NCBI GenBank assembly: GCA_946408355.1 | Contig: CAMJRX010000006.1 | Location: 1 to 64,000 of the forward strand | Direction: 5' to 3' | DNA: 64,000 nt | Source of the DNA: an uncultured Selenomonadales bacterium | Lineage (GTDB): Bacteria > Bacillota > Negativicutes > Selenomonadales > Selenomonadaceae | Part shown: piece after piece, positions 1 to 64,000 of the stretch | Layout: each line of letters begins with the position of its first letter | Numbering within the stretch: position 1 is the first letter of the stretch | Notes under the pieces: generated by a model | What the model was told of the DNA's origin: nothing | Databases searched by the model: none | The model's input: the letters and a program-made list of their open reading frames with translations, nothing else | Made by a program: the position numbers and the translations under genes

Positions 1-18
1 CACGTGAATATACAATCC

Positions 19-687
19 AAGTGCAACAAATAAAAAACTCATAGTTTCCTGCTAAAATGTTTGTAACCATACCAAAAAAGGCAGGATGAACAATGAATTA
101 CAAACATCTTAGCATAGACGAGCGAGAAAAAATACTGTTTTATCTGGCTGATGGACTATCTCTTTGCAAAATAGCTCATCGACTCGGCAGGAACAAATCA
201 ACCACAAAGGCAAATCGCGCCATAGCAAAAACTACGTAGAAAAACGCGGAAAAATAAAGATAAGCAATCTATTGTCGCAAAGACCGAAAGAGGCAAATGA
301 GCGCACTCGATTTGGCGATTTTGAGGCGGACACTATTGTAGGCTTAATGGATAGTAAGACGGTTGCGCAAGCAATGATAAAATTGTTGAGAAACCAACCA
401 TTGTGTTCAATAACACCGGACAGAGCGAAAGAGTTTTCAGACCACAAGCTCGTTACAAAGGAGTTGGGAGTAGAGTTTTATTTTCCGCCACCGCATCACC
501 CTTGGGAAGGCGGCACCAATGAAAACACTAAAGGTTTGTTGCGAGAATATTTTCCTAAAGGTTACGATTTCAATGACCTGAGCGAGAAAACTTTAGAAGC
601 GGTGGTTGAGCAACTTAACAAACGTCCGCGAAAATGTCTGGGTTACAAATCACCGTGGGAAGTTTGCTTTTCAAAGTCCTTGCACTT
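19..687 (+). mobile_element. IS30-family insertion sequence remnant
   Basis: A short inverted repeat, AAGTGCAA at 19-26 and TTGCACTT at 680-687, brackets a damaged IS30-type transposase gene. The right copy overlaps the 3' end of the transposase frame, as is common in compact IS30 elements. The full terminal repeats were not resolved, so the ends are approximate. With the transposase broken, the element can only have moved if helped in trans. Confidence 0.6.
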
Positions 688-694
688 CATTTGA
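93..694 (+). pseudogene. IS30 family transposase, internally deleted and frameshifted
   Basis: The frame opening at 93 (start MNYKHLSIDERE) carries the IS30 N-terminal helix-turn-helix, then runs out of frame and stops near 240. A second frame (164-694) continues with the region before the catalytic core (KSRHSKNYVEKRGKI, then FGDFEADTIVG holding the first acidic residue). It then jumps in frame to AQAMIKLLRN and the C-terminal catalytic half (TPDRAKEFSDH, HHPWEGGTNENT, LNKRPRKCLGY). An intact IS30 transposase is about 310-350 residues; this keeps far fewer and has lost both the HTH-core linker and part of the core between the first two acidic residues. The cause is inferred to be two deletions, one of which shifted the frame. 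It is almost certainly inactive. Confidence 0.85.
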
Positions 695-706
695 CAATTC
701 GCGCAT

Positions 707-740
707 AAAAAATACCTCCCGAATTAAGGAGGCATTTTTT
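707..740 (-). terminator. Rho-independent terminator of the tad/GGDEF operon
   Basis: Arms CCTCC (715-719) and GGAGG (728-732) are extended by A/T pairs on both sides, giving U-runs on either strand. It lies just past the stop of the minus-strand diguanylate cyclase gene and may also stop transcription leaving the IS remnant. Confidence 0.75.
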
Positions 741-741
741 A

Positions 742-2337
742 TTAATATTCTTCGTTAGCAAAGAGTTCGCAATAGTAGCCGTTCTTGCCGTTATTTTTAA
801 CGTGGTAGACTGCCTTATCTGCTGAGGCAAATAAACTGTCATAATCGCGCCCGTTCTGCGGAGCAATCGCAATGCCGATACTCGCCGTGACAAAGTGCGA
901 TCGTCCCTCCAATGCCAGATTAAATGCGATTTGCTTAATCTGTTCAGCCTTGCGAATCACCACTTCCATATTCGGCAGGCTGTCAACGATTACAACAAAT
1001 TCGTCGCCGCCAAAACGTCCAATACAATCATTCGGGCGGAAAATTTTCTTCAAACCCTTAGCGAATTCAACCAAAACTTTATCGCCGAATTGATGCCCCA
1101 AAAGGTCGTTAACTTCCTTAAAGTGGTCGAGGTCGATTATGTAAAATGCCATGAAAATATTCGAGTTCTCGTTTTCGTTAAAGGTCTTGAGTTTCATTTT
1201 GCAGAGATTTTCCATTGTCTTTTTGTTGAAAAGCTCCGTCAATTTATCAAGCTCAGATTCAAGTTGATAGGCGTCGCGCTCTGAACGAATTTTATTAAAC
1301 GCCTTCGCCATTTGTCCAAGTTCGTCGTCGCCTGATACTTCGATTTTCTCAACGTCGGTTTTGCCGCTAACAATTTCCTCAACCACATTAGTCATTTCGA
1401 CAATCGGTTTCGTCACGCGCATTGTTAACAGGTAAGCAACGAGCGTACCGATAAACAACACAACCATTCCGAAAACTAATGCCTTAACCGCCTTATCGTA
1501 AACTTGGTCAAGAATATAATGATAAGGGCGAATCGTGACAATCATCCAGCCCGTATCCAAATTGCGCGAATAAGTCGCTAGTGAGTCCTCATCGTTAACG
1601 TCAATGCGAATAACGCCCGTGCTGTTGTAAATCCTATCCAGAATAAATTTGTAGCTGTTATCAATGGCGTATTCGTTGTTAAGGGTGTCGCGTTCGTCGG
1701 AATTTACGATAATTCGCCCTGTCCTATCCATTACGATAACATAAACTTCGCTGTCGTCCAATGTCATAACATAATCTTGCAGGGCGGTAAGGTCAAAGTT
1801 TCGTTGAACCATGCCAATAGCTTTGCCCGTCTCGTCAAATACGGGAACTTCAATGACGATAACCATTTTGCCAGTCGCCATACTCGAAATAATATCGGAG
1901 ACGTAACTTCTGCCCTTCATGGCCTCTTGAAAGTGCTGGCGTTTATTCAAGTTCACAAGCGTTGCGCCGTCCGTGCGAATCATCTGCCAACCGTTAGCTC
2001 CTGTCAAAGCCGTAAGATTATTATCGTCAAAAATTTCGTCCGCGTCTTTTAATATTTTAAAAACGTAATCATGCTTTTCTGCAGTCGGTTTTTGAACATA
2101 CTCAATTATAGTCGGGCTCATGGAAAGAGATTTGAGCACGGCTTGGTTTCTGGCGATAAGGTCGCTTATGTGTTCGGATATGATAATATTTCTGAGCAAA
2201 CTGTTTTGCTTGTAAGAATCCTCTAATTCGGCGATAGTGTTAATCGCGCCGGCAGTAACGAGAATGACAAACGGAATTGCGCCCATCATAATAAACAGCA
2301 TGAAAAGTTTTGCTCGAATACCCTTGCTAATTTCCAT
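742..2337 (-). CDS. Membrane-bound diguanylate cyclase (dCache-HAMP-GGDEF)
   Basis: The 531-residue protein should make cyclic di-GMP from two GTP in response to an extracytoplasmic ligand. It has a transmembrane helix near residues 10-33, an extracytoplasmic dCache-like sensor to about 284, a second helix at 285-306, HAMP from 307 and a GGDEF domain from about 364. The active motif GGDEF (443-447) is intact, and RPND at 434-437 matches the RxxD inhibitory site five residues upstream. It is the last gene of the tad cluster, after tadC, so a link between c-di-GMP and pilus activity is likely but inferred. The ligand is unknown. Confidence 0.9.
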   Translation of the reverse strand: MEISKGIRAKLFMLFIMMGAIPFVILVTAGAINTIAELEDSYKQNSLLRNIIISEHISDLIARNQAVLKSLSMSPTIIEYVQKPTAEKHDYVFKILKDADEIFDDNNLTALTGANGWQMIRTDGATLVNLNKRQHFQEAMKGRSYVSDIISSMATGKMVIVIEVPVFDETGKAIGMVQRNFDLTALQDYVMTLDDSEVYVIVMDRTGRIIVNSDERDTLNNEYAIDNSYKFILDRIYNSTGVIRIDVNDEDSLATYSRNLDTGWMIVTIRPYHYILDQVYDKAVKALVFGMVVLFIGTLVAYLLTMRVTKPIVEMTNVVEEIVSGKTDVEKIEVSGDDELGQMAKAFNKIRSERDAYQLESELDKLTELFNKKTMENLCKMKLKTFNENENSNIFMAFYIIDLDHFKEVNDLLGHQFGDKVLVEFAKGLKKIFRPNDCIGRFGGDEFVVIVDSLPNMEVVIRKAEQIKQIAFNLALEGRSHFVTASIGIAIAPQNGRDYDSLFASADKAVYHVKNNGKNGYYCELFANEEY

Positions 2338-2348
2338 AATCTTAATCC

Positions 2349-2399
2349 AAATTATTTACCAAAAGCTTATTGGAAAAATAATTTTAATCGGAGCTTTGC
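2349..2399 (-). pseudogene. Remnant of a second tadC 3' end
   Basis: The gap after tadC holds two pieces that copy its own 3' end. Bases 2366-2398 match 2513-2545 and 2349-2367 match 2430-2448, joined by a deletion. Read on the minus strand it encodes KAPIKIIFP, then a few residues and a stop, against KAPVKIIFP in tadC. It looks like the last trace of a tandem tadC-like gene. Confidence 0.65.
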
Positions 2400-2431
2400 C
2401 TCCCCTTAACTTGTTGACGGTCGAAAACAAA

Positions 2432-3433
2432 TTATTTGCCAAAAGCTCTTATCAGCGAAATCATTGCAGGATAAAGTAGGACGACAAATATTGACGGGAA
2501 AATAAATAAAACCATTGGGAAAATAATTTTAACCGGAGCTTTTAACGCCAATGCTTTGATGTGTTGGCGATGACGATCGCGCATATTGTCCGCCTGAACT
2601 TTAAGCGTTCGCGTCATGCTCGTACCTAATTTTTCCGCCTGAATTATTGATGTTGTAAATAAATAAACTTCCTCTAAATCGCACCGCTTAGCCAAATTTG
2701 TCAGCGCGTATTGGTGCGTCATACCGAGTGCTACGTCGTTTTGCATGCGTTTAAATTCGTCGATAAGTGGTCCATGCATACGCTTAGTCATTTTACCTAC
2801 TGCGCCGTCAAAAGACAAGCCCGCTTGAACACTTACACAAAGAATATCTAAAAATTCTGGCAGTTGCTTGCGGATTGCCTTCTGCCGATTTCTGATTGCC
2901 GAATTCAATATCGCGAACGGAACAGCCGCTCCTACAAATGCGCCGAGCAGAATCATAAAAATTTTCTGTAGCGGGTGCAATTCCATGCTCTGAATCATTA
3001 CGATTGCAAGTGCCGCCGACGCAAAAATCGCTAAGCACCAAACAGTTATTAGCCGTTTAACGCTCCAAATGCCCATTTTGCCCGCGTGAAAAATTTTATC
3101 CTCAAGTTGAAGTCGAATTTCATTTGGCGTAAACCGTTGAAAGCGGTCTTCTAAATAGTTTAAAAACGGGCGAACTCTGCGCCGAAAAAATCTTGCCAAT
3201 GCGTGTTCCGTGTGAGTAAACTGCGCGGCGGCACTCGGCAATAGCTTTACAATCGTTGGCGTTTCATTTTTCTTTTGCTTAGGTCTTTTAGCGCGTTCAG
3301 CTTCCGCCTGGTCAATCATTTCGTGCAAACGTTTTCTTAGTTGCGCTTCGGGGTTTTGCCTATAATACATTAATCCGAACGTAAACGCCACTGAAAAAAA
3401 AAGTGAGGCAACAAGCGCGATGAGACCAGCCAT
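2432..3433 (-). CDS. tadC: Tad pilus inner-membrane platform protein TadC (T2SSF domain)
   Basis: This 333-residue protein belongs to the GspF/TadC family that forms the inner-membrane platform of the Flp/Tad pilus with TadB. An N-terminal membrane helix (residues 3-20) precedes a charged stretch, then two central helices (about 120-165), the T2SSF domain (AGLSFDGAVGKMTKRMHGPL onward) and a C-terminal helix FPMVLFIFPSIFVVLLYPA. The ATG follows GGAGGTG, and the gene starts six bases after tadA stops, so the two are likely translationally coupled. TadB and TadC are paralogues; position after tadA supports TadC. Confidence 0.88.
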   Translation of the reverse strand: MAGLIALVASLFFSVAFTFGLMYYRQNPEAQLRKRLHEMIDQAEAERAKRPKQKKNETPTIVKLLPSAAAQFTHTEHALARFFRRRVRPFLNYLEDRFQRFTPNEIRLQLEDKIFHAGKMGIWSVKRLITVWCLAIFASAALAIVMIQSMELHPLQKIFMILLGAFVGAAVPFAILNSAIRNRQKAIRKQLPEFLDILCVSVQAGLSFDGAVGKMTKRMHGPLIDEFKRMQNDVALGMTHQYALTNLAKRCDLEEVYLFTTSIIQAEKLGTSMTRTLKVQADNMRDRHRQHIKALALKAPVKIIFPMVLFIFPSIFVVLLYPAMISLIRAFGK

Positions 3434-3439
3434 AGCCGT

Positions 3440-4933
3440 TCACCTCCGCCCGCTCGTGAAAAATGATTTGGGCAAGTCGACGCCGTTCATTTGGAATTTG
3501 TCCATAAAGTTCGGCATAAGTCCTAAGCTTTCGTAATGCCCGACGGATTTTCCGTGTTCGTCGATTCGTTCCTGCACATAGCGGAATAAATCTTGCAAAA
3601 CAATCGTGTCGCCTTCCATGCCTTGCACTTCAGTTATATAAGTTATTTTGCGGGTGCCGTCGCGGATTCTGGACTGTTGCAGGATTAAATCAATCGCGGA
3701 GGAAACTTGCGTGCGAACTGCGCGGACGGGCAATTCCATACCCGCCATTAAAACCATAGTCTCAAGGCGGCTCAAAACGTCGCGTGGTGTATTGGCGTGT
3801 GCAGTCGTTAAAGAGCCGTCGTGACCGGTATTCATTGCTTGCAACATGTCGAGAGCCTCGCCCGAACGAACCTCCCCGACGATAATTCTATCTGGACGCA
3901 TACGCAAAGCATTTCTAACTAAGTCACGGATTGTTATCGCGCCGTTGCCTTCCAAATTGGGCGGGCGGCTTTCCAAAGTTACGACGTGCGTTTGCTGAAG
4001 TCTAAGTTCCGCCGCGTCCTCAATCGTAACAATTCTGTCAGTTGCCGGAATAAACGACGATAGAACATTTAGCGTTGTAGTTTTGCCGGAGCCAGTGCCG
4101 CCGCTTACCAAAATATTCAGCCGTGCCCGAACACAAGCGTCGAGAAAAACCGCCATATCCTCGCTAAGCGTGCCAAAACTTACCAAGTCTTGAATTGACA
4201 GAGCCTTTTTAGAAAATTTACGGATTGTGATAGTGGGACCGACCAAAGACAGCGGCGGAATAATTATATTGACGCGGGAACCGTCAGCGAGGCGGGCGTC
4301 AACCAACGGCGAAGATTCATCAACGCGGCGACCGAGCGGCGTCAAAATCCGTTCAATGATATTCATCAAGTGCGCGTTGTCATAAAAGTGCACGTCGGTT
4401 AATTTGAGTTTGCCCTTCTGCTCAATAAAAATTTGCTTGGGGCCGTTGACCATAATTTCTGTTATGGTGTCGTTTTGAAGGAGCGGTTCCAATGGTCCCA
4501 ATCCCAAAAGTTCGTTGCTTATGTCGTCAACCAAATGCAGACGTTCGCCGCGCGACAGAGGATAAGCATTTTCCGCCATTTCGCGGTTGCTGTAAACGGA
4601 AATGATATTTTTAATTTGTTCCCGTGCCTCTTCGCCGCGAACTAAAATTTGCTGTTCTTCGGGCGTCATCTCGTCAACTATGCGGCGGTGAACTGCCAGC
4701 TTGAGTTCCTGCATTACATCGCTTTTGGCGGTTAGTGCACGTCTACCCGCGAATGCCGACGCCTCAACAGGTGCGTCGCGTTCCTGCTGTATTTGTTTTT
4801 CCGTGTAGTCAGGTTGCACTTGCGGCAGTTGTTGTTTTACTTCCGGTTTAGACGAGCGCGATGGTTCGGGCGCCGGACGTTTTTCTTCCTTCTTGCCGCC
4901 TAATCGTTCCAGCAATGAAAGTGATCTTGCCAT
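3440..4933 (-). CDS. tadA: Tad/Flp pilus assembly ATPase TadA (CpaF family)
   Basis: The 497-residue cytoplasmic secretion ATPase powers assembly of Flp pili at the TadB/TadC platform. A variable N-terminus of about 70 residues is followed by the conserved N-terminal domain ([20 protein letters not shown]) and the RecA-like core. The Walker A motif GGTGSGKT is at 278-285, Walker B is in [16 protein letters not shown], and the bipartite His/Arg region [12 protein letters not shown] follows. Length and motifs are those of an intact CpaF. The ATG has GGAGGG upstream. It lies between tadE and tadC on one transcript. Confidence 0.95.
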
Positions 4934-4956
4934 AAATTTTTCCCTCCCGCGCTCGG

Positions 4957-5451
4957 TTATGTCTCTTCGTTCGTTGTTGTCTTGGTAATATCATCTTGTA
5001 ATTCAACTCGCATGCGATATTCAATCGTTTTAATTGTTTTCGGCGGGAAATCTATAATCTCTAAGATAAGGGGAAGATTTTCCTCTCGCTCAAAAGTTAC
5101 ATTGACTACAACGTCTTGACCTTTAATCGTTGTTGTGGTTACGCCGTCGACTGTTTCCTGTGTATATTCTGTAGGCACAAGTGTAACCGTAGGCGTGGGT
5201 GTGTAAAATTTAATGTTTACTTCTTCGTTCCAAAGCTGTTTTAACCAATCCTCTTGACTTTTCCGCATGGATTCGCGCTGAGTTGTATTTTTTACAACGG
5301 CTATTTGGCGGGCGGCTGTTCTGACGGCGTTGCTGTAGTGCATATATTGCATAAACATAATCCCGCCATAAATCATACCAAAAATCATCATAAAGATTAT
5401 CGGTGCCATGAGCGCGAATTCTACTGCCGACTGACCGTGTTGCTTTCTCAT
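4957..5451 (-). CDS. tadE: TadE-like pseudopilin
   Basis: A 164-residue TadE/TadG family protein, a minor pseudopilin of the Tad system. The start is set at the ATG ending at 5451 because GAGGAGGG sits nine bases before it; an upstream in-frame codon lacks such a site. The N-terminus MRKQHGQSAVEFALMAPIIFMMIF is the typical TadE segment: a short basic leader, a Glu soon after the expected cleavage glycine, and a hydrophobic helix. The rest is a probable periplasmic domain. Processing needs a TadV prepilin peptidase, which is not in the window. Confidence 0.87.
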   Translation of the reverse strand: MRKQHGQSAVEFALMAPIIFMMIFGMIYGGIMFMQYMHYSNAVRTAARQIAVVKNTTQRESMRKSQEDWLKQLWNEEVNIKFYTPTPTVTLVPTEYTQETVDGVTTTTIKGQDVVVNVTFEREENLPLILEIIDFPPKTIKTIEYRMRVELQDDITKTTTNEET

Positions 5452-5467
5452 AATCCCGCCCTCCTCT

Positions 5468-5502
5468 GAAAAAAGAGCCTCCAAAATTAATTCTGGAAGC
5501 TC
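5468..5502 (-). terminator. Terminator between flp and tadE
   Basis: On the minus strand GAGCTTCCA (5494-5502) pairs with GGAGGCTC (5474-5482), followed by a T-run (5468-5473). It lies between the major pilin gene and the downstream tad genes. A leaky terminator here would let pilin mRNA exceed that of the assembly genes; that role is inferred. Confidence 0.8.
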
Positions 5503-5563
5503 ATAAAAAATTTTTGTTAAGCTAATCGTTTCTTATTTGGTTTTTGCTTGTCCTCAGCTGTCC

Positions 5564-5785
5564 TTAGTAGCCAGCAGCAGAGTTATTCGTAGCAACATTG
5601 CTAGCACTACTTACCATGCTGGCTGCGCCGCCGAATGCGTTTTTAATCGCACCGCCCAAGCCGTTGTTGAGTGCAACAATAGCAATACCCGCAACGAACG
5701 CAATGATGAGCGCGTACTCGACCATGCCCTGACCTTTCTCCGAAGCTTTGAGCTTTTTAATCAGCTTATCGATATACTTAATCAT
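5564..5785 (-). CDS. flp: Flp/Fap-type major pilin
   Basis: This 73-residue prepilin is the structural subunit of the Tad pilus. The ATG ending at 5785 follows GGAGGAG at good spacing and gives the leader MIKYIDKLIKKLKASEKG. The Flp motif G/QGMVEYALI has Glu at +5 and Tyr at +6 after the expected cleavage, followed by a hydrophobic helix ending in ALNNGLG. The C-terminal 25 residues are small and Ser/Ala/Asn-rich, ending in GY. It is preceded by tadB and followed by a terminator. Confidence 0.93.
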   Translation of the reverse strand: MIKYIDKLIKKLKASEKGQGMVEYALIIAFVAGIAIVALNNGLGGAIKNAFGGAASMVSSASNVATNNSAAGY

Positions 5786-5909
5786 GATTATCTCCTCCAA
5801 ACTATATTTTCTTCCTTGACGACCTGTCCTGTCACGACTAAGCCGATTAATTTACGTGCCGTTATTTTAAACCATTAGTCAAAAAAATTCAAGTGGTTTC
5901 ATGTTTTTT

Positions 5910-6869
5910 TCAAATTTCAATGTCGACGATTTTACGAATAGCGATAAAACCGATAAACTCCATAATGAGTGCGACGGCAAGGGCAATGCGTCCGCTTTCT
6001 TCCGTGAACAGCATCATTGTTTGATCGTGATTGAAGACATAACAGAAGGCGGCGACGACGAACGGCAAAATAATCAGTACCCACGCCGAAAATCTACCTT
6101 GCGCCGTCAATGCATTAATTTCGCGTTTCATGCGGATTCGCTCGTTAATAGTGTCGCTGATTGTGTCAAGGATTTGAGCGAGGTTGCCGCCAATTTCGCG
6201 CTGAATCAAAACCGCCGTTACAACTAAATCATAGTCGGGACTGCCAACGCGCCTGTTCATTTGCTCCAAAGCGTCTTCAAGCGTAACGCCCATTGCAATA
6301 TCGGTTGACACGCGCTCAAATTCTGTACTCATTGGCGGCTCCATTTCCTTTGCTACTACGTCCATTGCCTGTTGAAAGCTGTAGCCCGCACGCAATGCAT
6401 TTGCGACCGTCGTCAAGCAATCGCCTAATTGTTCGGTAAATGCTTTGAGTCGGCGTTGAGTTTTCATTCTTATCCAAAGGAACAGCATTAATATAATTCC
6501 TAAACTGGTTAGCGGCGCGAATGTGATATTGAACGTTATGATATATACTGCTATGCCGCCAAAAATCGAACATATCAAAGCAATAACTATGAACTCTGCG
6601 CCCAAAAGCGGTATCCCTGCTTGCTTAAGTAGAAAATCTAATTTCTTTGACAGGTTCCAATCTTCAATCGGCTTTGACGCCCGCTGAATAAAATTATAGG
6701 CGCGTTGCATAATATCTTCTTTATTCTGAAGTCTATTGGCGTTTTCGTCAAAATGGCGGCGCAGTCTGTGGAAAACGTTTATGCTCTGGTTGCGTCGGAT
6801 AAACAACACGGAGAATAACACGAAAAGAAAAGTTGTCACCGCGCCCATTGCCGCGATAAAAACAATCAT
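5910..6869 (-). CDS. tadB: Tad pilus inner-membrane platform protein TadB (T2SSF domain)
   Basis: A 319-residue GspF-family membrane protein, expected partner of TadC. It has an N-terminal helix (residues 3-22), paired helices around 90-130, the T2SSF domain (ALRAGYSFQQAMDVVAKEM, then GNLAQILDTISDTI) and two C-terminal helices. The ATG follows GGAGG; that ribosome site lies inside a remnant copy of the preceding gene's 3' end. Assignment as TadB rather than TadC rests on gene order. Confidence 0.87.
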   Translation of the reverse strand: MIVFIAAMGAVTTFLFVLFSVLFIRRNQSINVFHRLRRHFDENANRLQNKEDIMQRAYNFIQRASKPIEDWNLSKKLDFLLKQAGIPLLGAEFIVIALICSIFGGIAVYIITFNITFAPLTSLGIILMLFLWIRMKTQRRLKAFTEQLGDCLTTVANALRAGYSFQQAMDVVAKEMEPPMSTEFERVSTDIAMGVTLEDALEQMNRRVGSPDYDLVVTAVLIQREIGGNLAQILDTISDTINERIRMKREINALTAQGRFSAWVLIILPFVVAAFCYVFNHDQTMMLFTEESGRIALAVALIMEFIGFIAIRKIVDIEI

Positions 6870-6883
6870 ATCAATTACCTCCG

Positions 6884-6923
6884 TAAATAATTTTGTCAGC
6901 TATTTTGCTAATCGATTATAAAA
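6884..6923 (-). pseudogene. Remnant copy of the tadZ/cpaE 3' end
   Basis: Bases 6886-6921 repeat 6946-6983, the end of the upstream ATPase gene, with several substitutions. On the minus strand it reads SISKIADKII against SISEMADKII in the real gene. The copy runs into the leader of tadB and supplies the sequence just before its GGAGG site. It is probably what remains of a tandem duplicate. Confidence 0.65.
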
Positions 6924-6929
6924 GTTATG

Positions 6930-8036
6930 TCACTTGCTCGCGTTAATAATTTTATCAGCCATTTCGCTAATCGACTTCATAAGAAGGGTATCACGCGGCA
7001 AGCCCTGCGCAAGGCGTCCACTGTTTGCAACGGAAATCATGCGGTATTCGTTGGGAATCATCACGTCGACGGGATAACCGAGTTGGTCAGCGATTTTCTG
7101 TCGATTTTCTTCTGTAAAAGGATTAACACGAGTAAAAACCGCGTGAACTTTGCGCCGCCCGTCTGCTTGCGAGTCGAACATTTCCATAGTCTTTTTAGCG
7201 TGCTTGACTTCAAAGCCGCTGTTAATCATCGTCGTGACAAAAACAACGTTGGAAATTCTGCAAACGTTTAACGTTACGGGATTAAAGCCCGACGGCAAAT
7301 CAACCAGCACATAGCGGAAAATATTTCCAGCCATCATAACGACTTCCGTTAAACTTTCGGGCGCGACAAGCTCGGCATATTCGGGACGCTCCGGACTGCT
7401 CAAAAGTTCAACGCCCTCTTTAATCGGATAAAAATACGGCGCAAACGTCACAGGCGTTAACAACTTAATATCCTGCGTGGCGTCAACGACCGTGCGTTTC
7501 GGCTCTATATCAAAAAACATCGGCAAATCCCCGAATTGTAAATCGGCATCAATCAAGGCAACGCGCTCGCCGGTTTTTTCGGCAATCAATAAGGCAAGTA
7601 TCGCCGCTAAAGTTGTGCGACCTGCGCGACCTTTTGGACTAAAGAAAGAAATTAGCCGCGCAGGCTTACGTTCGCCGCGAATTGAGTACAACTGAATATA
7701 TTCCAAAACTTCGTGTGCCGTAAAAGGCTTTAATATGCAACCCGTCGCGCCGCCTTCCATAGACTTTTGCGCAATTAAAGGATCCCATTGATTCAGCGTG
7801 CCCAAAATGTACGCTCCAGGAAATCTTTCGACAAAATCGGGCAGAGCCTCAATCGATTCCTCGTCCTCGACATTTAGAAAAAATAAATCGGGGTGAAACA
7901 TTCCCGCAGGATTAATCGCGGCGTTCGCGTGCTTGTAAGTCGAAGCAACTTCAAAATCCGGCGACCGCCTGAGCGTATTGACAATCTCGTCTAACATGTT
8001 GGGATTATTTTCGACTACAATCACTCGATAAGCCAC
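6930..8036 (-). CDS. tadZ: CpaE/TadZ-like pilus localization ATPase with pseudo-receiver domain
   Basis: A 368-residue protein of the CpaE/TadZ group, which places the Tad machinery in the cell. Residues 1-120 form a response-regulator-like domain in which the usual phosphoacceptor Asp appears to be Asn (N55 in LFFLNVED). Residues 128-360 form a ParA/MinD-like ATPase. Its P-loop reads PKGRAGRTT (134-142): the signature Lys is present, but Arg replaces the usual P-loop Lys. VALIDADLQFGDL is the next conserved motif. The GTG start follows GGAGGAGG. Reduced or absent ATP hydrolysis is plausible, as for atypical TadZ proteins. Confidence 0.85.
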   Translation of the reverse strand: MAYRVIVVENNPNMLDEIVNTLRRSPDFEVASTYKHANAAINPAGMFHPDLFFLNVEDEESIEALPDFVERFPGAYILGTLNQWDPLIAQKSMEGGATGCILKPFTAHEVLEYIQLYSIRGERKPARLISFFSPKGRAGRTTLAAILALLIAEKTGERVALIDADLQFGDLPMFFDIEPKRTVVDATQDIKLLTPVTFAPYFYPIKEGVELLSSPERPEYAELVAPESLTEVVMMAGNIFRYVLVDLPSGFNPVTLNVCRISNVVFVTTMINSGFEVKHAKKTMEMFDSQADGRRKVHAVFTRVNPFTEENRQKIADQLGYPVDVMIPNEYRMISVANSGRLAQGLPRDTLLMKSISEMADKIINASK

Positions 8037-8066
8037 AGTTTAACCTCCTCCGCGAAAAACTTTCAA

Positions 8067-8909
8067 TTAAAATTTGAACCAACTTTTAACCTTGCTGAAA
8101 AATCCGCCGCCGCTCGCTAATTCGGGCTGAATAGTCGTCTGCCTGTTGGTGTAAAGCCCGACGAGTTCATCGAAACTTTTGGTAAGCTTAGAATCTGGCG
8201 CGGCGAACATGAGCGGTTGACCGCTGTTAATGGACTTATTAACGGACGGATAATCGTTAGGCAACCTGTGATAGAACGGCTCGCCCAAAAGTTTTTCCAC
8301 GTCGCGACCGTCAATTAATTTCTGGGAATCTGCGCGGTTTTCAACGAGGCGAATTTTACTTTCCTCGTATTCAAATCTAATCAACGTGTCATAGCCGATT
8401 TTGTAATTCTTTAGCGCGGGCAGGAAGTCGATAACGCCGACATAATTTATAACGGTGCTAATGTCAAGCATAGCCAGATTTAACGCGCTGAACATAGAGT
8501 TCAAATCTAAGATAACGTAGTCAAAAAAATTTAGGTCGTTGATAATGTCCGTGACAAGCTGAACATCGGTTTGATATGCGTCGTAAATGTAAAGCGGTGC
8601 GGGCATAATAGAAAATTCCAAACCCTCGTGCGAATAGTCAATCAGAAAATCGCGGACATGGAATTTATCGGGGTGGTCAAGCAAGGCGCGTTGTGCTCCG
8701 GCAATCGTATTCGTGGAGGAAAGTTTCAAATAGTTAAGCACGTCGCCGAATTGTAAATCGAGGTCGGCAAGGCAGACTTTGTAACCCTCATGCGCCAAAC
8801 CCGCCGCCAAATTAATTGCGGTAATTGTCTTGCCGATACCGGGCGTCGTGCTGAATACGCTGATTATAACACTGCTTCGTTCGATAGAGTGCGGCGTTGC
8901 TACTGCCAT
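8067..8909 (-). CDS. Second MinD/ParA-like ATPase of the tad cluster
   Basis: A 280-residue P-loop ATPase encoded directly before the CpaE/TadZ gene. The P-loop STTPGIGKT has the canonical Lys but lacks the MinD signature Lys at its start, the reverse of its neighbour. CLADLDLQFGDVLNYL matches the Asp motif shared by CpaE proteins. The C-terminus FFSKVKSWFKF could form a basic amphipathic membrane anchor as in MinD. A heterodimer or tandem partnership with the downstream ATPase is suggested by the complementary motifs but not shown. The ATG follows GGAGGGAG. Confidence 0.83.
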   Translation of the reverse strand: MAVATPHSIERSSVIISVFSTTPGIGKTITAINLAAGLAHEGYKVCLADLDLQFGDVLNYLKLSSTNTIAGAQRALLDHPDKFHVRDFLIDYSHEGLEFSIMPAPLYIYDAYQTDVQLVTDIINDLNFFDYVILDLNSMFSALNLAMLDISTVINYVGVIDFLPALKNYKIGYDTLIRFEYEESKIRLVENRADSQKLIDGRDVEKLLGEPFYHRLPNDYPSVNKSINSGQPLMFAAPDSKLTKSFDELVGLYTNRQTTIQPELASGGGFFSKVKSWFKF

Positions 8910-8931
8910 TTTAGCTCCCTCCCAAAAATTA

Positions 8932-10653
8932 TTATTTAAACGGCTCGTCAGTCATCTTTCCATTTTTTGGATACTTTGCGGGCGGCAGAATCCTTTCTGG
9001 CTCCTCTTCTATTACAACTTCTGGTTCGGGCGGTTTAAAGTCGTGACTTTCCATAGCCTCGCGCTGTTTTTCGTGCTGGTCGTACCACTCGCGCATTGGT
9101 TGCGACATTGGCGAACGCGAAATTTCCTCTTCCGCGACAAGATACGGCGTCACGACAACTATAAGTTCGCGATTGTCTCTGGATTTAGACGTATTCTTAA
9201 AGAATTCGCCGAGAATAGGAATGTCGCCTAGAATGGGAATTTTTGTAACGTTTTTGACTTCGGAAGAATTCATCAATCCGCCGATAACGATTGGCGAACC
9301 GGAATTTAAACTTATTATGGAGTCGGCACTGCGCGTATTAATCGTAGGCAAGCCGTTGCTCATATACTCTCCTATACTGCTAACCTCTGCATGAATCGCA
9401 GAATTTATTCTGTTCTGCGCGTCAACGACAGGTTTGAATTGCAAGATGACGCCGTAGTTTTTAAAAGTGGTGCTCGTGCTACCGTTTGCATTTGTCGAAG
9501 TGTAAGGAATTTGTCCGCCAACTTGAATTGTCGCCTGTTCGCCACTTAAAGTTATGACACTAGGACGGGAAAGAATTTTTGCTTTTCCGCTGTTAACTAA
9601 CGCCGTAAGTGTGACATTAAACGGCGCGAAGTGTTGAGCTATCCATTTAGCTGGATTGTTTCCAAAACGTCTAAGCCCGTCCCATGTCGAAGTAACTGTC
9701 CGACTGAACGAAGAATTGCCATTATAATTATTGGAGCCATCTCGACTATTGCCGCTTGACGTTGAATAATCATAACTGGTACTCGACAAGCCGTCGTCAG
9801 AAGCAGAAGAGCCAGCTGAATTATTATTATATGAATCAGAATAAGAATTTGAACCGCTACCGCTGTAAGAATTTGACCAGCCAGTCGAAGAGCTTTCGAT
9901 GTATGAAGTGCGCGATTCCCTAGTGTAATTTTCGCCAAAACTGAAAATACCAGTGCTACTGCCTGCGCTGTATTGAAGTCCGAGTTCTTTCGCGGCTTCA
10001 GAATTAACTTCAATAATTTGTGCCTCAAGCCGAATTTGCGTTGGGTGGAGAATTTGAATCAGGTCGATAATCGCGCCATTAGCTTCTGATTTACTAAGTT
10101 CAATATCTTCATCTCTGCCGCTTTCCGCACTTTGCGCCGTATCTGTATTAAGTTTCATATCAAAGCCGCTACCGACTAAAAGACTGCTTTCACTGCCGGC
10201 ATTTACGAAGAGCCGCGCAGTTTGCAGGGCGTAATTTTTTTCAAACTGATTTTCAACGGTACCTGTGAGCAAAAGCCTGCCGTCGACGTATTTAACATGC
10301 ACGTCAGGCAGTCCAATCGCTTTTTCAATCATCATAGCTTGACCTGGATCTTCGGGCGAAACGACGATTAAATATTCGTGGCGCACGCCATCCAAAGTCC
10401 ACACGAACAGCGCGGTTGAACCTTGAGTTGCTTTTGTTACGATTAAAAATTCTTTGGCAGAGCCTGGAAGTTGTACAACCGTCGCAATGGAAGGATCACC
10501 TACGGCAATTCGAGTTATGCGTTGTCCCATGTCCATATAGTGCGAAGTTTGTTTTTTTATGTTGAGCGTTTCTAATTCGGCGGCTTGAGCGACACTTGCC
10601 GATAAAAAAAGTGGTACTGCCGCCAAACAAAATTTTTTAATAAATGAGTTCAT
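8932..10653 (-). CDS. rcpA: Tad outer-membrane secretin (RcpA/CpaC)
   Basis: The 573-residue protein should form the outer-membrane channel for the Flp pilus. A signal peptide (1-24, cut after AQA) is followed by the pilus secretin N-domain (TSHYMDMGQRITRIAVGDP), a BON-like domain (VKYVDGRLLLTGTVEN) and the secretin core (IRLEAQIIEVN; KILSRPSVITLSGEQATIQVGGQIPY; IGGLMNSSEVKNVTKIPILG). An unusual Ser/Asn/Tyr/Gly-rich stretch at about 245-322 interrupts the core. The C-terminal 60 residues are charged and Pro/Glu-rich. It lies just after cpaB. Confidence 0.93.
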   Translation of the reverse strand: MNSFIKKFCLAAVPLFLSASVAQAAELETLNIKKQTSHYMDMGQRITRIAVGDPSIATVVQLPGSAKEFLIVTKATQGSTALFVWTLDGVRHEYLIVVSPEDPGQAMMIEKAIGLPDVHVKYVDGRLLLTGTVENQFEKNYALQTARLFVNAGSESSLLVGSGFDMKLNTDTAQSAESGRDEDIELSKSEANGAIIDLIQILHPTQIRLEAQIIEVNSEAAKELGLQYSAGSSTGIFSFGENYTRESRTSYIESSSTGWSNSYSGSGSNSYSDSYNNNSAGSSASDDGLSSTSYDYSTSSGNSRDGSNNYNGNSSFSRTVTSTWDGLRRFGNNPAKWIAQHFAPFNVTLTALVNSGKAKILSRPSVITLSGEQATIQVGGQIPYTSTNANGSTSTTFKNYGVILQFKPVVDAQNRINSAIHAEVSSIGEYMSNGLPTINTRSADSIISLNSGSPIVIGGLMNSSEVKNVTKIPILGDIPILGEFFKNTSKSRDNRELIVVVTPYLVAEEEISRSPMSQPMREWYDQHEKQREAMESHDFKPPEPEVVIEEEPERILPPAKYPKNGKMTDEPFK

Positions 10654-10671
10654 GTTTATAATTCCTATGTC

Positions 10672-11748
10672 CTAATTATTAGTGAACGAATTGACAATCG
10701 GAGTGTTCGTTAAAGGTGTATTCGGAACAGTAACTGAAGGATTTGCATTGCCGGACGGGATTGCGGGAAGTGCGGAAGATCTTCCTGCTATCGTGGGAGG
10801 CGTTGTCGTTTGTGGCGTTGTTGGAGTGGAGCTTTGTACAATTTGGTCACCGGCGATAATATCAATTTTTGGTACAACAGGCTCAAGAGCATTTGCGGGT
10901 ATTTCCGGCAATGGCACGTTCGACGGAATTACCGGTGCTTGCACTTCGGGTTTCGGTTTGCTTATAGATTCGAGTGTATATTCCATTTGCGGCACGTAAT
11001 TTGCTTGCGGCTTCGACGGACGCAACATCATATAAATTTCGCCGAGTTTCGTCGCCGAAATTAATTTTAAAATATCTTCCGGCGGCAGTGCAAACGTCGC
11101 GATTGACGGATTATGAATTGCTGAAGGTTTTGCGATGCCTTCTTCGGTAATGACATTGCCCGTTTGCGTCGTGTCTTGGTTGACGCTAAGGAGCAGGACA
11201 TTTTGTAATAAAATATTGCTTACTGCGTTGTATTTGTCACTTTCGACGAGGAGCAAATCAACTTTATCGCCCGGCTTAGCAAAACCGCCAACGCCCGTCA
11301 CCTCGTTAACGTTAATGGAAATTGCGCGGCAATCAGTTGGAATTTCTCCGACAAAGCCCTCGTCAGTTGATTCGCTGAAAACTTTTTGGATAGTGAGTAT
11401 GTCGCCCGAAAAAATCGAAACTTTGACTTGAACATTTTTTACGGCGTCAAAACTTTCTATCGCGCCTTCGGGCACCATGTCAACGGGCAATTCCTTCATT
11501 TGGAGCATACTCTCTTGAATTCTGGTGCGCGGCGGAATATTTACTTTGGCGACGACGACCTGTGTTGTTTGGATTGCGGGTTTTTCCTCTTGGACAACCG
11601 GCGGAGGTATAATTGCAACTTCTTGTTTAGTCATCATATTCATTCCGACGATAATTGTTATAAACATCAACATGCCCGCTATTGCCGCCAAAATCAGCAA
11701 CTGTTTGGGGCGCAAGTCGTTCAATTTATTTATTATTTTTTGGAACAT
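10672..11748 (-). CDS. cpaB: Flp pilus assembly protein CpaB/RcpC
   Basis: A 358-residue membrane-anchored periplasmic protein of the CpaB/RcpC family, with a SAF domain, needed for Tad pilus assembly. The start is placed at the ATG ending at 11748, with GGGGTG upstream. A longer frame would begin upstream of the promoter found at 11795-11822 and cannot be translated from it. One membrane helix (about 17-39) precedes the SAF domain (VVVAKVNIPPRTRIQESML; AISINVNEVTGVGGFAKPGD). The C-terminal third is Pro/Thr-rich and poorly ordered. It is the first gene of the operon. Confidence 0.9.
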   Translation of the reverse strand: MFQKIINKLNDLRPKQLLILAAIAGMLMFITIIVGMNMMTKQEVAIIPPPVVQEEKPAIQTTQVVVAKVNIPPRTRIQESMLQMKELPVDMVPEGAIESFDAVKNVQVKVSIFSGDILTIQKVFSESTDEGFVGEIPTDCRAISINVNEVTGVGGFAKPGDKVDLLLVESDKYNAVSNILLQNVLLLSVNQDTTQTGNVITEEGIAKPSAIHNPSIATFALPPEDILKLISATKLGEIYMMLRPSKPQANYVPQMEYTLESISKPKPEVQAPVIPSNVPLPEIPANALEPVVPKIDIIAGDQIVQSSTPTTPQTTTPPTIAGRSSALPAIPSGNANPSVTVPNTPLTNTPIVNSFTNN

Positions 11749-11794
11749 AAGCAACACCCCGATAACTAAAAATTCTGCCTTAAATCGTGTTTGT

Positions 11795-11822
11795 ATTTTA
11801 CTTTGTACAGTGTTTTTGTCAA
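11795..11822 (-). promoter_or_regulatory. Sigma-70-type promoter of the tad operon
   Basis: On the minus strand TTGACA (11817-11822), a 16-base spacer and TAAAAT (11795-11800) lie about 45 bases before the cpaB ATG. It is the only strong promoter seen for the ten-gene tad cluster. Confidence 0.8.
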
Positions 11823-11845
11823 GGTTATTGCGTATTCTAATCAAA

Positions 11846-11944
11846 TTTTAAAGTCGCCGTTTTTGAATTTTAAATGAATTTCTCCGAGCGTCATTCGCTT
11901 ATCAATTGCCTTGCACATGTTATAAATCATAAGTAGTGCGACGC
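11846..11944 (-). pseudogene. Remnant of a second moaC (C-terminal part only)
   Basis: Read on the minus strand this encodes [18 protein letters not shown], then TLGEIHLKF and a short tail to a stop, in an open frame. It matches residues near the end of the intact moaC, at about 88% nucleotide identity over 80 bases, with most differences synonymous. It begins at the moaC stop codon (junction near 11945), so the stop of the intact gene may have been formed by the join. The excess of synonymous changes suggests the copy was once a functional paralogue. Nothing upstream of residue 120 survives. Confidence 0.75.
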
Positions 11945-12427
11945 TCACCGCGCGAAGGTAAAATCGCCACTCTTGCCGCCGCTTTTGCGTTCCAAATGAA
12001 TTTCTCCAAGCGTCATTCGTTTATCAATCGCCTTGCACATGTCGTAAATCGTAAGTAGTGCTACACTCGCCGCGTTTAGAGCTTCCATTTCAACGCCGGT
12101 CGCCCACGTCGTTTTAACCGTCGCGATAACTTTAACGGCTGATTCGTCGTGTAGCATTTCAAAATCCAAACTGCAATGGCTTAGCGGCAAAGGGTGACAC
12201 AACGGAATAACTTCGGAAGTTTTTTTTGCCGCCATAATCCCCGCAATCCTCGCCACGCCCAAAACGTCGCCCTTCTTTGACGAGCCGGACTCAATCGCCG
12301 AATAAACCTCATTGCTGACAGAAATTTTCCCGCTCGCAACGGCAATTCGCTCTGTTAAATTTTTCCCGCCAACGTCAACCATTATCGCCTTGCCCGCCGC
12401 GTCGAAGTGATTTAATTTTTCGTTCAA
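11945..12427 (-). CDS. moaC: Cyclic pyranopterin monophosphate synthase MoaC
   Basis: A 160-residue enzyme of molybdenum cofactor synthesis, converting the MoaA product to cyclic pyranopterin monophosphate. Conserved segments are visible: [33 protein letters not shown], the catalytic [10 protein letters not shown], and [33 protein letters not shown] closes the fold. Length is normal. It lies near narK, fnr and mobAB, so it probably serves a molybdoenzyme such as nitrate reductase encoded elsewhere. Confidence 0.95.
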
Positions 12428-12473
12428 ATTTTAACCTCCTCAAAAATTTTCATCTACATTATACAACGAGCAT

Positions 12474-12502
12474 AAAAAAATTTCCCCCGCGATTTGCGAG
12501 GG
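12474..12502 (-). terminator. Rho-independent terminator after narK
   Basis: On the minus strand CCCTCGC (12496-12502) pairs with GCGGGGG (12484-12490) and a run of T follows (12474-12483). It lies between narK and moaC, so moaC probably relies on its own promoter or on read-through. Confidence 0.8.
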
Positions 12503-12521
12503 ATTTTCTTAAGAAAAATTT

Positions 12522-13865
12522 TTAGCACTTAATGCTAGAATTCGAGCGTGCGTAGAAAAACCACGTAATGCCAATCGTGATAACCGTAAAGACAATCAGC
12601 ACATAAAACGCCGGCGTGACAATTTCGTAATTGGAATAAGCCCAGCCAAAAATTTTCGGAATGAGGAACGCGCCATAAGCAGCAATCGCCGCAGTAAAGC
12701 CCGTAACCAGCGACGCATGGAACGGATTATTAAAAATATATGGAATCATGCGGAAGGAGGCACCGTTGACAAAACCAGTCGTCAAGAATAAAAGCAGGAA
12801 TGCCGCGAAGAACATTATAAAGCTATGCGCTTGCAAACCGAGCAACACAACGATTATCGAGACGAGCATTAAAATCAACGAGTACAACGTAACTTTAGAG
12901 CCGCTGTTACATTTATCTGCAAGCCAACCGCCAACAGGTCGCATACCCGCGCCGATGAACGGTCCTAAAAATGCGCCCCATGCCATACTGACTTCAGGGA
13001 ACTCGTTCGTAAGCAAAAGCATTAATGCCGCCGAATATCCGATAAATTGTCCGAAGCCGCAAGTATAAATCCACGTCATCAGCCACGTATGCTTATTGCC
13101 GAAGATTGACAGAATACTTTTCGGGCTTTGCTTAGGCAACGGCAGGTTGTCCATAAAAATCCAGATTAAAACGAGCGTCAAGACCGTCGGAACTGCCCAT
13201 GCGTAGCAAACCGATTGAATATAAACTTCTGCGCCCGTTTTTACGTTGATTAGCGGGTCACCGAAAATTCCGCCAAAACTCATACCAAGCAAAATTGGCG
13301 CAGTCAAATAAATTAACGAGACGCCGAGATTGCCGACGCCCGCATTGATTCCGAGTGCAAGTCCTTTATTTTTTTTCGGGAAGAAAAATCCGATATTCGC
13401 CATTGACGAAGAAAAATTTCCGCCCGCGATACCGATTAGCGCGACGAGCATGAAGAGCGTATCATAGGAAGTCGATGTATCTTGGAGCGCGGTGCCCAAT
13501 CCGATTATCGGCAAAAGTAAAAGTGCTGTAGAAAATAACGTCCAGTTTTTGCCGCCGAGCAATCCCGGCATGTAAGTATAAAACAATCGGCAAGTTGCGC
13601 CGACAAGCCCCGGCAATGATGCCAATGTAAAAATTTCTGCTTGAGAAAAGTTGAAACCGATTTGATTCAACTGCGCGGCGATTGTTGCCCAAAGCGTCCA
13701 AACGACAAATGAAAGCGTCAACGCCCAAGTCGAAGTGTAAAGATTTTGTTTTGCGATTCGTTCGCCGAATTTTTTCCAGAACGCTTCGTTTTCGGGGTCC
13801 CACTTCGCCAAAATTTGTTTACGTGTAGGATTTTCGCCCAATTTCTTTAGAATATCTTCCGCCAT
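12522..13865 (-). CDS. narK: Nitrate/nitrite transporter of the NarK family (MFS)
   Basis: A 447-residue major facilitator protein with about 12 membrane segments. The nitrate signature GNFSSSMANIGFFFPKKNKG and its continuation LGINAGVGNLGVSLIYL identify the NarK/NasA branch; a second copy-like motif occurs at GFVNGASFRMIPYIF. The ATG ending at 13865 follows AGGAGAG; a longer frame would overlap the promoter. It is divergent from an Fnr-type regulator gene. Import of nitrate or nitrate/nitrite exchange for anaerobic respiration is likely; direction is not visible from sequence. Confidence 0.92.
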   Translation of the reverse strand: MAEDILKKLGENPTRKQILAKWDPENEAFWKKFGERIAKQNLYTSTWALTLSFVVWTLWATIAAQLNQIGFNFSQAEIFTLASLPGLVGATCRLFYTYMPGLLGGKNWTLFSTALLLLPIIGLGTALQDTSTSYDTLFMLVALIGIAGGNFSSSMANIGFFFPKKNKGLALGINAGVGNLGVSLIYLTAPILLGMSFGGIFGDPLINVKTGAEVYIQSVCYAWAVPTVLTLVLIWIFMDNLPLPKQSPKSILSIFGNKHTWLMTWIYTCGFGQFIGYSAALMLLLTNEFPEVSMAWGAFLGPFIGAGMRPVGGWLADKCNSGSKVTLYSLILMLVSIIVVLLGLQAHSFIMFFAAFLLLFLTTGFVNGASFRMIPYIFNNPFHASLVTGFTAAIAAYGAFLIPKIFGWAYSNYEIVTPAFYVLIVFTVITIGITWFFYARSNSSIKC

Positions 13866-13889
13866 AATTACCACTCTCCTTTTGCGTGC

Positions 13890-13895
13890 AGTATA
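13890..13895 (-). promoter_or_regulatory. -10 element of the narK promoter
   Basis: TATACT on the minus strand. The predicted start near 13883 puts the centre of the Fnr-like box at 13918-13931 about 41 bases upstream, the usual position for activation by Fnr-type proteins. No good -35 element is seen, in keeping with an activator-dependent promoter. Confidence 0.6.
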
Positions 13896-13917
13896 GAAAA
13901 AAATTTTTCGGGTGTAA

Positions 13918-13931
13918 GTGATAATAATCAC
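13918..13931. promoter_or_regulatory. Fnr-like binding site shared by narK and fnr
   Basis: The palindrome GTGAT-AATA-ATCAC has the five-four-five spacing of an Fnr box (TTGAT-N4-ATCAA). It lies midway between the divergent -10 elements TATACT (13890-13895) and TATAAAAT (13953-13960), about 41-42 bases from both predicted starts. The encoded Fnr is the natural candidate to bind it. Confidence 0.7.
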
Positions 13932-13952
13932 AGTAACAAGCAAAAGCGCGGG

Positions 13953-13960
13953 TATAAAAT
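13953..13960 (+). promoter_or_regulatory. -10 element of the fnr promoter
   Basis: TATAAAAT lies 20 bases before the fnr ATG, with the Fnr-like dyad centred about 42 bases upstream of the predicted start. This suggests autoregulation. Confidence 0.55.
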
Positions 13961-13980
13961 ACTTGCGGAAGGTGAAATTT

Positions 13981-14655
13981 ATGGATTCAATGATTCGGCA
14001 GTTTTACGAGATACCCGGTAAAGTTGTTGCGTTGAAAGCCGGCGAATATCTCTTCCGCGAGGGCGATCACGCCAAACATTTTTACTTTGTGCGGTCGGGG
14101 CAGATTTTTATCACAAAATTTGCGGAAAGCGGGCGCGTTTTGTCGCTCCGATTAGCGACACGCGGAAGTATAATTGGAGAATTGCCGCTTTACGAAGAAA
14201 ATCCAGTTTATATCTTTAACGCAGTCGCTCAAAGCCCGTCAGAAGTCTATGCGATTGAATTTCCGACTTTGCATAGTTATTTAGAGAAAAAACCTGCGCT
14301 TGCTATCAATTTATTAAAAATTATCGGTATGCACATGCGTAAACAACACTCAAAATTCCGCGATTTAGTACTTTATGGCAAAAAAGGCGCGATTTATTCT
14401 ACATTAATTCGTTTTGCCAATAGTTACGGGCAAAAAGTTGATGACGGAATTTTAATTACAGTTCCGCTGACGAATCAAGAACTTGCAAACTATTCTGCGA
14501 CGGCTCGTGAAAGTTTAAACCGCATGTTGAGTGATTTACGCCGCCAAAATGTCATTGATATTCGCGACGGATTGATTTTGATTCGAGATATTAATTTTTT
14601 AAAGCAGGAAATTCAGTGCGAAAATTGCGGACGAGAAATCTGCAACATTGAGTAA
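13981..14655 (+). CDS. fnr: Fnr-type oxygen-responsive regulator (Bacillus-like, C-terminal cysteine cluster)
   Basis: A 224-residue Crp/Fnr family regulator. The cyclic-nucleotide-type fold spans about 15-125 (LKAGEYLFREGD) and a winged HTH lies near 165-190 (TNQELANYSATARESLNRML). The start is the ATG at 13981, after GGAAGGTG. Three cysteines at the C-terminus, C213, C216 and C221 (CENCGREIC), match the C-X2-C-X4-C of Bacillus subtilis Fnr, where they and one Asp hold a 4Fe-4S cluster; D128 in FRDLVLYGKKG is the likely Asp. It is divergent from narK and ends inside the 3' end of mobAB on the other strand. Confidence 0.9.
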   Translation: MDSMIRQFYEIPGKVVALKAGEYLFREGDHAKHFYFVRSGQIFITKFAESGRVLSLRLATRGSIIGELPLYEENPVYIFNAVAQSPSEVYAIEFPTLHSYLEKKPALAINLLKIIGMHMRKQHSKFRDLVLYGKKGAIYSTLIRFANSYGQKVDDGILITVPLTNQELANYSATARESLNRMLSDLRRQNVIDIRDGLILIRDINFLKQEIQCENCGREICNIE

Positions 14656-15727
14656 AGCCCGCGAGGAATTTACAAATTTTTTCGGCTGATTCAAGGTCAT
14701 TTATATCGAATTGATAAATATCGTCGGATTTTTCGGGCTTACTCGTGAAAATCGCGGCGATTTTTTCGTTTTTAATAACTTCACCGCGTCCGCGCCAAAG
14801 AGAAATTGTCGGGCAAATATTTTTCGTGCGACTTTCCGTCAAAATTAAATCGACACCAGACATTTTATCAGCAACGGATAAAAAATTTTGATTTTCGACG
14901 CGCTCAATCATAAAATAACCGTCAGGAGAAATTACAGCAACAGATTTTGCGCCCACCGCTTGAAATTTATAACTGTCCTTTCCCTCCACGTCGAGATTAA
15001 AACCGTGAGCGTCGCTTTTTATTACGCCAACCGAAATTTTCTGCGCGGCGAAGATTTTAATCAACCTTTCGATAAAAGTTGTTTTACCGGTGCCAGATTC
15101 AGGCGCGACGATTGAAATTATCGGCGTCGTTCGTGAAATATTTTCTGCTCTACCGCGTGCCAAGCGTAAATCTGCTGGTGTATTGACATTAAAAAATATT
15201 TCTTCGCAAGAAAGTTCCACGAACTCGTGCGGGACTTTTTTTATCGCTGCGAAAATTTTCCTCTGCCCGATTGAAAGTTCCTTAAAAAAAATTTCTGCAA
15301 GTTCCCGCCGATAAAACGCCGCCAGCGGTTGAAATCTTCCTCCAACGATTGGAATTAACGCTTGTGTAGAAAATTTTTCAGCTAACGGGCTCAACATTTT
15401 AAAATCAAAAAATGGCATGTCGGCTGAAACTGCTAATGCCCAATTCGTTTTGATGTTAGCAAGCCCGATTGCCAGTCCTGCCATTGGTCCCGAATTTTTT
15501 ACCTCGTCAACTAAAATTTTTGCGCCGAATTTCTCTGATAAAATTTCCAGCGCGGGCAAATTTTCTTCAACACACAAAAAAATTTCGGCGAAGTCTTCAG
15601 CTGAAACTTTACGCAAAGTGTTTTCTAGCAAACCTACGCCACCGACCTCGACGAAACGTTTATCAATGCCAAGCCGTGAACTTTTGCCGCCAGCGATAAT
15701 TAGAAGAGAAAAATTTTTAAAATCCAA
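14591..15727 (-). CDS. mobA: MobA-MobB fusion, molybdopterin guanylyltransferase and GTP-binding adaptor
   Basis: A protein of about 378 residues with two parts. MobA (about 1-190; LIIAGGKSSRLGIDKRF, AVSADMPFF) attaches GMP to molybdopterin to form the guanine dinucleotide cofactor. MobB (about 200-365; VAPESGTGKTTFIE, VGVIKSDAHGF) is a P-loop GTPase adaptor. The TTG ending at 15727 fits AAGGG better than the TTG six codons upstream (15745); this is uncertain. The last 65 bases overlap the end of fnr on the opposite strand, so the tail TQCCRFLVRNF is antisense to the Fnr cysteine cluster. Confidence 0.9.
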   Translation of the reverse strand: MDFKNFSLLIIAGGKSSRLGIDKRFVEVGGVGLLENTLRKVSAEDFAEIFLCVEENLPALEILSEKFGAKILVDEVKNSGPMAGLAIGLANIKTNWALAVSADMPFFDFKMLSPLAEKFSTQALIPIVGGRFQPLAAFYRRELAEIFFKELSIGQRKIFAAIKKVPHEFVELSCEEIFFNVNTPADLRLARGRAENISRTTPIISIVAPESGTGKTTFIERLIKIFAAQKISVGVIKSDAHGFNLDVEGKDSYKFQAVGAKSVAVISPDGYFMIERVENQNFLSVADKMSGVDLILTESRTKNICPTISLWRGRGEVIKNEKIAAIFTSKPEKSDDIYQFDINDLESAEKICKFLAGFTQCCRFLVRNFRTEFPALKN

Positions 15728-15834
15728 AGCGAATAGCCCTTTCAAATAAAATTTTTAGCAATTATAGCAAAAAAAATTCCTCCGAAAAATATTTAATCGC
15801 AAAATATGATTCTAAAGACGGCTAGCAATTTCCC

Positions 15835-15863
15835 TTGACTTTAGTAGCAATTTACATTACGCT
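15835..15863 (+). promoter_or_regulatory. Possible mnmE promoter
   Basis: TTGACT (15835-15840) is followed 17 bases later by the weak TACGCT. The match of the -10 element is poor, so this is tentative. Confidence 0.35.
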
Positions 15864-15897
15864 TGAAAAAATTTCAGACAAGTTGAGGACAAATAAA

Positions 15898-17256
15898 TTG
15901 AAAGAAGATACGATAAGCGCGATTGCAACGGCGGCAGGTGCGGCGGGCGTCGGGATTATTCGACTTAGCGGCGAGGATTCGATTGCGATTGCTGAAAAAA
16001 TTTTTGATAAGCCGCTCACTCAAGCAGAGGACAGGAAAATTATTTTGGGGCACGTGAAAAATTTTTCGGGCGAAATTATCGACGAGGCGATTGTTTTAAT
16101 TATGCGTGCGCCGAAATCTTACACCAAAGAAAATGTCGTAGAGTTGCAATGTCATGGCGGGAGCGTCGTCCTGCGCGAAGTTTTAAAATTGACGTTCGAG
16201 GCGGGGGCACGTCCTGCCGAGCGCGGCGAATTTACTAAGCGAGCCTTTTTAAACGGGCGAATTGATTTAACTCAAGCGCAAGCCGTTCTTGACGTAATTC
16301 AAGCTAAAACTTCTGCTGCGTTGACGGTTGCGCAAAATCAGTTGGTGGGCAAAACTTCAAAAACAATTCGCGAGATTCGACAAGCCATTTTAAATTCTGT
16401 TGCACATATTGAGGCGACGATTGATTTTCCGGAAGATGACCTCGACGCCGTAACTTTAAGCAACGTTGATAAAAATATTGCCGCACAGATTGTCAAGCTC
16501 AACGAATTTTTAAAGAATCAAGCGGCGGGAAAAATTTTGCGCGAAGGTTTGGAGACGGCGATAATCGGTAAACCTAACGTAGGCAAGTCTAGTTTGCTGA
16601 ATTTTTTCGCTAAGACTGAACGCGCCATTGTTACCGATATTCCAGGCACGACACGCGACAGCATTGAAGAATTTGTCAACGTCGGCGGTATTCCATTAAA
16701 AATTATCGACACGGCAGGCATAAGAAATTCTAGCGACGCCGTTGAAAAAATCGGCATTGAACGCGCTAAAGATTGTGCGCAACGTGCAGAATTTATTCTT
16801 GCACTTTTTGACAGTTCACGACCACTTGACGACGCGGACGAAGAAATTTTTAAACTTCTGCCGAATCGCGACGCGCTGATTTTGCTAACTAAAATAGATT
16901 TGCCGCAAGTTACGATGGCTAAATTTATAACAAAAAAAACGCCCGCCGCGCAGGTGATTGAAATTTCCCTCAAGAGCGGAGCGGGTACCGATAAACTTTT
17001 AAATGCTATAACCGAGCGCGTCGGCGTGATTGATTTTGAAATGAGTTTTGTCCGTGATGAACGCGAAGCCAATCTTTTGCGCCGTGCAGTGAAACATTTA
17101 CACGAGGCTCAAAAAACAATTAAGCTGAACTTCGGGATTGATTTCGTATCGATTGATTTGCGAGCCGCGCTGGAATGTCTTAGTGAATTGACGGGCGAGG
17201 CTGTCAGCGAGGACGTTATCGACGAAATTTTTTCCAAGTTCTGTATCGGAAAATAA
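15898..17256 (+). CDS. mnmE: tRNA modification GTPase MnmE
   Basis: A 452-residue GTPase that, with MnmG, installs the carboxymethylaminomethyl group on wobble U34 of certain tRNAs. The start is the TTG at 15898: GAGG lies upstream and translation gives KEDTISAIATAAGAAGVGII, the normal MnmE beginning; an upstream extension has no family counterpart. Visible motifs are the N-terminal folate-binding domain, the P-loop IGKPNVGKSSLLN, DIPGTTRD, DTAG, and the C-terminal CIGK with its essential Cys. It converges with mutL, the stops three bases apart. Confidence 0.95.
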   Translation: MKEDTISAIATAAGAAGVGIIRLSGEDSIAIAEKIFDKPLTQAEDRKIILGHVKNFSGEIIDEAIVLIMRAPKSYTKENVVELQCHGGSVVLREVLKLTFEAGARPAERGEFTKRAFLNGRIDLTQAQAVLDVIQAKTSAALTVAQNQLVGKTSKTIREIRQAILNSVAHIEATIDFPEDDLDAVTLSNVDKNIAAQIVKLNEFLKNQAAGKILREGLETAIIGKPNVGKSSLLNFFAKTERAIVTDIPGTTRDSIEEFVNVGGIPLKIIDTAGIRNSSDAVEKIGIERAKDCAQRAEFILALFDSSRPLDDADEEIFKLLPNRDALILLTKIDLPQVTMAKFITKKTPAAQVIEISLKSGAGTDKLLNAITERVGVIDFEMSFVRDEREANLLRRAVKHLHEAQKTIKLNFGIDFVSIDLRAALECLSELTGEAVSEDVIDEIFSKFCIGK

Positions 17257-17259
17257 AAA

Positions 17260-19089
17260 TTATGTGCGTTTAAACATTTTGGCAAGGTCGTTGTTTGAAA
17301 ATTTTATAATAGTTGGGCGTCCGTGCGGGCAAGTGTGCGGGTGCGCTGTCTTAGACAAATCATTTAGCAGAATTTCCATTTGCCGCAAGTTGAGTTCTTG
17401 ACCAGCTTTTATTGCCGCCTTGCAAGCCGTCGTTGCCAAAACCGATTGACGAATTTTTTTTGCAATGTCGCCTGCCTCATTTAAGCCGTCGAAAATTTCT
17501 TTGATTATTCCGCGCAAAAGATTTTCGGCGTCGGTGTCGGCGGCGTCCAATGGTACTTCGGTTATTCGGAATTCGTTTTCGCCGCTCGGCTCCAATGTAA
17601 AGCCCAATTCAGCGAAGAGGCTAAGATTTTTTTCAATTAGTTCCGCCTCCCGCGAATCAAATTTCAGCACGCGATGAATCAACAAGCCCTGCGCGGGAAT
17701 TCTTTCTGCGTAAGCGTTGAGCTTGTCGAATAAAATTCGCTCGTGCGCGACGTGTTGGTCGACGATATATAAATCCGTTCCGCCCTGCGCCACGATATAA
17801 CACCGTGCCACTTGTCCAATCGGCTCAAGTTCAAGCGTAGATTTTTTTTCGGGCGGCGGAATTTTTTCAACGGTCGTAGAAATTTTTTCAGGCTTAGATA
17901 TTTCTTCGGGCGGCGAAAATTTTTGTGATTTAGCAGCTGGCAAATTTTTTTCAAAGTCGAATTCGTCTTTAATTTTTTTCTTGCGCTCGAAATTTTTTTT
18001 AGGCGGTGGCTCTTGTAACTCAGCATTTAAATTCAACTGTTCAAAATGCGGCGTTTCGGGTGGGGCGGCTACCTCCGTTAAATCGTGCTCGACGGATTCA
18101 TTTTTATTTTCCACTGCCTCGCGCACCGCATGATAAACCGCCTTAAAAATTCTTCCCTCGTCCTCAAACTTAAGCTCAATTTTCTGCGGGTGAACATTTA
18201 CGTCGATTGAACTTTGCGGCACGTTGATTATCACAATCGCAAGCGGAAATCCGGTTTTCGGAATTAACGACTTATAAGCCTCGTCAACTGCCTTTGCAAT
18301 CGTCCGATTGTCGACGACGCGCCCATTAATTATAAACGTCTGCCACGAACGATAACTTTTTAAAATATTGGGCTTAGTCACGTAGCCGCGCAACATTAAA
18401 TCGCCGTCGTCAAGTTTCAATGTTAAAAGCGAATCCGTCAGTTCCGTGCCGTAAATCGCGCTCAATGCGTCAAGAAATTTTCCGTTGCCGGGCGTGGCTA
18501 GCGCAACTCTATTGCCGTTTATAAATCTGAACGCAATGTTTGGACGGCTCAACGCAAGCTTAATTATAAAGTCGTGAATTTTATTTGCCTCCGTCGGCGT
18601 CGCCTTTAAAAATTTCAGCCGCGCAGGCGTGTTAAAAAATATTTCCTCAACTAAAATTGTCGTGCCAATTTTGCAACCAACTTCGTGCGTGTCTTGAAGT
18701 TTACCGCCGTCAATTTTTATTTTGGTGCCGAGTTCGTCATCTGCGCGGCGCGTCTGCAATGTAAACTTCGACACAGCGGCTATCGTTGGCAATGCCTCGC
18801 CCCTAAAACCTAACGTCGTGATTCGTTGCAAGTCATCTGATGTAGAAAGTTTGCTGGTTGCATGCCGTCGAACGGAAAGGGTAGCGTCTTCGCGATTCAT
18901 GCCCGCGCCGTCATCCGTCACACGAATTAATGCTTTGCCGCCGTTTTGAATTTCAATTTCAATACGTTTTGCGCCCGCGTCTATCGAATTTTCCACAAGC
19001 TCCTTGACGACAGAGGCGGGACGTTCAACGACTTCCCCAGCCGCAATTTTATTTATCGTACTCGTATCTAAAAGTTTAACGTTTGCCAT
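17260..19089 (-). CDS. mutL: DNA mismatch repair protein MutL
   Basis: A 609-residue mismatch repair protein that links MutS recognition to strand incision. The GHKL ATPase domain is complete (NSIDAGAKRIEIEI, DDGAGM, RHATSK, LGFRGEAL). A Lys/Pro/Glu-rich linker (about 350-410) leads to the C-terminal domain. The endonuclease motif reads DQHVAHERILFD, so the family's DQHA-X2-E-X4-E has Val for Ala and Asp for the last Glu. ACKAAIKAG and CPHGRP are present. Endonuclease activity is likely but not certain. MutS lies 7.7 kb away on the same strand rather than adjacent. Confidence 0.95.
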   Translation of the reverse strand: MANVKLLDTSTINKIAAGEVVERPASVVKELVENSIDAGAKRIEIEIQNGGKALIRVTDDGAGMNREDATLSVRRHATSKLSTSDDLQRITTLGFRGEALPTIAAVSKFTLQTRRADDELGTKIKIDGGKLQDTHEVGCKIGTTILVEEIFFNTPARLKFLKATPTEANKIHDFIIKLALSRPNIAFRFINGNRVALATPGNGKFLDALSAIYGTELTDSLLTLKLDDGDLMLRGYVTKPNILKSYRSWQTFIINGRVVDNRTIAKAVDEAYKSLIPKTGFPLAIVIINVPQSSIDVNVHPQKIELKFEDEGRIFKAVYHAVREAVENKNESVEHDLTEVAAPPETPHFEQLNLNAELQEPPPKKNFERKKKIKDEFDFEKNLPAAKSQKFSPPEEISKPEKISTTVEKIPPPEKKSTLELEPIGQVARCYIVAQGGTDLYIVDQHVAHERILFDKLNAYAERIPAQGLLIHRVLKFDSREAELIEKNLSLFAELGFTLEPSGENEFRITEVPLDAADTDAENLLRGIIKEIFDGLNEAGDIAKKIRQSVLATTACKAAIKAGQELNLRQMEILLNDLSKTAHPHTCPHGRPTIIKFSNNDLAKMFKRT

Positions 19090-19123
19090 TTATGCGCCTC
19101 CAAAAATTTTACGTTGTACGCCG

Positions 19124-19566
19124 CTAAATTAAATCTTTACTGCGATAAGCAAAATAATTTTCGTAAAAATAACTCATGTCTAAGCCTTTCATAAAAATTT
19201 CGCGGTCATCAATTTTATCCGTCAAAGCGGCAGCAAGAAGTTTTTTTATCTCCGAATCATTAATCGGACTGCGCTCCATTGCTTGCAGATAATTATTCTT
19301 GTCAATTTTGCTCCAGTCAATCACGCGGCTCAATTCGCGCTTAAAAATATCGTCAAGCCAAAGCCGCATACTTCGCCCGTTGCCTTCGCGGAAATGTCCT
19401 CGAACAATCTTTTATGAATGTACAACAGAGCCGCGAACGTGCCCGCTTGAAAATTTTTTAGCTCGTCGCTTTGCCAAAGTGCTATTGCCTTTTGCTTGCT
19501 TATCCGTTCTTCCGCACGCGCCAACTCAACGGAACTTTCAATATTAAATTTATTTCTAAGCGTCAT
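19124..19566 (-). pseudogene. Fic family protein, internal deletion and frameshift
   Basis: The N-terminal part (MTLRNKFNIESSVELARAEE, ending RLFEDI) and the C-terminal part (FREGNGRSMRLWLDDIFKREL onward) are in different frames. They meet near 19400 at a join reading GHFREGNGR, where an intact Fic has HPFREGNGR. About 50 residues between LFEDI and the catalytic motif are missing. The ATG at 19566 overlaps the stop of the upstream YgiT-type gene. Fic proteins modify targets with AMP or related groups; this copy is probably dead, though its catalytic motif survives. Confidence 0.8.
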
Positions 19567-19567
19567 A

Positions 19568-19795
19568 TTAAGCCGCCTGTCGATAATCGATAACAGAAAT
19601 TTTTGGAGCAACTTGTTTTACCGAGTTAACGATTTTTTCCAAACGTTTGGCAACGGAATCGCTGTAAAAAGTCTCACCGCATTGATCGCACTCCTGGCAC
19701 GGCACGTTTTCAATTATAATCAGAGAATTTTTGTATTTGACTACATGCGTCGTAATTGATTCAACAAAATTTCCGCCTTTGCAGTACATGCACAT
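19568..19795 (-). CDS. YgiT-type zinc-finger protein, probable antitoxin
   Basis: A 75-residue protein with two CxxC pairs (CMYCKG and CDQCGE) typical of the YgiT/MqsA N-terminal zinc finger. It lacks the C-terminal HTH of MqsA. Its ATG shares a base with the stop of the preceding DUF4258 gene and follows GGAGGAAA. YgiT-type proteins are commonly found next to DUF4258 proteins as toxin-antitoxin-like pairs, so it is probably the antitoxin. Confidence 0.75.
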   Translation of the reverse strand: MCMYCKGGNFVESITTHVVKYKNSLIIIENVPCQECDQCGETFYSDSVAKRLEKIVNSVKQVAPKISVIDYRQAA

Positions 19796-20106
19796 CAGTT
19801 TTTCCTCCTCGTTTGCAAATCCTCCATAAATTTTTCCGTCGTCGGCTCATATGCCTTTATAAAATATAAAACTTCGCCGTCAAGACCACAAACAACATGA
19901 ATTATATCACCGCTCAACTTTTTTCCGAATATCAACGCGCTCGGATATGGATAATCGTCGGGATATTCTTCGATAATTTCGCCGTGCATTATACAATTTT
20001 TTACGTCGTCTCGTAAAATATCCCGCGATTGAATTCTTTTTAGCCCGTGCGTCGGCCAACGAATTTTTTCTTCAACGCAAAATTTTCTGAAATCATTTAT
20101 ATTCAT
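19795..20106 (-). CDS. DUF4258 protein, probable toxin
   Basis: A 103-residue protein with features of the DUF4258 family: THGLKRIQSRDILRDDVKNCI near the N-terminus and GDIIHVVCGLDGEVLYFIKAY near the C-terminus. The family is predicted to include RelE/MqsR-like RNases. It begins next to the stop of the methylase gene and overlaps the YgiT-type gene by one base, so the three are likely co-transcribed. Toxicity is inferred only from family and context. Confidence 0.72.
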   Translation of the reverse strand: MNINDFRKFCVEEKIRWPTHGLKRIQSRDILRDDVKNCIMHGEIIEEYPDDYPYPSALIFGKKLSGDIIHVVCGLDGEVLYFIKAYEPTTEKFMEDLQTRRKN

Positions 20107-21093
20107 CTATGCACGCAGCCTCCGAATTGCAATTCGCTTGTAAATTAGCTTACCATTAATAATTGGATTCGCAATATTGTATTCGTCGATTTTGCCAGTG
20201 TCAATCTTGCCGACAATTTCAAACTGATTAGGATTATATTTGTCGAGAAAAGTAATCGGAACGCCCATAACGCCGAAATAATCGCGGGGGATATGCGCCG
20301 TCTTTGAAACTTCTATCGCGTCACAAGTGTCGTAGCTCGGAAATTTTTCGGGCGTGTAAGTTTCATACAGCGGCAAATCCCAACGTCTTTTTTTCGTCTC
20401 AACGTTCGTGAACCAATGCAAATTTCCTAAGCTCCGCCAATGTTGCCCGCGCTCGTCAATCCAAAATCGCGTACTTTTTTTTTCGTAATCTTTTGGAACC
20501 TTAAAATGAGGGTTGCCGTTAAAACCATAGCCGAGCCAAATTTTATTGTCCTTGATAAGCGGAAAAATTTCTCTGTAAGTTATGGCGTTCATATTGCCGA
20601 CGATTATAAATTTTTTGTCGTATTCGACGAGTTGGGCAACGTATTCGCGGAACAAACTAAACGGTGGGTTGGTAACTACAACGTCAGCGTCCTTTAAAAG
20701 TTCAATGCACTCTTTGGAGCGAAAATCGCCCGCGCAACATTTTTCGTCGCCTTCCAGAGCCGTAGTCTTAACTATGCCTTTGCGTAGCGCAAGTTTAATG
20801 TCTTGTAAATCTTCGACGCGCTCAACGTTCCTATCATTAATTTCGATTTTGTAAGCGGTCTTGTAATCGGCGTAGCTCGTGGCTACCAATTTTTTCAGCG
20901 CAAAGCCGTTAAAGTTCTGCGCGAAGTATTGGAAAAATTTACTCTCAAAAGGGTCGTCGCAGTTGCAGAGAATTTTCTTGCCGCGAAAAAATTCCATGTA
21001 ATGATCCAGTTCTTCGGCTATATCGTTCATCTGCGTATAGAATTTATCTTTTTTGGCACGTGCCGCGCTGTTGAGATTTTTATTGCCCGCCAT
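20107..21093 (-). CDS. EcoRI-family adenine-specific DNA methyltransferase
   Basis: A 328-residue protein resembling the EcoRI methylase family (opening NSAARAKKDKFYTQMNDIAEE). It has the catalytic NPPF in ADVVVTNPPFSLFREYV, and GVMGVPITFLDKYNP and a basic C-terminus IAIRRLRA that recur in the family. It should transfer methyl groups from S-adenosylmethionine to adenine. No matching restriction gene is seen in the window. The ATG follows GGCGGAGG, which lies inside the tail of a dead paralogue upstream. It heads a likely operon with DUF4258, YgiT and fic. Confidence 0.85.
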   Translation of the reverse strand: MAGNKNLNSAARAKKDKFYTQMNDIAEELDHYMEFFRGKKILCNCDDPFESKFFQYFAQNFNGFALKKLVATSYADYKTAYKIEINDRNVERVEDLQDIKLALRKGIVKTTALEGDEKCCAGDFRSKECIELLKDADVVVTNPPFSLFREYVAQLVEYDKKFIIVGNMNAITYREIFPLIKDNKIWLGYGFNGNPHFKVPKDYEKKSTRFWIDERGQHWRSLGNLHWFTNVETKKRRWDLPLYETYTPEKFPSYDTCDAIEVSKTAHIPRDYFGVMGVPITFLDKYNPNQFEIVGKIDTGKIDEYNIANPIINGKLIYKRIAIRRLRA

Positions 21094-21702
21094 CTTTTTG
21101 CCTCCGCCGAATCAAAATTCGTTTGAAAATTTTTTTGCCGTTCAGATAAATAATGAGAAATTTTTTGTCGTAGTCAATAAGTTACTTAACATATTCGCGG
21201 AACAAACTAAACGGGGGATTTGTAACGACAACATCAGCCTCTTTAAGTGCGGCGATACATTCGGGCGAGCGAAAATCTCCGTCGCCGTCGAGGTAAGTTA
21301 CGACGTTGCGATTATTTTCGAGTAGCCATTTGACATCAGCAAGGTCAGTTGCGCCGTCGCCGTTAAAATCTTTTACTTCGCTAACGTCAAACCTAATGGC
21401 AGATTTTTTTTGTCGAAGTTGAGATTTTCGTTGGGCGTGCCGAAAAAATCCAATTCAATCTGGACAATCGGCGAGCTGGCATAACACGTAGCGATTAATT
21501 TCTTGAGACCGAGCTGATTAAAATAAATCGTGAAGTACTTAAAAAAATCGCTCTCGTAAGGGTCGTCGCAGTTGCAAAGGACGATTTTGTCCGCGAAAAA
21601 TTTTTGATAGTGGCGCAGTTCGTTTTCAATGTCAACAATTTGCGTATAGAATTCATCTTTCTTGGCGCGCGCCGCCGAATTTAAGTTTCTGTTGCCCGCC
21701 AC
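21080..21702 (-). pseudogene. Decayed second EcoRI-type DNA methyltransferase
   Basis: The first 95 residues (NSAARAKKDEFYTQIVDIE to KLIATCYASSPIV) are open, then the frame shifts near 21385. The new frame reads DFRSPECIAALKEADVVVTN and the catalytic NPPFSLFREYVK, meets a TAA near 21184, then continues LIDYDKKFLII. It next jumps by deletion to LNGKKIFKRILIRRRQ, the C-terminal end of the family. About 110 residues are missing. It is 60-70% similar by eye to the intact copy, so the two are old paralogues. Confidence 0.85.
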
Positions 21703-21706
21703 AAAA

Positions 21707-22153
21707 TCATCTCCCGAAAATTACACGAACATTGCCTGCGCCCAAAATTTTTTCCAAGTCAACGGGATTATCAAGCTTGCCAAGTCGCGTGTAGCTGTAG
21801 CCTGTCGAAAAATTTTTATAGAAAAGCACGAGGCAGTTGGAGCCGAACAACATTAAATCGCCCGCGTGAATTTGTCCGACACTAACGGCATTGCTCGGTA
21901 AATTTTTGTCCAAGTAAAAATATTTTTCGTTGCTGTTGAGTTCGGTCATATCGACTTCAAGCGGGAACATTTCGGCGAATTTTTTTGCGCTCGGATTGTC
22001 TTCAAGCGTCGCAGAAAAGTTTTTGCCGTTGATTTTAACTGTAAGGGAATTTTTCACGGGAGCCGCCTCCTTAACTTCCTGCGCTTTGGAATTTTCGCCA
22101 CAGCCGCCGATTAACAAACACGCCGCGCAGATTATTAACAGAAATTTTTTCAT
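21707..22153 (-). CDS. Cyclophilin-like-fold lipoprotein
   Basis: A 148-residue protein with a signal peptide ending in the lipobox LIGGC (Cys18). The body (LTVKINGKNFSATLEDNPSAKKF, MFPLEVDMTELNSNEKYFYL, GDLMLFGSNCLVLFYKNF) matches the cyclophilin-like domain family often found as small secreted proteins. Function is unknown; residues needed for prolyl isomerase activity are not obvious. It starts just after the MFS gene, suggesting joint transcription. Confidence 0.75.
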   Translation of the reverse strand: MKKFLLIICAACLLIGGCGENSKAQEVKEAAPVKNSLTVKINGKNFSATLEDNPSAKKFAEMFPLEVDMTELNSNEKYFYLDKNLPSNAVSVGQIHAGDLMLFGSNCLVLFYKNFSTGYSYTRLGKLDNPVDLEKILGAGNVRVIFGR

Positions 22154-22157
22154 GATG

Positions 22158-23318
22158 TTACCTCGCCAACGGATTTAATTCGCGTCGTGTCGTTTGAATC
22201 CAAACCATAACCGCCGAACCGACCGCGAAAATTATTCCGCCGAAAATTACGTAAGGAATGCCTAAGCCGTCGATAAACAAGCCGCTAAACGCCGTGCCCG
22301 CCATGCAACCTAAATTTGCCGACGTCAAGAAAATTCCGTTTGTAAAGTCGGGAGCTTCGGGAGCGGCGCGGAAAATCCAAAATTGATAAATGTTCGCCGC
22401 GACGCCCGCCAATATTCCCCAGAAAATTACCAACGCTGTTAACAGATAAAAATTCGGCTCGTTGAAAAACGCCACGTAGACCGCCGCCAATACGAACGGG
22501 AAAAATTTAACCGTCGCCATTGGTTGAAGTGTTAATAAATTGCCCGCTAACATGCTGCCAAAAATGTTGCACACGCCGAAGGCAAAAAGCATTGCGCTAA
22601 CCGAAGTCGTCGGCACCATTGAAACTTTTGCTAAATATTCCGCCGCGTAATTGAACACGCCGAATATCGAGCCGTCAAAGAAAATTACCGCGAGGATTGA
22701 CGCCCATAAAACTTTCTTGCGCAAAATTTTTAGCTGACTGCCGTAACTCATAACTTTTTTGACGGGCATTGACGGGACATAAAAAATCGTCGCCAATAAC
22801 GCCGCGAAAGTTACCAGCGCGAAAAATGTCATCGACGCCGTTAAAGAAATTTTTTCAGCTAAAAAGTTGCTTATCGGGACGCCAACGACCATTCCCGCCG
22901 CGACGCCGATATTTATTTTCGCAACGGCTTTTGGTGCCTCTTTAGCTCCCGCAATCATTGCCGCGACTGTAAACGCCATTGAACAATACACGGGATGAAA
23001 AAAAGCCGGCAGTACACGAACCGCCAGCAATAAATCAAAATCCTTTGCGAAAATCGAAATGACGTTGCAAACCGTGAACAATCCCAAAACTAAAATCATT
23101 ACGTACTTGCGATTGAATCGGGAAAAAATCAGCGGCATTGTCGGACCGGCTATCGCTACGCCCAACGCGAACAAACTGATTAAAAGTCCCGCGTGTACAA
23201 TCGTCACGTCGTACCGCTCGGAAATATACGGCAGAATTCCGATAAAGCCCATCTCCGTATTTAAAATCCCGAACACGCCGACCATTAAAATAGATATCAG
23301 CAGATTTTTCTTGTCCAT
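22158..23318 (-). CDS. MFS transporter (DHA1-like)
   Basis: A 386-residue membrane protein with about 12 helices. NTEMGFIGILPYISERYDV and GPTMPLIFSRFNRKYVMIL are typical of the DHA1/AraJ-like exporters that handle drugs, sugars or arabinose-like compounds. The ATG ending at 23318 has GAGG upstream at eight bases. It follows a MATE gene by a short gap. The substrate cannot be read from sequence. Confidence 0.82.
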   Translation of the reverse strand: MDKKNLLISILMVGVFGILNTEMGFIGILPYISERYDVTIVHAGLLISLFALGVAIAGPTMPLIFSRFNRKYVMILVLGLFTVCNVISIFAKDFDLLLAVRVLPAFFHPVYCSMAFTVAAMIAGAKEAPKAVAKINIGVAAGMVVGVPISNFLAEKISLTASMTFFALVTFAALLATIFYVPSMPVKKVMSYGSQLKILRKKVLWASILAVIFFDGSIFGVFNYAAEYLAKVSMVPTTSVSAMLFAFGVCNIFGSMLAGNLLTLQPMATVKFFPFVLAAVYVAFFNEPNFYLLTALVIFWGILAGVAANIYQFWIFRAAPEAPDFTNGIFLTSANLGCMAGTAFSGLFIDGLGIPYVIFGGIIFAVGSAVMVWIQTTRRELNPLAR

Positions 23319-23336
23319 TTCCAAATCCTCTGTTTT

Positions 23337-24689
23337 TTATCGTGCGTTGAAAATCTTCTTGAATGAAATTTTCTTCTCCTTAAACAACGAGCGTATCAAA
23401 ATTAACGCGACAACTGCCTCTGCCACGTCGTTTATTGAATAGTTCAGCGAAATATATTCTATCGGCAAAATTTTCGGCAAGAACCAAATCGCCGGCACTT
23501 GCACGACCAGAGGCACTAAACTTACTACCAAATTGCGCCACTCGTCCTCTAATGCCGCCATGATTCCGCTAAGCCACGTGTACAGCCCAACGAACGGTTG
23601 CAATACGAACATTGCCCGAAGGAACGTTATCATTTCGGGCGTTATCGGCTCGTTGCTCGACATAAAAATCCGCGTTAATTCTTCCGTGAAAATCATCAAC
23701 AGCGCGTAGATTGCGAACGTCAAAACTACCGTCAAGAAAAATCCTAACCGCATGACGCGCAGGCAATGCCTTTCCTCTTTTGATGCGTAAAGTTTGCTGA
23801 TCAGCGGTTGAATGCCCGTATCCAATCCGTTCAACGGCAAGAACACGAACGATAAAATTATATTCGAGACTGCCACCATCGCAAGCAAATCTGCCGCGTT
23901 GTATTCCAAAACTACCGCGTTCAAAAAATATTCGATAAAGCAAGCCATCAGCGTTGCCACGCCGAATCCCGCGCCGATTTTTATTTCATTAAAAATGTAT
24001 TCAAAGCTCCCAAAACCCGTTGAGTCTGAAAACTTTTGTCGCGAAAATTTAAAGTACCAAAAAGCAACAAACGCACCGACTGCTTGCGCCATTAACGTTG
24101 CAATCGCCGCGCCCTTTAAACCCCAGCCGAATACAATTATGAACAGCGCGTCCAAAATTATGTTTGAAAACACAGACGAGCCGACGCACAAAAAAACATG
24201 TTCCGGTTTGCCTATGCAACGCATAAAGGCTCCAGTTACGTAAATCGTTAGCAGAAACGGCACGCCACAAAGCGTTATCCGCAGAAACATAATCGCCAAT
24301 TCGATAATGTATTGTTCGCTCGCGTCTTCGGAGAGGAATTGGAGCAATGGTCCGATAAAGATATTCCCGACTATCGCAACGATTATTCCGATTACAACTA
24401 TGAAAAGATAACTACTGCGCATAATCTTTTCGGCAAGTTGCTTTCTGCCCGCGCCAATTTGTTCAGAAACGACAGCAGAGCCGCCCGTCTCAAATAAAAC
24501 GCCAATCGCGGCAAAAGCCATAGTAATTGGGAAAATTAACGCCATAGCCTCTAAGCCTTCGACGCCAACCCAATTCCCGACAAAAAATCCGTCCGTCATC
24601 ATGTAAACACTCATGGCTACCAATGCCACGAACGTCGAGCCGCCGTAATGAACAATCTCTTTGACGGTCGAAAAAAAATCTCCGTTCAT
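23337..24689 (-). CDS. MATE family efflux transporter
   Basis: A 450-residue protein with about 12 membrane helices in two similar halves. FVALVAMSVYMMTDGFFVGNWVG and MAFAAIGVLFETGGSAVVSEQIGAG match the MATE/MepA-DinF pattern, as does VSNIILSFVFLPLNGLDTGIQPLIS in the second half. It should export cationic compounds or drugs in exchange for Na+ or H+. The ATG follows GGAGG at longer spacing. It lies with an MFS exporter in the region inserted between mutS and mutL. Confidence 0.88.
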   Translation of the reverse strand: MNGDFFSTVKEIVHYGGSTFVALVAMSVYMMTDGFFVGNWVGVEGLEAMALIFPITMAFAAIGVLFETGGSAVVSEQIGAGRKQLAEKIMRSSYLFIVVIGIIVAIVGNIFIGPLLQFLSEDASEQYIIELAIMFLRITLCGVPFLLTIYVTGAFMRCIGKPEHVFLCVGSSVFSNIILDALFIIVFGWGLKGAAIATLMAQAVGAFVAFWYFKFSRQKFSDSTGFGSFEYIFNEIKIGAGFGVATLMACFIEYFLNAVVLEYNAADLLAMVAVSNIILSFVFLPLNGLDTGIQPLISKLYASKEERHCLRVMRLGFFLTVVLTFAIYALLMIFTEELTRIFMSSNEPITPEMITFLRAMFVLQPFVGLYTWLSGIMAALEDEWRNLVVSLVPLVVQVPAIWFLPKILPIEYISLNYSINDVAEAVVALILIRSLFKEKKISFKKIFNAR

Positions 24690-24698
24690 AATTGAAGC

Positions 24699-25910
24699 TT
24701 AAACCTCCAAACTAAAAATCTGCGCGAAACCTGTCATATCTAAAACTTCGCGAACTTGCTCGCTAACATTTTTAACCGTCATATTTCCGCCTTGCGCACG
24801 GATTTTTTTCATTGCGGCAATCAAAATCCTCAAGCCCGCCGACGCGATATATTCCAACCCGTTCAAGTCAAACGTAACATTTTGCATGCCGTCAAGCATT
24901 GATAAAATTTCGTTCTTTGCGAGGTTTGCAGAATCAGTGTTGAGCTTGCCGGAAATTTTTAATGTCAAGTTGCCGCCGTCGCGTTGCGAAGAAATTTTTA
25001 CGTCGCGAACGTCTTGGGCGGGATTATAAGTAACGACGTATTTTTTCAGCATGACGAGCGGATACAAATGCTCTTTAAAGAACCGCAAATTTTCCTCGCC
25101 AACGTCGTCCGTTAAGTTTTCCGTCAAAATGCCGCGCTCTAAATTTGTCTTCGCGTCATTCCAATAAGCAAATTCATTCACACCGTTAAAATTGTAATCA
25201 GCCTTCGCGAACAGCCCGATTGAGTGCGAATCGTCAATCATTTCGTCGACGGAGTAAGCGACAATTTTCCCGTCAACGCGAATAACGAAACCGAAAAGAT
25301 TTTTAAAATCGTCCCAGTGCTCCATAGCAAACAAAAACTGGTCGCTGTCGGCTTGCGCAAGTTCGACGTTCTCGACGCGCTCTTGAATATTTTTTTCCGC
25401 GCCGATATGAAAACGCCACAAATCGTTAAAAATTTCCGGCGTAATTTCTTCAATCGTGTAGGTGTAATTTTTTTCAAAGGAATTTTTAGCGTTGCGAATG
25501 CGCTTGAACTTTTTGCCCTCAAGTTTTTCCATGCGGTCGAGATACAAAATATAATCCCACATGTCGCGGTCGTCATCAACCTCAATCGCGTCGCCGAGTT
25601 CGCGCTGCCAAATCTTTAAAAGATATTCGGGCACAAAGTTAAAAATGGTTCCGGCGGGCACGTGCGCCTTGAAAACTTTTTTCCAATCAATTTCGTCCCA
25701 ATCGCCGGCGGGCGGTCCCCAAATGTCCATATCGCCTTCGGAAAATTTATGCCAACAAAGATTTTCGGCGTAGGCGCGTTGAACGTTATGCGCCTCTTTA
25801 CTGGCAAGCAAAAGAAGTGGCGAGGCATTGGACGGAATCTGGATACAGCGGTGGAGGTAATCCAAATAGCGTTCGTTGTCGTCGAAGTCGAAGTTTTTAA
25901 ACTCAATCAT
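24699..25910 (-). CDS. DUF2156 (GNAT-like) protein fused to a STAS domain
   Basis: A 403-residue soluble protein. Residues 1-300 resemble the DUF2156 acyltransferase-like domain related to the C-terminal part of phosphatidylglycerol lysyltransferase (GPPAGDWDEIDW; GFVIRVDGKIVAYSVDEM). Residues 310-403 are a STAS domain of the anti-sigma-antagonist type (LKISGKLNTDSANLAKNEIL, FDLNGLEYIASAGLRILI, including a conserved Ser at the usual phosphosite). The ATG ending at 25910 follows GAGGAG. No membrane segment is seen. The joining is unusual: it may place a transferase under phospho-switch control, which is speculation. Confidence 0.8.
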   Translation of the reverse strand: MIEFKNFDFDDNERYLDYLHRCIQIPSNASPLLLLASKEAHNVQRAYAENLCWHKFSEGDMDIWGPPAGDWDEIDWKKVFKAHVPAGTIFNFVPEYLLKIWQRELGDAIEVDDDRDMWDYILYLDRMEKLEGKKFKRIRNAKNSFEKNYTYTIEEITPEIFNDLWRFHIGAEKNIQERVENVELAQADSDQFLFAMEHWDDFKNLFGFVIRVDGKIVAYSVDEMIDDSHSIGLFAKADYNFNGVNEFAYWNDAKTNLERGILTENLTDDVGEENLRFFKEHLYPLVMLKKYVVTYNPAQDVRDVKISSQRDGGNLTLKISGKLNTDSANLAKNEILSMLDGMQNVTFDLNGLEYIASAGLRILIAAMKKIRAQGGNMTVKNVSEQVREVLDMTGFAQIFSLEV

Positions 25911-25924
25911 TATAAAGTCTCCTC

Positions 25925-26740
25925 TCAAAAATCAATATCTAAACTGGAAAGATTAACATTAACAACAACATCTTGATAATAAGAATCCGTGACGGCGACG
26001 CCTTTGGGCACGTCGAAATCTTTCGGGCGGTCTGAATTTTCTTCAGCGGGCACTACAACCCAAAATACAACGTCGACTTGACCTGAATTCAACGCGGCGG
26101 CGCGGGCTGCGCTATCAATCTGCACGAGTTCGATATTTTCATCGATACGCTTGGAAATTTCCGACAACACAGCGGTATTGAAGCCGGCAGGTTTACCGTT
26201 GGGAAGCACATAATCAAGCATGGGCAAATCGCCGGTAATGCCAACTTTAATCGTGTCCGCGCCGTCAATTTTCGCAATGTTAACGGAAACCGGCTCGCCC
26301 TCAAATTTTGTAATGTACTTGTGAATGAGCGCGTCGAGTGTACCGTCAGCTTTCATTGTATTAATCGCCGAATTGAACAAATCTTTCAAGACTACATCTT
26401 CCTCGCGCATTGCACAACAAAATTTGTCGACTAGGTGAACAGTTTGGCTTTCAGTGACTTTAAAGCCAGGATTATTTTCCTGCATGAACTTCGCCACGCT
26501 ACCATAAGTTTGAACGACTTGGATATTGCCCGACGACAGAGCCATTTGCATCGAGTTAAAGTTGTCGAAGAAATTCAGCTCACCGCCGTTAACAAGTTTG
26601 GTTGCGTTTTCGGGCGAATTGTTCAGCTGGGTAAGCGTGCCGATTTTGATTGGTTGCTTATCGTCCGTTTTCGACGAGCCACAGCCGCTTAAAATCATCA
26701 TCACCAAAATCATCGCGACCATTAAAAAACTTTTTCTCAA
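25925..26740 (-). CDS. Solute-binding lipoprotein with apparently permuted lobes
   Basis: A 271-residue extracytoplasmic protein of the SBP_bac_3 group. The start is set at the TTG ending at 26740, after GGAAGG, giving a signal peptide with lipobox LSGC. The first half (IKIGTLTQLNN, MALSSGNIQVVQTYGSVAKF, MKADGTLDALIHKYI) looks like the second lobe and C-terminal helix of a normal protein. The second half (IKVGITGDLPMLDYVLPNGK, AALNSGQVDVVFW) looks like the first lobe. No permease or ATPase gene is nearby. It could be a sensor or scavenger rather than a transporter part. Confidence 0.78.
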   Translation of the reverse strand: MRKSFLMVAMILVMMILSGCGSSKTDDKQPIKIGTLTQLNNSPENATKLVNGGELNFFDNFNSMQMALSSGNIQVVQTYGSVAKFMQENNPGFKVTESQTVHLVDKFCCAMREEDVVLKDLFNSAINTMKADGTLDALIHKYITKFEGEPVSVNIAKIDGADTIKVGITGDLPMLDYVLPNGKPAGFNTAVLSEISKRIDENIELVQIDSAARAAALNSGQVDVVFWVVVPAEENSDRPKDFDVPKGVAVTDSYYQDVVVNVNLSSLDIDF

Positions 26741-26787
26741 GGTAAAACATCCTTCCATACTTTATTAAACTAACAGCTAACAGCTAA

Positions 26788-29346
26788 TCATTGTCCGAGT
26801 TCCTTTCTAACTTGTTGCTGTAACTCGTAAAGTTTACCCATTGCCTCAATCGGCGTCAAGCTTGGAACGTCTAGCGCAAGTAAATCTTTCAAGCTGTGTG
26901 CGACGAATAAATCCGGCGCGGAAGATTTTTTATTTTCGACGGGGCGAACGGGCGCGGAAGTTTCCATAGACTTTAAAATTTCTTCGGCGCGTTTCATTAC
27001 GGATTTAGGAAGTCCAGCGAGTTTTGCGACTTGAATCCCGTATGATTTATCGGCTCCACCCTGTTTGATTCGGCGCAGGAAAATTACTTCGCTACCGCGT
27101 TCTTTAACGGCAACGGAAAAATTTTCAATCCGCGCAGATGTTTCCGCTAAGTCGGTGAGTTCGTGGTAATGCGTGGCGAAAAGAGTTTTGGCGCGAATTT
27201 TTTTGTCAATATATTCGATAACTGCGCGGGCAATGCTCATTCCGTCAAAGGTAGAAGTTCCGCGTCCAACCTCGTCGAGAACAATTAAGCTGTGGTCGGT
27301 TGCGTATTTCAAAATCTGCGCGACTTCGTTCATCTCAACCATAAAAGTTGATTGCCCGCTAACAAGGTCGTCACTTGCGCCGATTCTGGTAAAAATCCTG
27401 TCGACGGGACAAATATTCGCGCTCGTCGCCGGAATAAAACTGCCAGTCTGCGTCATCAAAGTTAACAGCGCAACTTGCCGCATATAAGTTGACTTGCCCG
27501 CCATGTTCGGACCGGTAATAATCATCAACGCGCAACGATTAGGCGCAAGGCTCGTGTCGTTGGGAACAAATAATCCGCCCGTCAAAATTTTTTCAACCAG
27601 CGGGTGGCGTCCGTCGCGAATATCAATTTTCCCCTCAATGTTCAAATCGGGGCGCGTGTAGTTGTTAATGTGCGCCGCCTCCGCCATGCTTGCGATAACG
27701 TCAATCAAGGCGATTCGTTTAGCGGTGTCCTGAATTTCCGACAGACGATTTTTAATGCGATCGCGAACTTCGCAAAAAATATTGTATTCGAGATTTACAA
27801 TTCGTTCCTGCGAACCGAGAATTTTAGTTTCAAAATCTTTAAGCTCTTCGGTAATGTAGCGTTCAGCGTTAACCAAAGTTTGCTTGCGAACGTAATTTGC
27901 GGGGATTTTGCTCGCGCTACTGTGACGAACTTCAATATAGTAACCAAAAACGCGATTATAGCCGATTTTAAGCGCACGGATTCCGGTTTTAGTTCGTTCG
28001 CGCTCCTCCATTTCCTGCAGAAAAGAGCGGTTGTTTATCGAAACGTAGCGCAATTCGTCGAGTTCCTCGTTGTAGCCGCTATTGATAATTCCGCCGTCGC
28101 GCACAGAAGTTGAAGCGTTTTCGCTTATGGCATCGTTGATAAGTTTAGCCTCGCCGGAAAAATCGCCGAACCCGTCACGACACGCAGCAATAATATCGCT
28201 TTGTGCACCTTTAAGAACTTCGGAAATTTTCGGCAGAGCTTGGAAAGAAATTTTTAGCGCAATTAAATCGCGGGCATTAGCCGAGCCGACTTCGATTTTA
28301 GTCATAAGCCGTTCAAAGTCGTGAATGTCCCTTAACATTTCGCGCAAATTCCGCCGCGTCGTGAAATTTTTAAAAAGTTCTTCCACAGCGTCGAGCCTCC
28401 GATTAATCGCGGCAATGTCAACGAGTGGACTTTCTAACCAGCGGCGCAACAAACGATTACCCGCCGCAGTTTTCGTAAAGTCTAAAACATTGAACAGCGT
28501 ATCTTTTTTGGAGCCGTCGCGCAGATTTCTAACGACTTCGAGATTTTTTAAAGCGGTCGCGTCCAAAATTAAATGGGTGCTCATATCGAGGCGCGTAAGT
28601 TTAGACAGGTGTTTTAAATCGGTGCGAACAGTCGCGTGGATATACTGCAGAAGATTTTCGACGGCTTGAGCGGCAATTTCTGCGGCGGGTAATTCATTTT
28701 CGGCGAAGTGTTCAGCGGAAAAATTTTTGTCGGAATTTTTTTCGGGTGCAATCGTCGTGAAGGCGCAACCGTCAAGCTTGAGGTCGGCGAAATTTTTCAG
28801 CCGCTTGAATAAGGATAAACCTTTTGGAATTAAAATTTCGTGCGGAGAAAGTCTATAGAGTTCATCGAAAAGATTTTGCTCGCGATTGTCGCCGTCATAC
28901 AGGCAATAAAAAATTTCTCCTGTAGAAATATCTGCGCCCGCCAAAGAAATTTCGTTGCCGCCCTCCATAATCAGCACGAGATAATTATTTCCGCTGTTAG
29001 TCAAGGCGTCTTCAGTTAAAATTGTGCCTGGCGTGACGATTTTAGTTAAAGCGCGTTCGGTTAATCCTTTAGCCTTCGGGTCGCCGATTTGGTCGACGAC
29101 TGCCACGCGATAACCTTTGTCAACGAGTTTTTGCAGATAACTTTCGACGGCATGAGCCGGTACACCGCACATCGGAACTTGCTGACGTTGCGTTAAAGTT
29201 AAGCCGATTTCCCGCGAGGCAATTTCAGCGTCCTCGTTAAACATCTCGAAAAAGTCGCCGAGACGGAAAAATAAAAGCTCGTTTGGGTGTTGAGATTTTT
29301 GCGCCTGATATTGTTCCATCATCGGCGTTAAGTTTTTATCGTTCAA
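26788..29346 (-). CDS. mutS: DNA mismatch repair protein MutS
   Basis: An 852-residue mismatch-recognition ATPase. The N-terminal mismatch-binding motif FFRLGDFFEMF, the connector and clamp regions, the Walker A GPNMAGKSTYMRQ, and LIVLDEVGRGTSTFDGMSIA with ATHYHELTDL are all present. The TTG start follows GAGGTGAGGAC. Length is that of an intact family member. It is separated from mutL by about 7.7 kb of accessory genes in the same orientation. Confidence 0.96.
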   Translation of the reverse strand: MNDKNLTPMMEQYQAQKSQHPNELLFFRLGDFFEMFNEDAEIASREIGLTLTQRQQVPMCGVPAHAVESYLQKLVDKGYRVAVVDQIGDPKAKGLTERALTKIVTPGTILTEDALTNSGNNYLVLIMEGGNEISLAGADISTGEIFYCLYDGDNREQNLFDELYRLSPHEILIPKGLSLFKRLKNFADLKLDGCAFTTIAPEKNSDKNFSAEHFAENELPAAEIAAQAVENLLQYIHATVRTDLKHLSKLTRLDMSTHLILDATALKNLEVVRNLRDGSKKDTLFNVLDFTKTAAGNRLLRRWLESPLVDIAAINRRLDAVEELFKNFTTRRNLREMLRDIHDFERLMTKIEVGSANARDLIALKISFQALPKISEVLKGAQSDIIAACRDGFGDFSGEAKLINDAISENASTSVRDGGIINSGYNEELDELRYVSINNRSFLQEMEERERTKTGIRALKIGYNRVFGYYIEVRHSSASKIPANYVRKQTLVNAERYITEELKDFETKILGSQERIVNLEYNIFCEVRDRIKNRLSEIQDTAKRIALIDVIASMAEAAHINNYTRPDLNIEGKIDIRDGRHPLVEKILTGGLFVPNDTSLAPNRCALMIITGPNMAGKSTYMRQVALLTLMTQTGSFIPATSANICPVDRIFTRIGASDDLVSGQSTFMVEMNEVAQILKYATDHSLIVLDEVGRGTSTFDGMSIARAVIEYIDKKIRAKTLFATHYHELTDLAETSARIENFSVAVKERGSEVIFLRRIKQGGADKSYGIQVAKLAGLPKSVMKRAEEILKSMETSAPVRPVENKKSSAPDLFVAHSLKDLLALDVPSLTPIEAMGKLYELQQQVRKELGQ

Positions 29347-29420
29347 GTCCTCACCTCTGAAAATTTTTTCAACTGCAGTTTAACACCTTATCGAATTAAT
29401 GTCCAAAAAATATTCGTAAT

Positions 29421-29437
29421 GTCGCCTGTTGTGCGAC
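29421..29437 (+). promoter_or_regulatory. Dyad operator upstream of the small-gene cassette
   Basis: The dyad GTCGC-N7-GCGAC lies 57 bases before the TTG start at 29495. Together with four flanking bases it nearly repeats, inverted, the dyad at 32589-32605 (19 of 21 positions). A -10-like TAAGAT (29458-29463) sits 20 bases downstream, so the right half would overlap the -35 region. A T-run after it could alternatively make it a small terminator. Confidence 0.5.
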
Positions 29438-29494
29438 AAATTTTTTTACTCATTTGATAAGATAAAAATAAATCAAGATTAAGGAGGAATTACT

Positions 29495-29854
29495 TTGAAA
29501 ACGGTAAGAACTGAAGAGGAATATGCAACTGCCGTGAACAACGAAGAAGATTCCATAGAAGTTGTTGGAGACTTGCGCAACAAAATTCTCAAAATCAAAG
29601 CTAAAGGCAAGGTTGCATGGGGAATAGCATTTGCCGCAATCGTTGTTGCAGTCGGAATGGCTATGACGGGAGTTGGCATGCCCGCTGCTATTGCGAGTGC
29701 CGGAGCAGCGACAGCACTTATCGGAACGGGAGCCACGACTTCGGCGATAGCGATTGCAGTAGCGGCAGGAGGAACGGCGGTTTTGACTGCTACACGCGAC
29801 GATTATGAAATTGTCGAGCAAAATTCCAAACGGTTAGTTTTAAAGAGACGTTGA
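29495..29854 (+). CDS. Small Gly/Ala-rich membrane protein
   Basis: A 119-residue protein of unknown function. A charged N-terminus (about 1-38) is followed by a hydrophobic Gly/Ala/Thr-rich stretch (about 40-100) that could form two or three membrane helices with glycine-zipper spacing, and a basic tail ending KRLVLKRR. The TTG start has AAGGAGG at ideal spacing. It is the first gene of a likely operon that runs to 32585. Confidence 0.75.
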   Translation: MKTVRTEEEYATAVNNEEDSIEVVGDLRNKILKIKAKGKVAWGIAFAAIVVAVGMAMTGVGMPAAIASAGAATALIGTGATTSAIAIAVAAGGTAVLTATRDDYEIVEQNSKRLVLKRR

Positions 29855-29860
29855 GCAAAA

Positions 29861-29910
29861 AAGTCTTGGGGTTGCGCGTTTACCTCGCCTTTTTGCGCGC
29901 CCCAAGACTT
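29861..29910. other. Long inverted repeat between cassette genes
   Basis: AAGTCTTGGGG (29861-29871) pairs with CCCCAAGACTT (29900-29910); GCGC blocks inside extend the stem. On the plus strand no U-run follows, but on the minus strand the stem is followed by TTTTTT (29857-29862). It could be an mRNA processing or stability element for the operon, or a terminator against antisense transcription. Confidence 0.6.
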
Positions 29911-29941
29911 TAGCTTAAATTGTAAGGAGGGATTTTTTGCT

Positions 29942-30340
29942 ATGAGTAGCGTGGGCGATTTTATCAAATGTTTGATTGGATATTTTGCAATGATGTTTAT
30001 TTTCACGTGGATTGCCCAAAAACTTTTTGGTAAATTTGACCTTATTGGATGGTATCTTGTGGACGGACATATTTTTAAGGGATTATTTCTCGCCGTGCTC
30101 GCTTACTTTATTTATTTTGTCTGCGCGGGTGTTACGGCTTCGCAAGGTGAGAGCGGCAAGGCAGTTGTAGCAGTTATAATTATCTTTTCGCTTTTCAGCA
30201 TGTACCACGAAATTAATGAATTTGCGGGCAAGGCGGAAGGCATAAGGTATGTTGGCAGTGTGCTTTTTTATCTAATTGCTATGTTAAACGACACCTTGCG
30301 AATTGTTGCCACGCTATACGCATTTAAAGATGAGATGTAA
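29942..30340 (+). CDS. Hypothetical membrane protein
   Basis: A 132-residue protein with about four hydrophobic segments (residues 8-25, 40-60, 68-85 and 100-125). No motif is recognised. The ATG follows AAGGAGGG. It lies in the small-gene cassette, between two other secreted or membrane proteins. Confidence 0.72.
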   Translation: MSSVGDFIKCLIGYFAMMFIFTWIAQKLFGKFDLIGWYLVDGHIFKGLFLAVLAYFIYFVCAGVTASQGESGKAVVAVIIIFSLFSMYHEINEFAGKAEGIRYVGSVLFYLIAMLNDTLRIVATLYAFKDEM

Positions 30341-30353
30341 AGGGGGAATTTTC

Positions 30354-30710
30354 ATGAAAAATTTTTTGACGGCATTAGCGGTTGCGTTGGTTGCGATAAA
30401 TTTATTTTCGTTAGACGCGCCCCGCGCAGAGGCGGCATATCCCGCACGCGACACTTGGGTTTTGAATTGGGACCATACGGATTTGTTCGTTAAGGCGGGA
30501 ACTTTGGATTATACGCCCGGTCACCCCGACGTCGCGCCCGAATTCGGCTTTGTGCTTGCTTTTGACGGTATGGAAGTGTACTGCGACTTCAAAGCCAGAG
30601 GAATGGCGGTTTTGTATATCAATGGACAATTTGCGGGAGATTCGCGCAGTGATCCTTTTGTTGATTCTCTTTACAACGCCGTTTGCAATAAGCTGATTTA
30701 TCACAGGTAA
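30354..30710 (+). CDS. Hypothetical secreted protein
   Basis: A 118-residue protein with a clear signal peptide (MKNFLTALAVALVAINLFS, cut near AEA). The mature part begins AYPARDTWVLNWDHTDLFVK and contains two cysteines, one in MEVYCDFKARG and one near the end. It resembles no family I recognise. The ATG is at 30354, after AAGGGGGA; an upstream extension overlaps the previous gene and lacks a ribosome site. Confidence 0.75.
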   Translation: MKNFLTALAVALVAINLFSLDAPRAEAAYPARDTWVLNWDHTDLFVKAGTLDYTPGHPDVAPEFGFVLAFDGMEVYCDFKARGMAVLYINGQFAGDSRSDPFVDSLYNAVCNKLIYHR

Positions 30711-30736
30711 AAATTTTTTAAATGGAGGCGATTTTT

Positions 30737-31297
30737 ATGGCGCAGTTTTGTCCTGAATGTGGTACCGAGATAAAAGCTGGAGAAAAATTTTGTAAAGCTT
30801 GCGGGAAAAAAATTGGTGCGGCTCCTTCCAACGTCGACCTCAACACGTCCGGCGGAAGATACGAGGAAGATCATGACGTTGCCGATATGATTTTCAAGAC
30901 GACAGGGCGGCTTAACCGTCTGCGTTATCTTAAACGTTGTCTTGCTGTTGCCGCCGTCGAAGCGATTATTTTGTCTACGGTGTTTATTCTTTTCAGCAAC
31001 GATTGGGGCGAACTTTCAACCTTTGGCAGTATCGTCGCGTTGATTTTGCTCATTATCGGACAAGCTCCCTATTACTGCTTAAACGTTAGGCGTTTGCACG
31101 ATTTGGACAAGGACGAAACTTTAGCTTATGTCTTTGTTGCATTGGGAATTATTGGTGCGTTTTCTAGCGCGGATATTTTTGAGATGAGTTTTTTTGAAAA
31201 AGTTGCTTACGTCGTCGAAGTGATATTTGGTGTGTATCTGTTGTTTTTTCCTGGCACGCACGGCGAAAATAAATATGGCGCGGATCCTCTCGGCTAA
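30737..31297 (+). CDS. Zinc-ribbon DUF805 membrane protein
   Basis: A 186-residue protein. The N-terminus is a zinc ribbon with two CxxC pairs (CPECGTEIKAGEKFCKACGK). After a short linker a DUF805-like membrane domain follows (GRLNRLRYLKRCL; LNVRRLHDLDKD), with about four helices and a C-terminal KYGADPLG. DUF805 proteins are small inner-membrane proteins of unknown role. The ATG at 30737 follows GGAGGCG. Confidence 0.82.
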   Translation: MAQFCPECGTEIKAGEKFCKACGKKIGAAPSNVDLNTSGGRYEEDHDVADMIFKTTGRLNRLRYLKRCLAVAAVEAIILSTVFILFSNDWGELSTFGSIVALILLIIGQAPYYCLNVRRLHDLDKDETLAYVFVALGIIGAFSSADIFEMSFFEKVAYVVEVIFGVYLLFFPGTHGENKYGADPLG

Positions 31298-31324
31298 AAA
31301 TTTTTAGAAAGGAGTTGCACTGAA

Positions 31325-31714
31325 ATGAAAACTAAAGCGGCTCTCTTTGGGATAATTTCTCTTATGCTCATCGGAATTCTCATCGCGGGTTGTGGTGGAG
31401 AAAAATACGATAAGACGGTTCAAGTCGTGCGCAACGGAACTTTTTACATGAATCCCAACGTTCCAATCGGCAAGGCGTTCGACCAATTTTTTGCTGACGG
31501 TAAATGGCGTTCTTTCACCTCGACCGATAAAGAAACTATTGTCGAATTTACTGGCGAATGTACTTGGTTCAATTCACCTGCAAAAATGTTAGTTCAATTC
31601 AACGTCGAAGGCGAATCCTTTATCCTGCGCTACGTGGACATTAACGGTGTTGTAATGAGTTTTGAGGACAGCGCAAGCATTATGGAAAAAGTTTTGTCGG
31701 AATATAAACCTTAA
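31325..31714 (+). CDS. Hypothetical lipoprotein
   Basis: A 129-residue protein with a signal peptide and lipobox IAGC (about residue 23). The mature domain (VQVVRNGTFYMNPNVPIGKA, FDQFFADGKWRSF) resembles small lipoproteins found beside DUF805 genes, in which a central strand-rich domain follows a short linker. Function is unknown. The ATG has AGGAG upstream. Confidence 0.75.
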   Translation: MKTKAALFGIISLMLIGILIAGCGGEKYDKTVQVVRNGTFYMNPNVPIGKAFDQFFADGKWRSFTSTDKETIVEFTGECTWFNSPAKMLVQFNVEGESFILRYVDINGVVMSFEDSASIMEKVLSEYKP

Positions 31715-31726
31715 GGCGGTGTCGAC

Positions 31727-32074
31727 ATGGAACGATTTATTTTTATAATAGCCGGAATGATTACGGGATTTTTGGCGGTGAAGGCGTGTGGGCTTTCGTT
31801 TTTTGACTCTAACGATAAAGATTCGTCAATGAATATGAAAGGTCTTGTTGCTTTTGCGCTGTGTCTTTTTGACATACATTTTGCCAAACCGAACGGATTC
31901 GACGAATTAATCATCACAGCGATTATTACATTTGCCGTTTTCGTTTTGGGCTTTTACTTAATTTATGGCATAATGTCTTTGCTGAAAGTTTCTGGTGAAG
32001 ATACGAAAAATCGCCGCTCGATAGCTTTTTGGATCAACGCGGCAATTTCAACCGGCATAAATTTATTAATGTGA
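31727..32074 (+). CDS. Hypothetical membrane protein
   Basis: A 115-residue protein with three probable membrane helices (1-18, 65-85 and the C-terminal part) and a polar loop containing FFDSNDKDSSMNMKG. No family is recognised. It starts 12 bases after the lipoprotein gene stops, behind AAGGCGG. Confidence 0.7.
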   Translation: MERFIFIIAGMITGFLAVKACGLSFFDSNDKDSSMNMKGLVAFALCLFDIHFAKPNGFDELIITAIITFAVFVLGFYLIYGIMSLLKVSGEDTKNRRSIAFWINAAISTGINLLM

Positions 32075-32099
32075 AATTATTTTCGGCGGAGGTATGACA

Positions 32100-32585
32100 A
32101 TGGACGAAAAAAATATTAATCTGTTGCTTGGTGCTTACATAAGAAAAAATTGGATTCCAGTATTTCCTGGCTTTGTGAGCGCGGCTTATAGTCCGCCGAT
32201 TTTTATTGACGATATAAATTTTCGTAACTTGCAAGCTCAAAATATGGGTGAAACTTTTTCGGAAATGCTTATTCGGCTTATTGCGGAGAGCGGCGAAAAA
32301 AATTCTGCTATTTACACTCGCGCAAATATTGACCGTCGTCACTTCTCAAAAATCGCCAATCACAAAGAATATCAGCCGAGTAAACAAACTGCTCTTGCCT
32401 TTGCCATAGCTCTTAAGCTAGACTTCGACGAAACGCAAAAACTTCTTGCCACCGCCGGTTACACGTTAAATAATGCCAATCTTGCCGATGTTATCGTTTC
32501 GTTCTTTATCGAGTACAAAATTTTTGACGTGGACTTAGTTAATCAAGCTCTCTACAAATATAAGTTGCCATTGCTCGGCGGCTAA
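32100..32585 (+). CDS. HTH-domain protein of the small-gene cassette
   Basis: A 161-residue protein. The central part (ETFSEMLIRLIAESGEKNSA, IYTRANIDRRHFSKIANHKE, PSKQTALAFAIALKLDFDET) has the pattern of a lambda-repressor-like helix-turn-helix. The C-terminus ends in a short all-helical segment (LADVIVSFFIEYKIFDVDLV). Similar proteins occur as C-terminal domains or neighbours of macro-domain and VWA proteins in Firmicutes. The ATG at 32100 fits GGCGGAGG. It may bind the two dyads that precede this operon and the next gene; this is inferred. Confidence 0.72.
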   Translation: MDEKNINLLLGAYIRKNWIPVFPGFVSAAYSPPIFIDDINFRNLQAQNMGETFSEMLIRLIAESGEKNSAIYTRANIDRRHFSKIANHKEYQPSKQTALAFAIALKLDFDETQKLLATAGYTLNNANLADVIVSFFIEYKIFDVDLVNQALYKYKLPLLGG

Positions 32586-32588
32586 TTT

Positions 32589-32605
32589 GTCGCATAACGG
32601 GCGAC
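32589..32605 (+). promoter_or_regulatory. Dyad operator upstream of the VWA gene
   Basis: GTCGC-N7-GCGAC lies 52 bases before the VWA start, just past the HTH gene stop. A -10-like TATAAC (32627-32632) is 21 bases downstream, nearly the same geometry as the dyad at 29421-29437. The two sites suggest a shared regulator. Confidence 0.5.
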
Positions 32606-32657
32606 CAATAATTTTAACTTACATGATATAACATGCAACATAAGGAGGAAGATTAAA

Positions 32658-33305
32658 ATGACTGAATTAATTTTTATACTTGACCGCTCCGGTTCTATGG
32701 CTGGACTGGAAAGCGACACTATCGGCGGCTTCAACTCTATGATTAAGAAGCAACAAACCGAAACTGAGGGCGATGCTCTGGTTTCCACGATTCTTTTTGA
32801 TCACGAGTCGATTGTTCTGCATGATCGCGTTCCGCTTGCCAAGATTAAACCCTTGACGGAAAAAGATTACGAGGTACGCGGAACTACCGCCTTGCTTGAT
32901 GCTGTTGGCAACGCCGTTAAACACATCAAAAACATTCACAAGTACGCCCGCGAGGAAGATCGTCCGAAAAAAACTTTGTTCGTTATCACGACTGACGGCA
33001 TGGAGAACGCTAGTGTAAAATTCAGCTACAAAGATATTAAAAAGCTCATTGAACAACAAAAAGAGCTCGGCTGGGAATTTATTTTTCTCGGAGCCAATAT
33101 TGACGCAGTTGAAGTTGCCTCTCACATTGGAATTGACGCCCGCCGCGCAGTCAACTATCATGCTGACAGTTTCGGTACCGCGCATGCTTTCGGAGCAATC
33201 GGAGATTTCGCCGCTGGTTTTTCTGCCGCCGCGCCCGACATTAGTTTTGATGACGATGAATGGCGTAATTTAATTGATAAAGACTTCAAAGAAAGGAAAA
33301 AATAA
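32658..33305 (+). CDS. VWA-domain protein
   Basis: A 215-residue cytoplasmic von Willebrand A protein. The metal-ion-dependent adhesion site is complete: DRSGS (residues 9-13), a Thr in RGTTALLDAVG, and Asp in ITTDGMENAS. No signal or membrane helix is seen. Such stand-alone VWA proteins act as metal-dependent binding scaffolds, for example TerY in tellurite clusters, but this one is not beside ter genes. The ATG follows AAGGAGGAAG. Its promoter region carries the dyad shared with the cassette start. Confidence 0.82.
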   Translation: MTELIFILDRSGSMAGLESDTIGGFNSMIKKQQTETEGDALVSTILFDHESIVLHDRVPLAKIKPLTEKDYEVRGTTALLDAVGNAVKHIKNIHKYAREEDRPKKTLFVITTDGMENASVKFSYKDIKKLIEQQKELGWEFIFLGANIDAVEVASHIGIDARRAVNYHADSFGTAHAFGAIGDFAAGFSAAAPDISFDDDEWRNLIDKDFKERKK

Positions 33306-33307
33306 TT

Positions 33308-34045
33308 TTATAGCGCATTTTGTCTGACAGTTTCGGATAAAATTATCGCGGCAGAAGTTGCGACGTTTAAACTCTCGGCGTGCCCGTTCATCGGTATGAA
33401 AATTTTTCGGGCATTGTCGAGAATTTTTTTTGAGACGCCAACTGCCTCCGAGCCGAAAACTATTGCGCTGTGTTTGTTAAAATTATGCTGATAATAAATT
33501 TCCGCTGATGAATCGATTGCCGCCGCTAAAATTTCCACGCCGCGCAGATTCAAAAATTCCTCGCGACTTAGCTTTACAATCGGCAAATAAAAAATCGCGC
33601 CCATAGACGAGCGCACAACTTTTGGATTAAAAATTTCTGCTGAACCTTCTAATAAAATTACTGAACAATCGAAAGCCGCCGCCGTCCGCAAAATTGTTCC
33701 GACATTGCCGGGGTCTTGTACGCCGTCGAGTACAGCAATTATTTTTTTTGCAAAGACTTTCTCAAGCGACGAAAACTTTTGGCGCACGACAAGTAAAATT
33801 CCCTGTGGCGTTTGCGTATCAGAAATTTTTTCCATTGTCGACGAGGAAATTTCCTCTAAACTTTTGAATCGTTCAACTAAAATTCTTGCGCGTTCGTCCG
33901 ATAAAAATTCCCGCGTATAAAATCCGAACTCAACCTGCGCGGGCGGCACTTCTTCGCAAAGTCTTAAACCTTCCGCAGTGAAAAGTTTTAATTCGTTGCG
34001 GAATTTTTTTTGTGCTAGCTTGCGAACGAGTTTTATATTTGACAT
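33308..34045 (-). CDS. TrmH/SpoU family RNA 2'-O-methyltransferase
   Basis: A 245-residue SPOUT methylase. An N-terminal substrate-binding domain (VRKLAQKKFRNELKLFTAEG) precedes the knot domain with motifs NVGTILRTAAAF, IVFGSEAVGVS and SLNVATSAAIIL. It probably methylates ribose in 23S rRNA or tRNA using S-adenosylmethionine; the exact site cannot be assigned. It converges with the VWA gene and diverges from the HMA/P-type ATPase pair, whose -35 element overlaps its start. Confidence 0.88.
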   Translation of the reverse strand: MSNIKLVRKLAQKKFRNELKLFTAEGLRLCEEVPPAQVEFGFYTREFLSDERARILVERFKSLEEISSSTMEKISDTQTPQGILLVVRQKFSSLEKVFAKKIIAVLDGVQDPGNVGTILRTAAAFDCSVILLEGSAEIFNPKVVRSSMGAIFYLPIVKLSREEFLNLRGVEILAAAIDSSAEIYYQHNFNKHSAIVFGSEAVGVSKKILDNARKIFIPMNGHAESLNVATSAAIILSETVRQNAL

Positions 34046-34069
34046 TTAAAATCCTCCGTGCTATATAAT
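34039..34069 (+). promoter_or_regulatory. Promoter of the metal-ATPase operon
   Basis: TTGACA (34039-34044) is followed by TATATAAT (34062-34069), giving a 17- or 19-base spacer. It lies about 30 bases before the HMA-protein start. Confidence 0.7.
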
Positions 34070-34097
34070 TGATAAAAATTTTCGGGAGATGATTAGT

Positions 34098-34316
34098 TTG
34101 AAAAAAACTTACAAGATTGATGTGGACTGCGCTAACTGCGCGAATCTCATGGAGACCGAGACGAAAAAAACTGCGGGCGTTAAAGATGCGGTCGTTAACT
34201 TCATGACGCTCAAAATGAAAGTCGAATTCGAGGACGGCGTTGATGCTAAGGAAGTTATGGGGCGCGTTCGCGAAAATTGCAAACGTGTCGAAAAGGATTG
34301 TGATATTTTCTTGTGA
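34098..34316 (+). CDS. Heavy-metal-associated (HMA) domain protein
   Basis: A 72-residue copper-chaperone-like fold. The start is the TTG at 34098, eight bases after GGGAG; the ATG at 34089 sits right on the ribosome site. The metal-binding motif is CANC, in the position of the usual CxxC, and two more Cys occur near the C-terminus. The stop overlaps the GTG of the P-type ATPase, so this is a detached metal-binding domain translated with the pump. Confidence 0.85.
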   Translation: MKKTYKIDVDCANCANLMETETKKTAGVKDAVVNFMTLKMKVEFEDGVDAKEVMGRVRENCKRVEKDCDIFL

Positions 34317-36172
34317 ACGCTAAACAACGCAGAAACTTAATCCGAATTTTAATTGCGGCGGTATTGCTTATTGGGCTGAACTTCGTTGAAATTTCGGGCG
34401 TCGGAAAATTTTTGCTGTATTTAGTGCCCTATCTGATTGTCGGCTATGATATTTTACTCAAGGCATTTCACGGGATAAAAAATTTCCGTGCCTTCGACGA
34501 AAGTTTATTGATGACGATTGCAACGGTCGGAGCATTTGCTTTGGCGATTTACGAAGACGGCGATTATACTGAAGCGATTGCCGTTATGCTATTCTATCAA
34601 ATCGGCGAGTGGTTTCAAAGCTACGCGATTGGTCGGAGCCGTAAAAATATTTCCGAACTTATGGACATTCGCCCCGATTATGCTAACGTTGAGACTGACG
34701 ACGGACTGGAGCAAGTTGACCCTGACGACGTTGAAGTTGGAACGCTTATAATCGTTCAGCCCGGCGAAAAAATTCCGATTGACGGCATTGTCGAGGAGGG
34801 CAATTCAACTTTAAACACGGTCGCTTTGACGGGCGAGAGTTTGCCGCGTGAAGTTTCAATCGGCGCGGAAGTTATCAGCGGTTGCATAAACTTAAACGGC
34901 GTCCTTAAAATTCGTACGACTAAAGAATTCGGCGAGTCTACGGCGTCAAAAATTTTGGAGCTGGTCGAAGACGCAAGTTCGCGCAAATCTAAATCGGAAG
35001 ATTTTATTGCGAAGTTCGCCAGGATTTATACTCCTGCCGTTGTAATCTGCGCGGGAGCTTTGGCGATAATCCCATCGATAATTTTTGGCGATTGGGAGAC
35101 GTGGATTTATCGTGCGCTGATTTTCTTAGTGATAAGTTGTCCATGCGCGCTGGTGATAAGTATTCCGTTGAGTTTCTTTGCGGGTATTGGCGGCGCAAGT
35201 CGCGAGGGAATTTTAATTAAAGGCTCAAACTTTTTGGAGACATTGTCCAAAGTTAAAACCGTAGTAATGGATAAAACCGGCACATTGACGCGGGGCAGTT
35301 TTGAAGTCGACGCCGTTCACAGTAAAAATTTGAATTTCGACGAAGAAAAACTTTTGCACCTTGCCGCGCACGTTGAAAGATATTCGACGCACCCTATAGC
35401 AAATTCTTTGCGTAAAGTTTATCCGAACGAGCGCGACGATTGCACGGTTGAGGAAGTCGAAGAAATCGCAGGACGCGGTATTCGTGCGAAAATTAACGGT
35501 CAAGTTGTCAGCGTTGGCAACGAAAAATTTATGGACGAGGTCGGCGCAAAATGGAAATCTTGTTATAAAGTCGGGACGATTATTCACGTTGCAGTTAACG
35601 GGGATTATGCGGGGCACGTCGTCATTTCCGACGCGATTAAGCCGTATGCTAAAAAAGCCGTTGTCGATATGAAAAATGCCGGCGTCGAAAATATTTTTAT
35701 GTTGACGGGCGACACGGAAAAAATTGCCTCTAAAGTTGCTGGTGAACTTGATATTAAAAATTACCGCAGTGAACTTTTGCCCGCCGATAAAGTTACAGAG
35801 TTTGAAAAAATTTTGGCGACGTCGAATGGTAAAGTTGCGTTTGTCGGTGACGGGATTAACGACGCGCCTGTTTTGAGCCGCGCAGATGTTGGAATTGCAA
35901 TGGGGGCTTTAGGTTCAGATGCGGCGATTGAGGCGGCTGACGTAGTTTTAATGGACGACGACCCTCGCAAAATTTCACGGGCGATAAAAATTTCGCGCAA
36001 GTGTTTAGGTATTGTTAAGCAGAATATTTTCTTTGCAATCGGCGTAAAATTTTTGTGCTTGATTCTCGGTGCAATGGGGCTTGCGAACATGTGGGCTGCT
36101 ATCTTCGCTGATGTTGGCGTTATGATTCTTGCCGTGCTAAATGCCATTCGTGTATTAGTCTTGCCAAAGTGA
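34313..36172 (+). CDS. P1B-type heavy-metal ATPase (probably Zn2+/Cd2+)
   Basis: A 619-residue metal-exporting ATPase. The N-terminal HMA domain is absent and supplied by the preceding gene. The pump has six or more membrane helices, the actuator motif TGES, the metal-site motif CPC in VISCPCALVISIPLSFF, the phosphorylation motif DKTGTLT and GDGINDAP. The Ser/Ile-rich helix after CPC resembles ZntA/CadA rather than CopA. The GTG start overlaps the previous stop by four bases. Confidence 0.93.
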   Translation: MNAKQRRNLIRILIAAVLLIGLNFVEISGVGKFLLYLVPYLIVGYDILLKAFHGIKNFRAFDESLLMTIATVGAFALAIYEDGDYTEAIAVMLFYQIGEWFQSYAIGRSRKNISELMDIRPDYANVETDDGLEQVDPDDVEVGTLIIVQPGEKIPIDGIVEEGNSTLNTVALTGESLPREVSIGAEVISGCINLNGVLKIRTTKEFGESTASKILELVEDASSRKSKSEDFIAKFARIYTPAVVICAGALAIIPSIIFGDWETWIYRALIFLVISCPCALVISIPLSFFAGIGGASREGILIKGSNFLETLSKVKTVVMDKTGTLTRGSFEVDAVHSKNLNFDEEKLLHLAAHVERYSTHPIANSLRKVYPNERDDCTVEEVEEIAGRGIRAKINGQVVSVGNEKFMDEVGAKWKSCYKVGTIIHVAVNGDYAGHVVISDAIKPYAKKAVVDMKNAGVENIFMLTGDTEKIASKVAGELDIKNYRSELLPADKVTEFEKILATSNGKVAFVGDGINDAPVLSRADVGIAMGALGSDAAIEAADVVLMDDDPRKISRAIKISRKCLGIVKQNIFFAIGVKFLCLILGAMGLANMWAAIFADVGVMILAVLNAIRVLVLPK

Positions 36173-36190
36173 AATAGTCTGTGCTATAAT
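36161..36190 (+). promoter_or_regulatory. Promoter of the rubrerythrin gene
   Basis: TTGCCA (36161-36166), an 18-base spacer and a consensus TATAAT (36185-36190) lie about 50 bases before the ATG. The -35 element overlaps the 3' end of the P-type ATPase gene. Confidence 0.7.
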
Positions 36191-36238
36191 CTACGCAAGC
36201 GTATGTATTAAAAATATATTTTAGGGAGGTTATAATTT

Positions 36239-36781
36239 ATGGCTAAGTATGTTTGCAACGTTTGCGGCTACGTCTACGAAGGCGACGAGCCGCCGATTGA
36301 GTGCCCGGTTTGCAAGGCTCCTGCAGAAAAATTCACTAAACAAGACGGCGAATTGACTTGGGCGGCTGAACATGTTGTCGGCGTGGCTAAGGGTGCCCCT
36401 GATGACATTATCCAGGATCTTCGCGCTAACTTCAATGGCGAATGCACGGAAGTCGGCATGTATCTGGCTATGAGCCGCGTCGCTTATCGTGAGGGTTATC
36501 CAGAAATCGGAGAATACTGGCGTCGCGCCGCATTGGAAGAAGCCGAACACGCCGCTAAATTCGCTGAACTGTTGGGCGAAGTTCTCACCGACAGCACTAA
36601 AAAGAATCTGCAAATGCGCGTAGAGGCTGAGAACGGTGCCACCGCTGGCAAAACGGATCTTGCTAAACGCGCTAAGGCTCTCAATCTCGACGCAATTCAC
36701 GATACCGTTCACGAAATGGCGCGTGATGAAGCTCGTCACGGCAAAGCTTTTAAAGGTTTACTCGACCGTTACTTTAAATAA
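36239..36781 (+). CDS. Rubrerythrin (N-terminal rubredoxin type)
   Basis: A 180-residue peroxide-scavenging protein. The rubredoxin-like iron site is N-terminal ([20 protein letters not shown]) and a ferritin-like diiron domain follows, with ExxH-type ligands in [29 protein letters not shown] and [10 protein letters not shown]. This domain order is that of reverse rubrerythrins, known as NADH peroxidases in clostridia. It is expected to defend an anaerobe against hydrogen peroxide. It has its own promoter and terminator. Confidence 0.93.
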
Positions 36782-36833
36782 AAATCAATCGACGAGGCGT
36801 TTTAAGCTCCTCCGTCGCAGTCACGACATAAAA

Positions 36834-36865
36834 AACCCGTGTTATTTGCGCGGGTTAATTTTTTT
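36834..36865 (+). terminator. Terminator after rubrerythrin
   Basis: AACCCGTG (36834-36841) pairs with CGCGGGTT (36849-36856), followed by AATTTTTTT. It closes the rubrerythrin transcript. Confidence 0.85.
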
Positions 36866-36903
36866 GCCTCAAAATCGTTAACTTTGTATTCATTACTAAA
36901 AAT

Positions 36904-36932
36904 TTGACAGGTTATAACGAATTAAATATAAT
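36904..36932 (+). promoter_or_regulatory. Consensus promoter of the alanine symporter gene
   Basis: Exact TTGACA (36904-36909), a 17-base spacer and exact TATAAT (36927-36932). It is the best match to the sigma-70 consensus in the window and lies about 50 bases before the ATG. Confidence 0.88.
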
Positions 36933-36984
36933 TTATGATATGAAAAGTTTTATCGTTTAGATTTTGCAGGAGGGATTATTTTTA

Positions 36985-38364
36985 ATGGACTTGTCACAGC
37001 TATTGAATGACATTAACGATTTTGTTTGGGGTCCGATAATGCTGGCATTTTTAGTCGGCACGGGTATTTTCTTAACAGTTCGTCTAAAGTTTTTGCCGTG
37101 GATAAATCTTTGGTACGCGATAAAAATGATTATGCTACACAAAGCGGACAAACAAGGCGACCTCTCTCCGTTCCAATCGCTCATGACGGCACTTAGCGCG
37201 ACGGTCGGAACAGGTAATATCGTCGGCGTGGCAACTGCTATGGTACTCGGCGGACCTGGCGCGATTGTTTGGATGTGGATAAGTGCGGCATTCGGATTGT
37301 CGACTAAATACGCCGAATCGGTTTTAGCGGTTAAATATCGTGAAACAAATTCCGTCGGCGAAATGGCAGGCGGTCCGATGTACGCCATGAAAAACGGTAT
37401 CGGCGGCGGCTTCGGGAAATTAATGGCGACTTTGTTCGCGCTGTTTGCGGTTTGTGCCTCGTTCGGTATCGGCAACATGACGCAAGCCAACTCTATAAGT
37501 GCGGCTTTCAGTTCTCTAGGTATTTCGACTGAAGTCACGGGCATTATCCTTGTCGTGTGCTCATTGGCGGTTCTGATTCGCGGGGTTCGTTCAATCGGCA
37601 AAGTTTCTAGTTTTATCGTGCCGAGTATGGCATTCTTTTATATTTTGTTCACTGTGATTATTATCATCGTCAACTTTAAAAATGTTCCTGGCGGCTTAGC
37701 GATTATGTTCCAAATGGCATTTTCGACTGAAGCTGTAGCTGGCGGCGTCGGCGGCTCAATCGTCGCAAGCATGTTAACTGCTATGCGTTGGGGCGTGGCG
37801 CGTGGCGTCTTCTCAAATGAGGCGGGCTTAGGTTCAGCTCCGATTGCAGCGGCGGCGGCAAGAACTGACCATGCCTCCCGTCAAGGTTACGTTAACATGA
37901 CGGGCACTTTCTTTGACACGATGATTATCTGCTTTTTGACGGGCTTAGTTATTGCAAGTTCGGGAGTGCTCGGAAGTGTTGATCCTGAAACTGGCAAGCT
38001 TGTTTCGGGTGCACCGTTGACGATTTTGGCGTTTAGCACGGTTTACGGCGAAGGCGCAAAATATATTGTCTCGATTGCTCTTGCGATGTTTGCATATTCG
38101 ACGATTCTTGGTTGGGAATATTACGGCGAAAAATCTCTTGAATACATCATCAAAGCTCGCCCTGTGATTATCGGCTACAGAATTGTTTTCAGCCTTATAA
38201 CATTTATCGGCGCAACGCAAACGCTTGATGTTGTTTGGAATTTCTCCGACACGATGAACGGCTTAATGGCTATTCCTAACTTGTTGTGCCTCGTAATTCT
38301 TAACAAAGACGTTGCTAACGAATGTTTTGATTATCAGAAAGAATTTGTCGCTAAAGGTCGTTGA
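36985..38364 (+). CDS. Alanine/glycine:sodium symporter (AgcS family)
   Basis: A 459-residue membrane protein with about ten helices. Family motifs include SLMTALSATVGTGNIVGVAT, GGPGAIVWMWISAAFGLSTKYAES, and EAGLGSAPIAAAAARTDH. The ATG at 36985 follows GCAGGAGGG. It should import alanine (or glycine) with sodium. Alanine dehydrogenase lies one gene downstream, so the pair probably supports use of alanine as a carbon, nitrogen and energy source. Confidence 0.92.
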   Translation: MDLSQLLNDINDFVWGPIMLAFLVGTGIFLTVRLKFLPWINLWYAIKMIMLHKADKQGDLSPFQSLMTALSATVGTGNIVGVATAMVLGGPGAIVWMWISAAFGLSTKYAESVLAVKYRETNSVGEMAGGPMYAMKNGIGGGFGKLMATLFALFAVCASFGIGNMTQANSISAAFSSLGISTEVTGIILVVCSLAVLIRGVRSIGKVSSFIVPSMAFFYILFTVIIIIVNFKNVPGGLAIMFQMAFSTEAVAGGVGGSIVASMLTAMRWGVARGVFSNEAGLGSAPIAAAAARTDHASRQGYVNMTGTFFDTMIICFLTGLVIASSGVLGSVDPETGKLVSGAPLTILAFSTVYGEGAKYIVSIALAMFAYSTILGWEYYGEKSLEYIIKARPVIIGYRIVFSLITFIGATQTLDVVWNFSDTMNGLMAIPNLLCLVILNKDVANECFDYQKEFVAKGR

Positions 38365-38413
38365 AATCGAAATTACGATAATGTTTTTGTGCGGCGATGA
38401 CTTAAAATTTTTT

Positions 38414-38444
38414 AGCTGTCAAGTGACAGCTCTTTTTGTTTTTG
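38414..38444 (+). terminator. Terminator after the alanine symporter
   Basis: A perfect eight-base stem, AGCTGTCA (38414-38421) with TGACAGCT (38424-38431), is followed by a T-rich run. Confidence 0.9.
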
Positions 38445-38485
38445 ATAGAATGAACGCAATTAAAAATAGACAGCGAGGAAATATT

Positions 38486-39319
38486 ATGAGCTACTTTTTA
38501 AAACGGACGGAAAATAATCTTTGGTACGGAAAATTTTCAACATTCCCTGAAGATTTGATTACACATGCGGTATCAACGCGGCTTGGAGGTTTCAGTAAGT
38601 CGCCATTCGATAGCTTAAATCTTGCACTTCATGTCGGCGACGAACCAGCGGATGTTCTTGCCAATCGGAAAAAATTTATTAAATCGCTCGGATTTGACAT
38701 TGCGGATATTGTTACGCCTAATCAAGTTCACGGCGATAAAATTTTCCGCGTTGATGATAATTATCGCGGTTGCGGTTGTGCTAATTATGCCGACTCGATA
38801 CCGGAAACCGACGCGCTTATCACGAACACGCCCGAATTGCCGCTTATGCTGTGTTTTGCTGATTGCGTGCCGATTTTTTTTGTCGATGTTGAGAATCAAG
38901 CGATTGGACTTGCGCACGGCGGCTGGAAAGGTACGCTAAAAAAAATCGCCGCCAAAACTTTGCTCAAAATGGGCGACGAATTCGGGACGCAGGCTGAAGA
39001 TTGTTTAATTGGAATTGCGCCGTCAATCGGAGCTTGTTGCTATGAAATCGGTGGCGTGGTTATTGATAACTGCAAGGCGGCGTTCCCCAACAATTACCAT
39101 GAACTTTTGATTGAGCGCGACGGGAAAATTTTTTTAGACTTATGGCGGGCTAATGTGATTCAACTTTTAGAAATTGACGTGCCTGAAGAAAATATCGACG
39201 TGGCTAGCGAATGTACTTGTTGCGAGAGTAGCTGGTATTTTTCCTATCGTGCCGCGCAGAAGAAAGGACTTGACCGCACAGGAAGAATTGCCGCGCTTAT
39301 CGCCTTGAAATCGGCTTGA
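38486..39319 (+). CDS. pgeF: PgeF/YfiH family multi-copper-type (laccase-domain) protein
   Basis: A 277-residue protein of the DUF152/PgeF family, which binds zinc through His and Cys. Conserved pieces are TRLGGFS, QVHGDKI, CFADCVPIFFVD, GLAHGGWKGTLKKIA, GIAPSIGACCYEIG. Members have purine nucleoside and peptidoglycan-related (cytoplasmic editing of UDP-MurNAc-L-Ser) activities. The ATG at 38486 follows GCGAGGAA. It sits alone between the symporter and ald, with a terminator before it. Confidence 0.88.
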   Translation: MSYFLKRTENNLWYGKFSTFPEDLITHAVSTRLGGFSKSPFDSLNLALHVGDEPADVLANRKKFIKSLGFDIADIVTPNQVHGDKIFRVDDNYRGCGCANYADSIPETDALITNTPELPLMLCFADCVPIFFVDVENQAIGLAHGGWKGTLKKIAAKTLLKMGDEFGTQAEDCLIGIAPSIGACCYEIGGVVIDNCKAAFPNNYHELLIERDGKIFLDLWRANVIQLLEIDVPEENIDVASECTCCESSWYFSYRAAQKKGLDRTGRIAALIALKSA

Positions 39320-39343
39320 CAATCCTTTAAGTGTGTGTATCAT
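39316..39343 (+). promoter_or_regulatory. Promoter of ald
   Basis: TTGACA (39316-39321) and TATCAT (39338-39343) are spaced by 16 bases. The -35 element overlaps the pgeF stop codon. Confidence 0.7.
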
Positions 39344-39376
39344 TTATTAAGAAATCTTTGTAGGAGGTATGACGCT

Positions 39377-40498
39377 ATGATTATTGGCGTATCTAAGGAA
39401 ATTAAGAACAACGAAAACCGCGTAGGCTTGACACCGGCGGGCGCAGATGCACTCGTCAAAGCTGGGCACAAAGTTTTAATCGAACAGAGCGCGGGCATTG
39501 GCTCCGGTTTCGAGGACGGAGATTATAAAGCAGTTGGCGCGGAAATTATCGCGGATAAGAAAAAAATCTTTGATAACGCAGAAATGATTATCAAAGTTAA
39601 AGAGCCGCTTGAGCCTGAATATGATCTTTTCCACGCTGGACAAATTCTTTTTACGTATTTGCACCTCGCGCCCGAACCCGCGCTTACGAAAGCTTTGCTT
39701 GATAAAAAAGTTACGGGCATTGCTTATGAGACGGTTGTTGGTCGTGACGGCAGGAGCTTGCCTTTGCTCGCCCCGATGAGCGAAATTGCTGGTCGCATGT
39801 CAATTCAACTCGGTGCGCAATTCCTCGAAAGTCAATACGGCGGGCGCGGCGTTTTGCTCGGCGGTGTAAGCGGTGTTGCCTCCGGTCAAGTCGTAATAAT
39901 CGGCGGCGGTGTCGTCGGTACCAATGCGGCGAAAATTGCTCTCGGAATGCGTGCGCGTGTCACGATTATTGATTTGTCGATTGAACGTCTTCGCTATCTT
40001 GATGACATTTTCGGCGGCAAAGTCTGTACAGTCATGAGCAACGCTTATAACATTGCGCAATGGACTGCAAAGGCTGATTTGCTTGTCGGTGCGGTGCTCG
40101 TTCCTGGCGCGAAAACTCCTCAGCTCGTTACGGAAGAAATGGTTAAGAACATGAAGAAAGGCTCTGTTATTGTCGATGTTGCGATTGATCAGGGCGGCTC
40201 GATTGCTACTTGCGACCACGTTACCACGCACAGCGCCCCGACTTTTGTTAAACACGGAGTGATTCATTATTCCGTTGCAAATATTCCCGGCGCAGTTTCC
40301 AGAACTTCAACGCTTGCCCTTACGAATGCAACTTTGCCTTATGCTTTGAAAGTCGCAAGCAAAGGTTGGATAGCGGCTTGCCAAGAGGACGCAGGACTTG
40401 CTAAAGGTCTCAACACGATTGACGGCAATCTTACTAACAAAGCCGTTGCAGAGGCTCTTAATTGCGAATTCGTCGACTATGCAAAATTTTTAGTGTAA
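39377..40498 (+). CDS. ald: Alanine dehydrogenase
   Basis: A 373-residue NAD-dependent enzyme that oxidatively deaminates L-alanine to pyruvate and ammonia. The ATG at 39377 follows GGAGG; the upstream extension is not conserved. Motifs: [20 protein letters not shown] at the N-terminus, [29 protein letters not shown] for NAD and [13 protein letters not shown]. Length matches the family (about 371). With the symporter it forms an alanine-use pair. Confidence 0.96.
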
Positions 40499-40510
40499 AG
40501 ATTTTTTGCT

Positions 40511-40545
40511 TTGTAAAATAAAGAACCCGCTATTTGTTTAGCGGG
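40511..40545 (-). terminator. Terminator between ald and the Hpt gene
   Basis: CCCGCTA (40526-40532) pairs with TAGCGGG (40539-40545). On the minus strand it is followed by TTCTTTATTTT, so it chiefly ends the Hpt transcript; it may also stop ald transcription. Confidence 0.75.
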
Positions 40546-40582
40546 CGGATAAAGATTAATTCAACAGGATAAAATTTATTTC

Positions 40583-40921
40583 TTAGAGTTCGGCAACCAG
40601 CTTATCGCGCAATTCTTTTATCGGTTTGTAAAGAGAAACGTAATCCAAATTCTCTTTAGCGCGGAGGGATTCAGTGAGGTTGCTAAGAGGCAGGAAAATC
40701 GGAGTGATAGCGAGGTTGCCGACGACACCTTTAAGCGCGTGCGCCTGTTCAAAAGCGTCTTCCAAATTACCTTCCGCGAGCGACTTTTCGAGTTTATCGA
40801 AGGAATCATTTTTCAGCCCCATGCCCAACATACGAAAATAAAATTTTTCCATGTTCATGCAACGGGCAAGTCCTTCCTTAGTGTTTACTCCGTATTCTTG
40901 AAGTTTTTCGATAGTCAGCAT
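40583..40921 (-). CDS. Hpt domain phosphotransfer protein
   Basis: A 112-residue all-helical protein. The motif AHALKGVVGNLA contains the phosphoacceptor His of histidine-containing phosphotransfer domains, near residue 61. It should relay phosphate between a hybrid kinase and a response regulator, but neither is nearby. The ATG follows AGGAGGAA, and a promoter lies upstream. Confidence 0.85.
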   Translation of the reverse strand: MLTIEKLQEYGVNTKEGLARCMNMEKFYFRMLGMGLKNDSFDKLEKSLAEGNLEDAFEQAHALKGVVGNLAITPIFLPLSNLTESLRAKENLDYVSLYKPIKELRDKLVAEL

Positions 40922-40955
40922 AAAATTTCCTCCTAATTACTTGTTTACGGAAATG

Positions 40956-40983
40956 ATTATAACAGCTGTGCTTGAAAATGCAA
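40956..40983 (-). promoter_or_regulatory. Promoter of the Hpt gene
   Basis: On the minus strand TTGCAT (40978-40983), a 16-base spacer and exact TATAAT (40956-40961) lie about 35 bases before the start codon. Confidence 0.75.
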
Positions 40984-41018
40984 AAAAATTTTTCTAAGAT
41001 TTAACGGAGGGAAAAATC

Positions 41019-41600
41019 ATGGACAGAAGAAAATTTTTGCGAATGTTATCATTGGCGGCGGCGGGAATTCTTTTGGGCGACGAAAAAGCGGCTGCCTATG
41101 TCTTGGAGACGTGGGAGCCGCCGATTAGAAAATTATTTTTGAACTTCACCGAATACGAGGAACGTCCGACGACGGAAATGATTGTGATTCATCACGCAGG
41201 CTTTCCCGACGGCGATAAAGATTCTTCCGCTGAGGCAATCCATAAATTTCACCAAGAAGTTAACGGTTGGGCGGGAATTGGCTATCATTACGTGATTCGC
41301 AAGGACGGCACGATTGAGCAAGGACGTAAACCTTTAGCGGTCGGGGCGCACGCTTATCACCACAACAAAAATTCCGTTGGGATTTGCGTCGCTGGTAATT
41401 TTAATCTTGCTAAGCCAAATCATGAGCAAATGGCATCGCTGAAACTTTTAACGGCGTGGCTTTGTCAAAAGTATCATCTAAATCCAATGGGAAAAGGCGT
41501 TATCGTAGGGCACAGAAATTTAAACGATACGAGCTGTCCTGGCGATAATCTTTACAAAAAACTTGACGAGATACGCTATTGGTGCCGCAATTTTGAATAA
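41019..41600 (+). CDS. N-acetylmuramoyl-L-alanine amidase, Tat-type signal
   Basis: A 193-residue amidase_2/PGRP domain protein. The N-terminus MDRRKFLRMLSLAAAGILLG has a twin-arginine signal (RRKFLR), so export as a folded protein is expected. Zinc ligands are in MIVIHHAG and HRNLNDTSCPGD, with GYHYVIRKDGTIEQGR in between. It should cleave the amide bond between MurNAc and the stem peptide. Its length equals a single catalytic domain with no extra cell-wall-binding repeats. Confidence 0.88.
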   Translation: MDRRKFLRMLSLAAAGILLGDEKAAAYVLETWEPPIRKLFLNFTEYEERPTTEMIVIHHAGFPDGDKDSSAEAIHKFHQEVNGWAGIGYHYVIRKDGTIEQGRKPLAVGAHAYHHNKNSVGICVAGNFNLAKPNHEQMASLKLLTAWLCQKYHLNPMGKGVIVGHRNLNDTSCPGDNLYKKLDEIRYWCRNFE

Positions 41601-41601
41601 A

Positions 41602-41970
41602 TTATCTGCGGCGTCTTGACCTGCGCGGACTTCTCCAATCATCATCTTCGACGGGCGCGGGTTTCGGCTTAGGTTTTCTGTTAAGAATATAAATCGCGCC
41701 AACAAGAACAATATCTAAAACGATAAGAACATTAGTTGCAGTTTGGCTGTCGGATTCGGCTCGCGACCTGTCCTCGTAAGTTCCAAAACCTTTGGAGCCG
41801 CCGATATATTTTGTCCAAAAACTTTCGAGTTGCCCAACGCCTGTGCGCTGATTAATTCCGGCGTCATAAGCGGCAATCGACATCGTATTGGAGTTAACTC
41901 GCCAAAGCAAATAAATATTCGAGATAATCAAAACTGCTAGAAGGATTCGGGAAATCGTTTGCTTAGTCAT
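41602..41970 (-). CDS. Hypothetical membrane protein
   Basis: A 122-residue protein with helices near 8-25 and 77-95 flanking a short extracytoplasmic loop, and a very basic tail (SPRRSRRRR). No family is recognised. The ATG follows AAGGAATC. It lies just after ung on the same strand. Confidence 0.7.
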   Translation of the reverse strand: MTKQTISRILLAVLIISNIYLLWRVNSNTMSIAAYDAGINQRTGVGQLESFWTKYIGGSKGFGTYEDRSRAESDSQTATNVLIVLDIVLVGAIYILNRKPKPKPAPVEDDDWRSPRRSRRRR

Positions 41971-41985
41971 CTAAGAGATTCCTTT

Positions 41986-42663
41986 CTAAAGGTTAGGAAT
42001 TTGCCAGTCGATTGGAGTTTCGCCGATTGATTCTAAAAATTTATTAACGCGGGAAAATGGGCGGCTACCGAAAAATCCGCCGCTCGCTGATAACGGACTT
42101 GGATGCGCCGATTCAACGATAAAATGGCGCGAGTTCGTTATCATATTTTTTTTGCTCCGCGCAGGTCGTCCCCACAAGATAAACGCAAGCGGGCGTTCGT
42201 GTTCGTTAAGCAAGCGAATAATTTTATCGGTGAAAATTTCCCAGCCGTGCCCGCGATGTGAATTCGCCGCGTGTGCCCTTACCGTCAATACCGCATTCAA
42301 AAGCAAAACTCCTTGATCCGCCCAAGGTTTGAGGCAACCGTTATTTGGGATAAAACAACCTATATCGTCGCGCAATTCTTTAAAAATATTTATCAACGAC
42401 GGCGGCGGCGGTACATTCGGCAAAACAGAAAAACTAAGTCCGTGAGCTTGTCCAGGCTCGTGATACGGGTCTTGCCCAAAAATTACAACTTTAGTATCGG
42501 CGTAGCTCGTAAAGTGCAAGGCGTTAAATATGTCGTACATGTTCGGGAAAATTTTTTTCGTGCTGTACTCGTCAATTAAAAATTTACGCAACTCCTGATA
42601 ATATGGCTCCTTGACTTCGTCGTCTAAAAGTTCCGCCCAATCGTTCCTAAAAATCTTCTTCAT
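41986..42663 (-). CDS. ung: Uracil-DNA glycosylase
   Basis: A 225-residue family-1 enzyme that removes uracil from DNA. The catalytic water-activating loop is [18 protein letters not shown]; the Leu-intercalation motif HPSPLSA and [12 protein letters not shown] are present. The start overlaps the stop of the HPPK-DHFR gene by four bases (ATGA), a sign of coupling to the folate operon. Confidence 0.95.
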
Positions 42664-43568
42664 AGTGTGTATCTCCTGAATTCAAAGCCCTTAAAAGTTT
42701 TCACGCCGCGCAAAGTAAATTCGTCAACGGACGGAAAGAAAGTATCAGCCTCTGCCACCACGTCGACAACCGTTAAGAAAATTTCTGTTGCATATGGAAT
42801 AAATTCATTAAAAATTTCTGCGCCGCCAATGATAAAATTTTCTTCCGCCGTATCAAGCACGTTAAAAAGTTCCGCGACACTGCCGACGATTTCCGCGCCA
42901 GATATATTTTTAAGCGAGCGGCTCAAGATAATATTTCTGCGTCCGTCAAGCGGCTGTTGATTCGGAAAAGTTTCAAGCGTTTTGCGCCCGAAAATAATCG
43001 TGTGCCCTAATGTTAGGCGTCGAAAATTTTTCAAGTCAGCAGGGATTTTAAAAAGGAGCTTGCCGCCCTTGCCGAGTCCAAAATTTTTATCGACGCAAGC
43101 AACGAGTTTAAACTTAAAATCAATCGGCGAGCCTGCCACGCGAATAACTTTATCGCCGCGCAGATTAAATTTAAGCGTCGGGAAAATTTCGGCCAGCGGT
43201 ATAAGTGCAAAGTCGCGCTCAAATAAAAACTTATGCGGCACTGTCAAGCGTTCACAAGAAATTTTCGCGCCGTAAAGAATATCAATGTCAATTATCCGCG
43301 CTTCCCAACGTTTGCGGCGAATTCTGCCCAATTCAAATTCAATCCGTTGCAATTCGTCAAGAAAGGCGAGCGGCTCCAGTTCTGTTGAAATTTTTATCGC
43401 GGCGTTGATGTAATTCGGCTGACCTTCGACGCCCCAAGGCTCTGTTTCATAGAACGACGACACCCGCAAAAGTTTGACGTCGGGAATTTTTTTTACGCGC
43501 TCAATCGCCCGCCGCAGTGTTTGTTCACATTGACCTAAATTAGCACCCAAACCGAGATAATAAATCAT
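42660..43568 (-). CDS. folK: HPPK-DHFR fusion (FolK plus dihydrofolate reductase)
   Basis: A 302-residue bifunctional folate enzyme. Residues 1-145 are 6-hydroxymethyl-dihydropterin pyrophosphokinase: [14 protein letters not shown], and [17 protein letters not shown] with the two Mg-binding Asp at 94 and 96. Residues 152-302 are dihydrofolate reductase: [20 protein letters not shown], the acidic residue in [16 protein letters not shown] and FIIGGAEIF. Both look intact. It comes after folP and folB. The usual fusion partners of FolK are FolP or FolB, so this pairing is uncommon. Confidence 0.92.
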
Positions 43569-43596
43569 ATGTTAAGTCTCCTGCTTTTAAAGCGGG

Positions 43597-43962
43597 TCAT
43601 TGGCGATTCCTAACGATTTGAACTGCCGCACCTGCAAATTTTTCTTCAATGGGCGGATCGGGCTTGTGAATTGTAATTTTCAAACCTTCCAACAGAAAAT
43701 ATTTACGCAACAAAATTTCGCAAATATCCTGCGCGACGGTCTCAATCAAATTGCGCGGGGTGCCGCCGACAATTTTTTTTATGTCGCTGAGAACTTGCGA
43801 GTAGTCAACAGTATCGCCGAGATCATCGGTTTTGCTTGCCCGCGATAAGTCAAGATAAAGTTCGGCGTCGACGATAAAAAGTTGCTCGTGTTGCCGTTCA
43901 AATTCCGAGCAGCCGTGCCGCCCTTTAATTTCAATCCCTGTCAAAATAATTTTGTCCATCAT
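43597..43962 (-). CDS. folB: Dihydroneopterin aldolase FolB
   Basis: A 121-residue enzyme that makes 6-hydroxymethyl-dihydropterin, the substrate of FolK. IKGRHGCSEFERQHEQLFIVDAEL and the final KPDPPIEEKFAGAAVQI are typical. The first of two adjacent ATG codons is used, nine bases after AGGAGG. It lies between folP and the FolK-DHFR gene. Confidence 0.92.
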   Translation of the reverse strand: MMDKIILTGIEIKGRHGCSEFERQHEQLFIVDAELYLDLSRASKTDDLGDTVDYSQVLSDIKKIVGGTPRNLIETVAQDICEILLRKYFLLEGLKITIHKPDPPIEEKFAGAAVQIVRNRQ

Positions 43963-43983
43963 GAAAATTTTCCTCCTTAGTAA

Positions 43984-44841
43984 TCAAATGCGTTTTGGGA
44001 ACAGCCGGTTTATTCGAGCTTTTTTGCGATATAAAACGTCAGTCATGGAGCACATACGCGCAACTAACTTGACATTGTGGACGCGAACTAAATCGACGCC
44101 TTTTGTTATCGCGTCAACGCATAAGGCTCCCGTTGCCTCATCGCGTTGGTCAAGCTTGAATCCGGTTAATCGCCCGATAAAACTTTTGCGACTTACACCG
44201 ACCGTCAAAATAATTTCTTTACCGTCCAAAGTTTTCAGCTCATCAAAGCGGCGCATAATTTCTAAATCTTCCGCGGGGGTTTTGCTGAAGCCGATACCAG
44301 GATCGAAAATAATTTTTGACGTGTCGAAATTTTTAGCTACGCAATGTTCTAACGTTCTACGGAAAAATTTTTTAATGTCTTCTATAATATCGCCGTCAGA
44401 ACATTTTTCATTGTGCATAGCGATTATTGGCGCGTTAAATTTTTTCACGACGTCAATCATGCGCGAATCTTCCAAGCCGTGCACGTCGTTAATCATATCC
44501 GCGCCAGTTCGCAAAGTATATTCGGCGACTTCGGGCTTGTAAGTGTCAATGGAAATCGGTACACCAAAAACCCTTACCGCCGGCAAAACTTTTTCGAGAC
44601 GGGCAATTTCTTCTTCCACACTTATAGGCGTTGCACCAGGGCGAGTAGATTCGGCACCTACATCAATAACATCTGCGCCGTATTCGATTAATTGCGCTAC
44701 GTGAGCCGTTGCCGCGTCGACAGAAAAATATTTGCCGCCGTCCGAGAAAGAATCGGGCGTAAAGTTTAGAATCCCTACTACTAAAGTTTTTCCGCCGATT
44801 TTAATTTGTCTACCGGCGTTTAAGTTAAAAATTTTTTTCAA
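43984..44841 (-). CDS. folP: Dihydropteroate synthase FolP
   Basis: A 285-residue enzyme joining p-aminobenzoate to the pterin. Motifs: VVGILNFTPDSFSDGGKYF, DVGAESTRPGATPI, DMINDVHGLED, DPGIGFSKT and VGVSRKSFIG. The TTG ending at 44841 is chosen because GGGAG lies eight bases before it. A longer frame runs through the TATAAT of its promoter and so is unlikely. It heads the operon folP, folB, folK-DHFR, ung. Confidence 0.93.
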   Translation of the reverse strand: MKKIFNLNAGRQIKIGGKTLVVGILNFTPDSFSDGGKYFSVDAATAHVAQLIEYGADVIDVGAESTRPGATPISVEEEIARLEKVLPAVRVFGVPISIDTYKPEVAEYTLRTGADMINDVHGLEDSRMIDVVKKFNAPIIAMHNEKCSDGDIIEDIKKFFRRTLEHCVAKNFDTSKIIFDPGIGFSKTPAEDLEIMRRFDELKTLDGKEIILTVGVSRKSFIGRLTGFKLDQRDEATGALCVDAITKGVDLVRVHNVKLVARMCSMTDVLYRKKARINRLFPKRI

Positions 44842-44860
44842 GACATCATCTCCCGCATGC

Positions 44861-44889
44861 ATTATAACGCATTGTTCGCGTAAGTTCAA
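44861..44889 (-). promoter_or_regulatory. Promoter of the folate operon
   Basis: On the minus strand TTGAAC (44884-44889), a 17-base spacer and exact TATAAT (44861-44866). The predicted start leaves only about 15 bases before the TTG, so the ribosome site lies at the 5' end. Confidence 0.85.
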
Positions 44890-44890
44890 A

Positions 44891-44919
44891 TTGACATTTA
44901 GCCGCCAAAACCTTAAAAT
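44891..44919 (+). promoter_or_regulatory. Promoter of the RND efflux operon
   Basis: TTGACA (44891-44896), a 17-base spacer and TAAAAT (44914-44919). Its -35 is one base from that of the divergent folate promoter, so the two polymerases may compete. Confidence 0.82.
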
Positions 44920-44955
44920 TCTGTTATCATTTTCAAATAAACGGGAGGGGTCGAA

Positions 44956-46236
44956 GTGGTTTTATCGAAAGCCAAATTGATGACAATGGCGGCAATCTTC
45001 GCCGCGTCTTCGATAATGTTCGGCGGTTGTGGTGACGATAAAGAACAGCAACAGGCGCAAGCTCCAAAAGCGCAAGTTAAAGCTATGAAAGTTATCCGGC
45101 GCGACACGCCGCTTGCCAGCGAATACGCAGGACATTTAGTCGGCACAGAGGAAGTAAAAGTTCAATCAAAAGTTTCAGGCAACGTCGTAGAAAAATATGT
45201 TGTTGGGGGTCAATATGTTGAGCAAGGGCAGTTGCTCTATCAAATCGACGCACGCCAATATCAATCCGCCGTATTGCGAGCGCAAGCCGATTTAGCGCAA
45301 GCCGAAGCGGTTCTTCAGCAATCCATAGCTACTTATAACAATTCTTTAAAAGACCTGCGACGCAACGAAGAACTTTTTAAAGACGCGGCAATCGCTGAAC
45401 AAGTGGTTACAACTCAAGCGGCAAAAGTTCGTGCAGACGAGGCAACCTGCGCGGCAAATGAGGCGGCAATTTATGCTTGCCAAGCCGCACTAAGAACGGC
45501 GCAAGAAAATCTTGACGACACAAAAATTTACGCGCCGATGTCAGGGCAATTAGGCGTTGATGACGTGTCAGTCGGAACTTTTGTTTCGCAAGGACAAACA
45601 ACTTTGGTAACACTCGGAGCACCCGACCCGATTTTCGCGCAATTTTCAATCAGCGAATCCGATTATCTGCACTTCATGACGGTTCAAAATATGCAATCCG
45701 AACATAATCCCATTGCCGTAACGATAACGCTTGCCGACGGTAAAGAATATCCGTTCGAGGGGCAAATCGTCGAGGTTGACCGTGAACTTGCCAATAGTAC
45801 CGGTTCTTTAATTATGAAAGCAATTTTCCCGAATCCCAGCGGACTTTTAATGCCTGGTATGTTTGCTCGCGTTAAACTTACCGGCGAAGTTATTCCCAAT
45901 GCAATTTTAGTTCCGCAACGTTCCGTTCAACAACTTTTAGGCAAATCGTTCGTTATGGTTGTCGGCAACGGCAATAAATCAGAGGCGCGCACTGTTGAGC
46001 TTGGCGAACAAGTCGGCAGTTATTTCGTCGTCAACAGTGGAATTAACGTTAGTGATACCGTTATAGTCGAGGGCTTGACGAATTTGCGCGAGGGCGTCGA
46101 ACTTAACGTTAAGACTGTCACGCCCGGCGAAATGGGCTTTACTTTGGCGAATGTCACCAGCACTTATAACGCGGACGCAGGACTTACCACGCCTAACAAA
46201 AATCCGAACGCTCCCGATAATTTGCGCGGGAAGTAA
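44956..46236 (+). CDS. RND efflux periplasmic adaptor (MFP) lipoprotein
   Basis: A 426-residue AcrA/MexA-type adaptor. The GTG start after GGGAGGGG gives a signal peptide with lipobox FGGC. A biotinyl-lipoyl-like strand pair (VQSKVSGNVVEKYVVGGQYV), a helical hairpin (about 90-170) and the beta-barrel (YAPMSGQLGVDDVSVGTFVSQ; FARVKLTGEVIPNAILVPQ) are visible. It links the inner-membrane pump to an outer-membrane channel. No TolC-like gene is nearby. Confidence 0.93.
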   Translation: MVLSKAKLMTMAAIFAASSIMFGGCGDDKEQQQAQAPKAQVKAMKVIRRDTPLASEYAGHLVGTEEVKVQSKVSGNVVEKYVVGGQYVEQGQLLYQIDARQYQSAVLRAQADLAQAEAVLQQSIATYNNSLKDLRRNEELFKDAAIAEQVVTTQAAKVRADEATCAANEAAIYACQAALRTAQENLDDTKIYAPMSGQLGVDDVSVGTFVSQGQTTLVTLGAPDPIFAQFSISESDYLHFMTVQNMQSEHNPIAVTITLADGKEYPFEGQIVEVDRELANSTGSLIMKAIFPNPSGLLMPGMFARVKLTGEVIPNAILVPQRSVQQLLGKSFVMVVGNGNKSEARTVELGEQVGSYFVVNSGINVSDTVIVEGLTNLREGVELNVKTVTPGEMGFTLANVTSTYNADAGLTTPNKNPNAPDNLRGK

Positions 46237-46248
46237 GGAGGCGGCGAC

Positions 46249-49200
46249 GTGGCAAAGTTCTTTATCCATAGACCGATATTCGCGATAGTTATTGCCTTGA
46301 TAATAACGCTCGTCGGTATCCTCGCGGCAATTCAACTTCCTATCGCGCAATATCCGCAAATTTCTCCGCCAACAATTTCCGTCAGCACAACTTACACGGG
46401 CGCAAATGCCGGTGTCGTCAACGAGACAATCGCGCAGGTTATTGAGCAACAAGTTAACGGTACCGACGGTATGGACTACATGAGTTCCAACTCCGACGAT
46501 ACGGGACGTTACAGCTTGAGTGTCGTCTTTGAAGTTGGCACCGATGGCGATATGGACTCCGTTAAAGTTCAAAACAACGTCGCAATCGCCAATGCAAGCT
46601 TACCGGCGGACGTTCAGCGGCAAGGCGTCACAACTCGTAAGGCGTCTAACGAAATGGCGTTGTTCTTGGCTATGTATTCGCCAACTGGAGAATACGACCG
46701 CGCCTTTATGAAGAATTACTCCGATATTTATCTTATGGACGAAATTAAGCGCGTCGACGGCGTTGGTGACGTTCAGATTTTCGGTTCCGATTATTCAATG
46801 CGCATTTGGCTCAATCCCGACAAACTCGCCGAATACGACTTGACTGTTTCTGATGTTTCCAGTGCAATTAACGAACAAAACTTACAAGCGGCGGCGGGAA
46901 CAATCGGTTCAATGCCATTGGCGCAAGGTCAAGAAAAACAATTTACCGGCAAAGTTCAAGGGCGTTTAACCGAGATTGAGCAATTCGAGAATATTATTTT
47001 AAAAAGCCGCAGTGACGGCACTTTTGTTTACATGAAAGACGTTGCGCGAATCGAATCCGGTCAACGCCAAAATAATATCGTCGCAAAGTTTAACGGCTAT
47101 CCTTCCGTTGGTTTTGGTATTCAGCTCACCTCCGACGCTAACGCAATGACGACCGTTCGCAACGTGCAAGAAATTATTGAGCGTCAACGTCCGAATCTCC
47201 CACCCAATCTTTTTATCAGCGAAATTTTCGACAGCACAGATTATATCCGCGCTTCAATCGAGGAAGTTGCGCACACGTTCATTGAGGCGTTGCTTCTCGT
47301 CGTGCTGGTTATTTTCGTATTCTTGCAAAGTTGGCGTGCGACATTAATTCCGTTGCTGGCAGTTCCCGTATCGTTAATCGGAACGTTCGCGGCGTTTATC
47401 GTCTTAGACTTCTCAATTAACACGTTAACACTTTTCGCAATGGTTTTGGCAATCGGCTTGGTCGTCGACGACGCAATAGTTGTTATAGAAAACGTCGAAC
47501 ACCATATGGAAAGCGGCTTGACACCCGTCGACGCAACCGAACGCGCAATGGACGAAGTTCAAGGTCCGGTCGTGGCGATTGCGTTCGTATTGGCGGCGGT
47601 TTTTGTACCTGTTGCATTTTTGGGAGGCATGATGGGCGTCCTCTATCGGCAATTTGCGTTGACGATTGCAATATCAATGGGCTTGTCGGCATTCGTAGCG
47701 TTGACGTTAACGCCGGCATTGTGCGCCATGATTCTCAAACCTAAAGACCCCAACAAAAAGAAAAGTATTTTCGATAAATTTTTTGACGGCTTTAATAATT
47801 GGTTCGACCGCACAAAAAATAGTTACGTTAAAATTGTCGCGGCATTTATCAGCCGTTCAAAACTTGCAGTAATTTTCCTTGCGATTATTCTAGGTTGCAC
47901 GTGGACAATTTATCAGCAGCTCCCGTCGACGTTCGTACCTGAAGAGGATCAAGGATATTTCTTTACGTCGATTAACTTGCCTGAAGGTACCTCGATGAAT
48001 CACACCGTTCAAACGATTGACAAGCTCGGCGGCGCGGTTATGAAGGAAATGCCCGGCTTGAAAAACTGCATGATGGTTACGGGCTTTGATATTCTGTCGT
48101 TCGGCGCGAAACCTAGCGCGGGAATAATTGTTTGCGGTTTGGAAGATTGGACTAAGCGCGGTAAAGATGCGTCGGTTAATGCTTGTATCGGGACAATGTT
48201 TAGACTCGGTGCAACGGTTGTTCCTGAAGCGCAAGTTATCGCATTTAACCCGCCCGCTCTGCCTGGTTTAGGTAACGTCGGCGGTTGGTCAATGCAGTTA
48301 CAAGATATGGCAGGTCACACGGACGAGGAACTTGACGCCTTGACGAAAAAAATTGTCGGATTAGCTAATCAGCGTCCCGAAATGCAGGGCGTTCGTACAA
48401 CTTTTAACATTGCCTCGCCGACCGTCGAATATGAAATCGACCGCGAAAAAGTTAAATTGCTCGGCGTGAATTTGGCGGACGTGTTTACGGCTCTGCAAGT
48501 CAACTTCGGCGGTATGCAAGTCAACGACTTTAACAAATTCGGGCGCACTTACAAGGTTATGCTTCAATCTGACGTGCTTTATCGCAGTGAGGCTGATTGT
48601 GCAAGATTTGTTTTCGTCAAAGGTTCGGGCGGGCAAATGGTTCCGCTTATGAGTTTAATTACGCCGAAACTTTCGACAGGTCCAACGCAAATTTCCAGAT
48701 TTAATGCGGCTCGTGCAGTGACAATTCAAGGCAACGCGGGCGCAGGCTATTCTTCCGGTCAAGCAATGAATGCCATTGAAGAAATTGTTCGACAAGAGGC
48801 GGGCGTCGGCTTTAATATCGAATGGTCGGGGCAATCTCGCGAAGAGAAAAAAGCAGCAAGCTCTACAGGACAAGTTTTAGCATTGGCGTTGGTTTTCGTC
48901 TTCTTAATGCTCGCCGCTCTGTATGAAAGTTGGTCGGTACCGTATGCAGTTTTGCTCAGCGTGCCGACTGGACTTTTCGGAGCGGTTTTCTCGGAATATT
49001 TTATGGCGTGGCTTGAGGCGTTTCTTAACAACGGACAACAAAACGCAGGACTTCAAGATAGCGTTTATATGCAAATCGGAATTATCATGATAATCGGTTT
49101 GGCGGCAAAGAATGCTATCCTAATCGTCGAGTTCGCAAAAGTCCGCGTCGATAGAGGCATGTCACCTGTTAAAGCGGCGTTAGAGGCGGCTGGCTTGCGA

Positions 49201-49443
49201 CTTCGCCCAATATTAATGACTTCGTTCGCGTTTATAATCGGTTGCTTGCCCTTAGCTGTAGCAACGGGTGCAGGTTCGGCGGCTCGTAACGGAATGGGCG
49301 TGGCTGTCGTCGGCGGCATGTTGTTTGCTACAACGCTGGGAATTTTCGTTATCCCCGTGTTATTCGTAATTACCGAATGGGTCGCCAAGAAACTCGGATT
49401 CATGAAGCAAGAAAAACAAAAATCCTCAATCGACTATATGTAA
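46249..49443 (+). CDS. RND multidrug efflux pump (AcrB/MexB type)
   Basis: A 1064-residue inner-membrane pump with twelve helices and two large periplasmic loops. Typical HAE1 features: FFIHRPIFAIVIALIITLVG at the N-terminus, LPIAQYPQISPPTISVSTTY, and in helix 4 the proton-relay pair of Asp in GLVVDDAIVVIENVEHHME. Helix 10 carries the conserved Lys in GLAAKNAILIVEFAKV. It probably exports drugs or bile-like compounds. It follows the adaptor gene by 12 bases with GGAGGCGG. Confidence 0.95.
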   Translation: MAKFFIHRPIFAIVIALIITLVGILAAIQLPIAQYPQISPPTISVSTTYTGANAGVVNETIAQVIEQQVNGTDGMDYMSSNSDDTGRYSLSVVFEVGTDGDMDSVKVQNNVAIANASLPADVQRQGVTTRKASNEMALFLAMYSPTGEYDRAFMKNYSDIYLMDEIKRVDGVGDVQIFGSDYSMRIWLNPDKLAEYDLTVSDVSSAINEQNLQAAAGTIGSMPLAQGQEKQFTGKVQGRLTEIEQFENIILKSRSDGTFVYMKDVARIESGQRQNNIVAKFNGYPSVGFGIQLTSDANAMTTVRNVQEIIERQRPNLPPNLFISEIFDSTDYIRASIEEVAHTFIEALLLVVLVIFVFLQSWRATLIPLLAVPVSLIGTFAAFIVLDFSINTLTLFAMVLAIGLVVDDAIVVIENVEHHMESGLTPVDATERAMDEVQGPVVAIAFVLAAVFVPVAFLGGMMGVLYRQFALTIAISMGLSAFVALTLTPALCAMILKPKDPNKKKSIFDKFFDGFNNWFDRTKNSYVKIVAAFISRSKLAVIFLAIILGCTWTIYQQLPSTFVPEEDQGYFFTSINLPEGTSMNHTVQTIDKLGGAVMKEMPGLKNCMMVTGFDILSFGAKPSAGIIVCGLEDWTKRGKDASVNACIGTMFRLGATVVPEAQVIAFNPPALPGLGNVGGWSMQLQDMAGHTDEELDALTKKIVGLANQRPEMQGVRTTFNIASPTVEYEIDREKVKLLGVNLADVFTALQVNFGGMQVNDFNKFGRTYKVMLQSDVLYRSEADCARFVFVKGSGGQMVPLMSLITPKLSTGPTQISRFNAARAVTIQGNAGAGYSSGQAMNAIEEIVRQEAGVGFNIEWSGQSREEKKAASSTGQVLALALVFVFLMLAALYESWSVPYAVLLSVPTGLFGAVFSEYFMAWLEAFLNNGQQNAGLQDSVYMQIGIIMIIGLAAKNAILIVEFAKVRVDRGMSPVKAALEAAGLRLRPILMTSFAFIIGCLPLAVATGAGSAARNGMGVAVVGGMLFATTLGIFVIPVLFVITEWVAKKLGFMKQEKQKSSIDYM

Positions 49444-49509
49444 AAAATAAAGTATTTCTGTGTATACTCGTCCAGAGAAACTGTTAAACAAACTTATCAT
49501 AAAGAGGCG

Positions 49510-49561
49510 TGTCGTTAAAAGATTATTCTTCAAGAGGAGTAAATCTTTGCGACATTTTTTT
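49510..49561 (+). terminator. Terminator after the RND operon
   Basis: TGTCG and AAAGATT (49510-49524) pair with AATCTTT and GCGACA (49542-49554), with a small bulge, followed by seven T. Confidence 0.75.
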
Positions 49562-49584
49562 ATTCGTTAAAGCTAATCTGAATA

Positions 49585-49613
49585 TTGACTGAAAGAAAAT
49601 CTTTTGTTACAAT
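49585..49613 (+). promoter_or_regulatory. Promoter of the PP2C/kinase operon
   Basis: TTGACT (49585-49590), a 17-base spacer and TACAAT (49608-49613), about 45 bases before the TTG of the phosphatase. Confidence 0.75.
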
Positions 49614-49658
49614 CAAGCCAAAAAAATTCACTCGGCATTTCCTAAAGGGGTGAAAATT

Positions 49659-50360
49659 TTGGCGAAGATATTTCAAGCGACGCATGTGGGGAAAGTTCGC
49701 CATAACAACGAAGATTCGCTGATAGTGATAGAGCCGGAGACGTTTGTAGTAGCTGACGGAATGGGCGGAGCTTCAGCGGGCGAAGTTGCAAGCCAAATGT
49801 TGGTTGAGACTGTGAAAAATTTTTTGACTAAGGCGGCACGACCTTACGACGAAAAAATTTTGGCGCAAGCAATTCTTCTTGCTAATGATAAAATTTTAAA
49901 TACAGCACGGCAACACGAAGAATATTTGGGCATGGGCACGACGGCAACGATTTTATCTTTGGACGGCGGGCAAGGATATTTCGCGCACGTTGGTGACAGT
50001 CGGATTTATCTTTTGAGGAAAAATATTTTTAAACAGATAACGGAGGATCATTCCTACGTTGAAACTTTGGTGCGGCGCGGCGAACTTACGGCGGAAGAGG
50101 CTCGTGTGCACCCAATGAAAAATGTTTTGACGCAAGCAGTCGGCGCAATGGCTAATATTTATGTCGACCAAGCAAATTTCCCTGTTGAGCGCGGCGATAT
50201 ATTTTTACTTTGCACAGACGGCTTGACGAATATGGTTGATGATGAACTTATTTTAAAAATTATAAAGACTGCCGAAAATCCCGCCGATGCATTGATTGAC
50301 GCCGCATTGAACGCTGGCGGCAGGGATAATATTTCTGTTATTGTCGCGGGAGTTGATTAA
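49659..50360 (+). CDS. prpC: PP2C-type Ser/Thr protein phosphatase PrpC
   Basis: A 233-residue metal-dependent phosphatase that reverses the action of the adjacent PASTA kinase. Metal-site motifs: VRHNNEDSL, VVADGMGGASAGEVAS, GMGTTATIL, AHVGDSRIYLL, CTDGLTNMVDD and GGRDNISVIV. The TTG at 49659 fits GGGG spacing better than the GTG nine bases upstream, which sits in the ribosome site. Kinase gene follows by 114 bases. Confidence 0.94.
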   Translation: MAKIFQATHVGKVRHNNEDSLIVIEPETFVVADGMGGASAGEVASQMLVETVKNFLTKAARPYDEKILAQAILLANDKILNTARQHEEYLGMGTTATILSLDGGQGYFAHVGDSRIYLLRKNIFKQITEDHSYVETLVRRGELTAEEARVHPMKNVLTQAVGAMANIYVDQANFPVERGDIFLLCTDGLTNMVDDELILKIIKTAENPADALIDAALNAGGRDNISVIVAGVD

Positions 50361-50474
50361 AAATGTGCCGAGAAATTTTTTACTGTGCGTTGAATTTTTA
50401 TTATGCTATGCGGGGCGCGATTGATTGTGCATGCCGCATTGCGCACGACGCATTAATTTAAGGGGCAAGGAAAA

Positions 50475-52313
50475 ATGATTCAGCGAGTTTTGAGCGGACG
50501 ATATGAGCTCGAAGAAAAAATCGGCAGCGGCGGCATGGCTGAAGTTTACAGAGCCCACGACCGACTTCTTGCTCGACCAGTCGCAATAAAAATTCTCCAC
50601 GAGGCGTATCGTTCGGACGTGGAGTTTATCGAAAGGTTTCACCGCGAGGCAAAATCGGCGGCTCGTTTGTCGCACCCTAATATTGTCAGCATTTACGACG
50701 TTGGCGTTGCCGGCAATGACCACTATATTGTTATGGAATATGTGCAGAGTAGCACGCTCAAGAAAAAAATTCAGGACGAGGGACCGCTTGATATTTTGAC
50801 GGCGACGCGAATTGCTAAGGACATTGCAAGCGGCTTGACGCACGCGCACGCCAATAACATTGTACATTGTGATATTAAGCCGCATAATATTTTAATGACG
50901 GACGACGGGCACGCGAAGATTACAGACTTTGGAATTGCTCGCGCAGTCACCGAGTCGACGCTAACTTATGGCGGAAGCGTTATAGGTTCGGTGCATTATT
51001 TTTCGCCGGAACAAGCACGCGGCGGAGTAATAACTCCGAAGTCGGACGTTTATTCTTTAGGAATTGTACTTTATGAAATGCTGACAAATCGCTTGCCGTT
51101 CACGGGCGATAATCCGGTTGCAATCGCAATGAAACATATCGAGGAGGAGGCAATTTCGCCGAGCCGCTATCGTCCACAAATTCCGCCGATGTTAGAAGCT
51201 ATCATTTGCCGCGCAATGAGCAAAAGCCCCGAAATTCGCCCGTCGAGTTTTGAATTGGTGCAAGAACTTTCAAACGTCGAGGCGGCGTTGAGCGTATCAG
51301 TAAAGAGCGACCCCGACGCTACACAAGTTTTGCCACGTCAAGAAATTCCGTCGCGCCGCGCAGTTCGTCAAGGCTTGGGAGTTCAAACAACGCAAGAGGA
51401 AACACCTCCAGAGGAGCCAGTCGAACAAAAGCCTTTTTACAAGTCGAAAATTTTTATGATGTTAATGGCAGTGGTTTTAATGATGGGCTTTGGCGTTGGA
51501 ATATTCGCGGCGTTTGGTAAAGTTTGGAACACGGAAGAGACCGTCACGGTGCCCGAAGTTAAAGGTAAGCAGTTAGCATTGGCGCGGCAGATTTTGGAAG
51601 ATAATAAATTGCGCGTCAATGTCGCTGAAACTTACGACGCGAATGTTCCCGCCGGTCAAGTTGTCTCTCAAGATCCCGACGTTGGAAAAACGGTTAAAAG
51701 TGACAGATTAGTTACGATTTACGTTAGCAAGGGCGGCGAGGCGATTGACATGCCCGATTTGGCAGGCTTAGCGAAATCAGCGGCGATTGAACGACTGCAA
51801 AAGCTCGGATTGAATTTGGGCAGTGTTTACGAAAAAGATTCGTCGAGTGAGCCTGGTACAGTTTTATCGCACGACCCGACGACCGGCACGAAAATTACAC
51901 GCGGTCAAACGATTGACTTGATAGTTTCACGCGGCGAACCCGAAAAGAAAGTTGAGGAAGTCAAAGTTACGCAAAAAGTTACGCGCGTTCCGAATGTCGA
52001 AAATGCTAGCCTTAACGTTGCTGAGGACGGTATAGAAGGACGAGGACTTCACGTCGGAACTGTTTCTTATCAAGACAGCACTCAAGCGGAAGGTACGGTT
52101 GTCGCGCAATATCCTTCGGCTGATTCTGAAGTTGAACTTGGTACTTATGTTGATTTGGTAATTGCCCGCCGCGCAAAAGTTAAAGAGCCTGAACCCGCTC
52201 CGGAACTCGAACCCGTTCATGAACCCGAAACGCCGCAATCAAATGATTTTCCGGATATTTCCGTTCAAAATGACGTGCCGAGCCGTGAAGGCGACCAGGC
52301 TAAGGAACGATAA
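50475..52313 (+). CDS. prkC: PASTA-domain Ser/Thr protein kinase (PrkC/StkP type)
   Basis: A 612-residue membrane kinase that senses peptidoglycan fragments or lipid II. The cytoplasmic kinase domain (1-265) has GSGGMAEVYRA, Lys39, the catalytic loop HCDIKPHN and DFGIA with the activation segment GSVHYFSPEQA. One membrane helix (about 325-347) is followed by three PASTA repeats (about 355-420, 425-490, 505-575) and a Pro/Glu-rich end. It should phosphorylate cell-wall and translation targets, perhaps including RsgA next door. Confidence 0.95.
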   Translation: MIQRVLSGRYELEEKIGSGGMAEVYRAHDRLLARPVAIKILHEAYRSDVEFIERFHREAKSAARLSHPNIVSIYDVGVAGNDHYIVMEYVQSSTLKKKIQDEGPLDILTATRIAKDIASGLTHAHANNIVHCDIKPHNILMTDDGHAKITDFGIARAVTESTLTYGGSVIGSVHYFSPEQARGGVITPKSDVYSLGIVLYEMLTNRLPFTGDNPVAIAMKHIEEEAISPSRYRPQIPPMLEAIICRAMSKSPEIRPSSFELVQELSNVEAALSVSVKSDPDATQVLPRQEIPSRRAVRQGLGVQTTQEETPPEEPVEQKPFYKSKIFMMLMAVVLMMGFGVGIFAAFGKVWNTEETVTVPEVKGKQLALARQILEDNKLRVNVAETYDANVPAGQVVSQDPDVGKTVKSDRLVTIYVSKGGEAIDMPDLAGLAKSAAIERLQKLGLNLGSVYEKDSSSEPGTVLSHDPTTGTKITRGQTIDLIVSRGEPEKKVEEVKVTQKVTRVPNVENASLNVAEDGIEGRGLHVGTVSYQDSTQAEGTVVAQYPSADSEVELGTYVDLVIARRAKVKEPEPAPELEPVHEPETPQSNDFPDISVQNDVPSREGDQAKER

Positions 52314-52314
52314 C

Positions 52315-53184
52315 ATGGCAGAAATCGGACGAGTAATAAAATTTTATAACAGTTTCTTTTTCGTAAAAGTCGGCGAGGAAATTATCACGTGCAAATTGCG
52401 CGGATTGCTTAAGAGAGATAAAAAAGTTGGGAGCGCGGTTTATGTTGGTGACTTCGTGGAAATTTCGAGATTGAAAGATAAAAGCGGCGTGATTGAGAGA
52501 GTTCAGTCGCGCCGAAATATTTTGATACGCCCTTCGATAGCCAATGTCGACAGAGTGATTTTAACGTTCGCAGTTGACGCGCCGAAATTGCATCCGCTTT
52601 TGCTGAATCGATTTTTAGTTTTGGCAGAAAAATCCGCGCTTGCCGAAATAATAATTTGCGTAAACAAAATCGACTTGGCAACGAAAGAAAATTTTTTATC
52701 GGAATATGAGCCGCTATATAAAATCTTGCGAACGTCAACGATAACGGGCGCGGGTGTCGAAGAGCTTAAGAAAATTTTATCGTCAGGTGTAACGGTTTTC
52801 GCAGGTCCGAGCGGCGTCGGGAAATCATCACTGCTTAACGCCGTCGATAAAAATTTAAAGCTTAAAGTCGGAAAGATTAGCGAAAAAATTCTGCGAGGCA
52901 AACACACGACGCGAATATCCGAGCTGATAGAATTTGGCGGCGGCTTTTTGGTAGATACGCCGGGATTTAGTGCAGTTGACTTGACAGAGGCAGGAATTGA
53001 TAAAAAAAATTTGTGGCATTGTTTTAAAGAGTTTGCGCCCTTCGCGGCGAGTTGTAAATTTTTAAATGGTTGCAGTCACATCCACGAGCCGGATTGCGGC
53101 GTTAAAGCGGCAGTCGAACGCGGAGAAATTTTGCACGAACGCTACGAATCATATCTTACGTTACTTGAGGAGGTTAACATATAA
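52315..53184 (+). CDS. rsgA: Ribosome small-subunit assembly GTPase RsgA
   Basis: A 289-residue circularly permuted GTPase acting late in 30S assembly. An OB fold (1-70) leads to the GTPase with NKID, GPSGVGKSSLLNAV and DTPGFS in permuted order. The C-terminal zinc site reads CKFLNGCSHIHEPDCGVK. The ATG at 52315 comes one base after the kinase stop, so the two are co-translated; a longer frame that overlaps the kinase is not used. Confidence 0.95.
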   Translation: MAEIGRVIKFYNSFFFVKVGEEIITCKLRGLLKRDKKVGSAVYVGDFVEISRLKDKSGVIERVQSRRNILIRPSIANVDRVILTFAVDAPKLHPLLLNRFLVLAEKSALAEIIICVNKIDLATKENFLSEYEPLYKILRTSTITGAGVEELKKILSSGVTVFAGPSGVGKSSLLNAVDKNLKLKVGKISEKILRGKHTTRISELIEFGGGFLVDTPGFSAVDLTEAGIDKKNLWHCFKEFAPFAASCKFLNGCSHIHEPDCGVKAAVERGEILHERYESYLTLLEEVNI

Positions 53185-53254
53185 AAAATTTGGGCAGGAT
53201 ATTTTCAAAGTCAACCAGAATTAAAAAGAAAAATTTTCGTGGGAGGTTAAAATT

Positions 53255-53911
53255 TTGGTTCACATAGTGATTGATTTGGAAATGAATCCCGTCAGCAAAA
53301 CTTTTAAAGATGTGCGCAGGTTCACCACCGACGAGGTTATAGAAATTGGCGCGGTCAAGCTCGACGATAATTATAATATGGTCGACGAATTTCAATGCTA
53401 CGTCAAGCCCGAATACGGCGAGATAACCAAGCACATAACAAAATTGACGGGGATAACGCAAGAAACTGTTGCCGATAAGCCGACGTTTCAACAGGCTTTT
53501 CAAGATTTTATGGATTGGATAGGTACGTGGGATATGCGGCTTTACTCGTGGAGCAATTCCGATATAAATCAACTGCGCGACGAATGCCGATTTAAAATTC
53601 CCGATTATGACGTTGCCAAATTGGAGCGTCAATGGCGGGATTTGCAAAAGGCATTTGATGACCGAATCGGTTTGCATTCAAGCTTAGCATTAAAACACGC
53701 AATCGGCGCAATGAATCGAGATTTCGAGGGGACGCAACACACAGCCCTTGCCGACGCGGCGAACACTGCGGCAATTCTGGCGTTGTTGCAAGATGACGAA
53801 GAATTTTTCCGCGTTATGCAACCGGTGATTGACTTGCTTAAGCCCAAAGAACTTTCGCAATCAATCGGCGACCTTTTCCCCGAATTAAGCAAATTAAAGT
53901 TTGGTGATTGA
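53255..53911 (+). CDS. DEDDh 3'-5' exonuclease (KapD/ExoI-like)
   Basis: A 218-residue nuclease fold. The exonuclease motifs are IDLEMNP (motif I, with DxE), SNSDINQLRDE (motif II region) and HTALADAANTAAIL (motif III, HxxxxD). It is similar to KapD and to the epsilon-type family that acts on RNA or DNA ends. TTG start after GGGAGG. Exact substrate is unknown. Confidence 0.82.
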   Translation: MVHIVIDLEMNPVSKTFKDVRRFTTDEVIEIGAVKLDDNYNMVDEFQCYVKPEYGEITKHITKLTGITQETVADKPTFQQAFQDFMDWIGTWDMRLYSWSNSDINQLRDECRFKIPDYDVAKLERQWRDLQKAFDDRIGLHSSLALKHAIGAMNRDFEGTQHTALADAANTAAILALLQDDEEFFRVMQPVIDLLKPKELSQSIGDLFPELSKLKFGD

Positions 53912-53912
53912 A

Positions 53913-54764
53913 ATGAAGACGTTGGGAATATTGGGACCGAAGGGCACGCACTCGGAGGAGGCGGCACTTTGGCTGAAAAAATTTTTACGGGAAGATTTTA
54001 AATTGGAAATCTGCGCGGACATTTTCGACGTATTGACGGCGGTTAAGGAACGGAGATTAGACGCGGGATTGGTGCCCATCGAAAATTCTTTGGAAGGCTC
54101 GATAAATATCACGCTCGACACGCTGGCAAGAAGTGATACTTTAACAATTTCTCGCGAACTCGTTTGGCAAGTTAAAAACTTTTTAATGACAAAACCGCTC
54201 GTCGACGTTCGGGACATTAGAAAAATTTTTTCGCACACGCAACCGCTTGCGCAATGTCGAAAGTTCTTGTATAAAAATTTCCCCAACACCGAAATTGTCG
54301 CGACGACTTCAACCGCCCGCGCCGCTGAACTTGTTGCTAATTCCGACGAAAATTTTGCCGCAATCTGCACTGAACGCGCCGGCAAGTTAAACGGACTGAC
54401 AATCGCCGCAAAAGATATTCAAGATAATCCGAACAATTCCACACGCTTTTTTGAAATAAAATATCGTCCACGTGACGCCGCTACGATTGAACATTTCGAC
54501 GGCGATAAAGTTTTAATTATCTGCCAAATTGACGGCTCCCGCGCAGGTTCTCTTTGCGATGTGTTGGCTGAATTCGCTAAACGCGGCGTGAACATGACAC
54601 GGATTGAATCTCGACCTGCACGAACGATTTTAGGCGCGTATATTTTTTTCTTCGACTTGGAAACCGACGCCGGCGACGAGGCACTCCGCGAATCAATCAA
54701 AGCCGTCTACGACAAAAGCATTTGGCTAAAAAATTTGGGCGTCTTTCCAGTTATACAGGCGTAA
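53913..54764 (+). CDS. pheA: Prephenate dehydratase
   Basis: A 283-residue enzyme converting prephenate to phenylpyruvate in phenylalanine synthesis. The catalytic domain starts LGILGPKGTHSEEAA and carries VPIENSLEGSI and the conserved Thr-Arg-Phe-like motif NSTRFFEI. The C-terminal ACT domain (GDKVLIICQIDGSRAGSL, RIESRP) should give feedback by phenylalanine. ATG at 53913, right after the exonuclease stop, with only a weak ribosome site. Confidence 0.94.
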   Translation: MKTLGILGPKGTHSEEAALWLKKFLREDFKLEICADIFDVLTAVKERRLDAGLVPIENSLEGSINITLDTLARSDTLTISRELVWQVKNFLMTKPLVDVRDIRKIFSHTQPLAQCRKFLYKNFPNTEIVATTSTARAAELVANSDENFAAICTERAGKLNGLTIAAKDIQDNPNNSTRFFEIKYRPRDAATIEHFDGDKVLIICQIDGSRAGSLCDVLAEFAKRGVNMTRIESRPARTILGAYIFFFDLETDAGDEALRESIKAVYDKSIWLKNLGVFPVIQA

Positions 54765-54798
54765 AAAAATCCCTCTCAATCGGGAGGGAATTTTTTTA
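54762..54798. terminator. Bidirectional terminator between pheA and the ABC gene
   Basis: TCCCTC (54770-54775) and GAGGGA (54784-54789) form the stem, with A-run before and T-run after, so it acts on both convergent transcripts. Confidence 0.85.
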
Positions 54799-55500
54799 TT
54801 TAGTCAGCTGGATAAAAATTTCTTCTAAAGATTTGCCCGCACAGAGTTTTTCTGTCGTGTCCAGCGCAACCAATTTTCCGCGATTTAAAATTGCCACGTG
54901 GTCGCATAAAAATTCAGCCTCCTCTATGTAATGCGTCGTCAACACGATTGTAATTCCCTGCGCCTTTAAATTTTTTATCAACGTCCAAATTTTATGGCGA
55001 ACTTGTGGGTCAAGTGCAACGGTCGGTTCGTCTAAGAATAAAATTTTCGGTCGATGAATCAATGCACGGATAATTAATAATCGTCGTTTCATGCCGCCCG
55101 ATAATTCGCGTACAAAAGATTTGCGAACTCTTTCCAACTCCACGAATTTTAAAAGCTCGTCAATGCGTTCGCGCCGTTCAAAATTTTTTAAGTGGTGAAG
55201 TCTTGCGTGCAGTTCCAAATTTTCCTCAACCGTTAAATCTTGGTCGAAGTTCAAATGTTGCGGCACTAATCCCAGCAAACTTTTAATAAAAATTTCGTTG
55301 CCGTGAATTGTTCGCCCCTCATAAAAAATTTCGCCCGCCGTTGGTTTTAATTGTAGCGTTAACATTTTAATCGTAGTGGTTTTGCCCGCGCCGTTTTTGC
55401 CCAAAAGTCCGAATACTTCGCCGCGTTCAATCGTGAAACTTATTCTGTCGACGGCTCGCACTTCCCCGAAAATTTTTTCTACGTTCACAAGCTCAAGCAC
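54796..55500 (-). CDS. ABC transporter ATP-binding protein (orphan)
   Basis: A 234-residue ATPase. Walker A LGKNGAGKTTTIKML, Q-loop GLVPQHLNF, signature LSGGMKRRLLIIRAL, Walker B ILFLDEPTVALD and the switch His in LTTHYIEE are all present. It resembles ABC-2-type drug or polysaccharide exporters. GTG start after GGAGGCGG. No permease gene lies on this strand nearby, so it must act with a partner encoded elsewhere. Confidence 0.88.
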   Translation of the reverse strand: MLELVNVEKIFGEVRAVDRISFTIERGEVFGLLGKNGAGKTTTIKMLTLQLKPTAGEIFYEGRTIHGNEIFIKSLLGLVPQHLNFDQDLTVEENLELHARLHHLKNFERRERIDELLKFVELERVRKSFVRELSGGMKRRLLIIRALIHRPKILFLDEPTVALDPQVRHKIWTLIKNLKAQGITIVLTTHYIEEAEFLCDHVAILNRGKLVALDTTEKLCAGKSLEEIFIQLTK

Positions 55501-55526
55501 ATTTGTCCGCCTCCGAAAATTTTGCA

Positions 55527-55555
55527 TTGCAAGGTTAATCTTTACGGTGTACAAT
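55527..55555 (+). promoter_or_regulatory. Promoter of the LysR gene
   Basis: TTGCAA (55527-55532), a 17-base spacer and TACAAT (55550-55555), about 57 bases before the ATG, in the divergent gap to the ABC gene. Confidence 0.65.
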
Positions 55556-55611
55556 ATAAATTAGAATTATATAAAAATTTTTGGGGTTATACAATAAAGG
55601 AAGTGGTTCAA

Positions 55612-56481
55612 ATGGAGCTAAGGCAACTTGAATATTTTCAGATGGCAAGCCGTTTGAAAAATATTACACGTGCCGCGCAGAGACTTCGAGTTTCACAACC
55701 AAATATCACCGTCGCGATAAAAAAATTGGAGACGGAATTAGACGTACAACTTTTCGACCGCAGTCAAAAACAGCTGACCTTGACGCCGGAAGGTAAAGTT
55801 TTTCTAAAGCGAATCGAAATCGCCTTGCGCAATATCGAAGACGCAATTTTAGAAGTTAACGACTACAAACAGTTGCAGAAGGGCACAATTAAAATCGGAA
55901 TCCCGCCGATGATGGGCGCTTATCTTTTTCCGAAAGTTTTTTCAGGCTTTAGACACCTACACCCGAATCTTGACGTTCTACTTTATGAGGAAGGCTCGCT
56001 GACTATTCGCGAAAAGTTGGAAAGCGACGAACTCGACTTTGGGATTATACTTGTCCCCGCATTAACGCCAAATCTCAACGTTTTAAGAATGAGCCGTAAT
56101 CAGTTAATGGTTTGCGTGGCGCAAGATAGTCCGCTCGCTAAAAAATCAAAGATTAAACCTGAAGATATTGCCGCCTCCGATTTAATCATGATGAAGGAAG
56201 GCTCTTATCTGCGCGAAGTCGTTCAAAACAAATTATCTGCACTGGAAATTTCGCCGCGAACTGTGCTTGAGTCGGGGCAAATCGTCACGATAAAAGGACT
56301 TGTTGCGCACAAAGTCGGAATAGCATTTTTGTTAGATTTTATTTGCTTGCATTCTACAGACATTAAATCAATCCCGTTTTACGAGCCGATATTCGTTGAC
56401 ATCGGTTTAGCGTGGAAAAAAGAAAAATACGTCTCTAAGGCGGCGCAGGCGTTCATAGATTTTTGTAAACAGCCGCTGTAA
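55612..56481 (+). CDS. LysR-type transcriptional regulator
   Basis: A 289-residue regulator. The N-terminal winged HTH is MELRQLEYFQMASRLKNITR through LRVSQPNITVAIKKLE. The effector domain (about 90-289) follows the family pattern. The ATG at 55612 comes after AAGGAAGTGG. It is divergent from the orphan ABC gene, which is its most likely target along with itself. The inducer is not known. Confidence 0.88.
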   Translation: MELRQLEYFQMASRLKNITRAAQRLRVSQPNITVAIKKLETELDVQLFDRSQKQLTLTPEGKVFLKRIEIALRNIEDAILEVNDYKQLQKGTIKIGIPPMMGAYLFPKVFSGFRHLHPNLDVLLYEEGSLTIREKLESDELDFGIILVPALTPNLNVLRMSRNQLMVCVAQDSPLAKKSKIKPEDIAASDLIMMKEGSYLREVVQNKLSALEISPRTVLESGQIVTIKGLVAHKVGIAFLLDFICLHSTDIKSIPFYEPIFVDIGLAWKKEKYVSKAAQAFIDFCKQPL

Positions 56482-56500
56482 AAAATATTTTTTGACCGAA

Positions 56501-56537
56501 AAGAGCCGCTCGATTAAAAGTCGGGCGGTTCTTTTTT
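56501..56537 (+). terminator. Terminator after the LysR gene
   Basis: GAGCCGCTCGA pairs with TCGGGCGGTTC (with G-U pairs), followed by TTTTTT. Confidence 0.85.
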
Positions 56538-56613
56538 GCAGGAAAAATTAACAGCTTGTCTAATTTATACAGTTACCTTTATCATAAAAATTTTAACAGG
56601 GGGTGCACAGTTT

Positions 56614-57285
56614 ATGGGCAAGTTGGTAGTTATCGAAGGTTCAGACGGTTCAGGCAAGGCAACGCAGACGAGAAAACTTTACGAACGTTTGCGCGATTTG
56701 GAAGGTAATGTAAGGCGCGTTAGCTTCCCCAACTATGAGTCCGAATCTTCCGCGTTGATTAAAATGTATCTGCGCGGGGATTTCGGAGGCGACGCGGAGG
56801 CTGTCAACCCCTATGCGGCGGCGGCTTTTTATGCCGTCGATAGATTTGCGGGTTTCGGCGAATGGAAAGATTTTTACGAGAGCGGCGGTTTAGTTTTGAG
56901 CGACCGTTATGTTGGCTCGAATATGGCGTATCAGGCGGCTAAGTTCAAAAAGAAAACCGATCGCACGAAATTTTTGGCGTGGCTGGACGATTTGGAATAT
57001 GAACGCTTTGGCTTGCCGCGCCCCGACATGACGATTTTTTTGGACATGCCGCCCGCAATTAGTGCCATTCTTCGCAGGGAACGCGGACGCGAGGATATTC
57101 ACGAAAGCGACGCCGAATACATGAGCAAAATTTACAACGTCTATAAGGAAATTGCCCAAAAGTTTGATTGGAAAGTTGTTTCGTGTGCCGATAAAAATTT
57201 CGCACGGAGCACAACTGATATTCACGAAAACATTTTGGCTCTCGTCGAGGAGCTGTTGATAAAAAAATTTGAGCCAGTCGATTAA
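56614..57285 (+). CDS. tmk: Thymidylate kinase
   Basis: A 223-residue nucleotide kinase phosphorylating dTMP. The P-loop reads EGSDGSGKATQ; DRYVGSNMAYQAAK matches the substrate-binding DR motif, and RRERGREDIHE the lid. The ATG at 56614 follows GGGGGTG. Its length is slightly above the usual 205-215. It belongs to the branch common in Firmicutes with 'SDGSGK' in the P-loop. Confidence 0.92.
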   Translation: MGKLVVIEGSDGSGKATQTRKLYERLRDLEGNVRRVSFPNYESESSALIKMYLRGDFGGDAEAVNPYAAAAFYAVDRFAGFGEWKDFYESGGLVLSDRYVGSNMAYQAAKFKKKTDRTKFLAWLDDLEYERFGLPRPDMTIFLDMPPAISAILRRERGREDIHESDAEYMSKIYNVYKEIAQKFDWKVVSCADKNFARSTTDIHENILALVEELLIKKFEPVD

Positions 57286-57320
57286 TTTTAAGCCGCCTCA
57301 TTTTTTGGGAGGTGTTAGTC

Positions 57321-58028
57321 ATGAAAATTTTTAGTTTAACAGTGTTAATGGTGTTGATGATATGCTCAACGACCTTTGCACAGGAAATCCCGCCGCCAAT
57401 AATATCAGTAAGCGGCGAGGGAATTGTAGAGGCGCAACCCGACCGAGCAACAATTTCCGTCGGCGTCGTCACACGAGAAAAAAATCCGTCCGCTGTTCAA
57501 TCCGCCAATGCAAAAGCGGCAACGTCGGTAATCAATTCGATAATCGCGCTGGGAATTGAGCGCAAAAATATTTCGACAGGCAATTACAACTTCAATCCGG
57601 TTTATCGGCACACTGACAACGGCAAAAGGATATTAGAAGGCTACGAGGCGACAAATTCCGTTACGATTATTGTTGACGATTTAAATCTTGTCGGGAAAAT
57701 TATTGACACGGCGTTAAGTCACGGAGCAAATCGCGTTGACAGCTTGAATTTTGGTTTGCGCAACAAGACAGCTTATCAGGACGAAGCTTTAAGGCTTGCC
57801 GTTCTTGACGCAAAACATAAGGCAGAAATTGCCGCCTCTGCTTTAGGGAAAATTATTTTAGGCGTCCGTAACGTGTCGATTCAGCGAAATTCGATTGAAA
57901 CGCCGCGTAATTATAAAATGGCACGTTCAATGGCAATGGAAGATGCCGCCGGAGCAGAAACGCCGATTGAGAGCGGAACTTTGACTTGCGCGGCGAGCGT
58001 TCACGTTGAATTTGAGATTAGCCGTTAA
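57321..58028 (+). CDS. SIMPL-domain (DUF541) secreted protein
   Basis: A 235-residue protein with a signal peptide (1-22) and a SIMPL domain (ISVSGEGIVEAQPDRATISV; INSIIALGIERKNISTGNYN). Related proteins such as E. coli YggE are linked to oxidative-stress tolerance, but the mechanism is unknown. The ATG at 57321 follows GGGAGGTG. It is downstream of tmk. Confidence 0.85.
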   Translation: MKIFSLTVLMVLMICSTTFAQEIPPPIISVSGEGIVEAQPDRATISVGVVTREKNPSAVQSANAKAATSVINSIIALGIERKNISTGNYNFNPVYRHTDNGKRILEGYEATNSVTIIVDDLNLVGKIIDTALSHGANRVDSLNFGLRNKTAYQDEALRLAVLDAKHKAEIAASALGKIILGVRNVSIQRNSIETPRNYKMARSMAMEDAAGAETPIESGTLTCAASVHVEFEISR

Positions 58029-58033
58029 GCTTT

Positions 58034-58660
58034 TTAATACAAAATCAAACTCAATGCGATTATCGTTAAGACTACCGCCTCGACGAAGTTTAAAGTTTGT
58101 CCGATATTTTTCTTGCGCAAAAGTAAATTTCTCACACGTCCAGCGAACATTGCAATTACCGAAAAAATTATCAAAGCCTGCGCGGCGAACACGACGCCTA
58201 AAAATAAAATCGTCAAGCTTGCGCCCGAACTCGACAAATTGACAAATTGCGGCAAGAACGCCAGAAAGAATAATAAAACTTTTGGATTGAGGACGTTCAT
58301 CAAGACGCCGCGTTTATAAAGTGCCGTCGAAGAAAATTTTCTGCCTTCTCGCGATAATGAGAGGCGTTTTTTTGTCCGCGCAGATTTGAATGCTCCGAAC
58401 GCCAAAAATAATAGATAAGCTACGCCGAAAATTTTCAGCAAAAGCATTGCCGTCGCCGAAGATTTTATAAACGCCGCTACGCCGACCATTACAAGCGTCG
58501 TGTGAAAAACTATGCCGCTAACTAAACCGCACGCCAAAATTATTCCCGCTTTTGCGCCGTCGGATAAACTTTTAGTTAGCAAATATAAAATGTCTGGTCC
58601 CGGCGCAAGCGTCAACAATATCGACGCCGTTAAAAAATATAAAAACGTTTGACTTTCCAA
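58034..58660 (-). CDS. LysE family amino-acid exporter
   Basis: A 208-residue membrane protein with about six helices. The signature LTLAPGPDILYLLTKSLSDG of LysE/RhtB proteins is near the N-terminus, and LNPKVLLFFLAFLPQF follows in the middle. The TTG ending at 58660 follows AGAGGTGG. Export of an amino acid or homoserine-like compound is expected; the substrate is not known. It converges with the SIMPL gene. Confidence 0.87.
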   Translation of the reverse strand: MESQTFLYFLTASILLTLAPGPDILYLLTKSLSDGAKAGIILACGLVSGIVFHTTLVMVGVAAFIKSSATAMLLLKIFGVAYLLFLAFGAFKSARTKKRLSLSREGRKFSSTALYKRGVLMNVLNPKVLLFFLAFLPQFVNLSSSGASLTILFLGVVFAAQALIIFSVIAMFAGRVRNLLLRKKNIGQTLNFVEAVVLTIIALSLILY

Positions 58661-58720
58661 TTTAAACCACCTCTGGAAAGATTGTATCATGTTTGAAAAA
58701 TTTTTGCGCGATTCTTTCCT

Positions 58721-58749
58721 TGACAAGCACAGCACGGGCAGTTAGACTA
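58721..58749 (+). promoter_or_regulatory. Probable promoter of the glycosyltransferase gene
   Basis: TTGACA (58721-58726) is followed about 17 bases later by TAGACT. It lies about 30 bases before the ATG. Only the -35 is a strong match. Confidence 0.5.
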
Positions 58750-58779
58750 GCCAAAAAACTTTTGAAATTAGGTCTGATA

Positions 58780-60033
58780 ATGTTTAATTACCCGCTCGAT
58801 ATAATTATGGTTCCGATTCAAGCCTTGCTGTTCGTGTTTACGTTTTATCTTTGCGTTATTGGTTTTGCTGGCATGTGGCGACGCAAGGAAGTCAAGGTTA
58901 AAACTCCGCAAAAAAAATTCGCCGTGATTGTTGCCGCTCACAACGAAAGCGCAGTTATTGAACCGCTGATTAAAAATTTAAAGTCGCTCGACTACCCCGA
59001 CGAACTTTATGACATTTACGTTATCGCGGACAACTGTACTGATAATACCGCCGAAATTGCCGCGAATGCCGGCGCGATTGTCTGCAAGCGCATTGACGAA
59101 ACTAAAAAATCCAAAGGCTTTGCTATGGAGTGGATGTTCGCAAAACTTTTTGACATGGAACAAAGCGGCAAGGTTTATGACGCCGTAACTGTCTTTGACG
59201 CTGATAATCTCGTCCACCCGAATTTTTTAATGGAAATGAATAATCGTCTTTGCAAGGGCGATAAAATTATTCAAGGTTTCCTCGACGCCAAAAATCCTTA
59301 CGACACGTGGGTTTCCGGAACTTTTGCAATCGCTTTCTGGGTTATAGATTACGTGTCTCACCTTGCCAAAACTAATTTAGGATTATCGGCGGTTTTGGGC
59401 GGTACGGGCATGTGTATTACTATCGACGTGCTAAAAAAATACGGCTGGCGCGCAACTTGTTTAACGGAAGATATGGAATTTACTATGAAGTCGCTTGCTG
59501 AAGGTTTGAAGACGACTTGGGCACACGACGCGATTGTTTACGACGAAAAACCGCTGACATTTGCGCAATCGTGGACGCAAAGAAAACGTTGGGCGCAGGG
59601 GCAATTCGACGTTGCACACCGCTTTATTCCCAAAATGCTCCGCGAAGGTTGGAGGCGCAAAGATATTCGCATGTGGGACGGTTGCCTTTACCTTCTGCAA
59701 CCGCATTTTTTAATGTTATCGTCGTTTTTCTTTCTGATGAGTTATATTCAACTTTTCGTCGGAACGCTTTACACAAATATTTATTCCGTCCTGCCGTCGC
59801 AAATTCTAATGGTGATAATGATTGCGCAATACGTCCTGCCGATGATTATCCTAATCAAAGTCCGCGCCAAATTAAAATCGTGGTGGTATCTGCTCTTTTA
59901 CCCGCTATTTATTTATTCGTGGATACCGATAATTTTCTTAGGGTTCATACACCGAAACGAACACGAATGGGCGCACACCAAACATACGCGCTCCATGAGC
60001 TACGACGATTTTGTCAAGAAACGAACTTACTAA
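58780..60033 (+). CDS. Membrane glycosyltransferase family 2
   Basis: A 417-residue processive-type glycosyltransferase. It has an N-terminal helix, a GT-A domain (VIVAAHNESAVIEPLI; FDADNLVHPNF; LTEDMEF), the Q-x-x-R-W-type motif WTQRKRWAQGQ, and four C-terminal helices. This architecture fits enzymes making a polysaccharide such as poly-N-acetylglucosamine or a glucan. The ATG at 58780 has only a weak ribosome site. The next genes include galE, which could supply sugar nucleotides. Confidence 0.88.
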   Translation: MFNYPLDIIMVPIQALLFVFTFYLCVIGFAGMWRRKEVKVKTPQKKFAVIVAAHNESAVIEPLIKNLKSLDYPDELYDIYVIADNCTDNTAEIAANAGAIVCKRIDETKKSKGFAMEWMFAKLFDMEQSGKVYDAVTVFDADNLVHPNFLMEMNNRLCKGDKIIQGFLDAKNPYDTWVSGTFAIAFWVIDYVSHLAKTNLGLSAVLGGTGMCITIDVLKKYGWRATCLTEDMEFTMKSLAEGLKTTWAHDAIVYDEKPLTFAQSWTQRKRWAQGQFDVAHRFIPKMLREGWRRKDIRMWDGCLYLLQPHFLMLSSFFFLMSYIQLFVGTLYTNIYSVLPSQILMVIMIAQYVLPMIILIKVRAKLKSWWYLLFYPLFIYSWIPIIFLGFIHRNEHEWAHTKHTRSMSYDDFVKKRTY

Positions 60034-60827
60034 ATAATTCCCTGCTTAACAAGATAAGTATGAATGCCGCTGTCTTCGTTCGAGTCTGTAATGTTGGCGG
60101 CTAATTTTTTTACGGCGTCGGGAGCATTCGCCATAACAACGCTTTGCGGAATAAGTTTAAGCATTTCAATATCGTTGTAATTATCGCCGAACGCAATCGC
60201 CTCGTCGACAGTAAAACCATAATGCTTGAGCAAAACTTTAATGCCCGTTGCCTTTGAAACGCTCTTGTCCATAATTTCCAAAAGATACGGCGCACTGCGA
60301 ACGACATTTAGCGCGGGAAATTTTTTGCCAAGTTCGCGCTCCATTTCCTCGCAAGTCGGCGGCTCGCAGATTACCATAATTTTGTTCGGGAAAATATTTT
60401 CGCTCAAAAGTTTATTGAAATTTGCAACTTCAGCCGTCGCGCCGGTTATATCCATTTCAAACTGGACACGCTTATCAATCGCTTCGACGAACCAGCGACG
60501 CCCCGTATAAAAATTTATCGTAATATCATTCCAACGACTCATTGCTGCCAAAACGCCTTGCGCGTCGCTAGCGGCAATTTTTTTGTCGAAAATAATTTCT
60601 TCGTCTTCAGTCAAGACAAATCCGCCGCCATAACTGATAACGGGCGTGTGCGCCATGCCGATTGCGTCGGTTATCGGATAAATCGCTTCGGGCATTCGCG
60701 CAGAAACAAATACAAATTTCAAACCTTTAGCGACGACGGCTTTAAGTGCTTTGGCGTGCAAGTCCGTAAAATTTTTGTCGTCCTTAAGAAAGGTGCCGTC
60801 AATGTCGGAGAGAATTATTTTAATCAT
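60030..60827 (-). CDS. Cof-type HAD family phosphatase
   Basis: A 265-residue hydrolase with HAD motifs LSDIDGTFLKDD (nucleophile Asp), FVSARMPE (motif II) and IAFGDNYNDIEML (motif IV), and a cap domain of type IIB. Likely acts on sugar phosphates or nucleotides. It converges with the glycosyltransferase gene, with a four-base overlap at the 3' ends. Confidence 0.88.
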   Translation of the reverse strand: MIKIILSDIDGTFLKDDKNFTDLHAKALKAVVAKGLKFVFVSARMPEAIYPITDAIGMAHTPVISYGGGFVLTEDEEIIFDKKIAASDAQGVLAAMSRWNDITINFYTGRRWFVEAIDKRVQFEMDITGATAEVANFNKLLSENIFPNKIMVICEPPTCEEMERELGKKFPALNVVRSAPYLLEIMDKSVSKATGIKVLLKHYGFTVDEAIAFGDNYNDIEMLKLIPQSVVMANAPDAVKKLAANITDSNEDSGIHTYLVKQGII

Positions 60828-60844
60828 GCTTCAATTCCTCATTC

Positions 60845-61831
60845 CTAATTAGCATAGCCGTTCGGGTGGGATTTATGCCAATTCCACGCCGTAGCGATAA
60901 TTTTTTCCACGTCATCGAAACGAGGCGTCCACTGCAAAATTTTCCGTGCCTTTTCGCCCGACGCAATCAATCTTGCTGGGTCACCCGGTCGACGCGCTCC
61001 AAGCTCTTTTTTTATTTTTAAGCCCGTAACTTTTTCTGCCGCATCGATAATTTCCTTAACCGAAAAGCCGCGTCCCGTTCCCAAGTTGAAAAAATTTGAT
61101 TCGCCGCCGCCGCGCAGATAATTTAACGCGCAAATGTGAGCGTTCGCCAAATCGAGGACGTGAATATAATCGCGAATACAAGTGCCGTCGGGCGTCGGAT
61201 AATCGTTGCCAAAAATCGTAATATGGTCGCGCTTACCGAGCGGAACTTGCAAAATCAACGGAATCAAATGACTTTCGGGGTGATGATCTTCGCCGATTGA
61301 GCCGTTCAAACTCGCGCCGCTCGCATTAAAATATCTCAAGCTGACATAACGGACGCCTTGCGCCGCGCTGACACGCCGAATCATCATTTCCATTATCAAT
61401 TTGGAGTCGCCATAAGGATTAACGGGAAAAGTTGCGTCGCCCTCGTCAATCGGAATTTTTTCAGGCTCGCCATAAACCGCCGCGCTTGAGCTGAAAATAA
61501 TTTTGTCAACGCCGCATTCTGTCATTGCCTCCAACAAAATCTGCATGCCGTAAACGTTGTTATTAAAATATTTCAGCGGAAGTTTGACGCTCTCGCCCGC
61601 CTCAATAAACGCCGCGAAGTGAAAGACCGCCTCAACTTTATTTTCCGTAAAAATTTTTTTCAACGCGGCTTTGTCTCTGATGTCGCACTCATAAAATTTC
61701 ACGGCGGGAATTGCCTCGCGATGTCCCGTGCTCAAGTTGTCGGCGATAATTACTTCCTCACCCGCCGCTAAAAGTTCCCTTACCGTGTGCGAACCGATAT
61801 AGCCCGCGCCGCCGCAAACTAAAACTGCCAT
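60845..61831 (-). CDS. galE: UDP-glucose 4-epimerase GalE
   Basis: A 328-residue NAD-dependent epimerase. The Rossmann motif GGAGYIGSHTV, catalytic SSAAVYG and YGDSKLIMEM (YxxxK), and YFNASGA are present. It interconverts UDP-glucose and UDP-galactose for surface polysaccharide. It precedes the HAD gene on the same strand by a short gap. Confidence 0.95.
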   Translation of the reverse strand: MAVLVCGGAGYIGSHTVRELLAAGEEVIIADNLSTGHREAIPAVKFYECDIRDKAALKKIFTENKVEAVFHFAAFIEAGESVKLPLKYFNNNVYGMQILLEAMTECGVDKIIFSSSAAVYGEPEKIPIDEGDATFPVNPYGDSKLIMEMMIRRVSAAQGVRYVSLRYFNASGASLNGSIGEDHHPESHLIPLILQVPLGKRDHITIFGNDYPTPDGTCIRDYIHVLDLANAHICALNYLRGGGESNFFNLGTGRGFSVKEIIDAAEKVTGLKIKKELGARRPGDPARLIASGEKARKILQWTPRFDDVEKIIATAWNWHKSHPNGYAN

Positions 61832-61893
61832 TCAAATTCTCCTCTCAAAATTTTTAGTAAGTTTATCATGATTGGGCACTTTTTAAAAGTAGG

Positions 61894-61921
61894 TTGCAAA
61901 GTGTAAAAAGTATGATAAAAT
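61894..61921 (+). promoter_or_regulatory. Promoter of the mreBC operon
   Basis: TTGCAA (61894-61899), a 16-base spacer and TAAAAT (61916-61921), about 55 bases before the mreB ATG. Confidence 0.65.
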
Positions 61922-61976
61922 GTTTTCGCTTAGCGCAGGCAAAAATTTTTACCAAAAGAAGGGAGCAATCTTTCAG

Positions 61977-63017
61977 ATGTGGGGTTTTTTTGGAGGCTTA
62001 TCGCACGACATGGGAATTGACCTAGGAACGGCAAATACTCTCGTGCACGTCAAAGGTCGTGGGATTGTCCTGCGTGAACCTTCGGTCGTAGCGATAAAAA
62101 GTGATACGGGCGATGTGCTTGCGGTCGGCGAAGAAGCCAAAAATATGATAGGACGCACGCCAGGAAATATAATTGCGATTCGCCCGCTTAAAGACGGCGT
62201 CATTGCCGATTTCGACGTTACTCAAGCAATGCTTAGATATTTTATTCGTAAGGCAATGAATTCTAAATCGTTCGTGCGCCCGCGAGTTGTCGTCGGCGTT
62301 CCAAGTGGCGTCACAGAAGTTGAGAAACGTGCAGTTATTGACGCGGCAACGCAAGCCGGAGCGCGAGAGGCTTATCTTATCGAGGAGCCAATGGCGGCGG
62401 CAATCGGCGCAGGACTTCCCGTCGAGGAGGCAACCGGTAACATGGTTGTCGACATAGGCGGCGGCACTACGGAAATTGCTGTAATATCTTTGGGCGGAAT
62501 TGTCGTTAGCAAATCAATTCGCGTCGGCGGCGATGAAATGGATTCGTCGATTATTCAATATATTCGCCGCATGTACAACTTGATGATTGGCGAGCGCACC
62601 GCAGAGGAAATTAAAATTAAAATTGGCACCGCGATTATCACGCCCGATAAAGATAAAGCAATGACGATTCGCGGGCGCGACTTACTTAGCGGCTTGCCAA
62701 AAACCGTCGAAGTTAAATCAAGCGAAATTCGCGAGGCATTAAGCGACCCGATATTTAAAATCGTTGACGCGGTTAAAGGCACGCTTGAGAGGACTCCGCC
62801 CGAATTGGCAGCAGACGTAATGGATCACGGAATCATGATGACGGGCGGCGGCGCATTGCTTGCCAACCTCGACAAATTAATTTCAAAGGAAACGGGAATG
62901 CCGGTAATAATCGCCGATGACGCGTTGAGCTGTGTAGGCGAGGGCACGGGCAAATCCCTTGAGAATATGAACTTGCTTAAACGGGTCGTCATGACGTCTA
63001 AAAAATTGAGACAATGA
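61977..63017 (+). CDS. mreB: Rod-shape protein MreB
   Basis: A 346-residue actin-like protein that organises lateral wall synthesis. The start is the ATG at 61977, 11 bases after GGGAG; the upstream extension is not family-like. Phosphate-binding motifs [27 protein letters not shown] and [15 protein letters not shown] are intact. The N-terminus MWGFFGGLS forms the short hydrophobic membrane-binding segment. The stop overlaps the mreC start by four bases. Confidence 0.95.
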
Positions 63018-64000
63018 GCAATAAACTTCGCAAGGAAAAACAGACGGCAAAAAAAATTATCGCGCTGATTGTTGTATTTATCAGCGTGTTTTGTTGTGTA
63101 TTCTTCGCGGCGCGTGGCAAATTCAATACGCGAGCAACCGACGGCGTCGCAATGGCAATTATGGCACCTTTTCAACGCGCATTTTCTTGGGCAGGCAGTC
63201 AATTAATTTTCGTAAGAGATACTGTTAGGGAAATTTCTCATCTGCACGAACAGAATAAACAGTTGCGCGAGGAAGTTGAAATTTTACGTGCGCAGAATTT
63301 AACGGCGTCGGAATATGCTTCGGAAAATCAGCGGCTTAGAAATTTGCTGGGCTATAAACAAACGGCAGTTCAATTCGATTTAGTTGCGGCAAGTGTTATC
63401 GGTCGTGAATCGGCGTCGTGGTCTAGTGTAATTGTAATTAATCGCGGAACTCTTGACGGTGTGGCAAATAATATGGCGGTCGTTACGGAAATGGGTTTAG
63501 TCGGGCATGTCAAAGAGGCGGGCGTAAGTTCGTCGAAAGTTCAGCTGTTGATTGACCCGCGCTCTTCTGTTGGCACATTGATTCAGCGTCCGGAGTCGCG
63601 AGTTGCAGGTATCGTTGAAGGCGACGTTAAAAATCCGAGTTATCCGCGCATGGTTAATATCCCGAAAGATTCGGACGTTAAAGTTGATGATATGGTCGTC
63701 ACGTCGGGTTTTGGCGGCGTTTATCCAAAGGGGCTTGTCGTCGGCAAAATTATCGAAATGCACAACGAGGAAGGCGGGCTTTTGATGTACGGCGTGATTG
63801 ATACTTCAGTTGACTTTCAAAAGTTAGAGGACGTAGCAGTTATCGTTGCGTCACGTGAGGCTCCGCCCGAACCGATTCAACCGCCTGTGCAAACGCCAGG
63901 CACTGAAACGGATCCTTACGAGACGGCTGAAAAACTTCAACAGGCGCAACAGCAAATTCAAGACGCTCAACAGCAGATTCAAGACGCCCAGCAACAACAA
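63014..64000 (+). CDS. mreC: Rod-shape protein MreC (partial, runs off the window)
   Basis: The frame opens at 63014 (ATGA overlap with mreB) and is open to the end of the window, 329 codons so far. One membrane helix (about 15-33) leads to a coiled coil (about 70-105) and the beta-domain pair ([36 protein letters not shown]). MreC links MreB to the periplasmic wall enzymes. The C-terminal end has an unusual Gln-rich repeat of about QQIQDAQ after residue 300. Confidence 0.93.

Follow-up and report, generated by a model that had tools for sequence, protein, structure and literature searches.

A conserved dyad as the predicted operator of a lambda-repressor-like protein at VWA genes of Negativicutes and related bacteria

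The dyad GTCGC-N7-GCGAC is found twice in a 64,000-nucleotide stretch of DNA (the window) and, judged by comparison of sequences, is a real gene switch standing before the same gene, a VWA gene, in many related bacteria. The helix-turn-helix (HTH) protein encoded next to it is probably a class II activator of the VWA gene and of its own operon, acting through the dyad; direct binding, activation and the signal are parts of this reading that we infer from sequence. A dimer of the HTH protein would bind GTCGC-N7-GCGAC, and the bound dyad would stand in for the -35 box, approximately 42 bases before the transcription start, so placed that the dimer could assist RNA polymerase in initiating from a -10 box whose distance is fixed. 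Dyad 2 would thereby turn on the VWA gene and dyad 1 the operon with the HTH gene as its last member, a positive feedback. The macro domain carried by most relatives of the HTH protein probably senses ADP-ribose or a derivative.

Coordinates of the dyads, -10-like boxes and genes are given in Table 1. The preliminary description of this DNA had reported two copies of the dyad, 19 of 21 bases identical when one is inverted, and both exact copies are present; the identity holds for positions 29421-29441 against the reverse complement of 32585-32605, and two other 21-base frames give 17 and 18 identical bases. The distances it gave from dyad to start codon, 57 and 52 bases (start codons at 29495 and 32658), and to -10-like sequences, 20-21 bases, are likewise correct. 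No C directly follows dyad 1, whose -10 has an offset of 20 rather than 21 nt. It lies between the operon and a divergent mutS gene and could work toward mutS as well.

Table 1. Predicted operators, -10-like boxes and open reading frames of the two transcription units in the window
Feature	Position	Strand	Remarks
Dyad 1, predicted operator GTCGCCTGTTGTGCGAC	29421..29437	.	between divergent mutS and operon
-10-like TAAGAT	29458..29463	+	TGA just before; distance from dyad 1, 20 nt
g1, 119-aa glycine-rich hydrophobic protein	29495..29854	+	first gene of operon; orthologues after dyads in loci L466, L467
g2, 132-aa membrane-like protein	29942..30340	+	
g3, 118-aa protein	30354..30710	+	
g4, zinc ribbon + DUF805	30737..31297	+	
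g5, 129-aa protein	31325..31714	+	
g6, 115-aa membrane-like protein	31727..32074	+	
HTH protein, 161 aa	32100..32585	+	lambda-repressor-like DNA-binding domain ~50-122; proposed activator
Dyad 2, predicted operator GTCGCATAACGGGCGAC	32589..32605	.	centre near -42 of VWA promoter
-10-like TATAAC	32627..32632	+	VWA promoter; distance from dyad 2 exactly 21 nt
VWA gene, 215 aa	32658..33305	+	conserved MIDAS-type residues D9, S11, S13, T77, D113

A strong hairpin follows g1 (29860-29911); it could stop transcription ahead of the HTH gene, which counts against the operon model. In locus L056, the mutS-side dyad is found directly 5' of g2-HTH, and a DUF805/zinc-ribbon gene like g4 is a dyad target in another family too (locus L254). 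A search with PADLOC defence models gave no credible match for g1-g6, the HTH protein or the VWA protein (best E = 0.027).

Shuffled windows contain the exact dyad 0.135 times on average, and at least two copies appear in 2/200 shuffles. If one mismatch is tolerated, the window has 2 copies, no excess over shuffles (mean 3.2); such a background count would fit a chance pair. Because of this, and because the exact dyad occurs 5 times in the whole genome and the reversed control 3 times, the dyad count alone is weak evidence and the case rests on conservation. A chance origin of the two window copies is refuted by the conservation of the dyad in loci of the class, in named loci, in loci found by DNA-only search and in mutS-linked loci of the genus, and it is given practically no weight.

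The gene order HTH, dyad, VWA recurs in Clostridia, Bacilli and Negativicutes, a spread over bacterial classes that the preliminary description did not notice. Absence of the dyad from orthologous loci had been named beforehand as grounds for giving up the regulon; the dyad is in fact present ahead of VWA in 58/69 loci of the class (Negativicutes) and in 69/69 HTH-VWA loci among 80 named loci, in both sets with 9-10 of 10 half-site bases, and ahead of the operon, upstream of mutS, in 9/11 loci of the genus. The nine mutS-linked dyads show a -10 offset of 20 in eight cases and 21 in one. A search with a DNA pattern only (dyad, C, 20 nt, TAnnnT) in another class gave matches in 67/291 genomes, compared with 5 for the reversed pattern used as control. 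When sites from this search were fetched, 38/39 were situated 33-80 nt before a VWA gene, and an HTH match was found in 35. The dyad is also found between divergent HTH and VWA genes (locus L087 and five further loci) and ahead of the HTH gene itself (loci L251 and L470).

The HTH gene accompanies the dyad. It is present at 47 and absent at 11 of the dyad-bearing class loci, as opposed to 1 and 10 of the dyad-less loci (Fisher p = 9e-6). The 11/58 dyad-bearing loci that show no HTH match in the stretch examined would be consistent with another, unlinked regulator binding the dyads, the HTH gene being a mere neighbour, as would a second small XRE-type gene found near mutS in other species of the genus (L466-L469). 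However, 10/11 dyad-less VWA genes also lack an HTH gene nearby, and HTH adjacency is kept across classes and in divergent arrangements, so that an unlinked regulator appears quite improbable.

In 51/51 Negativicutes VWA promoters, the distance from the dyad to a TAnnnT -10 box downstream is exactly 21 nt. Among independently found loci, 60/67 dyads have the -10 at 21 nt, compared with a frequency of 0.0095 per offset at control anchors. The VWA promoters have no -35 box, and no TTGACA-like box is found 15-19 nt from the -10. A TG that extends the -10 is common (T in 26/51, G in 32/51 of the Negativicutes VWA promoters). The operator thus occupies the place of the -35 box at a fixed distance, and class II activators sit near -42. 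This geometry, not noticed in the preliminary description, is that of an activator and suggests activation.

The HTH protein might instead be a repressor: bound to a dyad that overlaps the site of the polymerase, in the -35 region, it would silence both the VWA gene and the operon, and a signal, e.g. ADP-ribose, would release it. Many of the solved structures that match the HTH protein are repressors (434 Cro, SinR, DdrO), and passages in PMC9503650 place ARG-centred systems under predicted negative regulators. Yet operators of repressors tolerate varied positions, and both the invariant 51/51 spacing and the promoter pattern, an extended -10 with no TTGACA-like box, speak against repression, which we consider unlikely.

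A simple scan calls both dyads terminator-like, and dyad 2 lies just past the HTH stop codon, as might be expected if the dyads acted as hairpins in RNA, as intrinsic terminators or in leaders, rather than as DNA operators. But terminator-like sites number 7 where 6.0 are expected, the folding is weak (z = -1.85 and -1.78), and the stable stem with T run of an intrinsic terminator is not seen: conserved VWA-promoter sites have no T run after the dyad, although AAATTTTTTTA comes after dyad 1. The fixed -10 spacing and the sites between divergent genes also argue against hairpins, and this reading is very improbable. With activation through the dyad as the preferred reading, the conserved dyad, the fixed geometry and the HTH linkage together support the earlier proposal of a two-promoter regulon with the HTH protein as candidate regulator.

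The structural model of the HTH protein (mean pLDDT 85) has helices at 53-64, 68-74, 79-87, 95-104 and 109-118, and thus predicts a five-helix domain with a helix-turn-helix, lambda-repressor-like (XRE). The top structural matches are SinR, 434 Cro, C.Esp1396I and DdrO over positions ~46-122, with middling Z values of 6-8 that unrelated entries among the matches listed also reach. Neither Pfam nor NCBIfam gives a credible match for the HTH protein (P0001), and its sequence matches no PDB entry; weak Pfam matches of P0001 and P0003 to NPH3 and TLC were taken as chance. In 74/80 named loci, a macro domain is fused to the HTH, with residues D9, N20, G29, G31, G118 and G121 kept; the HTH protein of the window has no such domain. 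Covariation between HTH residues and operator spacer bases in 131 distinct pairs places the top columns scattered and outside the recognition helix, the shuffles for this comparison ignoring relatedness.

A search of the host genome for further dyads, which the preliminary description had proposed, adds one imperfect (one-mismatch) site, ahead of a third unit, membrane gene-RtcB, on contig C20. The three further exact dyads (C20:15993, C43:13049 and C48:1623) were rejected as regulon members, as they are part of another repeat, GTCGCTTTNRAAGCGACNNAACAGCNGNC, which has 11 copies with three or fewer mismatches and no -10. A relaxed search, in which dyad and -10 together could carry two mismatches, yielded 46/47 matches (control: 35/37 matches) and, beyond the one-mismatch site at the RtcB unit, is too loose to extend the regulon.

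Other dyad targets include ADP-ribosylglycohydrolase, microbial PARG, RtcB, SIMPL, DUF805 and the HTH gene itself, which hints at a common response to ADP-ribose or RNA damage. A Pfam search of ten targets gave a match for L277 only (Sel1, PcfJ). It is a tentative proposal, with nearly even chances, that macro-HTH proteins are widespread, undescribed ADP-ribose-responsive activators of Bacillota with the operator AAAT-GTCGC-YTGNCAK-GCGAC-CA, through which most species would switch on a single VWA gene and Negativicutes a wider regulon that removes ADP-ribose (ARH, PARG), seals RNA (RtcB) and serves related stress functions. A literature search of open-licence PMC text found no paper that, going by its search entry, describes the operator or a macro-HTH regulator. 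The dyad links a large protein family with no regulatory description to a sharply defined operator and to targets that fit together, and it makes testable what the orphan VWA protein does and what macro domains do in bacteria.

Class II activation by lambda-repressor-like proteins is known from lambda CI at PRM and from the C proteins of restriction systems. These share with the present case the fold, a dyad near -42, the lack of a -35 box and a fixed -10 phase. However, the HTH protein here belongs to a different sequence family, with neither a credible Pfam nor a PDB sequence match, is usually partnered with a macro domain, and has one target gene kept across bacterial classes. The RtcR/rtcBA RNA-repair regulon of proteobacteria also has the RtcB ligase among its targets, but RtcR, a sigma-54 activator, carries a CARF domain, unlike the lambda-repressor-like HTH protein. 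The HTH of NrtR differs from the one described here as well; NrtR has a different sensor fold and is a predicted negative regulator. Passages in PMC9503650 describe NrtR as a Nudix-HTH sensor of ADP-ribose, and present ARG-centred ADP-ribose conflict systems of actinobacteria, planctomycetes and proteobacteria with Nudix- or WYL-HTH factors as predicted repressors. As far as those passages go, ADP-ribosylglycohydrolase, macro, phosphatase and vWA genes and one-component HTH regulators are shared with the loci reported here, whereas these loci are found in Bacillota, are centred on the VWA gene and carry a macro-HTH protein with the geometry of an activator.

The two GTCGC-N7-GCGAC dyads claimed in the preliminary description were confirmed at 29421 and 32589. 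Dinucleotide shuffles of the window carry a mean of 0.135 exact dyads, and two were reached in 2 of 200 shuffles. The source genome holds five exact dyads against three matches of the reversed pattern; three of the five are members of an unrelated repeat family. This ~29-base repeat, with GCTTTAAAAGC at its centre and AACAGC after that (C20:15993, C43:13049, C48:1623 and others), is present in 11 copies with ≤3 mismatches, the reversed control giving 0.

The dyad is conserved at orthologous VWA loci and is linked to the HTH gene. HTH homologues were found in 34 of 60 relatives and VWA homologues in 90 of 250 Negativicutes genomes. Among 69 inspected VWA matches (L092-L160, mostly top-ranked, lower-scoring matches excluded), 52 show an exact dyad ≤300 nt upstream and 58 show 9-10 of the 10 half-site bases; the other 225,206 bases of these loci hold 9 exact dyads. 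An HTH match is present in the examined stretch at 47 of the 58 loci with the dyad vs 1 of the 11 without it (Fisher p = 9e-6). Locus L191 carries three tandem VWA paralogues, each with its own dyad (7569, 8451, 9264) and a -10 box at 21 nt.

The promoter geometry is fixed. The 51 distinct exact VWA-promoter sites give the consensus AAAT-GTCGC-YTGNCAK-GCGAC-CA, with T 5′ of the dyad in 49 and C 3′ of it in all 51; all 51 have their -10 box, TAnnnT, at offset 21 (nt from the dyad). Extended -10 bases are frequent (G two bases 5′ of the box in 32/51, T three bases 5′ in 26/51). None of the 51 has a TTGACA-like hexamer 15-19 nt 5′ of the -10 box, because the dyad end occupies those positions. If the box is numbered -12 to -7, the dyad is centred at -42. 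At independently found loci (L281-L360), 60 of 67 exact dyads have TAnnnT at offset 21 (control anchors, 0.0095 per offset), 66 have the C behind and 67 the T ahead.

Search patterns picked from the Negativicutes VWA sites were then tried on other loci and genomes. A scan of named genomes with the HTH alignment gave at least 591 confirmed stretches, of which the best 80 were used; by record title these belong to Clostridia, Bacilli, Erysipelotrichaceae and Negativicutes. The exact dyad is found in 66/80, the VWA gene in 69/80 and both in 63/80. The six VWA loci lacking the exact dyad all keep 9 of 10 bases and a -10 at 21. The dyad occurs without VWA at three loci, and both are missing from eight, several of the contigs being short. 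A DNA-only pattern (dyad, C, 20 nt, TAnnnT) occurs in 10 of 13 genomes reached via named loci, at one site per genome, and in 67 of 291 genomes of another class, that of G288, vs 5 for the reversed control. Of 39 sites fetched from both searches, 38 are located 33-80 nt upstream of a VWA gene, and the remaining one precedes a gene that is SIMPL-like by eye; the HTH gene is divergent at five.

With the C not required, dyad + 21 + TAnnnT matches 71 of 250 Negativicutes genomes vs 33 for the control, and other target genes are found. Most other fetched non-VWA sites in this class precede a gene without a Pfam match, or no clear gene.

Dyads of the window and genes found at other dyad sites
Feature	Position or locus	Pfam match	Context
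Dyad 1, GTCGCCTGTTGTGCGAC	29421		between mutS (minus strand) and seven plus-strand genes, HTH gene last
Dyad 2, GTCGCATAACGGGCGAC	32589		begins right behind HTH stop codon; end 52 nt 5′ of VWA gene
ADP-ribosylglycohydrolase	L193, L194, L262, L276	L193, L262	gene after dyad site
Microbial PARG	L261	L261	gene after dyad site
RtcB	L192, L203	L192	~390 nt downstream of dyad; -10 at 20 nt
SIMPL	L242, L243	L243	gene after dyad site
DUF805 with zinc ribbon	L254	L254	gene after dyad site; domains as in g4 of the window operon
Metallophosphatase	L273, L278	L273	gene after dyad site
DUF1232	L274	L274	gene after dyad site
Sel1 repeats	L244, L247	L244	gene after dyad site
YfbK-type VWA	L261, L264	L261	gene after dyad site
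PHP	L266	L266	gene after dyad site
HTH gene itself	L251		gene after dyad site

On contig C20 of the source genome, an HTH paralogue is followed by GTCGCTTTAAAAGAGACC, TAAGTT 21 nt past the dyad, a membrane gene and RtcB. Contig C40 has a macro-HTH gene followed by an ADP-ribosylglycohydrolase; a dyad was looked for at this locus and not found. Dyads with a -10 also precede very large Gly-Asp-Asn-rich repeat proteins (L471:4834, L483:3383), possibly surface or secreted regulon members.

At the mutS-adjacent position, the dyad is found in 9 of 11 genus loci. The spacing to the -10 is 20 nt at eight of these and 21 nt at the ninth; 18 of 66 genus genomes match a dyad with either spacing. In L056 the mutS-side dyad lies upstream of g2-HTH, and in L470 the HTH gene is directly 3′ of a dyad. 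Thus autoregulation of the HTH gene via dyad 1 is the simplest reading. Dyad 1 lacks the C behind it and in the reverse direction displays an imperfect -10 facing mutS, and therefore could act on mutS too. Other species of the genus have a second XRE-type gene, of 79-80 aa, downstream of the mutS-side dyad (L466:4409, L467:3768, L468:1960, L469:2244), and additional dyads stand in a row upstream of g1-like genes. Between g1 and g2 of the window (29860-29911) there is a very stable inverted repeat (-28.8 kcal/mol, z -4.7), perhaps an attenuator or processing site within the operon.

The AlphaFold2 model of the window HTH protein (mean pLDDT 85) places five helices between residues 53 and 118, ordered as in lambda repressor; the best structural matches are SinR, 434 Cro, controller proteins and DdrO, with Z 6-8, middling by itself. 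In 74 of the best 80 named loci the HTH protein carries a fused macro domain (L083, Pfam Macro 1e-49), in which residues of the ADP-ribose-type motif are conserved. The window protein has ~45 other residues in the macro domain's place and no Pfam domain.

An HTH dimer would bind the dyad, contact polymerase from -42 and, once bound, activate transcription. Activation is favoured over repression because of the fixed spacing and the missing -35 box. The macro domain, where present, is probably the signal sensor, and since the targets include ARH, PARG and RtcB, the signal suggested is ADP-ribosylation or RNA damage. Section 3.8 of PMC9503650 predicts other ADP-ribose systems, which have vWA chaperones and Nudix/WYL-HTH repressors; relative to the systems described there, the logic is similar but the regulator is different.
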